This document shows positions 1-35,825 of a DNA stretch of 35,825 nucleotides, one piece after another. Source of the stretch: Comamonadaceae bacterium (lineage in GTDB: Bacteria; Pseudomonadota; Gammaproteobacteria; Burkholderiales; Burkholderiaceae_C); the NCBI GenBank assembly GCA_947381325.1, contig CANCUP010000010.1:1-35825 (forward strand). Reading direction: 5' to 3'. Under the pieces are notes generated by a model. That model had not been told where the DNA came from and did no database searches. It worked only from the letters and a program-made list of their open reading frames with translations. Within the stretch, counting starts at the first letter, position 1, and the number at the start of each line of letters is the position of its first letter. The position numbers were made by a program, and so were the translations under genes.

Positions 1-36
1 TCACTCGGTATTGATATCGAGCTCGAGCGTTCTTAA
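1..36 (+). CDS. rpoB: RNA polymerase beta subunit, C-terminal tail (partial)
   Basis: Reading frame 1 from the first base gives SLGIDIELERS followed by TAA at 34-36. This resembles the conserved RpoB C-terminus (E. coli ends in a similar SLGI-IELE sequence). It lies 33 bases upstream of rpoC, the normal rpoB-rpoC order. Only 11 codons are present; the rest of the gene lies outside the window. Confidence 0.85.
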   Translation, partial: SLGIDIELERS

Positions 37-69
37 AGTCAAGCAGGCAGTAGCAAAGGATTTAAAACC

Positions 70-3000
70 ATGAAATCTCTCCTCGACCTGTTCAAACAGT
101 TCACCCCTGATGAGCATTTTGATGCCATCAAAATCGGAATTGCCTCACCAGAGAAAATCCGTTCTTGGTCTTTTGGCGAAGTTAAAAAGCCAGAGACAAT
201 CAACTACAGAACCTTCAAGCCCGAGCGCGATGGTCTGTTTTGCGCAAAGATTTTTGGCCCCATCAAGGACTACGAATGTTTGTGCGGCAAATACAAGCGC
301 TTAAAGCACCGCGGTGTGATTTGCGAGAAATGTGGCGTTGAAGTCACCCAGACGAAAGTCAGGCGTGACCGCATGGGCCACATTGATTTGGCCGCCCCTT
401 GTGCGCACATTTGGTTCTTGAAGTCTTTACCAAGCCGTTTGGGCTTGGTGCTTGACATGACCTTGAGAGACATTGAGCGGGTGCTTTATTTTGAAGCCTA
501 TGTGGTGACCGATCCTGGCATGACGCCTTTGAAGAAATTCAGCATCATGTCCGAAGACGACTACGACGCCAAGCGCCAAGAGTTTGGAGATGAGTTCATC
601 GCAAAAATGGGTGCCGAGGGCGTTCGCGATTTGCTTGAAGCCATGGAGTTGGACGTTGAGATCGAGCGCTTGAGAGGCGACTTGACGGGCTCTGAAGTGA
701 AGGTCAAAAAGAACGCCAAGCGCTTGAAGGTTTTAGAGGCCTTCAAGAAATCGGGCTTGAAGCCCGAGTGGATGGTCTTGTCTGTTTTGCCCGTGTTGCC
801 ACCCGATTTGCGTCCTTTGGTGCCATTGGATGGGGGCCGCTTTGCGACCTCTGACTTGAACGACCTGTATCGCCGAGTGATCAACAGAAACAGCCGTCTG
901 CGTCGACTCCTGGAGTTGAAGGCGCCTGAGATCATTGCCAGAAACGAGAAGCGCATGCTGCAAGAGGCGGTGGATTCGCTCTTGGACAACGGTCGTCGCG
1001 GCAAGGCCATGACGGGCGCCAACAAGCGTGCTCTGAAGTCTTTGGCCGACATGATCAAAGGCAAGAGCGGTCGTTTCCGTCAAAACTTGCTGGGCAAGCG
1101 CGTCGACTACTCGGGTCGTTCGGTGATCACCGTGGGCCCAACCCTCAAGCTGCACCAGTGCGGTTTGCCCAAGTTGATGGCCCTTGAGTTGTTCAAGCCT
1201 TTCATCTTCTCGCGCCTCGAAGCCATGGGCATTGCGACCACGATCAAGGCCGCCAAGAAAGAAGTTGAATCCGGCTCCGCCGTGGTGTGGGACATCTTGG
1301 AAGAGGTGATCAAAGAGCACCCCGTCATGTTGAACCGTGCGCCAACGCTCCACCGCTTGGGCATTCAAGCGTTTGAGCCGATCTTGATCGAAGGCAAAGC
1401 CATTCAACTCCACCCCCTCGTTTGCTCGGCCTTCAACGCCGACTTCGACGGTGACCAAATGGCCGTTCACGTGCCTTTGTCTGTGGAAGCGCAGATGGAA
1501 GCCCGCACTTTGATGTTGGCTTCGAACAACATCTTGTTCCCTGCCAACGGCGAACCCTCCATCGTCCCGTCACAAGACGTGGTGTTGGGCCTGTACTACG
1601 CCACCCGCGATCGCATCAACGGCAAAGGCGAAGGCTTGATCTTCGCCAACGTGGGCGAAGTGCAACGTGCTTTGGACGCAGGTGTGGCAGAGCTGACTGC
1701 AAAAGTCAGCGTGCGCATGACCGAGTGGACCCCCGACAAAGAAACCGGTGAGTTCGTGGCATCCACCAGCTTGGTGGAAACCACCGTGGGCCGTGCGTTG
1801 TTGTCAGAAATCTTGCCCAAGGGCTTGGCTTTCTCCAACATCAACAAGGCCTTGAAGAAGAAAGAAATTTCCAAGCTCATCAACGCTTCATTCCGCAAGT
1901 GCGGTTTGAAAGAAACCGTGGTGTTTGCCGACAAGCTGTTGCAAAACGGTTTCCGCTTGGCCACCCGTGCAGGCATTTCGATCGCCATCGACGACATGTT
2001 GGTGCCGACCGAAAAGCACGCCATCATTGAAGCGTCTGAAAAAGAAGTCAAAGACATCGAACAGCAATATGTGTCGGGTCTGGTGACGTCTGGCGAGCGC
2101 TACAACAAAGTGGTCGACATCTGGGGCAAGGCGGGAGACGCCGTGTCCAAGGTGATGATGGACCAGCTGCGCAAAGAAAAAACCATTGACCGTCACGGCA
2201 AAGAAGTCGAGCAAGAGTCCTTCAACTCCATCTACATGATGGCTGACTCGGGCGCTCGTGGCTCTGCCGCTCAGATCCGTCAGTTGGCCGGTATGCGCGG
2301 TTTGATGGCCAAGCCAGACGGCTCGATCATTGAGACCCCCATCACGGCGAACTTCCGTGAAGGTTTGAACGTGTTGCAGTACTTCATCTCCACACACGGT
2401 GCGCGTAAAGGTTTGGCTGACACGGCGTTGAAGACGGCCAACTCAGGCTACCTGACCCGTCGTTTGGTGGATGTGACCCAAGACTTGGTGGTGACCGAGT
2501 TGGATTGCGGCACCTCCAATGGTCAACTCATGCGCGCGATTGTTGAAGGCGGTGAAGTGATCGAGTCCTTGCGTGACCGTATCTTGGGTCGTACAGCGGC
2601 CGAAGATGTGGTGCATCCCGAAACTCGTGCGGTGCTGGCCAAGGCGGGCGAGATGCTGGACGAGGACATGATCGATGTGTTCGAAGCCGAAGGTGTGGAC
2701 GAAGTGAAAGTGCGCACCGCACTCAACTGCGAAACACGTTTTGGTTTGTGCGCCAAGTGTTATGGCCGTGACTTGGGTCGTGGTGGGTTGGTCAACAACG
2801 GTGAGGCCGTGGGTGTGATTGCTGCGCAGTCCATCGGTGAACCTGGCACCCAGCTGACCATGCGTACCTTCCACATCGGTGGTGCTGCGTCGCGTGCGGC
2901 CATCGCTTCGAGTGTCGAAGCCAAGTCCAATGGCGTGATTGGCTTCAACGCCACCATGCGTTATGTGACCAACAGCAAAGGCGAGTTGGTGGTGATTTCT

Positions 3001-4290
3001 CGCTCTGGCGAAATCATCATCCACGACGAACATGGCCGTGAGCGCGAGCGTCACAAAGTGCCCTACGGCGCGATTTTGTCGGTCAAGCCCGACCAAACGC
3101 TCAAGGCCGGCGTGATCTTGGCCAACTGGGACCCATTGACCCGACCCATCATCACCGAATTCGCCGGCAAGGTGTTGTTCGAGAACGTGGAAGAGGGCCT
3201 CACGGTTGCCAAACAAGTCGACGAAGTGACCGGTTTGTCCACCTTGGTGGTGATCGATCCCAAGCGTCGCGGCTCGACCAAGGTGGTGCGTCCACAGGTC
3301 AAGCTGATCGATGCAGCTGGCAAAGAAGTCAAGATTCCTGGTACCGACCATGCGGTGACGATTGGTTTCCAAATCGGCGCGCTGATTCAGGTGCGCGATG
3401 GCCAAGATGTGGGTCCAGGCGAAGTGCTGGCCCGTATCCCGGTCGAAGGTCAAAAGACCCGCGACATCACCGGCGGTTTGCCACGTGTGGCCGAGTTGTT
3501 CGAAGCCCGCAGCCCGAAAGACAAGGGCATGCTGGCTGAGATGACCGGTACCGTGTCGTTCGGCAAAGAAACCAAAGGCAAGGTTCGCTTGCAGATCACC
3601 GATCCCGAAGGCAAAGTGTGGGACGAGCTCATCCCCAAAGAGAAGAACATCTTGGTCCACGAAGGCCAAGTGGTCAACAAGGGCGAGAGTGTGGTGGACG
3701 GCCCAGCCGATCCACAAGACATCTTGCGTTTGCTCGGCATGGAAGAGCTGGCCCGTTACATCGTCGACGAAGTGCAAGACGTGTACCGCTTGCAAGGCGT
3801 GAAGATCAACGACAAGCACATTGAAGTGATCGTACGCCAGATGCTGCGTCGTGTGGTGGTCGAGAGTGTGGGTGACTCCAACTACATTGCGGGCGAGCAA
3901 GTGGAGCGCTCAGAGATTCTCAACACCAACGAAGCGTTGCAGGCCGACGGCAAGATCCCGGCGACTTACACCAACTTGCTGTTGGGTATCACCAAGGCTT
4001 CGTTGTCGACCGACTCGTTCATCTCGGCGGCTTCCTTCCAGGAAACCACCCGCGTGTTGACCGAAGCGGCCATCATGGGCAAGCGCGACGAATTGCGCGG
4101 CTTGAAAGAAAACGTCATTGTGGGCCGCCTGATTCCTGCAGGCACCGGCATGGCCTATCACAAAGCCCGCAAGGTCAAGGACGCCATGGATGACGCGGAA
4201 CGTCGCGCCATTGCTGAAGCTGAAGAGGCAGAATTGGCACAAGCTTCTGGCGAAGCGCATGTCGACGAAGGCGCTGGCGAAGAAGCGTAA
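70..4290 (+). CDS. rpoC: DNA-directed RNA polymerase subunit beta'
   Basis: Largest catalytic subunit of RNA polymerase, 1406 residues, the usual length for Burkholderiales. The N-terminal zinc finger has Cys70, Cys72, Cys85 and Cys88. The invariant catalytic loop NADFDGDQM is present, with Mg-binding Asp458, Asp460 and Asp462. The second zinc site shows as [16 protein letters not shown], and the trigger-loop region contains [11 protein letters not shown]. The start is supported by AAGGA at 56-60, nine bases before ATG. The gene follows rpoB in the same transcription unit and ends in a strong terminator. The C-terminal tail is acidic and Ala/Glu rich. No defect is visible. Confidence 0.99.
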
Positions 4291-4299
4291 AGCGACCCA

Positions 4300-4327
4300 C
4301 AACAAAGGCCCTCACGGGCCTTTGTTG
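4300..4327 (+). terminator. Intrinsic-type terminator after rpoC
   Basis: A perfect 12-bp stem (CAACAAAGGCCC at 4300-4311 with GGGCCTTTGTTG at 4316-4327) closes a 4-base loop, 9 bases after the rpoC stop. The T-run after the stem is weak, with most T residues inside the right arm. It probably ends the rpoBC transcript. Confidence 0.85.
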
Positions 4328-4366
4328 TTGATGGGGTGGACTGCAATCAAGAAATGAGGCGCGCAC

Positions 4367-4924
4367 ATGGTGGATGCATGGTGGTTCTGGGTGTTGCTGG
4401 CCGTTGGGGTGTTTTGGGCGGTCGGCGCTTACCAGCGCTTGGTCGGCTTGCGCACGGCGGCCATCCGTCAATTTGCCGTTCTGGAAGAGTTGATGTTGCG
4501 CTACCAAGGCCTGGTGCAAAACGCCACCACAGCGGCTGTCACCTCGCCCTCGGGGTGGCACACAGCGGTACCCCCGGAGTTAGGTGCCAGCCATTGGACA
4601 CGACTGCAAGTGGCTGCCAATTTGTCTGCCATGGCATTGGCGCGCATGCAAGAGCATCCTTTGGAGCCGACGTCGTCGATTGCTTTGGTGGCTACCAGCC
4701 GCGACCTGCAAGATGCGTGGGGCGCTTTGACACATCCCGATGTGTATTACGTCAGCGTACCGGATGAATTGACGCAGCGCTGGGCTGAGTTGAGCATTTC
4801 CATCCAGCCCGATGTGCAGCGCTTCAACCAAGCGGTTCAGAACTACAACGACGCGATTGCTTTGTTCCCTGCCAATTTATTGGCTCAGGCGTTCAAGTAC
4901 AAGCCGGGTCGCAAGCTCGAATGA
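4367..4924 (+). CDS. Divergent LemA family membrane-anchored protein
   Basis: 185 residues. The N-terminus has one hydrophobic segment (about residues 4-22), followed by YQRLVGLR, which resembles the YNxLVxLR opening of LemA proteins. The C-terminal part, with NYNDAIALFPANLLAQAF, resembles the LemA ending (YN-AI--FP-NLLA---F). The basic LKRR/DLIPNLV signature of typical LemA proteins is not recognisable, so this is a distant member. A helical, coiled-coil-like body anchored to the inner membrane is expected. LemA function is poorly defined. The stop overlaps the rsmB start as ATGA (4921-4924), so the two are translationally coupled. Family assignment is by motif only. Confidence 0.6.
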   Translation: MVDAWWFWVLLAVGVFWAVGAYQRLVGLRTAAIRQFAVLEELMLRYQGLVQNATTAAVTSPSGWHTAVPPELGASHWTRLQVAANLSAMALARMQEHPLEPTSSIALVATSRDLQDAWGALTHPDVYYVSVPDELTQRWAELSISIQPDVQRFNQAVQNYNDAIALFPANLLAQAFKYKPGRKLE

Positions 4925-6261
4925 CGGTGCCAACGGGTACATCGGTGCCGCTATGGCAGCAGTTGCAGGCGGTGGCGCAGGCCTTGGTCGCAGTGCGACG
5001 CGGTGTGTCGGGTACGGCTGCTGTCGAGGCGGTGGCGCCGGGCCTGCGTCCTGGCGTGCAAGCTTTGCTGTTTCAGGTGTTGCGCCAACTCGGGCGTGCC
5101 CAGGCCTTGCGCGTTAAATTGGCGACGCGTTCACCCGCACCGCTGCCCGACGCCTTGCTCTGTACGGCCTTGGCCTTGGCGTGGGACGAGCAACAGGCCC
5201 CTTATGCGCCGCACACCTTGGTCAACCAAGCCGTAGAAGCTGCCAAAAAGACCCGAGCGCTACAAGGCCAAGCCAACTTCTTGAATGCTTGCTTGCGGCG
5301 TTTCTTGCGAGAGCGTGATGCCTTGGTGGCGGCGACAGACAGCGATGTGCAAGCGCAGTGGAACCATCCGCATTGGTGGATACAGCGGGTGCAACAAGAC
5401 CATCCGACGCACTGGCAAGACATCTTGCGAGCCAACAACCTGGCAGCACCCATGACCTGGCGTGTCAACACATCCCGTATCTCGCGCAACGAGTTGCTGG
5501 CGCGCTGGCAGCAAGCAGGCCTTCTTGCACAAGCGGTGGGCCAACAGGGCTTGGTGTTGGCGCAGGCCCGTGCAGTGCGGGAGATTCCTGGTTTTGAGGA
5601 GGGGCTGTGCTCGGTGCAAGACGCTGCAGCACAGTGTGCGGCCCAGCTGTTGCTGACGGGTTTGGCGCGTGACGACAAAGCTGTGCGAATTTTGGATGCC
5701 TGTGCCGCCCCAGGCGGTAAGACAGCGCATCTGCTGGAGATATTGCAAGACACAGATCAGGTCGTGGCCCTAGATATTGACGCGCAGCGCTGCGAGCGAA
5801 TCACCCAAAACCTCCATCGCTTGGGGCGCCATGCGCAGGTGTTGGTGGCGGATGCAGCCAAACCCAACACCTGGTGGGATGGAGCGCTGTTTGATGCGGT
5901 ACTTTTGGATGCGCCTTGCACGGCGTCGGGCATTGTGCGGCGGCACCCAGACATCCGTTGGTTACGACGCGAAACTGACATTGCGCAGCTCGCCGCGCTA
6001 CAAAAGCAGTTGCTTCAAACCCTGTGGCCTTTGGTGCGCCCGGGTGGTCGTTTGCTGTATTGCACCTGCTCAGTTTTCAAGGCGGAGGGCGACGAACAGG
6101 TGAAAACGTTTGTTGAACACAACACTGATGCCTTGTTGGTGCCTTCTCTCGGGCATTTAAGGCCCCAAACCATGCACGCAGAGCCTGCGCTGGCAGACAA
6201 TCTGCCGGGTGACCACGATGGCTTTTATTTCGCACTGTTGGAAAAAAAATTGGCGCATTGA
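4921..6261 (+). CDS. rsmB: 16S rRNA (cytosine(967)-C(5))-methyltransferase RsmB
   Basis: Methylates C967 of 16S rRNA using S-adenosylmethionine; 446 residues, as usual for the family. An N-terminal NusB-like RNA-binding domain (about 1-140) precedes the Rossmann methyltransferase domain. SAM-binding motif I is DACAAPGGKT (259-268). Motif IV is DAPCTASG, with Cys333, the cysteine that assists product release. Motif VI is CTCS, with Cys383 the expected nucleophile. The start overlaps the upstream stop codon (ATGA). In many Burkholderiales rsmB sits directly before DUF4390-ntrYX, as here. Confidence 0.95.
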   Translation: MTVPTGTSVPLWQQLQAVAQALVAVRRGVSGTAAVEAVAPGLRPGVQALLFQVLRQLGRAQALRVKLATRSPAPLPDALLCTALALAWDEQQAPYAPHTLVNQAVEAAKKTRALQGQANFLNACLRRFLRERDALVAATDSDVQAQWNHPHWWIQRVQQDHPTHWQDILRANNLAAPMTWRVNTSRISRNELLARWQQAGLLAQAVGQQGLVLAQARAVREIPGFEEGLCSVQDAAAQCAAQLLLTGLARDDKAVRILDACAAPGGKTAHLLEILQDTDQVVALDIDAQRCERITQNLHRLGRHAQVLVADAAKPNTWWDGALFDAVLLDAPCTASGIVRRHPDIRWLRRETDIAQLAALQKQLLQTLWPLVRPGGRLLYCTCSVFKAEGDEQVKTFVEHNTDALLVPSLGHLRPQTMHAEPALADNLPGDHDGFYFALLEKKLAH

Positions 6262-6286
6262 GACGATCAAGCGATGCCTCACGTCC

Positions 6287-6874
6287 ATGTGGCGTTGGCT
6301 GCTGATCACGGTGACCGTGTGTTTGTGCTTGACCCATGCGCAAGCCAACACGTCAGTTGACATACAAGCTCTCAAGCTCGAGCGCATAGAGCAAGGGGTG
6401 TACCTGTCTGCCAATTTGCAATTTGATATGCCCAGCTTGCTGGAGGACGCCATGCTCAAAGGCGTGTCCTTGTATTTTGTGACAGAGGTCGACATTGTGC
6501 GGGAGCGTTGGTATTTCTACGACAAGAACGTGTCCCATGCCGAGCGACATGTTCGGGTGAGCTTCATGCCCTTGACCCGACGCTGGCGAGTGAGCGTGTC
6601 ACCCCAGCCCTTCAGCGCCGCAGGCTTAGGCATGAACATGGGGCAAAGTTATGACAACCTCGATGATGCGCTGGTTTCTGTGCGGCGTTTGGTGCAATGG
6701 CGGGTGGCCAATGCGTCTGACCTCGAAGCCGACACAAAACAAAACATTGAGGTCAGTTTTCGATTGGATTTGACGCAGCTGCCCCGTCCCTTGCAGATGG
6801 GCGCGGCTGGGCAGACTGACTGGAACATCAATTTGACAAGAAAGCAGCGGTTGGTGCTGGTGTCCACCCCATGA
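6287..6874 (+). CDS. DUF4390 domain-containing secreted/periplasmic protein
   Basis: The ATG at 6287 gives a 195-residue protein beginning MWRWLLITVTVCLCLTHAQA, a convincing Sec signal peptide with likely cleavage after the AQA. An in-frame ATG at 6209 exists, but it would lie inside rsmB and give a non-signal leader, so I chose 6287. The body is beta-rich with conserved-looking WYFYDK and QPFSAAGLGMNMG segments, and matches what I know of DUF4390 proteins encoded between rsmB and ntrY in betaproteobacteria. The stop overlaps the ntrY start (ATGA, 6871-6874). It may be a periplasmic partner of the NtrY sensor; that role is inferred from position only. Confidence 0.75.
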   Translation: MWRWLLITVTVCLCLTHAQANTSVDIQALKLERIEQGVYLSANLQFDMPSLLEDAMLKGVSLYFVTEVDIVRERWYFYDKNVSHAERHVRVSFMPLTRRWRVSVSPQPFSAAGLGMNMGQSYDNLDDALVSVRRLVQWRVANASDLEADTKQNIEVSFRLDLTQLPRPLQMGAAGQTDWNINLTRKQRLVLVSTP

Positions 6875-9147
6875 GAATTCACGCACCAGAAGGTGTGAAG
6901 TTAAAGCCTCACCAAAAGCGCTGGTTGGTGGTGATCAGTTCAGCGGTGGTGGTGGGCTTGGGCTTGGTGTTGTTGTTTTTGTTGACGCAAGCCAGTGACA
7001 ACCGTCAGCTGTATGAACGCAATTACCGACAGCTCTTTGTCCTCAATGTGGTGGTGGCCACACTCTTGATGTTGGTGATTGCTTGGCTCTCGTTGCGGCT
7101 GATGTTGCGATTGCGGCAAGGTAAATTTGGCAGTCGCCTGCTGCTCAAAATTGCAGCCACCTTTGCCTTGGTCGGCTTGTTGCCCGGCTTGCTGATTTAC
7201 AGCGTGTCCTACCAGTTTGTGTCTCGCTCGATCGAGAGCTGGTTTGATGTCAAGGTCGAGGGTGCACTGGATGCAGGCTTGAGCTTGGGACGATCCACGT
7301 TGGACAATTTGGCCAACGATTTGGGACAAAAAACACGCGCGGCAACGAGCCAAATCATGGATCTGCCAGACACCTCGGTTGGATTTGCCTTGGAGCGACT
7401 TCGCGAGCAAATGAGTGCCGACGACGTGATTGTGTGGAACACCGCGGGCCAAGCTTTGGCCAGTGCTGGGACATCACGCTTCACCATCAACCCAGATCGG
7501 CCTGCGGCTGCCTTGCTCAAGCAAGTCAAGATCCAAGGCTGGGTGACATCGATCGACGGTTTGGAAGAGGCCCAAGTCAAAGGAAATGCCGCCGCCAAAA
7601 TTCGCGCTTTGGCTTTGGTGCCTGCATCAGGCCTTGGCTTGTTGGTGGAGCCCCGGGTGTTGCAAGTGACCAAGGCCATTCCGCCCACATTGGTGGCCAA
7701 TGCGCTGGCGGTGGAAGGGGCCTACCGTGAGTACCAAGAGCTCGCTTTGGGCCGTGATGGCTTGCGTAGCATGTACATCGGCACTTTGACCCTCAGTTTA
7801 TTTTTGGCAGTTTTTGGCGCCGTCTTATTGGCTGTGTTGATGGGCAACCAATTGGCCAAGCCCTTGCTTTTTTTAGCACAAGGTGTGCGCGATGTGGCCG
7901 CTGGCGACCTGAGTCCCAAACCCGCATTGCAAGGGCGCGACGAATTGGGCGGCTTGACCCGCTCTTTTGCGCAAATGACCCAGCAACTCTCGGAGGCACG
8001 CGCAGCGGTCGACCGAAGCATGGGTCAAGTCAACCATGCGCGCGCGAACCTGCAGACCATCTTGGACAACTTGACCGCTGGAGTGATCGTGTTGGATGAA
8101 CACGGTGTGATTCAGTCTTCCAATCCGGGCGCGACACGCATCTTACGGGTCCCCTTGGCCGCTTGGGAAGGACGCGTGTTGGGCGACATGGACGGCATGG
8201 CCAAATTTGCAGAGCACGTCCAAAATGAATTCGAAGGGTTCTTGGGCGAGCGCAGCCAACACGGCTTGGACCATTGGCAGCAGTCGTTTGAGTTGCATGC
8301 CACCTTGATGAGTCCAGCAATGGAAATGGTAGACGACACCCGTCAGCACATCACCATTCTTGCGCGCGGTGCCGTGCTGCCCAACAACGCGCGCTTGCTG
8401 GTGTTTGACGACATCTCTGAAATCGTTTCGGCCCAGCGCGCCCAAGCATGGGGAGAAGTGGCCCGTCGCTTGGCCCATGAGATCAAGAACCCGCTCACAC
8501 CGATTCAACTTTCGGCTGAACGTTTGGCCATGAAACTCAATGGCAAGTTGGCTGAGCCAGAGCAGTTGGTGTTGAACAAATCGGTCAAAACCATTGTGGA
8601 TCAAGTCGATGCCATGAAGCGCTTGGTCAATGAGTTTCGCGACTATGCGCGCCTGCCTGTGGCCGAGTTGCACCCGCTCGACCTCAATGCCTTGGTGCAA
8701 GACGTGCTTCAGTTGTATGGCAACGAAAACGCCTTGGTGCCTGTCGGGGTGGAGCTTGATGCCGACTGTCCAGCCATTCAAGGCGACGCCCAGCAACTGC
8801 GACAAGTGGTGCACAACCTGCTTCAAAACGCGCAAGATGCCACCGAAGGTTTGACTGCGCCTGAGGTCTCGATTTCAACCCAGTGGGTTCCATCGTCCGG
8901 GCGCGTGCGCTTGGTGGTGAGAGACAATGGGCCAGGTTTTCCGAGCAAAATTCTCAAGCGTGCATTTGAGCCTTATGTCTCCACCAAAACCCGAGGAACG
9001 GGTTTGGGTTTGGCGGTGGTCAAGAAGATTGCGGACGAGCACAGCGCCCGCATTGACTTGAAAAACAGGGAACTCGCTGGCGTGGTCAGCGGTGCACAAG
9101 TGTCGTTATCATTCCAAGTTGTTGAGCAGCAACAATCCTTGCTCTAA
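6871..9147 (+). CDS. ntrY: NtrY-type membrane sensor histidine kinase
   Basis: Sensor kinase of the NtrYX two-component system, 758 residues. Hydrophobic segments lie near residues 14-37, 48-73 and 88-115. An extracytoplasmic loop follows, then a fourth segment at about 308-330, leading into a HAMP linker (QLAKPLLFLAQGVRDVAAGD). A PAS-like region follows (NLTAGVIVLDEHGVIQSSNP). The phospho-acceptor is His536 in RRLAHEIKNPLTPIQLSAE. The ATPase domain has the N box (NLLQNAQDA) and G boxes (DNGPGF and GTGLGLAVVKK). NtrY relatives respond to nitrogen or redox/respiratory cues in several proteobacteria; the signal here is unknown. It is coupled to the DUF4390 gene by ATGA and followed 21 bp later by its response regulator. 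Confidence 0.93.
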   Translation: MRIHAPEGVKLKPHQKRWLVVISSAVVVGLGLVLLFLLTQASDNRQLYERNYRQLFVLNVVVATLLMLVIAWLSLRLMLRLRQGKFGSRLLLKIAATFALVGLLPGLLIYSVSYQFVSRSIESWFDVKVEGALDAGLSLGRSTLDNLANDLGQKTRAATSQIMDLPDTSVGFALERLREQMSADDVIVWNTAGQALASAGTSRFTINPDRPAAALLKQVKIQGWVTSIDGLEEAQVKGNAAAKIRALALVPASGLGLLVEPRVLQVTKAIPPTLVANALAVEGAYREYQELALGRDGLRSMYIGTLTLSLFLAVFGAVLLAVLMGNQLAKPLLFLAQGVRDVAAGDLSPKPALQGRDELGGLTRSFAQMTQQLSEARAAVDRSMGQVNHARANLQTILDNLTAGVIVLDEHGVIQSSNPGATRILRVPLAAWEGRVLGDMDGMAKFAEHVQNEFEGFLGERSQHGLDHWQQSFELHATLMSPAMEMVDDTRQHITILARGAVLPNNARLLVFDDISEIVSAQRAQAWGEVARRLAHEIKNPLTPIQLSAERLAMKLNGKLAEPEQLVLNKSVKTIVDQVDAMKRLVNEFRDYARLPVAELHPLDLNALVQDVLQLYGNENALVPVGVELDADCPAIQGDAQQLRQVVHNLLQNAQDATEGLTAPEVSISTQWVPSSGRVRLVVRDNGPGFPSKILKRAFEPYVSTKTRGTGLGLAVVKKIADEHSARIDLKNRELAGVVSGAQVSLSFQVVEQQQSLL

Positions 9148-9168
9148 TTCAGTGAAACGCGTTGATTC

Positions 9169-9831
9169 ATGGCAAATATTTTGGTGGTTGATGACGAGCT
9201 GGGCATTCGTGACCTCTTGTCAGAAATTCTCAACGATGAGGGACATGCGGTCGAAGTGGCCGAAAATGCAGCCGCTGCCCGCTTGGCGCGACACGCGGCG
9301 AGGCCTGATTTGGTGCTGCTCGATATTTGGATGCCCGACACCGATGGCGTCACACTGCTCAAAGAGTGGGCCAGCGCGGGCTTGTTGAATATGCCCGTCA
9401 TCATGATGAGCGGTCATGCCACGATTGACACGGCTGTCGAAGCCACCCGCATCGGTGCGCAAGCATTTTTAGAAAAGCCCATCACCCTTCAAAAACTGCT
9501 CAAGGCGGTTGAACAGGCGTTGTCGCGCAAGCCAGCTGCCACGCCCGGGCACAAAAGCTCCACTTCGGTGGTGACCCAGGATGTGGGGGCACACAGCGCC
9601 CCCGATGCACAGGCGGTGGTGTTGCCTGGCAGCCATCAAAGCTTTGAACTGGAGCTGCCTCTGCGCGATGCACGCGATGCATTTGAGCGTGCCTATTTTG
9701 AATTTCATCTGGCGCAAGAAAATGGCTCGATGACCCGCGTGGCCGATAAAACAGGCCTGGAGCGCACACACCTCTATCGCAAGCTCAAACAACTTGGCAT
9801 CGATTTGTCCAAGTCCAAGCGCAGCGCGTGA
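9169..9831 (+). CDS. ntrX: NtrX-like response regulator lacking the AAA+ domain (REC-Fis)
   Basis: 220 residues. The N-terminal receiver domain (about 1-118) has the acidic pair Asp8-Asp9, phospho-acceptor Asp52 in VLLDIWMPDTDG and the lysine in EKPIT. A low-complexity linker (about 119-165) follows. The C-terminus is a Fis-type helix-turn-helix (RVADKTGLERTHLYRKLKQL) that closely resembles the DNA-binding end of NtrX. Canonical NtrX is about 450 residues and carries a sigma54-activating AAA+ domain between these parts. It is wholly absent here, with no Walker motifs or GAFTGA loop, yet the frame is intact. The architecture is like RegA/PrrA/ActR. Sigma54 activation is therefore unlikely; direct repression or activation is more plausible. 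Confidence 0.85.
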   Translation: MANILVVDDELGIRDLLSEILNDEGHAVEVAENAAAARLARHAARPDLVLLDIWMPDTDGVTLLKEWASAGLLNMPVIMMSGHATIDTAVEATRIGAQAFLEKPITLQKLLKAVEQALSRKPAATPGHKSSTSVVTQDVGAHSAPDAQAVVLPGSHQSFELELPLRDARDAFERAYFEFHLAQENGSMTRVADKTGLERTHLYRKLKQLGIDLSKSKRSA

Positions 9832-9853
9832 GACTGCACTTGAGGCCTGAGGC

Positions 9854-10462
9854 TCAGTCGTCGTTGGTATGAGCCTGTGCGCCAGTTTCTGATAATTTGC
9901 GCACCGATTGAACCATGGCTGTGTGCTTTGCCAGCCCCCGCAAAACCAAGGCCCCAATCAATGCGCCGTTCAAATCACCAATGACCATATAGAGCAGTTG
10001 TGGCCATGCAATCAATTGCATCGGATCAAGAATGCTCCACATCAAATGGTGTGACAGGGCGTTGAGCAAAGCGTACAAGCCTGCCAGTTGAATCAAGTCG
10101 GACAGTTTGCGCAAAGACAGGCGGCGTTGCAGCATCACCTGCATCAGCACAACAGCCAATGCCGCCACACTGGCAGATATGCCGATATTGAAGAGCCCGA
10201 TGAGCCATGTCTCATGAGACCACCACAACAACATGACACCGCCCAAGGCCGTTGCAACACTGCCCCATGCGAGCCCTAGCAGCAGCACATAGGCAAGCCT
10301 TAAAAATCCAGGCAAGTAAATCAGACTGATGTGCTCACTGAACTCAAAGGAGCTCAGCAACCAACCGTTGAGCAAGTGAAAGCCACAAAACAAAAAACCA
10401 GCTGCAGTCGCCATCATGATCTGTAGTCGAGTTGGCGTAAGAACTAGGCTGGGTTGCATCAT
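9854..10462 (-). CDS. Small polytopic inner-membrane protein, MASE1-like (uncharacterised)
   Basis: The open frame extends upstream to 10846, but the likely start is the ATG at 10462 (or 10459), giving about 202 residues that begin MMQPSLVL. The longer frame would overlap the divergent TetR gene. About six hydrophobic segments are visible, including IMMATAAGFLFCGF, YVLLLGLAWGSVATALGG and LLYMVIGDLNGALIGALVL. The LPGFLRLAYVLLLG stretch recalls the membrane-embedded MASE1 sensor domain, but no kinase or GGDEF output domain follows, so it would be a stand-alone membrane unit. It is convergent with ntrX and divergent from the TetR gene. I do not recognise a specific function. Confidence 0.6.
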   Translation of the reverse strand: MMQPSLVLTPTRLQIMMATAAGFLFCGFHLLNGWLLSSFEFSEHISLIYLPGFLRLAYVLLLGLAWGSVATALGGVMLLWWSHETWLIGLFNIGISASVAALAVVLMQVMLQRRLSLRKLSDLIQLAGLYALLNALSHHLMWSILDPMQLIAWPQLLYMVIGDLNGALIGALVLRGLAKHTAMVQSVRKLSETGAQAHTNDD

Positions 10463-10542
10463 AAAAAGTGGTTGAGCGTGTCTATGGATCTCAGCAGGTG
10501 AGCGGCATGCATGGGGCGCGCCGCCGCATTTATACTTCAAGA

Positions 10543-11193
10543 ATGAACCAGATCGTACAAAACCGCAACACCGCATCGCGCACCAACGATCCTGCGCGAA
10601 CCATGGCGGAGATTTTAGAGGTTGCCACAACAGAATTTGCCGATAAGGGCTTGAGCGGTGCACGCATCGATGAAATTGCAGCCGCCACGCGCACCAGCAA
10701 GCGCATGATCTATTACTACTTTGGCGGCAAAGAGGGTTTGTACCTGGCGGTCTTAGAAGAGGCCTACCGTCGCATGCGACAGATCGAAAATTCCTTGCAT
10801 CTCGACGACCTTGCGCCCGAGCAAGCACTGGCGCAACTGGTGGCATTCACCTTCGATCACCACAACAACAACGAGTACTACATTCGCTTGGTGATGAACG
10901 AAAACATCCAGCGCGGCCAGTACTTGGCGCAAAGCAAAATCATCCAGCAGCTCAATGTGCCCGCCATTGAGGCCATTCGAAAGCTGTATGCACGTGGCGT
11001 CGCAGAAGGCGTATTTCGCAAAGGACTCGACCCGGTGGACATCCACGCGTCGATTTCTGCGCTGACTTTTTTCAATGTATCCAACAAACACACCTTTGGA
11101 TTTATTTTCAATCGGGGCAAAGCATCAACGGCAGACATCGCTTTGCGACGCACCAACATTGTGGACATGGTGACACGCTTCGTTCGCAAATAG
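10543..11193 (+). CDS. TetR family transcriptional regulator
   Basis: 216 residues from the ATG at 10543. The N-terminal helix-turn-helix covers about residues 20-65 (ILEVATTEFADKGLSGARID, then IAAATRTSKRMIYYYFGGKE), with the diagnostic YYYFGGKEGLY end. The C-terminal ligand-binding region is all-helical and rich in aromatic residues. Alternative upstream starts exist (GTG 10468, ATG 10507), but 10543 best fits the family. A TATACT at 10531-10536 would then make the mRNA nearly leaderless. It lies just upstream of the TRAP-aroQ-aroE-like genes and is the obvious candidate regulator of them; ligand unknown. Confidence 0.85.
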   Translation: MNQIVQNRNTASRTNDPARTMAEILEVATTEFADKGLSGARIDEIAAATRTSKRMIYYYFGGKEGLYLAVLEEAYRRMRQIENSLHLDDLAPEQALAQLVAFTFDHHNNNEYYIRLVMNENIQRGQYLAQSKIIQQLNVPAIEAIRKLYARGVAEGVFRKGLDPVDIHASISALTFFNVSNKHTFGFIFNRGKASTADIALRRTNIVDMVTRFVRK

Positions 11194-11195
11194 GT

Positions 11196-11257
11196 CAAGA
11201 CCCCAGGGTTATCCCCAGTGACTTAAAACTATCCAGTTCGTACATTACAGGGTCTTG
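11196..11257. promoter_or_regulatory. Inverted repeat in the TetR-TRAP gap
   Basis: CAAGACCC at 11196-11203 is repeated in inverted form as GGGTCTTG at 11250-11257, 46 bases apart, in the 84-bp gap between the TetR stop and the TRAP small permease. It could be a long-loop hairpin or a pair of half-sites for a looping repressor. No convincing -35/-10 pair was identified. The functional meaning is inference. Confidence 0.35.
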
Positions 11258-11277
11258 TGTTCTTGGAGCCATGTCAG

Positions 11278-11817
11278 ATGCTGACAAAACTGATCTCTGC
11301 ATATTGCCGCATGCTGGAAGTTGTGATTGCGGCTTGCCTCGCCGTGATGGTGGTGCTCGTGTTTGGCAATGTGGTGCTGCGCTACGCATTCAATTCAGGG
11401 TTGACGGTCTCCGAAGAGTTGTCGCGCTGGCTGTTTGTGTGGATGACTTTCTTGGGCGCCATCGTGGCCATGAAGGACGGCGCGCATTTGGGCTCAGACA
11501 CCTTGGTCTCCAAACTCTCCGTGCGTGGACAAAAAGCATTCTTGGTCATTGGCCATGTGTTGATGCTCTTCATTTGCTGGCTGTTGTTTGTGGGCTCGTT
11601 GAACCAAGCCCTCATCAACTGGGAATCCAACAGCCCTGTGATGGAGTTGTCCATGGGCTTGTTTTACGGATGCGGCATGGTGTTAGCGGTCTCAGGCGCA
11701 CTGATCTTGATCGACCGCTTGCTGCGACTGATGACGGGCAAGTTAGAAAACAACGAATTGATTGGGGTGCGAGAGTCTGAAGAAGAGCCCATCGATGTGC
11801 CAGCGCCGCTGAAATAA
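11278..11817 (+). CDS. TRAP transporter small permease (DctQ family)
   Basis: 179 residues from the ATG at 11278, preceded by GGAG at 11264-11267; an in-frame codon at 11257 is less likely. Four hydrophobic segments are visible (VVIAACLAVMVVLVFGNVVL, the LFVWMTFLGAIVAM region, the AFLVIGHVLMLFICWLLFVG region and the GMVLAVSGALILID region). The family motif is seen in NVVLRYAF and SEELSRWLFVW. It forms the membrane complex with the large permease encoded next. It starts the transport part of the cluster and is followed after 15 bp by the large permease. Confidence 0.9.
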   Translation: MLTKLISAYCRMLEVVIAACLAVMVVLVFGNVVLRYAFNSGLTVSEELSRWLFVWMTFLGAIVAMKDGAHLGSDTLVSKLSVRGQKAFLVIGHVLMLFICWLLFVGSLNQALINWESNSPVMELSMGLFYGCGMVLAVSGALILIDRLLRLMTGKLENNELIGVRESEEEPIDVPAPLK

Positions 11818-11832
11818 GAGGAACTCACCGTC

Positions 11833-13110
11833 ATGACAATTGCCGTATTTTTAGGCTCCTTGTTGGCCGCCATGGCCTTGGGTGTGCCCATTGCGTTCGC
11901 CTTGCTTTTGTGCGGCGCAGCACTCATGTTTCACATGGACATGTTCGATGCGCAAATCTTGGCGCAAAACGTGATCGAAGGCGCCAACAGTTTTCCACTG
12001 CTGGCTGTGCCGTTCTTCATGCTGGCCGGCGAAGTGATGAACACGGGGGGCTTGTCACGCCGCATCGTTGACTTTGCCATGGCCTTGGTGGGCCACATCC
12101 GGGGTGGTTTGGGCTATGTGACGATCGTGGCGGCATGCTTGCTGTCTGCGCTGTCGGGTTCGGCCGTGGCCGATGCCGCTGCACTCACGGCTTTGCTGTT
12201 GCCCATGATGGTAAAGGCGGGTCATGACAAAGCCCGCAGTGGCGGCTTGATTGCAGCTTGCGGGGTGATTGGCCCCATCATTCCGCCATCGATTGGCTTT
12301 GTGATTTTTGGCGTGGCTGGCAACGTCTCGATCAGCAAATTGTTTTTGGCTGGAATTGTTCCAGGCATCGTGCTGGCGGCGGGCTTGTGGGCCACTTGGT
12401 GGTGGCTGACACGCCGGGAGGTCTTGACACCGCCGCCACGAAAATCCACCGCTGAAGTGTTCGCAGCCATGCGAAGTGCCGGGTGGGCCTTGATGTTGCC
12501 ACTCATCATTTTGGTGGGCTTGCGCATGGGCGTGTTCACACCGACAGAAGCAGCCGTGGTGGCCGCCGTGTATGCCTTGTTTGTGGCGGGTGTGATTTAC
12601 CGTGAATTGACTTGGGGCCAGCTGTTTCAGGTGTTCCAAACGGCCGCAAAAACAACCGCTGTGATCATGTTCTTGGTCGCGGCTGCGATGGTGTCTGCAT
12701 GGCTGATCACGGTGGCGAATTTGCCATCCCAGGTGGTGTCGTTGCTGGAGCCTTTGCTGGGCAATCCCACGTTGCTGCTGATGGCCATCATGGTTTTGTG
12801 CATGATCGTTGGCACTGCGATGGACATGACCCCCACCATCTTGATCTTGACGCCGGTGCTCATGCCCATCGTCAAGGCAGCAGGCATTGACCCCGTGTAC
12901 TTCGGCGTGCTCTTCATCATCAACAACTCCATTGGGTTGGTCACCCCGCCTGTAGGCACGGTGTTGAACGTGGTGGCGGGTGTGGGGCGCATGCGCATGG
13001 ATGAAGTCACGCGGGGTGTGGTGCCCTTCATGGCGGTTCAGTTCTTTGTCATGTTCTTGATGGTGCTGTTCCCATCCCTGGTGATGGTGCCAGCGCGTTG
13101 GTTCTATTGA
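11833..13110 (+). CDS. TRAP transporter large permease (DctM family)
   Basis: 425 residues and highly hydrophobic, with about 12 predicted membrane segments. It is the ion-coupled translocation subunit of a TRAP carrier. Typical DctM features include the GVPIAFALLLCG start, the FFMLAGEVMNTGG segment, the SGSAVADAAAL loop and the IIPPSIGFVIFG hairpin, with a repeated NNSIGLVTPPVGTVLN in the second half. RBS-like GAGGAA lies at about 11818-11823. It sits 15 bp after the small permease, with the binding-protein gene starting 89 bp after its stop. Driven by a sodium gradient in characterised relatives. Confidence 0.95.
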   Translation: MTIAVFLGSLLAAMALGVPIAFALLLCGAALMFHMDMFDAQILAQNVIEGANSFPLLAVPFFMLAGEVMNTGGLSRRIVDFAMALVGHIRGGLGYVTIVAACLLSALSGSAVADAAALTALLLPMMVKAGHDKARSGGLIAACGVIGPIIPPSIGFVIFGVAGNVSISKLFLAGIVPGIVLAAGLWATWWWLTRREVLTPPPRKSTAEVFAAMRSAGWALMLPLIILVGLRMGVFTPTEAAVVAAVYALFVAGVIYRELTWGQLFQVFQTAAKTTAVIMFLVAAAMVSAWLITVANLPSQVVSLLEPLLGNPTLLLMAIMVLCMIVGTAMDMTPTILILTPVLMPIVKAAGIDPVYFGVLFIINNSIGLVTPPVGTVLNVVAGVGRMRMDEVTRGVVPFMAVQFFVMFLMVLFPSLVMVPARWFY

Positions 13111-13199
13111 GTTTGAAAGCGCCGCTTGCATGGGTACGCCAAGCGGTGTTGAGAAAAGTTTTTAGCGTACGACCTCAACTTCAATCTGGAGACTTTGTC

Positions 13200-14204
13200 A
13201 TGAAACGTTTTTTTATCAAATCAGTGGTGGCTGCTGTCGCCTTGGTGGCTGCCGGCAGCACCTTGGCGCAAGACATCAAAGAGCGGACGCTGAAATTTGG
13301 CTTGAATGGGCCTGAAGGCCACCCAGCCGTGGTGGGCATGAAGGCATTTGCCGAGTCAGTGACAGCCAAGTCGGGCGGCAAGATCAAGGTGCAATTGTTT
13401 TTGAACGGCGCGCTCGGCAGCGACCAAGCCGTGGTGTCATCCATCAAAGGCGGCACCGTGGAAATGGCCGTCATGAACTCAGGCATCTTGGCCAGCGAAG
13501 TCAAAGCCCTCGAGGTGTTTGACTTTCCCTTCATGTTCTCCAACGAGAAAGAAGCCGACGCGATTGCCGATGGCCCGATAGGTCAAAAAATGCATGCCAT
13601 GTTGCAAGACAAAGGCATCGTGGGTTTGAGCTACTGGGAGCTGGGGTTTCGCAGCATCACCAACAGCAAGCGTCCCCTGAACAAAGTAGAAGACATCGAG
13701 GGTTTGAAACTGCGCGTGATCCCCAACGCCATCAACGTCGATTGGGTGAAAGCCTTAGGCGCCAACCCCACCCCACTGCCGTTCCCAGAGGTGTATGCCG
13801 CCATGGAGCAAAAAGCCATCGATGGTCAAGAAAACCCAGTCTCTGTGATTGCTGCCAATAAGTTTTGGGAAGTGCAGAAATTCGTCATCTTGACCAACCA
13901 CCAATACAACCCACAGTCGGTGATCTTCAGCAAAAAAGTGTGGGACAGCCTGAGCGCCGCTGAGAAGAAAATCATCGACGATTCCGCCGATGCAGCCGCC
14001 AAAAACCAACGCGCTCAATCGCGTGCTGCCTTGGCGGCCAACCTGGAACTGCTCAAGAAAAATGGCATGACTGTGTCGCAGTTTTCAGCCGCTGAAGTGG
14101 CCAAGCTGCGCGACAAAATGAAACCTGTCATCGACAAGCACAGCGCCGCAGTGGGCCCCATCGTGGCCGAAGTGCAAGCTGAGTTGGCCAAGCTGCGCAA
14201 ATAA
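13200..14204 (+). CDS. TRAP transporter substrate-binding protein (DctP family)
   Basis: Periplasmic substrate receptor, 334 residues from the ATG at 13200 (GGAG at 13188-13191). A longer frame from 13098 overlaps the permease and lacks a signal sequence, so it was not chosen. Sec signal MKRFFIKSVVAAVALVAAGS ends in TLAQ. The conserved ligand-carboxylate arginine of DctP proteins is expected at Arg172 (GLKLRVIPN), with FPEVYAAMEQKAIDGQENP matching the family's downstream signature. The neighbouring AroQ and AroE-like enzymes suggest a hydroaromatic carboxylate such as quinate, shikimate or 3-dehydroquinate as ligand (inference). Confidence 0.93.
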   Translation: MKRFFIKSVVAAVALVAAGSTLAQDIKERTLKFGLNGPEGHPAVVGMKAFAESVTAKSGGKIKVQLFLNGALGSDQAVVSSIKGGTVEMAVMNSGILASEVKALEVFDFPFMFSNEKEADAIADGPIGQKMHAMLQDKGIVGLSYWELGFRSITNSKRPLNKVEDIEGLKLRVIPNAINVDWVKALGANPTPLPFPEVYAAMEQKAIDGQENPVSVIAANKFWEVQKFVILTNHQYNPQSVIFSKKVWDSLSAAEKKIIDDSADAAAKNQRAQSRAALAANLELLKKNGMTVSQFSAAEVAKLRDKMKPVIDKHSAAVGPIVAEVQAELAKLRK

Positions 14205-14221
14205 ACACGCGCACAATGTGG

Positions 14222-14251
14222 CAGCGGGCCAATGAATGCCCGCTGTTATTT
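14222..14251 (+). terminator. Hairpin between the TRAP binding-protein gene and aroQ
   Basis: An 8-bp perfect stem, CAGCGGGC (14222-14229) with GCCCGCTG (14238-14245), has an 8-base loop and is followed by TTATTT. It may partly terminate transcription or protect the 3' end of the abundant binding-protein mRNA while lowering aroQ expression. Confidence 0.55.
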
Positions 14252-14272
14252 CATCCAAGACCCGAGACCGCT

Positions 14273-14719
14273 ATGAAAATTTTGATGCTCAACGGAATCA
14301 ACCTCAACATGTTTGGCAAGCGTGATCCTGCCCAATATGGCACCACCACGCTCGATGAAATCAATGCCAGCATGAAACAGCTGGGTGCTGAGTTGGGTGT
14401 TGACGTCGAGTTCTTCCAAACCAACCACGAAGGTGCAATGTGTGAGCGCATTCACCAAGGGTTTTCAGACAACGTGGATGCCGTCTTGATCAATGCAGGT
14501 GCCTGGACCCATTACAGCTATGGCATTCGGGATGCCTTGGCCATCTTGACCTGCCCCATCATTGAGGTGCACATGTCCAACATCCATGCGCGAGAGGCGT
14601 TCCGCCACCACTCGGTGTTTGCCGAAATTGTGAAAGGGCAAATCTGTGGCTTTGGGGCCGACAGCTATTTGCTGGGCCTGCGTGCGGGCGTGACTGCCGC
14701 GAAGAACGCGAAGAAATAA
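14273..14719 (+). CDS. aroQ: Type II 3-dehydroquinate dehydratase
   Basis: Interconverts 3-dehydroquinate and 3-dehydroshikimate; 148 residues, the standard size of the type II dodecameric enzyme. Catalytic-site motifs are NGINLNMFGKRDPAQYG, with Asn10, Arg17 and catalytic Tyr22, then NAGAWTHYSYGIRDAL and EVHMSNIHAREAFRHHS with the catalytic His. Some usually fixed positions differ (Pro to Ile in NGPN, Tyr to Trp in GAYTH), so it is probably not the main biosynthetic copy. The start at 14273 is chosen because MKILMLNG is the canonical opening; the upstream frame to 14216 is unlikely. Location between a TRAP transporter and an AroE-like gene suggests a catabolic role. Confidence 0.92.
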   Translation: MKILMLNGINLNMFGKRDPAQYGTTTLDEINASMKQLGAELGVDVEFFQTNHEGAMCERIHQGFSDNVDAVLINAGAWTHYSYGIRDALAILTCPIIEVHMSNIHAREAFRHHSVFAEIVKGQICGFGADSYLLGLRAGVTAAKNAKK

Positions 14720-14725
14720 CCCACC

Positions 14726-15553
14726 ATGATCACCGGCAACACCGACATCATTGCCCACATTGGCTACCCCACGCACAGTTTCAAGTCCCCCATGATTTAC
14801 AACCCGTACTTTGAACAGGCGGGAATCCATGCCGTGGTGGTGCCCATGGGCTGCCAAGCACCGGACTACCCCGCCTTTTTAAAGGCCGTTTTCACGTTGA
14901 CCAACATCCGAGGCGCCTTGATCACCATGCCCCACAAGGTGACCACCGTGGGCTTGTTGGACGAGGTCACTGCCACCGTCAAAGTGGCCGGTGCTTGCAA
15001 CGCGGTGAAACGCACAGAGGATGGCCGCTTGGTAGGCGACATGTTCGATGGCGCAGGCTTTGTGCGCGGCGTGCAACGCAAGGGGTTGAACCTGCAGGGT
15101 GCACGCGTGCTGGTGGTGGGCAGCGGGGGCGTGGGGTGCGCCATTGCTGCATCTTTGGCGGGCGCAGGCATCGCAGCCATCAGCTTGTTTGATGTCAACA
15201 CGGCCTCTGCCGAGGGCTTGGGTCGGCGCTTGAAACAACACCATCCCCACATTGACGTGACCACGGGATCGAACGATCCCGCAGGTTTTGATTTGGTGGT
15301 CAACGCCACGCCCATGGGCATGAACGAAGGCGATCCTTTGCCGATGGATGTGTCGCGTTTGTCGCCAGACACCTTTGTGGGCGAGGTGGTCATGCGCTCC
15401 GACATCACCGCATTCTTGGCGGCAGCGCAAGCGCGCGGCTGTCGTGTGCAAGTGGGCTCAGACATGCTGTTTGAGCAAATCCCTGCCTACTTGGAGTATT
15501 TTGGTTTTCCCACGACCACGGCCGACAACCTGCGTGCGGTGGCCCAGCTTTGA
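14726..15553 (+). CDS. Divergent shikimate/quinate dehydrogenase family protein (AroE-like)
   Basis: 275 residues in two domains. The N-terminal substrate domain keeps the catalytic Lys71 (ITMPHK), Asn92 (AGACNAV) and Asp108 (FDGAGF). Their 21 and 16 residue spacings equal E. coli AroE Lys65, Asn86 and Asp102. The nucleotide domain has VLVVGSGGVGCAIA and NATPMGM. Several pocket residues are changed: the first serine of the SxSP motif aligns with Phe19 (THSFKSP), the NTD triplet before the catalytic Asp is MFD, and the YNPxxT motif reads MRSDIT. NAD(P)-dependent oxidation of a shikimate- or quinate-like substrate is likely, but the exact substrate may differ. It starts 6 bp after aroQ, so it shares its mRNA. 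Confidence 0.82.
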   Translation: MITGNTDIIAHIGYPTHSFKSPMIYNPYFEQAGIHAVVVPMGCQAPDYPAFLKAVFTLTNIRGALITMPHKVTTVGLLDEVTATVKVAGACNAVKRTEDGRLVGDMFDGAGFVRGVQRKGLNLQGARVLVVGSGGVGCAIAASLAGAGIAAISLFDVNTASAEGLGRRLKQHHPHIDVTTGSNDPAGFDLVVNATPMGMNEGDPLPMDVSRLSPDTFVGEVVMRSDITAFLAAAQARGCRVQVGSDMLFEQIPAYLEYFGFPTTTADNLRAVAQL

Positions 15554-15579
15554 GCTGATCCGGCGAGTTTTCTCGGTGC

Positions 15580-15585
15580 TACAAT
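15580..15585 (+). promoter_or_regulatory. Candidate -10 box for tRNA-Phe
   Basis: TACAAT lies 10 bp upstream of the tRNA-Phe 5' end in the 41-bp gap after the AroE-like gene. No good -35 hexamer is seen at 17 bp, so the promoter may be weak or the tRNA may also be made by readthrough. Confidence 0.35.
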
Positions 15586-15594
15586 TGCCGACTC

Positions 15595-15670
<76 letters not shown>

Positions 15671-15675
15671 GATTC

Positions 15676-15709
15676 ACCCCGTAGCATCGCAAGAAGCTGC
15701 GGGGTTTTT
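15676..15709 (+). terminator. Intrinsic terminator of tRNA-Phe
   Basis: A 10-bp stem, ACCCCGTAGC (15676-15685) with GCTGCGGGGT (15696-15705, one G-T pair), is followed by a T-run (15705-15709). It starts 6 bases after the tRNA. Confidence 0.88.
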
Positions 15710-15738
15710 CTTTGAGCAGGCCGTCGATTGCAAATAGA

Positions 15739-15777
15739 CTCAAATGCATGAGCGCAAACTGTTTGTGCATTGAGGGG
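15739..15777 (+). promoter_or_regulatory. Hairpin overlapping the Shine-Dalgarno of the Cys-repeat gene
   Basis: CTCAAATGCA (15739-15748) pairs with TGCATTGAG (15766-15774) with one bulged A. An inner CAAAC/GTTTG pair (15755-15759 with 15761-15765) is also present. The right arm includes the first three bases of the ribosome-binding site GAGGGG (15772-15777), five bases before the ATG at 15783. Sequestration of the RBS is possible; not demonstrated. Confidence 0.4.
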
Positions 15778-15782
15778 TTTTC

Positions 15783-16262
15783 ATGAAGAACTTCGCGGCT
15801 GCTGTTGTATTCATGCTGACATGCATTGGGCAAGGCGCAGCCCATGCCCAGAGCGGTCAATGCGGCTTCATCCACGACCCTAACCTTCAAGCGCAGTGCC
15901 GGGCCAACACCGGCGGTGGCGCGGGCCAGTGTGGGTTCATACGAGACAACGACATGCAAGCCTATTGCCGCGCCACCACCGGTTCGGGCAGCGGGCAATG
16001 TGGCTTCATCCGAGACAACGACTTGCAGGCCATGTGTCGTGCCACCAGCGGCATGGGCTCCGGTCAGTGCGGCTTCATCCGCGACAGCGACATGCAGGCC
16101 TATTGCCGCGCATCCACAGGCAGTGGCAGCGGCCAATGTGGGTTCATTCGCAGCAATGACTTGCAGGCCATGTGCCGAGCCTCGACGGGAGGTGGTTCAG
16201 GGCAGTGCGGCTTCATCCGCGACGCAGACATGCAGGCGGCCTGCCGCGCCAAGTTTGGGTAA
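15783..16262 (+). CDS. Secreted cysteine-rich tandem-repeat protein (unknown function)
   Basis: 159 residues. A Sec signal peptide (about 1-22, ending AHA) is followed by six head-to-tail repeats of 23 residues (the last cut to 20) from residue 25 to the end. The consensus is GQCGFIRDNDxQAxCRAxTG plus a short Gly/Ser spacer. Each repeat has two cysteines at positions 3 and 15 (C-x11-C), giving 12 cysteines in the mature protein, and the acidic/basic IRDND and CRA motifs are nearly invariant. A strong RBS (GAGGGG) precedes the ATG. No enzyme motif is visible. Each unit is probably a small disulfide-bonded helical hairpin in the periplasm or outside the cell. I do not recognise a named family. 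Confidence 0.85.
   Translation: MKNFAAAVVFMLTCIGQGAAHAQSGQCGFIHDPNLQAQCRANTGGGAGQCGFIRDNDMQAYCRATTGSGSGQCGFIRDNDLQAMCRATSGMGSGQCGFIRDSDMQAYCRASTGSGSGQCGFIRSNDLQAMCRASTGGGSGQCGFIRDADMQAACRAKFG
15855..16259 (+). repeat. Six tandem 69-bp coding repeats
   Basis: Units start at 15855, 15924, 15993, 16062, 16131 and 16200 (the last is 60 bp). All keep the reading frame and encode GQCGFI at the start. At protein level odd units carry Leu and even units Met before QA, and units 2 and 4 share MQAY while 3 and 5 share LQAM. This suggests growth by duplication of a two-unit block of 138 bp. Confidence 0.93.
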
Positions 16263-16316
16263 ACACAGCCGGCTCAGCAGTACGCGCATGCGCGCCTGAC
16301 GTCAACCGCGAGGCGT

Positions 16317-17333
16317 TCACTTGTATTTGCGAACCAAGCCGGCGTAGGTGTCGAAAGCGCCTTTGGCGGCCGCATTTTTGTTGATGATCTCGGTGGCCGT
16401 TTGGTTCACGGTTTTCGAGAAGGTGGCGGCATCGTCGGCCGACAAGCTGATCATTTGGCCCCCGTTTTGGGTCCACACATCGCGCGAGCGTGTGATGTCT
16501 TGCACGCCAAACTCATTGGCAGCCGCTTCGGACTTGGCGGCCTCTTCCATCACGATGGCGCGCAGGTCAGCCGGCAGCTTGTTGAGCCAAGCCTTGTTGC
16601 AAGCGATCACCACAATCAAGGGCCACTGGGGCAATTGTGTTTGGTACTTGGCGGCGTCGTAAAACTTGAGCGCAGAAAACACCGTGCTGGCTGCAATGAA
16701 TCCGTCGATGGCACCGTTTTGCAAGGCAGGCATGACTTCAGACAAGGGCATGGGGACGGGCGAGCCACCCAGCTTTTTGATCGGCTCCATTTGCAAGGGC
16801 GTGCTGAGCACCCGAATTTTTTGGCCATTCAAATCCGCCAAGCTTCGGATGGGTTTGCGCGAGACTAAGTTTTGTGGGCTGTGCATGAACACTGAAATGC
16901 TTTCAATGCCTCGGTTGCCACCAAAGCTGAAAATCAGCTTGCGCATCTCTGGGTCTTGAAAGGCCTTGACGGCATGCGCGGTGTCGTTGATGACGCCAGG
17001 CACATCAAACACTTCAAAGCGTGGGTCTAAGCTGGTGAGAAAACTCGACGCGGTGGCAAAGCACTCTATCGTGCCCATGGCCGTGCCCTCCACCATGCGG
17101 GGGATGGCGCCCAATTGGCTGGCTGGATACAGCTCCACCTTGATGCGGCCTGCGGTGCGGCTTTCGACCGCCGCTTGAAACGACTTCATCCAAAAATGCT
17201 GCACATCGTTGATAGTGGCCGCTGCAACCTTCATCACGATTTGGTTTTGTGCGTTGACCTGCAGCAAGGGGCCGGCGGCGACCGTGCCCGCTGCCAGTGA
17301 CAGCAAGTTGCGGCGTGAGAGGCGTGTGTTCAT
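16317..17333 (-). CDS. TRAP transporter substrate-binding protein (DctP family), Tat-type signal
   Basis: 338 residues. The N-terminus MNTRLSRRNLLSLAAGTVAA has a twin-arginine SRRNLL motif, so export may be by Tat as a folded protein; cleavage is expected after VNA. The body matches DctP receptors: GRIKVELYPASQLG, the carboxylate-binding arginine expected at Arg174 (GQKIRVLS) and the signature PMPLSEVMPALQNGAIDGF. It is the last gene of a minus-strand operon (monooxygenase, small permease, large permease, binding protein), 30 bp after the large permease. The neighbouring gamma-resorcylate decarboxylase suggests an aromatic carboxylate ligand such as 2,6-dihydroxybenzoate (inference). Confidence 0.93.
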   Translation of the reverse strand: MNTRLSRRNLLSLAAGTVAAGPLLQVNAQNQIVMKVAAATINDVQHFWMKSFQAAVESRTAGRIKVELYPASQLGAIPRMVEGTAMGTIECFATASSFLTSLDPRFEVFDVPGVINDTAHAVKAFQDPEMRKLIFSFGGNRGIESISVFMHSPQNLVSRKPIRSLADLNGQKIRVLSTPLQMEPIKKLGGSPVPMPLSEVMPALQNGAIDGFIAASTVFSALKFYDAAKYQTQLPQWPLIVVIACNKAWLNKLPADLRAIVMEEAAKSEAAANEFGVQDITRSRDVWTQNGGQMISLSADDAATFSKTVNQTATEIINKNAAAKGAFDTYAGLVRKYK

Positions 17334-17363
17334 GGTTGTCTCCTGTTGTGATGTGGGAAGGTC

Positions 17364-18638
17364 TCAATAAATCCAGCGCACCATGGCCAGCGACAGCCAA
17401 GGGATGTATGTGATCAGCGCCAACGCGATCAGGTAGAGGTAAATGAACGGCACGATGCCCCGGTAAATCACGGGCAGCGGAAAGCGAAACAGCGATTGGG
17501 TGACAAAGATGTTCAACCCAAACGGTGGGTGAAACATGCCAATGGCCAAATTGGTGGTGATGACGATGCCAAAGTGGACCGGGTCAATGCCCGCCGCTTT
17601 GACCAAGGGCATGAGCAGAGGCGTGAGCACCAAGATGGCCGACAAGGGGTCGATGAAGCAGCCCACCACCAAAAACAGCACATTCAGAGCAAGCAAGATC
17701 ATCCAAGGCGAGAGCTGCCAGCCGCTGACCACATCCACCAAGGTGGCGGGTATTTGGTTGACCGTGAGCAGCCAGCCAAACACATTGGCGCAGGCCACGA
17801 TCAGCAAAATTTGGGCAGTCAGGATGACGGTGCGCGAGGCACAGCCCACGATGTCAGACCAGCTCATGTCCTTGTAAACAAAGCGCGCCACAAAGGCGGC
17901 ATACACACAGGCCAGCGCGGCTGATTCGGTGGGTGACACAAAGCCACCATAGATGCCGCCCAGGATGATGAAAGGCGCGCCCAGTGCCCAGGTGCCGCCC
18001 GCCAGCGCGTGCAGAAATGCAGGCAAGGAGAACGGGTGCCCATCAGAGATGTTGAGCTTGCGTGCCACCCACACCACATACACGGCCAAGATGGCGGCAA
18101 TCACCAAGCCAGGAATGACGCCCGCGGCGTACAGCTTGGGCACTGACTCTGAGGCGGCGGCGGCATAGATGATGAGTGGCACCGAGGGCGGAATGATGAT
18201 GTCGATGGCGCCTACGGCGGTGATCAGGCCGGCGCGAAAGGTGTCGGGGTAGCCGCGTTCTTTGAGGGGCGGCAGCATCAATTGCCCCACGGTGGCCACC
18301 GTGGCTGCGCTGGCGCCAGACATGGCGCCAAAGATGGCCGCTGTTCCCACGGTGGTCAAGGGCAGGCTGCCACGCACCGAGCCGATGCCCGATTGCAGGA
18401 TGTCGACGATGCGTTTGGCCACACTGCCACGACCCATCAGCTCACCCGCGAAGATGAAGAATGGAACCGACAGCAGCGCAAAGCTGTCCACGGCGCCAAA
18501 CATCGTTTGGTGCAAGGCCGTGAGCGGCACATGCATCACGAACAACACGGTGACGGCCGAAGCACTGAGCAGCACCAAGAAGATGGGCATGCCCAGCAGC
18601 AACAAGACCACGGGGAGAAGAGCGAGTGTGTAGGTCAT
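17364..18638 (-). CDS. TRAP transporter large permease (DctM family)
   Basis: 424 residues with about 12 hydrophobic segments. DctM features are LLSVPFFIFAGELMGRG, the SGASAATVATVGQL loop and the IIPPSVPLIIYAAAASESV hairpin. The C-terminal NLAIGMFHPPFGLNIF corresponds to the second hairpin, where most relatives have a TPP element. The start overlaps the stop of the small permease by 4 bp (ATGA at 18635-18638 on the minus strand), showing translational coupling. It is the translocation subunit of the transporter in the gamma-resorcylate cluster. Confidence 0.95.
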   Translation of the reverse strand: MTYTLALLPVVLLLLGMPIFLVLLSASAVTVLFVMHVPLTALHQTMFGAVDSFALLSVPFFIFAGELMGRGSVAKRIVDILQSGIGSVRGSLPLTTVGTAAIFGAMSGASAATVATVGQLMLPPLKERGYPDTFRAGLITAVGAIDIIIPPSVPLIIYAAAASESVPKLYAAGVIPGLVIAAILAVYVVWVARKLNISDGHPFSLPAFLHALAGGTWALGAPFIILGGIYGGFVSPTESAALACVYAAFVARFVYKDMSWSDIVGCASRTVILTAQILLIVACANVFGWLLTVNQIPATLVDVVSGWQLSPWMILLALNVLFLVVGCFIDPLSAILVLTPLLMPLVKAAGIDPVHFGIVITTNLAIGMFHPPFGLNIFVTQSLFRFPLPVIYRGIVPFIYLYLIALALITYIPWLSLAMVRWIY

Positions 18639-19189
18639 GCGTGCGTAGAAGAACCGAGGCGCTGCGCGAGCAGGGTTTTGAGTTCAAGAAGGCTGCACAG
18701 CAGCATGCCGACAAAGCCGACGACCACGCTGAGGTGCGGCAGCCACATCGGAATTTCTGCGGCGTCGCTTTTTTGCTCCATGGTGTAGATCTGGTACGTG
18801 AAGTCTGCAGAGACCCCAACCATCAAGGCGCATGCGCCCAGCATCAGCAAGGCTTCGCCCAGATGGCGCCACCAAGCCCAGCGAGGGCTCAGAGACGCGG
18901 TGAGCACGTCCATGCGCAAATGCGCGCGTCGCATGGCAGCGATGGCCGCACCCACAAAGATCAACCAAATCATGGTGAACACTTGCACTTCGTCGGCGCC
19001 AAGGATGGGTGTGCCAGCCGCGTAGCGACCCGCTGCGCTGGCAAAGTTGAGCAACACCACCAGGATGAAGACCACGCCCGAGATGCGTTCGAGACGGTCC
19101 AACAAGCGATGAAAGCCCAGCGTGTGCGGGGGGTCTTCAGGGGCCGCTGCCGCAACTGGGGTGGAACTTACCTCGGGGTGCTCAGTCAT
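18635..19189 (-). CDS. TRAP transporter small permease (DctQ family)
   Basis: 184 residues. An Ala/Pro-rich cytoplasmic N-terminus (about 1-30) is followed by four hydrophobic segments, including GVVFILVVLLNFASAAGRY and FTMIWLIFVGAAIAAMRRAH. The last resembles the W-F--A-G----R--HL signature of the family. It pairs with the large permease through a 4-bp overlap and lies 60 bp downstream of the monooxygenase gene, so all four minus-strand genes probably form one transcript. Confidence 0.9.
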   Translation of the reverse strand: MTEHPEVSSTPVAAAAPEDPPHTLGFHRLLDRLERISGVVFILVVLLNFASAAGRYAAGTPILGADEVQVFTMIWLIFVGAAIAAMRRAHLRMDVLTASLSPRWAWWRHLGEALLMLGACALMVGVSADFTYQIYTMEQKSDAAEIPMWLPHLSVVVGFVGMLLCSLLELKTLLAQRLGSSTHA

Positions 19190-19249
19190 ATGTCATTCTA
19201 AAAAATGGTGGCGCTCAGCGCATTCGCGTGTTGGCGGTATGGGCCAGGT

Positions 19250-20521
19250 TCAGTACTGGCCTTTGGGTTCGAGGCCGAGGTGGTATTGCCCCACCATGGA
19301 GGAGACAGCATCCCAGTTCAGGCTGATGTGGCGCGCGATCATGTTGGCATCGCGCCACATGCGCTGAAGCGGTTGGTCCAGCATCAGCCCGCCGCCCCCA
19401 ACGCTCGAAAAAAGCCCGTCCACCGCCTGAAGGCACAACTTGGTGGAGAAGGCATGGTCACGTCGGTTGCGAATGCGGGTGGGCACATCGATGATGGTGT
19501 TGGAGGCGGCCATTTGCTCGACCTCTGTGGTGTCGCGGTAGAGCAGCAGCCGCGCTGCATCGACCGACGCATAGGCCTCTGCCAAGCGCGACTGGACGGG
19601 AAAGAACTGGCTCAGGCGGTTGCCGCCGCCGGCCACCGCACCTCGGGTCACGCGGGTGCCGCAAAGCTCTTCAAACACTTCAATGGCACCTTGGGCATTG
19701 CCGAGCATGGGCGACGCCAAGCACACGGGCACAGCCGACAGAAACGGGATGCGGTAGATGGGGTTGGGGTTGACGGCTGCACCCGGTGGGTTGTTCGACG
19801 AGGCCTCGGCAAAGGTGAGCCGCCGATGGGCTGGCACAAACACTGGGGCGTCAATCGCCACTGTTTTAGAACCGGTGCCGGCTTGGCCCATCACGTGCCA
19901 GTTGTCTTCGATGCGCCAATCCGCGCGTGGCACCAACACAAATCCGGCCCCAGGTGAGACACCGCCTGGTTCATCAGGAGGGAACACCACGCCCAAGAGT
20001 GCCCAGTCGGAGTTGTCCACGTTCGAGGCCCAGTGCCACTGGCCTTGAACGGTGTAGCCGCCTTCCACCTTTTCGGCGTGTGCTGCGGGTGCGTACGAGC
20101 CACACATGATGGCGTTGGGGTTCTCGCCCCACACATCTTGCTGAGCCTGCTCAGGGAATGTGCTCAGCGCCCATTGGTGGATGGCGCCCAGCGAGCAGCC
20201 CCAGGCCGATGAGGCGCAGCCTCGCCCGAGCTCGCTGATGACTTCAATGAAGGCGGTGAAGCCGTATTCGTAACCACCAAAGCGCGCGGGTTGCATCAAT
20301 TTGAAAAAACCAGCGTCTCGGAACATGTCGGTGGTCTGGGACGACACGCGGCGGTCTAGTTCGGTTTGGCGTGCCTGTTCGCGCAACATGGGCACCATGT
20401 GTCGTGCAGCATCGGCAATCTGCGTGATGGAGGGCGCACCCGCCACTGGGGAGACGCGACCGGGCGCGTCAAACGGCACGGGGGGAAAGGCCGAGGCGAG
20501 GGGGAATGGATCGCGGTTCAT
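19250..20521 (-). CDS. Group D flavin-dependent monooxygenase (acyl-CoA dehydrogenase fold), candidate resorcinol hydroxylase
   Basis: 423 residues. The fold-typical segments of HsaA/HpaB-C2-like oxygenases are visible: FRDAGFFKLMQPARFGGYE near the N-terminus, the central CASSAWGCSLGAIHQW helix, the beta-domain WHWASNVDNSDWALLG and WHVMGQAGTGSKTV, and the C-terminal DGLFSSVGGGGLMLDQPLQR with MWRDANMIARH. These enzymes use reduced flavin from a separate reductase to hydroxylate phenols. Next to a gamma-resorcylate decarboxylase, the economical reading is resorcinol to hydroxyquinol hydroxylation, like GraD of Rhizobium. No reductase gene is present in the window. It heads the TRAP operon and is divergent from a MarR gene. 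Family is certain, substrate is inferred. Confidence 0.85.
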   Translation of the reverse strand: MNRDPFPLASAFPPVPFDAPGRVSPVAGAPSITQIADAARHMVPMLREQARQTELDRRVSSQTTDMFRDAGFFKLMQPARFGGYEYGFTAFIEVISELGRGCASSAWGCSLGAIHQWALSTFPEQAQQDVWGENPNAIMCGSYAPAAHAEKVEGGYTVQGQWHWASNVDNSDWALLGVVFPPDEPGGVSPGAGFVLVPRADWRIEDNWHVMGQAGTGSKTVAIDAPVFVPAHRRLTFAEASSNNPPGAAVNPNPIYRIPFLSAVPVCLASPMLGNAQGAIEVFEELCGTRVTRGAVAGGGNRLSQFFPVQSRLAEAYASVDAARLLLYRDTTEVEQMAASNTIIDVPTRIRNRRDHAFSTKLCLQAVDGLFSSVGGGGLMLDQPLQRMWRDANMIARHISLNWDAVSSMVGQYHLGLEPKGQY

Positions 20522-20544
20522 GCGCTGGCTCCTTGGCGGTCGTT

Positions 20545-20564
20545 GGGTGACAGCACCGTCACCC
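20545..20564. promoter_or_regulatory. Candidate MarR operator palindrome
   Basis: GGGTGAC-AGCACC-GTCACCC is a perfect 7-bp inverted repeat with a 6-base spacer. It sits 23 bp upstream of the monooxygenase start, in the 161-bp gap shared with the divergent MarR gene. Position and size fit a MarR-type operator; it could also form an RNA hairpin in the leader. The rest of the gap is AT rich. Confidence 0.5.
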
Positions 20565-20682
20565 GATAGAGATGAATTAAATGTGCAAACGCAGATAAAT
20601 AAATCGGGGACTTACCCTTAAGCACGAGGGGATAGACTGATACGATATTTCCACACAAACAAACGCTGGCGCAAGTGAAACC

Positions 20683-21126
20683 ATGAGGCACGACCTGCAA
20701 GAATCTATCCCCTATTTGCTTGCAAGAGCAGGTATCAGGACGGGTCAGGCGTTCACACAAGAGCTCAAGCAGCACAAGCTCACACTCAACGAGTGGCGGG
20801 TGTGCGCCACCTTGCGGCACCAGCCCTCTCAGCGCATTGGGGAGGTGGCAAACCACACCTCCATCGATGCCTCGACTTTGTCGCGCTTGATCGACGCCAT
20901 GATCAAACGCAAGTTGGTGGTGCGCGAGCGCGACAGCGTGGATGCACGCGCGCGCTCCTTGCATCTCACACCCAAGGGCGAAGAGGTGGTGGACCGTGTG
21001 ATTCCTCTGGCGCAACTGTATGAGCGGGTGGCCTTGGCCGGCATGAGCCGCGAGGAGGCGCAGGCCTTGCGCGGCTTCTTGGCGCGCATTTACGACAACA
21101 TGGACATGCTCAACCAACGCGATTGA
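20683..21126 (+). CDS. MarR family transcriptional regulator
   Basis: 147 residues, the standard MarR size. The winged helix-turn-helix covers about residues 30-100: LTLNEWRVCATL, the QRIGEVANHTSIDASTLSRL recognition region, then the wing with RERDSVDARARSLHLTPKG. Helices at both ends would form the dimer. It is transcribed divergently from the monooxygenase-TRAP operon and convergently with the gamma-resorcylate decarboxylase gene. In the Rhizobium gra cluster a MarR-type protein (GraR) occupies a comparable position as far as I recall. It is most likely a repressor released by an aromatic ligand. Confidence 0.9.
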   Translation: MRHDLQESIPYLLARAGIRTGQAFTQELKQHKLTLNEWRVCATLRHQPSQRIGEVANHTSIDASTLSRLIDAMIKRKLVVRERDSVDARARSLHLTPKGEEVVDRVIPLAQLYERVALAGMSREEAQALRGFLARIYDNMDMLNQRD

Positions 21127-21143
21127 GGTTGGGGCTGCGGGCC

Positions 21144-21181
21144 AAAGAAAACCCGCCGAAGTCAACCAAACTTCAGGCGGG
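21144..21181 (-). terminator. Intrinsic terminator of the gamma-resorcylate decarboxylase gene
   Basis: The stem has CCCGCC/GGCGGG plus GAAGT/ACTTC with one bulged base (21152-21162 with 21170-21181) and a 7-base loop. Read on the minus strand it is followed by TTTTCTTT (21151-21144), 21 bases after the decarboxylase stop. It separates that gene from the convergent MarR gene. Confidence 0.75.
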
Positions 21182-21202
21182 CAGGGCGTTGTGGACGCTC
21201 GA

Positions 21203-22183
21203 TCAGATCTTCAACTTGAACAGATCGACGGCGTTGGTGCGCCCAATCTTGAGGCGGTCGGCTTCGCTGATGCTGGCCGCATCGAACCAGTTGCAGGCGT
21301 GGTCCACATTCTCGAATGGCCAGTCGGTAGAGAACAAAACGCGGTCGGCGCCAATTTCCATCATGGCGTCGATCAAGGTTTGTGTGCGGAAGTTGCCCGA
21401 GGTGGTGAGCCAGAAGTTTTGCTGGAAGTAGTCAGACAGTGGTTTTTTGGCGGGGTAGCTCTTGGGGGCTTTGACCCAGCCGTTGCGGTTGTCGACGCGC
21501 CACATGTTGAAGGGCAGGCCTTCGCCCAAGTGGCCGAGCACGATCTTCAAGCCGGGATGGCGGTCAAACAAACCACTGGCCATCAAGCGCAAGGCGTGCA
21601 CCGCTGTTTCTTGGGCAAATGCCCAGGTGGGGCCCATCAGCCAAGGGTGACCGTTGTAGATCTGGGCCCACGACGAAATCGGGTTGCGTGGGTGCAAGTA
21701 AAACGGCGCATCGAGTTGTTCGGCTTTGGCCCAAAAGCCTTCGTACTGAGGCGCGTCGTAATAGACCACGTTCTCAGGCGTGTCGATTTGCGAAAAGCCA
21801 TTGACCAAGGCGCCGCGAAAGCCGTAGTCCTTCATGCAACGCTCCAGTTCTTGCGTGGCCGCGTCGGGGTCTTGCATGGGCAAGGCGGCAAAGCCCTGAA
21901 AACGATTCGGACGCAAAGCCACTTGCTCGGCCAAAAAGTCATTGGCGCGTTTGGCCATCTCAATGGCTTGGCTGCGGTTGTGGATGGCTTGGATGGCGGG
22001 TGCGTTGAGCGACAGGATCATCATCTCCATGCCGTTGTCGTCCATCTCACGCAGACGCCGCTCTTGCATGTCGATCAAGCGGGCGCTGAGTTCGGTCCAG
22101 CTTTCGTCGGCGAGAAAGCCCGCCGAGTCTTGCAGGGTTTCTGGGGTCGCAAAGTGTTCTTCTAAGCCAATTTTTCCTTGCAC
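21203..22183 (-). CDS. graF: Gamma-resorcylate (2,6-dihydroxybenzoate) decarboxylase, amidohydrolase superfamily
   Basis: 326 residues, one less than the Rhizobium enzyme as I remember it. Reversible non-oxidative decarboxylation of 2,6-dihydroxybenzoate to resorcinol. The zinc/manganese ligands known for that enzyme fall at identical positions here: Glu8 and His10 (GLEEHF), His164 (FYLHPRNP) and Asp287 (FSTDWPFEN), with the catalytic His218 (GHLGEG). Long stretches such as GPTWAFAQETAVHALRLMAS match the family. The start is GTG at 22183, with an ideal AGGAGA six bases upstream. Other ACMSD-like decarboxylases (salicylate, 5-carboxyvanillate) are less likely because of this close residue match. 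Confidence 0.88.
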   Translation of the reverse strand: MQGKIGLEEHFATPETLQDSAGFLADESWTELSARLIDMQERRLREMDDNGMEMMILSLNAPAIQAIHNRSQAIEMAKRANDFLAEQVALRPNRFQGFAALPMQDPDAATQELERCMKDYGFRGALVNGFSQIDTPENVVYYDAPQYEGFWAKAEQLDAPFYLHPRNPISSWAQIYNGHPWLMGPTWAFAQETAVHALRLMASGLFDRHPGLKIVLGHLGEGLPFNMWRVDNRNGWVKAPKSYPAKKPLSDYFQQNFWLTTSGNFRTQTLIDAMMEIGADRVLFSTDWPFENVDHACNWFDAASISEADRLKIGRTNAVDLFKLKI

Positions 22184-22286
22184 GGTTTGTCTCCTGGTGG
22201 TTTTGAGTGAGCGCTGAGTTTAGGCGGCACAGAAAGACTGAGCGACAAAATCCAGCGACGAGCCGGCGCATTGTGGCCCATGTGTT

Positions 22287-24386
22287 TCAGCGGCGCATGT
22301 TGGCGGCGGCTGTTTCTGCGCTGGCGTCTGAGGCCCGTTTGGCAAATTCAGCGCGCAAGGCCTTGAGCTTTTCGCGCGGATCTTCTTTGACGGTGGTTTT
22401 GTCCAAAGCCATTTCCGCAATGAAGCGACTCGGTTGTGCCGCAATCATGTCGCGGCCTTTTTTGCGGCGCCGCGTCCAACTCACCGACAGGCTGCGTTGC
22501 GCCCGTGTGATGCCCACATACATCAGACGGCGTTCTTCTTGCAAACGCAGCGCGATGTTCTCGTTGGTGTGCTCGGTGCCTGGCTCGTCGTCGAGCCGAA
22601 ACGGCAGCATGCCCTCGGTCACACCCACCAGCATGACGTGCGGCCACTCCAAGCCTTTGGCGGCATGTAGGGTGGAGAGCGTGACCACGTTTTGGTCTTT
22701 TTCGCGCTCCGTGAGGGTGGACAGCAGCGCAATGGTTTGCGCCACCTCCAACAAGTGTTTGGTCTCGCCGCTCAGCGTCACGCCTGCGGCGTCGTCGACC
22801 TCGCCGCCACAGCGTTGCGCCATCCAGTCGCAAAACTCCATCACGTTGGTCCAACGCGAGGCGGCCACTTGCTCGCTGTCTTCGGCGTCGTAGAGGTGTT
22901 TTTCGTAGTCGATGTCTTTGAGCCAATCGGTCAAAAAGCTGCGTGCGGCCTCGGCGCCATGGGTGTGGCGCGCGCGAAACTCCAGGTCGTTCACATAGCG
23001 ACCAAATTCGTGCAGGCTGCCCAAGGCGCGTGCGTTGAGCACCGACGACAAGCTGCTGCTGAACAAAGCCTCAAACAAGCTGAGTTTGTATTGGCTCGCG
23101 AACACGCCCAGGCTTTGCAAGGTTTGGTGGCCAATGCCGCGTTTGGGGGTGGTGACCGAGCGCAAGAACGCCGGGTCGTCGTCGTTGTTGACCCACAGCC
23201 GCAGCCAAGCGCACAGGTCGCGAATTTCGGCGCGGTCAAAGAAGCTTTGTCCGCCCGATACCTTGTACGGAATTTGCGCTTTGCGCAGGGCTTTTTCAAA
23301 AATGCGTGCCTGGTGGTTGGCGCGGTAGAGCACCGCAAAGTCTTTGAGCTCGCGGTGCTGTGCGCCCTCACCTGCCACTTCGTGGCCAGCACGCAGCGAC
23401 TGGATGCGCGCCACCACGCGCTCGGCTTCGTGTTCTTCGTTGTCGGCGTCGACCACGCGCACGGGCTCGCCCTCGCCAAGTTCGGAGAACAGGGTTTTGG
23501 GAAACAGCTTGGGGTTGGGCTCGATCACGTTGTTGGCCGCACGCAAGATGGCACTGGTGGAGCGGTAGTTTTGCTCGAGCTTGATGACTTTGAGCTTGGG
23601 AAAGTCTTGCGGCAGGCGCTTGAGGTTGTCGAGCGTGGCGCCGCGCCAGCCGTAGATGGACTGGTCGTCGTCGCCCACGGCTGTGAAACGCGCGTTGCTG
23701 CCCACCAGGCACTTGAGCACTTCGTATTGGGTGGCGTTGGTGTCTTGGTATTCGTCCACCAGCACATGGCCGAGTTGGGCTTGCCACTTGAGGCGAACTT
23801 CTTCGTGGTTTTGCAGCAGCTTGAGGGGCAAGCCAATCAGATCGTCAAAGTCCACGCTTTGGTAGGCCGTGAGGCGTTCTTCGTAACGCGCCATGATTTT
23901 GGCGATGGTGCGTTCGTCGTCGTCCTTGGCGATGCTTTCGGCTTGCGCTGCAGTGAGCCCCATGTTTTTCCACAAGCTGATGGTCCACTGCCATTGGCGT
24001 GCGGTGGCGGCATCGGTGGTGCCGCCCGCGTCTTTCAAGATGCCGGTGACGTCGGCGCTGTCCATGATGCTGAATTGCGGTTTGAGCCCCATGACAGCGC
24101 CGTCTTGACGCAGCATGCGCACACCGATTGCGTGAAAGGTGCATATGACCACGTCTTTGGCGGCTTTGCCGATCAGCTGTTTGGCGCGCTCACGCATTTC
24201 GGTGGCGGCTTTGTTGGTGAAGGTGATGGCGGCAATGCGCTGAGGCTCGAGCCCCGCTTGGATGAGGCGGCCAATTTTGTGGGTGATCACACGCGTTTTG
24301 CCCGAACCCGCACCCGCAAGAACCAAACAAGGACCGTGCAAGAAATTCACGGCTTCTTGTTGCGCGAGATTGAGGCCAGCAGACAT
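22287..24386 (-). CDS. rep: ATP-dependent DNA helicase Rep (UvrD/Rep superfamily 1A)
   Basis: A 3'-5' helicase that removes roadblocks ahead of replication forks and helps restart. The open frame reaches 24458, but MSAGLNLAQQEAV at 24386 is the normal opening (699 residues), and the extension would overlap the divergent AEC gene. Motifs in order: Walker A AGAGSGKTR (about 24-32), Ia TFTNKAATEM, II LVDEYQDTN, III GDDDQSIYGWRGA, IV KLEQNYRST, V TLHAAKGLEWPHVMLVG, VI YVGITRAQRS. Phrases such as RVFEK-like RIFEKALRK and NTPKR-like TTPKRGIG favour Rep over UvrD/PcrA. No defect is visible. Confidence 0.93.
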   Translation of the reverse strand: MSAGLNLAQQEAVNFLHGPCLVLAGAGSGKTRVITHKIGRLIQAGLEPQRIAAITFTNKAATEMRERAKQLIGKAAKDVVICTFHAIGVRMLRQDGAVMGLKPQFSIMDSADVTGILKDAGGTTDAATARQWQWTISLWKNMGLTAAQAESIAKDDDERTIAKIMARYEERLTAYQSVDFDDLIGLPLKLLQNHEEVRLKWQAQLGHVLVDEYQDTNATQYEVLKCLVGSNARFTAVGDDDQSIYGWRGATLDNLKRLPQDFPKLKVIKLEQNYRSTSAILRAANNVIEPNPKLFPKTLFSELGEGEPVRVVDADNEEHEAERVVARIQSLRAGHEVAGEGAQHRELKDFAVLYRANHQARIFEKALRKAQIPYKVSGGQSFFDRAEIRDLCAWLRLWVNNDDDPAFLRSVTTPKRGIGHQTLQSLGVFASQYKLSLFEALFSSSLSSVLNARALGSLHEFGRYVNDLEFRARHTHGAEAARSFLTDWLKDIDYEKHLYDAEDSEQVAASRWTNVMEFCDWMAQRCGGEVDDAAGVTLSGETKHLLEVAQTIALLSTLTEREKDQNVVTLSTLHAAKGLEWPHVMLVGVTEGMLPFRLDDEPGTEHTNENIALRLQEERRLMYVGITRAQRSLSVSWTRRRKKGRDMIAAQPSRFIAEMALDKTTVKEDPREKLKALRAEFAKRASDASAETAAANMRR

Positions 24387-24449
24387 GCGTGTGAGTGAGA
24401 AGGCAAAGCGGGCAATGATACCGGTGCACTTCGCGGGCAAAATACCCGG

Positions 24450-25418
24450 GTGCTGCAAGTCTTATCTGTCACTTTCCCTTTTTTCGCGCTGGTTTTGGCT
24501 GGGTTCATGGCCATTCGTCGACGCATGTTGCCCATGGATGCCATACCGGGCTTGAACGGCTTTGTGCTGTACTTTGCGCTGCCTTGCATGCTCTATCGCT
24601 TTGGCGCGAGTTCGCCAATTTCGCAGCTGCTCGACCCCACTTTGTTTTTGGCTTACTTGCTGTGTGCCTTGCTGATGGTGGGCTTCACGGTGGCGGTGAG
24701 TTTGAATGCACGCATTGGCTGGGATGACGCGGCGTTTGGCGCTTTGGTGGCGGCGTTTCCCAACACGGGCTTCATGGGCGTGCCGTTGCTGGTGGCCTTG
24801 TTGGGGGCGGGCGCTGCCGGCCCCGCGATTGTGACCATCGTGGTGGATTTGGTGATCACCACCTCGCTGTGCGTGGCCTTGTCGCGGTTGGATGGGGCCG
24901 ACGAGCACGGCGCCGCGCGCGCTGCCAAGAATGCACTCAAAGCGGTACTGGCCAACCCCATGCCGTGGGCCATCAGCTTGGGCGTTGTGGCCTCGGCCAT
25001 GTCGTACGAGTTGGCAGGGCCTTTGGCCAAGACGGTCGGCTTGTTGGCCGACTCCGCGTCGCCTGTGGCTTTGTTCACCATTGGCGCCGTGTTGGCGCGT
25101 TCACAAGAGCTGACGCTGGCCAGTGACCATGAGCCGATGTTGATGCGTGACTATGTGCCGATCGCGTGTTTCAAGTTGTTGCTTCACCCTCTTTTGGTAT
25201 TGCTGGTTTTTTCAGCCGTGATTCAACTCGGCTTTGCCATGGACCGCTTCACCATGGTGGTGGTGGTGTTGGTGGCCGCCTTGCCCAGCGCCAGCAATGT
25301 GGCTTTGTTGACCGAGCGTTTTGAGGCGAACACGGGACGCGTGGCGCAGATCATTTTGGTGACCACCGTTGTGGCGTTTTTTACTTTTTCTGGTGCGGTG
25401 GCTGTGCTGCACGCATGA
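24450..25418 (+). CDS. AEC family transporter (auxin efflux carrier type)
   Basis: 322 residues, almost entirely hydrophobic with about 10 membrane segments, in the two five-helix halves typical of the family. Family signs are FVLYFALPCMLYRF in the first half, AAFPNTGFMGVPLL (the conserved N-x-G-x-x-G-x-P signature) and LPSASNVALLTERF near the end. The start is GTG at 24450, in the 63-bp gap to the divergent rep gene. Bacterial members move malonate, malate or other organic anions; the substrate here cannot be told. It is convergent with priA. Confidence 0.88.
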   Translation: MLQVLSVTFPFFALVLAGFMAIRRRMLPMDAIPGLNGFVLYFALPCMLYRFGASSPISQLLDPTLFLAYLLCALLMVGFTVAVSLNARIGWDDAAFGALVAAFPNTGFMGVPLLVALLGAGAAGPAIVTIVVDLVITTSLCVALSRLDGADEHGAARAAKNALKAVLANPMPWAISLGVVASAMSYELAGPLAKTVGLLADSASPVALFTIGAVLARSQELTLASDHEPMLMRDYVPIACFKLLLHPLLVLLVFSAVIQLGFAMDRFTMVVVVLVAALPSASNVALLTERFEANTGRVAQIILVTTVVAFFTFSGAVAVLHA

Positions 25419-25493
25419 GCCTGTGCGCATGCTTGAGCGGCCAGCCTTGGACCGTTAGCGGCTGTTGCAAGCACGCACGTTGAACGGCGGCGA

Positions 25494-25524
25494 ATGGATC
25501 AAATGGCCCATGGATCAAATGGCC
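25494..25524. repeat. 15-bp direct repeat at the priA 3' end
   Basis: ATGGATCAAATGGCC occurs at 25494-25508 and again at 25510-25524, separated by one base. The right copy spans the priA stop codon (25515-25517 on the minus strand). It looks like a recent short tandem duplication. Confidence 0.8.
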
Positions 25525-27605
25525 AAAGGGTCCACGTCAATGGCCCAACGAACCACCTGTTTGTGCTGACCGCGCAAGGTGTGCAGTTGCGATTGCCACT
25601 GGCTTAAAAAACCTTGCAATGCTTTGCGCGAACTGCATTCCAGCAACATTTGCGCGCGTTCGATGTTGGCCACGCGCTGAATCGCCATGGGCACAGCCGG
25701 ATAGATGTCGACCAAGGCTGCATCTGCCCAAGCCGCACCTGCGTCGCGTGCCGCCGACAAGAAGTCTTGCGCCGCTTGTTGGCTGCGAGCCTCGGCCCGC
25801 ACCAGGGCTTGAAAACTGAAGGGCGGCAAATTGGCTTCTTGGCGCTCTTGGAGTTGTTGCAAGGCAAAGGCGGGGTAGTCGTGCTGCTTGAGGGCTTCAA
25901 AGAGGGGGTGTTGGGGGTGGAAGGACTGAAGCCACATTTCGCAGGCGTGGGTGGTGCTCATCTGGGCGTCTCGCCCAGCCCGCCCAGCCGCTTGCATGAG
26001 CAGGCTGAACAAGCGCTCTGGGGCCCGAAAGTCGCTGGAGAACAGCGCGCCATCGGGGTTGAGCGCCGCCACCAAGCTGACGCGTCGAAAGTCGTGGCCC
26101 TTGGCAATCATTTGTGTGCCCACCAAGATGTCGACAGCGCCTGCGTGCACCTCGGCGAGTTGCCGCTCGAGCTCGCCTTTGAGCCGTGTGCTGTCGGCGT
26201 CAATGCGGGCAATGCGCAGCGGCGCGCCATCGGCACGGCGCACATCGACCAGCAATTCGCCCAGGTGTTCTTCGAGTTGTTCGGTGCCGCGCCCCAGGGG
26301 GCTGATGTCTTGGTTGCCGCAACCCGGACACGCGCGCGGCACGGCTTGGGTGAAGCCGCAGTGGTGACAGCGCAAGGTGCGGTCCAGCTTGTGAAACACC
26401 CGGTAGGCGCTGCAATGCGGGCATTCGCTTTTCCAGCCGCAGTCGGTGCAGTGCAACACGGGGGCGTAGCCACGGCGGTTGAGCAAGACCAAGATTTGTT
26501 CGCCACGCGTGATGCGCTCGCGCATCGCGTCGAGCAGGTGGCTGGAGAACACGGTCTTGTAGGGTTGGCGGTTCATGTCGACCCTGCGCACCAGGGGCAG
26601 CGCGCCTTGGCCGACGCGCGAGGGCATGTGCAAGCGCAGGTAGCGGCCCGCAGGTTCGGTGTCGGTGGCGGAGCGGCTGTGGTGCCAGCTCTCTAGCGAG
26701 GGTGTGGCCGAGCCCAAAATAACTTTGGCTTTCTCCAGTTGGCCGCGGTACACCGCCAAGTCACGGGCGGAGTAGCGGGCCCCCTCTTGTTGTTTGTAGC
26801 TGGGGTCGTGTTCTTCGTCGACCACGATCAATTGCAAGCCGGGCATCGAGGCAAAGACCGCCATGCGTGTGCCCAGCACGATGCGCGCTTGGCCCTTGTG
26901 GGCGGCCAACCAATGATTCAGCCGCTGCGCTGGGGTGAGGCCACTGTGCAGCGTGACCAAGCAGGATTCGCCCCACACGGGCGCAAAGCGGGCGCGAAAG
27001 CGGGCTTCAAGTTGTGGGGTGAGGTTGATTTCCGGCACCATGACCAAGACTTGGGCCTTGGCATGGCGTGTCAGCACCTCGTGTGCGGCGCGCAAATAGA
27101 CCTCGGTTTTGCCGCTGCCCGTGTTGCCAAACAAAAGAAAGGGGCCCGGTTGCGTGGCGATTTGGGCAAGCACCTCGCTTTGTTCGGGGGTGGCCTGGGG
27201 GATCTGGGGGGCATCGCGTTCGCTGGGCGTGTCAGCCTTGGCTTTGCGTTGGAGGCGCCTGGCCCATTGCGCTGCGCTGAGTTCGCGCAGTTGGTTGGGC
27301 AAAGCGGCCAGGGCCACTTCGCCAACGCTGCGTTGGTAGTAGTGGGCGGCGAACTGCACCAACTGGCGCCAGCTTGGGCTCAAAGGCTCAACCCCTTCCA
27401 GCGCATGGCTGACCGGGCGCAGGGTGAGGTCTGTCGCGCTCTGGGGTAAGAGGGTGTCCCACACCACGCCAAGCAACTCACGGGCACCCAGCGGCACGCG
27501 CACCAAGGTGCCAGCGGGTAGAAAGGTGTCGCTGCTGTAGGTCAACGCGCCCCCTAACCCACTGTGGGCTGGGGTGTGAACCATGACAGAAATTAGGTGC
27601 GACAT
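25515..27605 (-). CDS. priA: Primosomal replication restart helicase PriA
   Basis: Recognises stalled forks and reloads the replicative helicase; 696 residues. The N-terminal 3'-end-binding and winged-helix domains (about 1-135) precede the helicase core, with Walker A GNTGSGKT (160-167) and a DEEH box (DEEHDPSYKQQEG). The PriA-specific zinc region has paired cysteines: CTDCGWKSECPHC and CHHCGFTQAVPRACPGCG. Motifs IV-VI include GTQMIAKGHDF and AAGRAGR. The start at 27605 includes ISVMVHTPAHSGLGG; an internal Met at 27584 is the alternative. Its promoter should lie in the AT-rich gap to the right. Confidence 0.96.
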   Translation of the reverse strand: MSHLISVMVHTPAHSGLGGALTYSSDTFLPAGTLVRVPLGARELLGVVWDTLLPQSATDLTLRPVSHALEGVEPLSPSWRQLVQFAAHYYQRSVGEVALAALPNQLRELSAAQWARRLQRKAKADTPSERDAPQIPQATPEQSEVLAQIATQPGPFLLFGNTGSGKTEVYLRAAHEVLTRHAKAQVLVMVPEINLTPQLEARFRARFAPVWGESCLVTLHSGLTPAQRLNHWLAAHKGQARIVLGTRMAVFASMPGLQLIVVDEEHDPSYKQQEGARYSARDLAVYRGQLEKAKVILGSATPSLESWHHSRSATDTEPAGRYLRLHMPSRVGQGALPLVRRVDMNRQPYKTVFSSHLLDAMRERITRGEQILVLLNRRGYAPVLHCTDCGWKSECPHCSAYRVFHKLDRTLRCHHCGFTQAVPRACPGCGNQDISPLGRGTEQLEEHLGELLVDVRRADGAPLRIARIDADSTRLKGELERQLAEVHAGAVDILVGTQMIAKGHDFRRVSLVAALNPDGALFSSDFRAPERLFSLLMQAAGRAGRDAQMSTTHACEMWLQSFHPQHPLFEALKQHDYPAFALQQLQERQEANLPPFSFQALVRAEARSQQAAQDFLSAARDAGAAWADAALVDIYPAVPMAIQRVANIERAQMLLECSSRKALQGFLSQWQSQLHTLRGQHKQVVRWAIDVDPLAI

Positions 27606-27701
27606 GTCAAGCGGTGAGTTGTGTCGATGAATTCAGGTGAATTTTCAGAAAAGCGCTTAAGTGCTTGATTTGCATGGCTTTAGCAACTAACCCAAGGTTT
27701 G

Positions 27702-27710
27702 TGTGGATAA
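27702..27710 (-). promoter_or_regulatory. DnaA-box match upstream of priA
   Basis: TGTGGATAA is the exact reverse complement of the strong DnaA box TTATCCACA. It lies 97 bp upstream of the priA start codon. Confidence 0.45.
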
Positions 27711-27848
27711 CTTTGTTGATATCTCTGCTGGGCCCTTGCCGAAGGCCCGAAAAACAAGGCTTTGGACAATCTGCACGAAAAAAAAGCACTCGGTTAAATC
27801 TATATGAATCAACCACTTACGGAGATTGAAGAAGTTTTCTGAGCCCAT

Positions 27849-27922
27849 GCAAGAAAACCTTATCTTGGTGCACGGCTTTCACTATTTTGTGCATAAGTCA
27901 CGCATGGACAAGGTTTTTTTGC
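27849..27922. terminator. Long inverted repeat, possible hemE terminator
   Basis: GCAAGAAAACCTT (27849-27861) pairs with AAGGTTTTTTTGC (27910-27922), 12 of 13 positions, around a 48-base loop. Arms are T rich on both strands, so either direction could end in a U-rich stretch. It lies 31 bp past the hemE stop. The long loop makes a classical terminator uncertain. Confidence 0.4.
27888..27896 (-). promoter_or_regulatory. Second DnaA-box match (TTATNCACA)
   Basis: TGTGCATAA fits the reverse complement of the relaxed consensus TTATNCACA. It is 186 bp from the first match and in the same orientation, within the loop of the long inverted repeat. Confidence 0.3.
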
Positions 27923-27952
27923 TCTTTTTCAGGTAATGGTGTGGTTTTTAGG

Positions 27953-29059
27953 TTAGGCGTTTCTGAGCTTGCGCGAGTGCTGGTGAACCGTCTCCACCAA
28001 CACGGCCACGTTGTCGGGCGGCGTGTATTGGCTGATGCCGTGACCGAGGTTGAAGATGTGTGTGGGGCCTGTGGTGCTGGCGTCGGTGTGAGGTTGACCA
28101 AAGGCGTCCAGCACACGCCGTGCTTCGCTGGCAATCGCATCTGCCGGCGCAAACAAAGCGTTGGGGTCGAAATTGCCTTGCAGGGCTTTGCCAGGGCCGC
28201 CGACTGGGCCGCCGACTTGTGCGCGGGCGATGCTGAGGTTGACGGTCCAGTCCACGCCGAGGACTTCGCAGTCGAGGTGGGCCATCTCGGGCAACCACAA
28301 ACCGCCGCCTTTGGTGAACACCAAACGAGGAATGATGGCGCCATCTTGAGAGCGCTTGAGTTGCGAGAGCACGCGTGTGGTGTAAGCCAGACTGAACTGC
28401 TGAAACATGCCGTCAGCCAATACGCCGCCCCAGCTGTCAAAGATCATCACGGCTTGCGCACCGGCTTCGATTTGGGTGTTGAGGTAGAGGGCCACGGCGT
28501 CGGCATTGACCGCCAAGATGCGGTGCATCAAGTCGGGTCGGCTGTACATGAGGCTTTTGACCAGGCGATAGTCGTCAGAGCCGCCGCCTTCGACCATGTA
28601 GCAGGCCAAGGTCCAGGGGCTGCCTGAAAAGCCAATCAAAGGCACTCGGCCGTTCAAGGCTTTGCGGATGGAGGTGACGGCGTCGAACACATAGCGCAGC
28701 TTGGCCATGTCAGGCACGGCCAGCTCAGACACTGCCGCTTCATCGCGCACGTGTTTGGCGAATTTCGGTCCTTCGCCTTGAGCAAAGCTCAGGCCTAGGC
28801 CCATGGCGTCGGGCACGGTCAAGATGTCGCTGAACAAAATGGCCGCGTCCAGCGGGTAGCGCTCTAGCGGCTGAAGGGTGACTTCGGTGGCGAAGTCGGT
28901 GTTGGTGGCCAAGCCCATGAAGCTGCCCGCTTTGGCGCGGGTGGCGCAGTATTCGGGCAGGTAACGACCCGCTTGGCGCATCAGCCAAATGGGCGTGTGG
29001 TCGGTGGCTTGGCGCATGCAAGCGCGCAAAAACGTGTCGTTTTGGAGTGGTGCAAACAT
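27953..29059 (-). CDS. hemE: Uroporphyrinogen decarboxylase
   Basis: Converts uroporphyrinogen III to coproporphyrinogen III in heme synthesis; 368 residues from the ATG at 29059 ([14 protein letters not shown]). The open frame begins at 29080, but the extra seven residues are atypical. The substrate-binding signature [15 protein letters not shown] is near the N-terminus, followed by [34 protein letters not shown], the central IFDSWGG and the C-terminal FNLGHGI with the conserved histidine. Single-gene unit on the minus strand, followed by the priA promoter region. Confidence 0.97.
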
Positions 29060-29123
29060 GGCGCTATTGTGGCCCAGCACCCGCGATGGCCCACCCGCGG
29101 CGAGAGGCGGCGCTCAGGGGTGT

Positions 29124-29546
29124 TCAGACGTGCGTTTGCACCCAGCGCGCGTGCTCGACCATCAGGCAGCGGTCTTGCACCACCCACAGTCCCGCATCCA
29201 AGGCCCATGCGGCGGCTTGCGCATGGGCGATACCGATTTGTAGCCAGAGGGCTTTGGCGCCAATGGCGATGGCTTCGTCGGCAATGGGCGGGATGTCTTG
29301 GGCGTTGCGAAAACAGTTCACCATGTCAATGCGCGCATGCTGCGCTGCTTCAGTCAAGCTGGCGTAGGCGCGTTCACCCAGAATTTCTGTGGCCAACGGA
29401 TTGACCGGGATGATGCGCCATCCCTGTGCTTGCATGTACTGCGAGACACGGTAGCTGTCGCGATGGGGCTTGGGTGACAGGCCCACCACGGCGATGGTGC
29501 GGCAGTGGGTGAGGCTGAAGTCAATGGCGTTTTGTTCGTGGCTCAT
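29124..29546 (-). CDS. CoA-binding domain protein (YccU-like)
   Basis: 140 residues from the ATG at 29546 (MSHEQNAIDF). The open frame continues to 29693, but that part overlaps dsbD and has non-native composition. Single Rossmann-like domain of the succinyl-CoA-synthetase CoA-binding type: TIAVVGLSPKPHRDSYRVSQ, then GWRIIPVNPLATEILGERAY, then ALWLQIGIAH and a C-terminal VVQDRCLMVEH. The conserved cysteine and histidine near the end fit the YccU family. Precise role unknown. It lies between dsbD and hemE in the same orientation, 40 bp after dsbD. Confidence 0.88.
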   Translation of the reverse strand: MSHEQNAIDFSLTHCRTIAVVGLSPKPHRDSYRVSQYMQAQGWRIIPVNPLATEILGERAYASLTEAAQHARIDMVNCFRNAQDIPPIADEAIAIGAKALWLQIGIAHAQAAAWALDAGLWVVQDRCLMVEHARWVQTHV

Positions 29547-29586
29547 GGAGCGTCCCGGTTGGCCGTGAGGTCGTGGCGTGATCCGC

Positions 29587-31785
29587 TCAGGGGAGACTGG
29601 CGAGCGCCTCATGTATTTGGCTTTCACTGAGCAACTCAGAGAGCACCAGGGGCGCACGTTCCGGTGCATACAGCACGTACACCGGCACGCCACTTCGGCC
29701 CAAAGTGCCGAGCGCAGCGGTGATGGCGGGGTCGCGCCGGGTCCAGTCGGCGCGCAGCAAGCGGACTTGGTGAGCCTGGAAGTCGCTCAAGACGGCTTGG
29801 CTGCCAAGGGTGGTTTTCTTGTTGATTTGGCACGTCACACACCAGGCGGCGGTGAAGTCCACAAACACAGGCTGGTTTTGCGCCAAAGATTGCGCCACTT
29901 TGTCCGCCGACCAGTCTTGCCAGGTGGCGGTGCCGACTGTTGGCGAGGTGCTGCTGTTGCTCAAGGTGGTGTTGTCCGCTTCATGGATCAGTTGCACCCA
30001 AGAAACACTGGCCCAGGCCAAGCTGGCGGCAAACAGCAGTTGCAACAAACGCCCACTGCGGGTTCGAAATCGCATGCTCCACACCAGCGCCGACAAGCCC
30101 AGCAGCCCCGCCAGCAACAGCGTGCTGGCATCTAGGCTGGTTTGTTGTCCCAGCACCCACAACAGCCACACCACGGTGGCAAGCATGGGGAAAGCCATCA
30201 GCTGGCGCAGCATGACCATCCAAGGGCCGGGGTGAGGCAGGCGGCGGGCCACGGCGGGCCACCCACTGGCCAGCAAATAGGGCAGGGCCAAGCCCAGCCC
30301 CATGCTGGCAAAAATTGCCAGCGCCTGCGGGGGCGGCAAGGTCATGGCCAGTCCTAACGAGGCACCCATGAAGGGCGCTGTGCAGGGCGAGGCCACAGCG
30401 ACAGCGAGCACGCCTGAGAGCAGGGCGTCGCTGACAGGATGACGCGCTTGGAACGTGACCCACGAAGAGGGTAAGACCAGGCCGAGCTCAAACAGGCCCC
30501 AAAGGTTGAGCGCAATCAAGGTGAACAACACCGCCAAGGCGCTGACCACCAGTGGGGACTGCAGCTGAAAGCCCCAGCCCAGTTGCTCACCCGCCGCGCG
30601 AAGTGCCAACACGCCAGCACCCAGCAGCAAAAAGCTCAGCACCACACCAGCGGTGTAGGCCAGCCCGGCGATGCGGTGGGCCCGGTGCTGGTGACTGTGC
30701 TGCGCAAAGCTGAGTACTTTGATGGCCAAGATGGGCAGCACACAGGGCATGAGGTTGAGGATCAGGCCACCGACGAAGGCGCCTGCCAAGGCCAAGACGA
30801 ATCCCCACAAGCCGACCCCCGCAGGTTCTGGCGGTAAAGGGGTGACCCGTGTGTCGGGGATCGGGCCATCAGGTGCCGCCGGCCACGCCTGTGAGATGGG
30901 AAGGCGGATGTCAACGCCATGGCGCTGATCGCCTTGGTGATCGACCAACAACAAGGAGAGATGTGTGGGACTGGACTGACGCAAGTTGCTCAGGGGCAGT
31001 TGGGCCGTCCAGTCTGAGCCTTGCCACGATTGGGTCGCCAAGGGGTGTTGCTCAGTGGCGGACTCCAAAATTTCGGGGTCGAGTGGAAATACCGCCAACC
31101 GATGGCCCTGCAGCGCAGCGGGCAAGCCGCCAATGCGCAGCTTGATGCGTTGTGCCTTGCCTTGGACGTCAAACTGCGCCTCGCTGTTGGCCGAGTTGAC
31201 GGGTTTGGGCTGTTGGGCCAGCACCGTGTCAAACGCCGCGGCCAGCGGTGCATGGCTGGTTTGGGTGGGGATGCGCAGCTGAAAGTCCCCTTCTTGCGGA
31301 ATGCATTCGAGCCGGCACACCAACCAGTTGGCATGCAGCCGAATGTCCAAGCTGCTGCTGGCTTTGAATTCCCCAGAGATCACCAGCGGCGCGGCCAGCA
31401 GGACCGTCTTGTCATAGCCGTAGTTGGTCAACTCACCTGCACGCAACTTGCTGGGCAGCGGCCAGGCGATGGCGCCGGCTTGCACGCCTGCTGGAAGACG
31501 CCATTCCAGTTGCGTGGGCAAGCCCGAGTCGCCCGGGTTGCGCCAATAGGTGTGCCACTCTGGCTGGTGCTGCAGTTGCAGGCCGACCCAAAGGGGTTGA
31601 CCTGCTTGCACGCCGTTGGGTGCGTGGGCCACCAGCTCGGCACGTACTTGCGGTGTGGTGACCACCGCGCTTTGTGACCACGCCGTTGCGCTTGTGACCA
31701 GGCCGCCTAAAGCGAGTGCGCTGAGGTAGAGCAGACGCCAGAGCTTGAGCGAGGGTAAACAAAGACCGCGAGAAATATCGAGCAT
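29587..31785 (-). CDS. dsbD: Protein-disulfide reductase DsbD/ScsB type
   Basis: 732 residues from the ATG at 31785; the frame to 31833 overlaps the divergent neighbour. Carries electrons across the inner membrane from cytoplasmic thioredoxin to periplasmic thiol proteins. A long signal sequence leads into an N-terminal periplasmic domain with a C-x3-C pair (ANWLVCRLECIPQEG), characteristic of the ScsB-like branch. The membrane domain holds NLMPCVLPILAIK and AVASPCTAPFMGAS with the two transmembrane cysteines. The C-terminal thioredoxin-like domain has WCVTC (Cys649 and Cys652 in numbering from 31833) and cis-Pro in SGVPVYV. Required for cytochrome c maturation or periplasmic thiol repair. 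Confidence 0.92.
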   Translation of the reverse strand: MLDISRGLCLPSLKLWRLLYLSALALGGLVTSATAWSQSAVVTTPQVRAELVAHAPNGVQAGQPLWVGLQLQHQPEWHTYWRNPGDSGLPTQLEWRLPAGVQAGAIAWPLPSKLRAGELTNYGYDKTVLLAAPLVISGEFKASSSLDIRLHANWLVCRLECIPQEGDFQLRIPTQTSHAPLAAAFDTVLAQQPKPVNSANSEAQFDVQGKAQRIKLRIGGLPAALQGHRLAVFPLDPEILESATEQHPLATQSWQGSDWTAQLPLSNLRQSSPTHLSLLLVDHQGDQRHGVDIRLPISQAWPAAPDGPIPDTRVTPLPPEPAGVGLWGFVLALAGAFVGGLILNLMPCVLPILAIKVLSFAQHSHQHRAHRIAGLAYTAGVVLSFLLLGAGVLALRAAGEQLGWGFQLQSPLVVSALAVLFTLIALNLWGLFELGLVLPSSWVTFQARHPVSDALLSGVLAVAVASPCTAPFMGASLGLAMTLPPPQALAIFASMGLGLALPYLLASGWPAVARRLPHPGPWMVMLRQLMAFPMLATVVWLLWVLGQQTSLDASTLLLAGLLGLSALVWSMRFRTRSGRLLQLLFAASLAWASVSWVQLIHEADNTTLSNSSTSPTVGTATWQDWSADKVAQSLAQNQPVFVDFTAAWCVTCQINKKTTLGSQAVLSDFQAHQVRLLRADWTRRDPAITAALGTLGRSGVPVYVLYAPERAPLVLSELLSESQIHEALASLP

Positions 31786-31822
31786 CTGTGGATGGTAACG
31801 AGGCAGCCGATAAGATGCGGGC

Positions 31823-32671
31823 ATGGATGCCAAAACTCCTCATGTGGCCCCTGCCACCCAAGCCTCGCACCGCTGGGCTGATTTGCCTTGGACGCGATTT
31901 GCCAGCGTCGACCCGCAGCGCACGGTGGCGGTGTTGCCTCTGGGTGCGACTGAGCAACACGGCCCACACCTGCCCCTGTCGGTTGACACGGTGCTGGTGG
32001 AGGGCTTGGTGGCTGCTGCCTTGACCCATTTGTCCGCCCATGACCCCGTGTGGGTCTTGCCCACGCAAAGCCTGGGTTTGAGTACTGAACACACAGCGTT
32101 TGGGGGCACGCTGACCCTTTCCCCGCAGACGGTGATTCAGCTGTGGTGCGACATTGGCGCGTCGGTCGCTCGTGCGGGGGTGAACAAGTTGCTGCTGTTC
32201 AACGCACACGGCGGCAATGTGGGTTTGATGGACGTGGTGGCGCGTGAGTTGCGAGGGCAGCATGGTTTGCTGGTCTACAGCAGCAGTTGGTACAACTTGC
32301 CGCTAGATGCTGCAGCGCTGGCACCGTTTTCGGCAGATGAGCAACGGTTTGGCGTGCATGCCGGCGACATGGAAACCTCGATGATGCTGGCGCTGGCGCC
32401 CGACACCGTGAACATGGCGTTGGCCCAAAATTTTGATTCGACGTCACGCACACGTGCTGCGCAATACCCGGTGTTGGGCAATGGCAAAAGCGCCAAGCTG
32501 GGCTGGCACATGCAGGACTACAACGCCCACGGCGCTGCGGGCAATGCCGGTGCAGCCACTGCGGCCAAAGGTCAGGCGTTGGTCAAGAGTGCGGGGGAGC
32601 AGCTGGCGCATTTGCTGCAAGAGCTGATGGCGTTGCCTTTGTCCACCGTGGTGAAGGCACCTCAGGCGTAG
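31823..32671 (+). CDS. Creatininase family metallohydrolase
   Basis: 282 residues. The metal-binding motif LPLGATEQHGPHLPLSVDT has ligands Glu44, His46 and Asp55. LLFNAHGGN and HAGDMETSMM complete the dinuclear site. The family opens small cyclic amides (creatinine, formamidopyrimidine deformylase, mycofactocin MftE), so the substrate is not predictable. The divergent dsbD start is 37 bp away. The 3' end overlaps the convergent phosphatase gene by 10 bp. Confidence 0.9.
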   Translation: MDAKTPHVAPATQASHRWADLPWTRFASVDPQRTVAVLPLGATEQHGPHLPLSVDTVLVEGLVAAALTHLSAHDPVWVLPTQSLGLSTEHTAFGGTLTLSPQTVIQLWCDIGASVARAGVNKLLLFNAHGGNVGLMDVVARELRGQHGLLVYSSSWYNLPLDAAALAPFSADEQRFGVHAGDMETSMMLALAPDTVNMALAQNFDSTSRTRAAQYPVLGNGKSAKLGWHMQDYNAHGAAGNAGAATAAKGQALVKSAGEQLAHLLQELMALPLSTVVKAPQA

Positions 32672-33330
32672 GTGATCCAGCCTTTGTGGCTGGGGGTTTC
32701 TAGATGCGGGATGGTGTTGAACGAGACCACGCTGTGGCGTTTGGGGTTGAAACTGAATTCACAGAAGGCACTGTTGCGCATGCGCAGGTTGAGTTCAATC
32801 ACACTGTCAACCTCTAGGTTGAGCACATGGCCCACGGCCATCGAGATCGGGCCCCCACTGGATACGACGAGCACATTGCCGTCATGCTGCTCGCGGATGT
32901 GGTCCAGGGCGCTGGTGATACCTTGTAAAAACTCAGCATGCGCAGGCATGCCCTGGGGTTGGGCTTGTCCTGTCATCCAAGCTTTCAAGCCTTGGCGCAG
33001 CAGACGGAAATGTTCACGATAGCCCTCAGAGCTGGTGGGCTTGGTCAATGGGCCCGCATGCACGCAGCGGATGACGGCTTCGCTGTCGTATTCGTTCAAG
33101 CCCGGCCACAGGGTGGCCTTGTGTGCCGTGCCCAGACCTTGTTGGATGCCCTCCAAGGTTTGGGTGTGGCGCTTGAGGCTGCCGGTGATGACAGCATCAA
33201 ATTTCAAATCCTGGGCTTTCCAATGCTCGCCCAAGCGCTGGGCTTGGCGAGCGCCTAAGGCGCTGAGCTGGTCATAGTCATCGGCGCCCAGGGAGGCTTG
33301 GCCGTGTCGCACGAGGTAGAGCTGTCCCAT
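32662..33330 (-). CDS. Histidine phosphatase (phosphoglycerate mutase-like) family protein
   Basis: 222 residues. The catalytic RHG motif is at Arg8-His9-Gly10 (LYLVRHGQASLG), followed by DYDQLSALGARQAQRLG, the second-site SLKRHTQTLEG arginine and the C-terminal VVSSGGPISMAVGH, where many relatives have a His after the Ser/Thr. Broad-specificity phosphatase; substrate unknown. The stop lies within the end of the creatininase gene (10-bp convergent overlap). The upstream uup gene ends 12 bp away, so the two may be co-transcribed. Confidence 0.9.
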   Translation of the reverse strand: MGQLYLVRHGQASLGADDYDQLSALGARQAQRLGEHWKAQDLKFDAVITGSLKRHTQTLEGIQQGLGTAHKATLWPGLNEYDSEAVIRCVHAGPLTKPTSSEGYREHFRLLRQGLKAWMTGQAQPQGMPAHAEFLQGITSALDHIREQHDGNVLVVSSGGPISMAVGHVLNLEVDSVIELNLRMRNSAFCEFSFNPKRHSVVSFNTIPHLETPSHKGWITYA

Positions 33331-33342
33331 GGTGGTATGGAT

Positions 33343-35244
33343 TCAGGTGGTTGAGGAGAGCACTTCCCAACGTTCTAGGGCGTGCATGAGTGCGGTTTCT
33401 ATCTCGGTGTCGCGCGCGTGCAGCTGGGCCACGCGCGCAGGGTCGGTGGCATAGACCTTGGGGTCTGCCAACGCTGTTTGCGTTTCTTTCTGCTCAGCCT
33501 CAAGGGTGCTGATGAGTGCTGGCAGCGCGTCGAGTTCGCGTTGTTCTTTGTAGCTCAGCTTGCGGGCCTTGGTGGTGGCGTTGGCTGGCTGAGTTTGAGA
33601 AGGTGATGTGGCGGCCGTGACTTGTTTGGCCTGCACAGATGCACTGGTGTTTTGTGCGCTGAGGCTGCGCGCGCGGGTCGATTGTGTGAGCCAGTCTTGC
33701 ACGCTGCCTTCGTACTCGCGCCAAAAGCCAGGGTTGTCGGGCGTGCCCTCAAACACCAGGGTGCTGGTGGCCACGTTGTCTAAGAATGAGCGGTCGTGGC
33801 TGACGATGAACACGGTGCCTTTGTAGTTTTGCAGCAATTCTTCGAGCAACTCCAGGGTGTCGATGTCCAAGTCGTTGGTAGGCTCGTCTAATACAAGCAC
33901 ATTGGCGGGACGCGCAAAAAGACGTGCCAGCAAAAGTCGGTTGCGCTCGCCCCCCGACAAGGAGCGAACGGGCGAGGTGGCGCGAGCGGGTGAGAACAAG
34001 AAGTCATCCAAGTAGCTTTTGACGTGTTTGCGTTGTGTGCCGATCTCAATCCACTCGCTGCCAGGGCTGATGAAGTCTTCCAGTGTGGCGTTCATGTCAA
34101 GCGCATTGCGCATTTGGTCAAAGTAGGCGACTTGTAAGTTGGCGCCTTGGCGAATCTTGCCGCTGTCGGGCTCAAGCTCACCCAGAATCATCTTCAGCAA
34201 CGTGCTTTTCCCCACGCCATTGGGGCCAATCAAACCCACCTTGTCACCACGCAAGAACGTGGCTGAGAAGTTTCGCGCAATCACTTTGTCGCCGAATGCC
34301 TTGTTGACCTCAGTCAGTTCGGCCACGATCTTGCCGCTTTGGGCGCCGCTGGCCAAGTCAAGCTTGACGCTGCCGACTGCCTCTCTGCGGGCTTCGCGGC
34401 TGGCGCGCAGCGCTTCAAGGCGGGCAATGCGGCTTTGACTGCGGGTGCGGCGTGCTTCTACGCCTTTGCGAATCCAAACCTCTTCACCGGCGAGCAGTTT
34501 GTCGGCTTTTGCATGGATGACCGCTTCTTGGTTGAGCTGCTCTTCTTTTTGCACTTGGTACTGAGCGAAGTTTCCTGGATAAGACAGCAGGCGTCCACGG
34601 TCTAGTTCTACGATGCGTGTGGCCACACGATCCAGAAATGTTCTGTCGTGGGTGATGGTGATGACGCTGCCTTTGAAGTCGAGCAGCAAACCTTCCAGCC
34701 ATTCAATGCTGTCGAGGTCTAAGTGGTTGGTGGGTTCATCTAATAGCAACACATCAGGTGCTGTGACAAGGGCCTGGGCCAATGCCACACGTTTGGCCGT
34801 GCCGCCTGAGAGCGCGCTGATGCGTGCGTCAGGGTCTAAGTGCAGTCGGTGAAGCGTTTCTTGCACGCGTTGTTCCCAATTCCAGCCATCAAAGACCTCA
34901 ATCTCGTTTTGCAGGGTATTGAGATCACCTTCCCCAGAGATATATTGATCAATCAAAAGGCGGACGCGTGACAAGCCAGAGCTGACGGACTCAAAAACAG
35001 ACACTTCGCCATCGAGTTGCGGTTCTTGCGCAACGTAAGTCACGCGAAGCGCCTGTTGTACGCGAAGATCGCCGTCGTCTGGCTTTTCGGTCCCCGCGAG
35101 TATGCGAAGCAATGAGGATTTGCCTGCGCCGTTGCGCCCAATGAGGCCCACGCGTTCGAGGGGCTCTAAAGAAAATTCGGCATGGTCAAGCAATGCGACA
35201 TGACCGAAGGAGAGTTGCGCGTTTTGTAAGGTAATCAAGGACAT
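33343..35244 (-). CDS. uup: ABC-F family ATPase Uup
   Basis: 633 residues; E. coli Uup is 635. Two ABC domains: first Walker A GRNGAGKS (36-43), signature LSGGTAKRVALAQAL, Walker B VLLLDEPTNHLDL; second Walker A GPNGVGKST, signature LSGGERNRLLLARLF, Walker B VLVLDEPTNDLDID. Between them is the basic ABC-F linker (GVEARRTRSQSRIARLEALR). The C-terminal stretch after about 545 is low-complexity, then predicted coiled coil, as in Uup. No membrane segments. ABC-F proteins act on ribosomes; Uup is linked to tolerance of replication or ribosome stress. Transcribed away from the rRNA operon. Confidence 0.93.
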   Translation of the reverse strand: MSLITLQNAQLSFGHVALLDHAEFSLEPLERVGLIGRNGAGKSSLLRILAGTEKPDDGDLRVQQALRVTYVAQEPQLDGEVSVFESVSSGLSRVRLLIDQYISGEGDLNTLQNEIEVFDGWNWEQRVQETLHRLHLDPDARISALSGGTAKRVALAQALVTAPDVLLLDEPTNHLDLDSIEWLEGLLLDFKGSVITITHDRTFLDRVATRIVELDRGRLLSYPGNFAQYQVQKEEQLNQEAVIHAKADKLLAGEEVWIRKGVEARRTRSQSRIARLEALRASREARREAVGSVKLDLASGAQSGKIVAELTEVNKAFGDKVIARNFSATFLRGDKVGLIGPNGVGKSTLLKMILGELEPDSGKIRQGANLQVAYFDQMRNALDMNATLEDFISPGSEWIEIGTQRKHVKSYLDDFLFSPARATSPVRSLSGGERNRLLLARLFARPANVLVLDEPTNDLDIDTLELLEELLQNYKGTVFIVSHDRSFLDNVATSTLVFEGTPDNPGFWREYEGSVQDWLTQSTRARSLSAQNTSASVQAKQVTAATSPSQTQPANATTKARKLSYKEQRELDALPALISTLEAEQKETQTALADPKVYATDPARVAQLHARDTEIETALMHALERWEVLSSTT

Positions 35245-35321
35245 GGGTCATTATCGTGAGGCTTATTGAGGCCCTTTAGCCACGCCTTCAGCAGAGACAA
35301 GGAAAACTTTTCTAAATATTT

Positions 35322-35351
35322 CTGTCGCGGGATAAAAAATTGATGTATACT
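35322..35351 (+). promoter_or_regulatory. rRNA promoter P1 (distal)
   Basis: The -10 is TATACT at 35346-35351, with a weak -35 CTGTCG at 35322-35327 and an 18-bp spacer. It is followed by the GC-rich discriminator GGCAGGCTTCGC, typical of stringently controlled rRNA promoters. Confidence 0.6.
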
Positions 35352-35431
35352 GGCAGGCTTCGCTGATAACAAGCGGTTAACAAGACCAAAGTTAACGGCG
35401 AAGTAGGATGAAAAGAAATTTTGAAATTTTT

Positions 35432-35460
35432 TCGAAAAATCAAAAAATCCGATGTATACT
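35432..35460 (+). promoter_or_regulatory. rRNA promoter P2
   Basis: -35 TCGAAA (35432-35437), 17-bp spacer, -10 TATACT (35455-35460). The upstream AAAAGAAATTTTGAAATTTT (35411-35430) is an excellent UP-element candidate. GC-rich discriminator follows. Confidence 0.75.
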
Positions 35461-35538
35461 GGCAGGCTTCGCTGATAACAAAGAAACTTAGGTTTCGAGT
35501 TGATGAAGAAGTCGGATAAAAGAAATTTTGAAATTTTT

Positions 35539-35567
35539 TCGAAAAATCAAAAAATCCGGTGTATACT
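35539..35567 (+). promoter_or_regulatory. rRNA promoter P3 (proximal)
   Basis: -35 TCGAAA (35539-35544), 17-bp spacer, -10 TATACT (35562-35567), with the same UP element (35518-35537) as P2. Discriminator GACAGGCTTCGC. It is nearest to 16S, about 212 bp upstream of it. Confidence 0.75.
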
Positions 35568-35596
35568 GACAGGCTTCGCTGATCGCAGCTAAGTTG

Positions 35597-35624
35597 CTCA
35601 ACAAGTTGAGTGGTTCATTAAAAA
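35597..35624 (+). promoter_or_regulatory. boxB/boxA-like rRNA antitermination signal
   Basis: A small hairpin CTCAA-CAAG-TTGAG (35597-35610) is followed by TGGTTCATTAAAA (35611-35623), resembling the betaproteobacterial boxA (GTTCTTTAA type) bound by NusB/NusE. One or two mismatches from that consensus. Confidence 0.55.
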
Positions 35625-35778
35625 AATACAGCCGATAAGCGTGGGCGTTTGATGGCGATTGCCAAGTTCTTCGGAGCTATGTCTTAACTGACATACAAAC
35701 GCTCATGAGAATAGAAGTGAAGTTCACTTCAATTCCGTTTTTATGAGTTGCTCGAAAGAGCGAAAAAAAATCAAGATC

Positions 35779-35825
35779 GAACTATAGAGTTTGATCCTGG
35801 CTCAGATTGAACGCTGGCGGAATGC
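35779..35825 (+). rRNA. rrs: 16S ribosomal RNA, 5' end (partial)
   Basis: The universal AGAGTTTGATCCTGGCTCAG starts at 35786, which corresponds to E. coli position 8, placing the mature 5' end near 35779. It continues ATTGAACGCTGGCGGAATGC to the window edge. The rest of the rRNA operon is outside. Confidence 0.97.

Follow-up and report, generated by a model that had tools for sequence, protein, structure and literature searches.

A predicted gamma-resorcylate catabolic locus with a TRAP transporter in a Limnohabitans-type freshwater bacterium

When the genes for a decarboxylase, a flavin monooxygenase and a MarR-family regulator lie beside a complete TRAP transporter, the question arises as to which compound the enzymes degrade and whether the transporter imports it. 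We addressed this question for such a module in a stretch of 35,825 nucleotides (the window), whose proteins were assigned with Pfam and NCBIfam profiles and by comparison with PDB sequences (Table 1). All six ORFs of the module are intact at the positions given in a preliminary description of this DNA, and the families named there were confirmed. The genes for DctP, DctQ and DctM are all together at the locus, which also holds the three genes of the gra/tsd core, encoding MarR, oxygenase and decarboxylase. The MarR gene, described before as divergent, is so with respect to the oxygenase gene and is convergent with the decarboxylase gene. Next to the module, at 11257-15553, lies another TRAP system, accompanied by genes for dehydroquinase and shikimate dehydrogenase.

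Table 1. Features of the module and of its intergenic regions in the window
Feature	Position	Strand	Basis or remark
gamma-resorcylate decarboxylase (TsdA/GRD type, amidohydrolase superfamily), by sequence	21203..22183	-	GTG start; PDB matches, Amidohydro_2
MarR-family regulator	20683..21126	+	Pfam/NCBIfam
MarR/oxygenase intergenic region	20522..20682	.	holds block 20604-20622 (- strand), candidate regulator site
group D (acyl-CoA-dehydrogenase-fold) flavin monooxygenase, oxygenase component	19250..20521	-	HsaA/HpaH relatives; probable resorcinol hydroxylase
oxygenase-dctQ junction	19190..19249	-	flavin reductase and LysR genes here in sister strain JirII-31
TRAP small permease DctQ	18635..19189	-	PF04290
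TRAP large permease DctM	17364..18638	-	TIGR00786 above cut-off, PF06808
TRAP solute-binding protein DctP, twin-arginine motif, Arg174	16317..17333	-	profiles, alignment, structure model

The decarboxylase falls into the Pfam family Amidohydro_2 and obtained no NCBIfam name at E <= 0.001. Its best PDB matches were 2dvt (E 2e-159) and 3s4t/4qro (E 6e-155), and over the full length it scored 533 (2dvt) and 519 bits against two solved gamma-resorcylate decarboxylases, compared to 298 bits against the 2,3-dihydroxybenzoate (6m53), 238 against the salicylate and 171 against the 5-carboxyvanillate decarboxylase of the superfamily. Glu8, His10, His164, His218 and Asp287, the residues previously said to stand at the same positions as in gamma-resorcylate decarboxylase, are indeed there and were unchanged in 13 of 13 aligned decarboxylases. 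The metal ligands of 4QRO, Glu8, His10, His164 and Asp287 (PMC8187880), are thus all found in the window protein; a look-up in that source gave no match for His218. These residues alone would not tell gamma-resorcylate decarboxylase from related decarboxylases, whereas full-length similarity can. Since the score to 2dvt far exceeds that to 6m53, the protein is, judged by its sequence, a gamma-resorcylate decarboxylase (GRD) of the TsdA/GraF type. It shares 73-80% identity with the decarboxylases of comparable loci, one of which carries the annotation tsdA.

The oxygenase has the acyl-CoA-dehydrogenase fold and is related to HsaA and C2-HpaH, but is not HsaA itself, because its 336 bits on the HsaA profile lie below the cut-off of 450. 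In a midpoint-rooted tree with 14 of the 19 listed paralogs of the genus, in which the Rhizobium and G103 rows are long, the oxygenases of 16 GRD loci formed one group apart from these paralogs (support 98/97), and the window oxygenase stood within this group on a different branch from that of Rhizobium. Moreover, the distances between pairs of loci are correlated whether computed from GRD, from the oxygenase or from MarR (r 0.88-0.91, 14-16 loci). These data suggest that the window oxygenase is probably a resorcinol hydroxylase. No flavin reductase gene, and hence no dedicated reductase, is present at the window locus; the sole flavin reductase match in the own genome (43%) lies beside a luciferase-type monooxygenase. 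In two congeneric genomes with GRD, G037 and G069 (both 88% complete), no oxygenase match was found at E <= 1e-60, suggesting that the presence of GRD does not always signal the oxygenase pathway.

The gra cluster of Rhizobium sp. MTP-10005 reportedly has the gene order graRDAFCBEK, and we represented it by Rhizobium hidalgonense NZ_CP054029. The two loci share the decarboxylase (73% identity), the group D oxygenase (45%) and the divergent MarR (39%). In contrast to the window locus, that of Rhizobium has a row of genes for flavin reductase, maleylacetate reductase, hydroxyquinol dioxygenase and YciI, and beside it stands an MFS aromatic acid/H+ symporter in place of the TRAP. Gra loci of the Variovorax/Cupriavidus type (L013, L015, L016, G170 and G464) have the MarR gene in common with the window (52% identity for the MarR of Variovorax SRS16) and are closer to it in decarboxylase (77-82%) and oxygenase (64-73%), but they encode hydroxyquinol dioxygenase and maleylacetate reductase at the locus and an MFS transporter rather than a TRAP. 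Their flavin reductase and LysR resemble those of the sister strain Limnohabitans sp. JirII-31, except that LysR was not seen in Cupriavidus, and of the SRS16 maleylacetate reductase only a piece of 104 residues is annotated.

The core of MarR, oxygenase and decarboxylase genes thus recurs elsewhere with different transporters: an MFS transporter in Rhizobium, Variovorax and Cupriavidus, a branched-chain-type ABC transporter in Pusillimonas and in a second line of the window's genus, and a TRAP in the window's own line (4 of 84 congeneric genomes), always at the GRD locus. In lineage 2 of the genus, P450, VOC and GMC genes lie beside GRD. Together with the identity of the decarboxylase and the grouping of the oxygenases, this recurrence supports the gamma-resorcylate module proposed in the preliminary description, and the window locus is, by gene content, a version of the known gra/tsd cluster in which the transporter has been swapped. 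Because the core recurs with different transporters and the TRAP is tied to the GRD locus, the context favours, though it falls short of proving, uptake of 2,6-dihydroxybenzoate or a closely similar phenolic acid by the TRAP.

The genes for hydroxyquinol dioxygenase and maleylacetate reductase are absent from the window locus. In the own assembly (88.9% complete), the search for a hydroxyquinol-dioxygenase ortholog found none (best match 40%), while an ortholog sharing 63-64% identity with the Variovorax paradoxus protein lies away from the GRD locus in four sister genomes. None of the 10 congeneric GRD genomes, six of which are under 90% complete and one of which is rated 100% complete, yielded an ortholog of maleylacetate reductase; partial matches of 31-38% occurred in six and none at E <= 1e-10 in four, and the best match of the own genome is a 4-hydroxybutyrate dehydrogenase by NCBIfam. 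In G069, genes for a hydroxyquinol-type dioxygenase, a 3-hydroxyisobutyrate-dehydrogenase-family protein and two CoA-transferase subunits lie on one strand within about 5 kb.

The TRAP binding protein carries the twin-arginine motif SRRNLL at residues 6-11, with RR kept in all four orthologs, the window's included. The twin-arginine signal noted earlier is therefore present, though it is hardly an uncommon trait, as the solved DctP chain 5im2 is itself named 'Twin-arginine translocation pathway signal'. Arg174 corresponds to the ligand arginine of the family, which is the same in all 20 DctP rows of the alignment and is described as having a ligand-binding role (PMC5812351). At E <= 1e-60, the search of 84 congeneric genomes gave an ortholog in four, always at the GRD locus, and in none of the other 80; family-wide, with at most five candidates scored per genome, the only one of 399 genomes with an ortholog was the window's own. 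The TRAP accompanies the module in all four assessable genomes of the window's line, so that the gene order is conserved beyond this strain. A hypergeometric calculation for the four TRAP genomes among 10 GRD genomes of 84 gave 1.1e-4, a value that ignores kinship among the genomes and is therefore not taken as a probability. The four genomes form a single lineage, and their co-occurrence does not amount to four independent events.

Outside this line, no relative of the binding protein above 46% identity was found in the samples searched. The nearest ones (34-46%) come from other Burkholderiales loci, none of them with GRD, and the 1121 plasmid records matched held no close relative, each being below 60% identity (25-28% among the 25 matches listed). 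The relatives' neighbourhoods were assessed by eye, with Pfam on 10 chosen proteins from six of seven stretches (L119, a short contig, was outside this sample). Five of the ten are aromatic-related (a Rieske protein, a VanA-type protein, UbiD and two Amidohydro_2 proteins), and the other five have no clear aromatic link (NMT1/phosphonate-binding at L116, glyoxalase at L117, TctC at L118, and cupin and NMT1-like proteins at L120). The predicted DctP model (pLDDT 89.4) matched DctP folds with varied ligands, the top matches including C4-dicarboxylate, isethionate and sialic-acid binders, so fold comparison does not discriminate the ligand.

In the window, dctQ follows the oxygenase gene on the same strand after 60 bases, and in G065 the TRAP is also close behind the oxygenase. 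The TRAP thus directly follows the oxygenase, as first described, but this is probably not the ancestral state: in JirII-31, flavin reductase and LysR genes separate the two, and in G049, as in JirII-31, the oxygenase unit and the TRAP have a LysR gene between them. Since the window's sub-line lacks the two genes present at this junction in its sister strain, the direct junction looks derived, and adjacency was discarded as proof of coupling between TRAP and oxygenase. Upstream of the oxygenase gene, the block listed in Table 1 is nearly unchanged across four aligned orthologous loci and is a candidate regulator site. As an operator it is backed by neither a repeat nor an inverted repeat: the window holds no second copy, and no inverted repeat of at least 8 bases was found. 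Promoter and terminator scans gave 0 sites against 1.8 expected and 7 against 8.6 expected, respectively.

A TRAP had been called an unusual route for a dihydroxybenzoate, but TRAP uptake of aromatic acids has precedents, namely TarPQM of Rhodopseudomonas palustris (PMC3610893) and a TRAP for benzoate derivatives (Chae and Zylstra 2006, via PMC5812351 and PMC6362003). In both, as in the window, the TRAP is encoded or used alongside aromatic-acid catabolic genes. TarPQM, whose locus also encodes an ABC system for these ligands, is likened to the window TRAP by gene context. As a point of difference, TarP, the best-studied aromatic TRAP protein found, binds several phenylpropenoids and showed no binding of 4-hydroxybenzoate (PMC3610893). 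A literature search of partial coverage found no TRAP named for 2,6-dihydroxybenzoate. Assignment from context can mislead, because in Vibrio natriegens, deletion of two candidate TRAPs, chosen because they lay near protocatechuate genes or resembled known carriers, together with three other candidate carriers, caused no detectable defect in uptake or growth (PMC13253662).

The TRAP might instead import other or broader aromatic acids (for example other hydroxybenzoates or those of phthalate type) as general nutrients, in which case 2,6-dihydroxybenzoate would be a minor ligand or would arise inside the cell from a precursor. The non-GRD origin of the nearest binding-protein relatives, the Rieske oxygenase, VanA-type or UbiD decarboxylase genes near some of them, the several ligands reported for TarP and the lineage 2 genes beside GRD, which hint at precursors, are in line with this reading; confinement of the binding protein within the genus to the GRD locus speaks against it, and we regard it as unlikely. 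It appears improbable that the TRAP is an accidental neighbour carrying a sugar acid or dicarboxylate, given that in the window, on the same strand, and also in G065 it comes just after the oxygenase gene, and that it occurs with the module throughout the assessable line but was not found at E <= 1e-60 in the other 80 genomes, even though a second TRAP cluster adjoins the module, C4-dicarboxylate binders are among the fold neighbours, the LysR gene in JirII-31 and G049 possibly marks a separate unit, and the context-picked TRAPs of Vibrio natriegens failed the deletion test.

A further possibility is that the two enzymes act on a different phenolic acid, of the 2,3-dihydroxybenzoate or salicylate type, outside the gamma-resorcylate pathway. 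The missing maleylacetate reductase of the genus and the two GRD genomes without an oxygenase match point in this direction. The bit scores of the decarboxylase run counter to it. So does the fact that in Rhizobium, Variovorax paradoxus, Cupriavidus and three genomes of other genera (one of which, G103, has no MarR match) the core is accompanied by genes for hydroxyquinol dioxygenase and maleylacetate reductase, and we regard this possibility as very unlikely.

We therefore favour, with a probability of roughly 0.6, the reading that the module serves catabolism of 2,6-dihydroxybenzoate (gamma-resorcylate) together with its import by the TRAP in a Limnohabitans-type freshwater bacterium. The enzymes are of known kind, and it is for the TRAP that we infer a role in uptake of this compound; we likewise infer the TRAP ligand, the oxygenase product and the regulation. 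In the proposed mechanism, periplasmic DctP would bind the carboxylate via Arg174 and pass the ligand to DctQM for import by ion symport. The metal-dependent decarboxylase would convert 2,6-dihydroxybenzoate to resorcinol, and the two-component flavin oxygenase, with reduced flavin from a reductase encoded elsewhere, would convert resorcinol to hydroxyquinol, whose ring would be opened by a hydroxyquinol dioxygenase also encoded elsewhere. MarR may repress the genes until bound by substrate or product. More tentatively, and as something possible rather than probable, the Limnohabitans line may have the first TRAP for 2,6-dihydroxybenzoate, in a high-affinity pathway that does without an orthologous maleylacetate reductase. 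The hydroxyquinol branch of the genus would then be closed by a non-orthologous enzyme, for which the genes near the G069 dioxygenase may be candidates, or by another route.

In the window's small lineage, the class of the presumed uptake system differs from those beside the same genes in the other bacteria covered here. If the favoured reading is true, a single catabolic core is tied to three unrelated transporter classes (MFS, ABC and TRAP), and ligand assignment for an uncharacterised DctP subfamily becomes testable. The missing maleylacetate reductase, if true, would point to a so far unrecognised enzyme or route within one of the central pathways of aromatic degradation. The favoured reading would also suggest that planktonic bacteria of fresh water can scavenge resorcylates when these are present at low concentrations.

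In the window, which comprises the entire contig C10 (35,825 bases) of a 3.06-Mb assembly with a completeness rating of 88.9%, the six ORFs of the resorcylate locus were all found intact at the positions claimed in the preliminary description. On the minus strand, the oxygenase gene is followed after a 60-base gap by dctQ, then by dctM with an overlap of 4 bases and, after a 30-base gap, by dctP. The decarboxylase gene, with a GTG start codon and AGGAG upstream, is preceded on the same strand by a UvrD/Rep-type helicase gene. The MarR gene on the plus strand, described as divergent beside the decarboxylase gene, is divergent from the oxygenase gene but convergent with the decarboxylase gene.

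Coordinates of the resorcylate locus and of related features
Feature	Location	Strand or orientation	Remarks
DctP	window 16317-17333	minus	binding protein
DctM	window 17364-18638	minus	large permease
DctQ	window 18635-19189	minus	small permease
Group D oxygenase	window 19250-20521	minus	
MarR	window 20683-21126	plus	
Decarboxylase	window 21203-22183	minus	
Second TRAP set (DctQ, DctM, DctP)	window 11257-15553	convergent with resorcylate TRAP	30-37% to first TRAP
Short ORF between two TRAP units	window 15783-16262		signal-like start; six copies of ~22-residue cysteine-bearing motif, counted by eye
CoA-transferase and dioxygenase gene set	L101 7785-12940 (genome G069, contig C31)	one strand	~5 kb
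Maleylacetate reductase	L013 14194-14508 (Variovorax SRS16 plasmid 3)		annotated as 104-residue piece only
Oxygenase-decarboxylase locus with ABC system	L041 4885-17000 (genome G081)		

In a PDB sequence search, the decarboxylase scored highest with two solved gamma-resorcylate decarboxylases (GRDs), 2dvt from Rhizobium at 533 bits and 3s4t/4qro from Polaromonas at 519 bits, and far lower with decarboxylases of 2,3-dihydroxybenzoate (298 bits), salicylate (238) and 5-carboxyvanillate (171). It shares 73% identity with a Rhizobium hidalgonense protein annotated as TsdA, a GRD, and no NCBIfam family was assigned to it at E <= 0.001. Residues Glu8, His10, His164, His218 and Asp287 are all in place, as claimed earlier, and none of them varies in the 13 relatives aligned (PMC8187880 gives the GRD metal ligands). 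The oxygenase is, as described, a group D enzyme related to HsaA and C2-HpaH, scoring under the HsaA cut-off. A tree was built from the oxygenases of 16 GRD loci together with 14 of the 19 paralogs found in the genus. A single branch (98/97) sets all 16 apart, the Rhizobium type being a deep branch among them; rooting was by midpoint only, with long rows for Rhizobium and G103. On this split, the window oxygenase belongs to the GRD-linked group rather than to the general pool of oxygenases in its genus. In the known gra cluster, the oxygenase converts resorcinol to hydroxyquinol, and hydroxyquinol is by analogy the probable product here.

Four other genomes of the genus, including Limnohabitans sp. 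JirII-31, have GRDs that share 94-100% identity with that of the window, suggesting that the host is a Limnohabitans-type bacterium. Among 84 genus genomes, the window's own included, 10 carry a GRD at E <= 1e-90. The module's combination of genes was found in four of the 84 (the window, G065, G005 and G049), where MarR, oxygenase and GRD (the core) are accompanied by the TRAP transporter; three further GRD genomes have the core with an ABC system. G070, whose contig stops shortly beyond MarR, was left unclassified, and no oxygenase match at E <= 1e-60 was found in G037 and G069 (both 88% complete) despite their GRDs. The binding protein occurs at E <= 1e-60 in four of the 84 genomes, always at the resorcylate locus. 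A family sample of 399 genomes, own included, has a GRD at E <= 1e-120 in four, own among them, and, with up to five candidates scored in each genome, no binding protein at E <= 1e-60 beyond the own genome. An order sample of the same size, again counting the own genome, gave matches at E <= 1e-30 in 10 genomes. The closest of the other binding proteins reach no more than 46% identity, and a single genome, G652, holds four of these.

The core is joined by a flavin reductase, hydroxyquinol dioxygenase, maleylacetate reductase and MFS carrier in Rhizobium, at Variovorax and Cupriavidus loci and at two loci of other genera (G170, G464). The maleylacetate reductase is full length in the gra locus of Variovorax paradoxus SPNA7; in that of Variovorax SRS16, a 104-residue piece is all that is annotated. 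The core of Pusillimonas noertemannii, like that of a second line within the window's genus (G036, G041, G081), is accompanied by a branched-chain-type ABC system, the two systems sharing 36-48% identity, and TRAP accompanies it in the window's own line. GRD, oxygenase and MarR show correlated pairwise distances from locus to locus (r 0.88-0.91). Pusillimonas groups with Cupriavidus (MFS) in the oxygenase tree, whereas the decarboxylase tree joins it to the genus line that has ABC (support 0.84). Transporter class has no simple match to the trees, and we claim no number of swaps. In the second genus line (L041, L038, L039), a VOC protein, a cytochrome P450 and the ABC system come after the oxygenase-GRD pair, which is flanked on its opposite side by a GMC oxidoreductase and another amidohydrolase; this P450/VOC/GMC set perhaps handles a methoxylated or larger precursor.

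The direct joining of oxygenase and TRAP held for the window and G065 but not for JirII-31, in which a LysR gene and a flavin reductase gene (60% to Variovorax) are interposed, nor for G049, with LysR alone; the window and G065 lack both genes. Between window and JirII-31, the oxygenase end matches at 89-91%, and the ~20 bases before dctQ with its first codons at 79 and 83% (34 and 46 aligned bases); the remaining junction has no recognisable likeness. Since relatives of both genes (LysR 57-58%) occupy gra loci of other genera, it is simpler to suppose that the window's sub-line lost them, in which case the direct junction would be derived. After such a loss, the oxygenase would depend on reduced flavin from another reductase. 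The own genome has one 43% flavin-reductase relative, on contig C42, adjoining a luciferase-type monooxygenase.

The best reading for the TRAP is that it carries 2,6-dihydroxybenzoate, to which we give, from genome context, a probability of about 0.6. The binding protein carries the twin-arginine motif, bearing out the signal noted before, and its ligand arginine R174 is invariant in 20 of 20 aligned rows. PMC5812351 and PMC4646407 describe such a conserved arginine as crucial for ligand binding in TRAP proteins and tied to the substrate carboxylate, respectively. The predicted DctP model is good (pLDDT 89.4) but has dicarboxylate, isethionate and sialic-acid binders among its structural neighbours, so its fold does not reveal the ligand. 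Near genes of 34-46% DctP relatives are a Rieske ring-hydroxylating subunit, two Amidohydro_2 genes, a VanA-type Rieske protein gene directly behind one relative and a UbiD decarboxylase gene near a full TRAP set. These neighbours, picked by eye, are only suggestive of an aromatic ligand, and five of 10 tested do not speak for aromatics. Two findings caution against reasoning from context. In Vibrio natriegens, two TRAP systems and three further candidate carriers had been chosen for their likeness or because they lie near protocatechuate genes, and deleting them caused no detectable defect (PMC13253662). TarP showed no 4-hydroxybenzoate binding (PMC3610893). A TRAP had been considered an unusual route; uptake of aromatic acids by TRAP is already known (PMC3610893, PMC5812351 and PMC6362003), but none for 2,6-dihydroxybenzoate was found in the accessible literature searched.

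Adjoining the resorcylate TRAP, the second TRAP set is grouped with genes for a class II dehydroquinase and for a protein whose N-terminal domain is that of a shikimate dehydrogenase. Together they resemble a unit for quinate/shikimate-type uptake and breakdown; in JirII-31, a related TRAP and shikimate-dehydrogenase-like gene likewise adjoin the resorcylate locus. The only Pfam matches of the intervening short ORF, to ArfA and zf-DPOE, are very small and partial (14-15 residues) and were not taken as real.

For the lower pathway, a Variovorax paradoxus hydroxyquinol-dioxygenase query gave matches of 63-64% in G005, G049, G065 and G070, at sites other than the resorcylate locus, of 58% in G069 and 48-51% in G036, G037, G041 and G081. 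The best match in the own genome is 40%, an ortholog perhaps having been missed through the incomplete assembly (88.9%). Maleylacetate reductase orthologs (62-77%) were found in all three other-genus genomes tested and in none of the 10 congeneric GRD genomes, six of which gave only partial matches of 31-38% and four no match; the 10 include G005 (100% complete), G081 (99%), and G036 and G049 (96%). The own genome's best match is a 4-hydroxybutyrate dehydrogenase by NCBIfam. Contig C31 of G069 has, on one strand and within about 5 kb, genes for two CoA-transferase subunits and for a member of the 3-hydroxyisobutyrate-dehydrogenase family, a gene resembling, by eye, a Bug/TctC-type binding protein, and the hydroxyquinol-type dioxygenase gene; this set is a candidate replacement for maleylacetate reductase.

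The earlier observation is upheld. Different from the gra/tsd loci examined elsewhere, which have MFS or ABC carriers, the window's line has TRAP in that place. The locus is the upper part of a gra/tsd pathway equipped with a TRAP transporter in one line of a freshwater genus.
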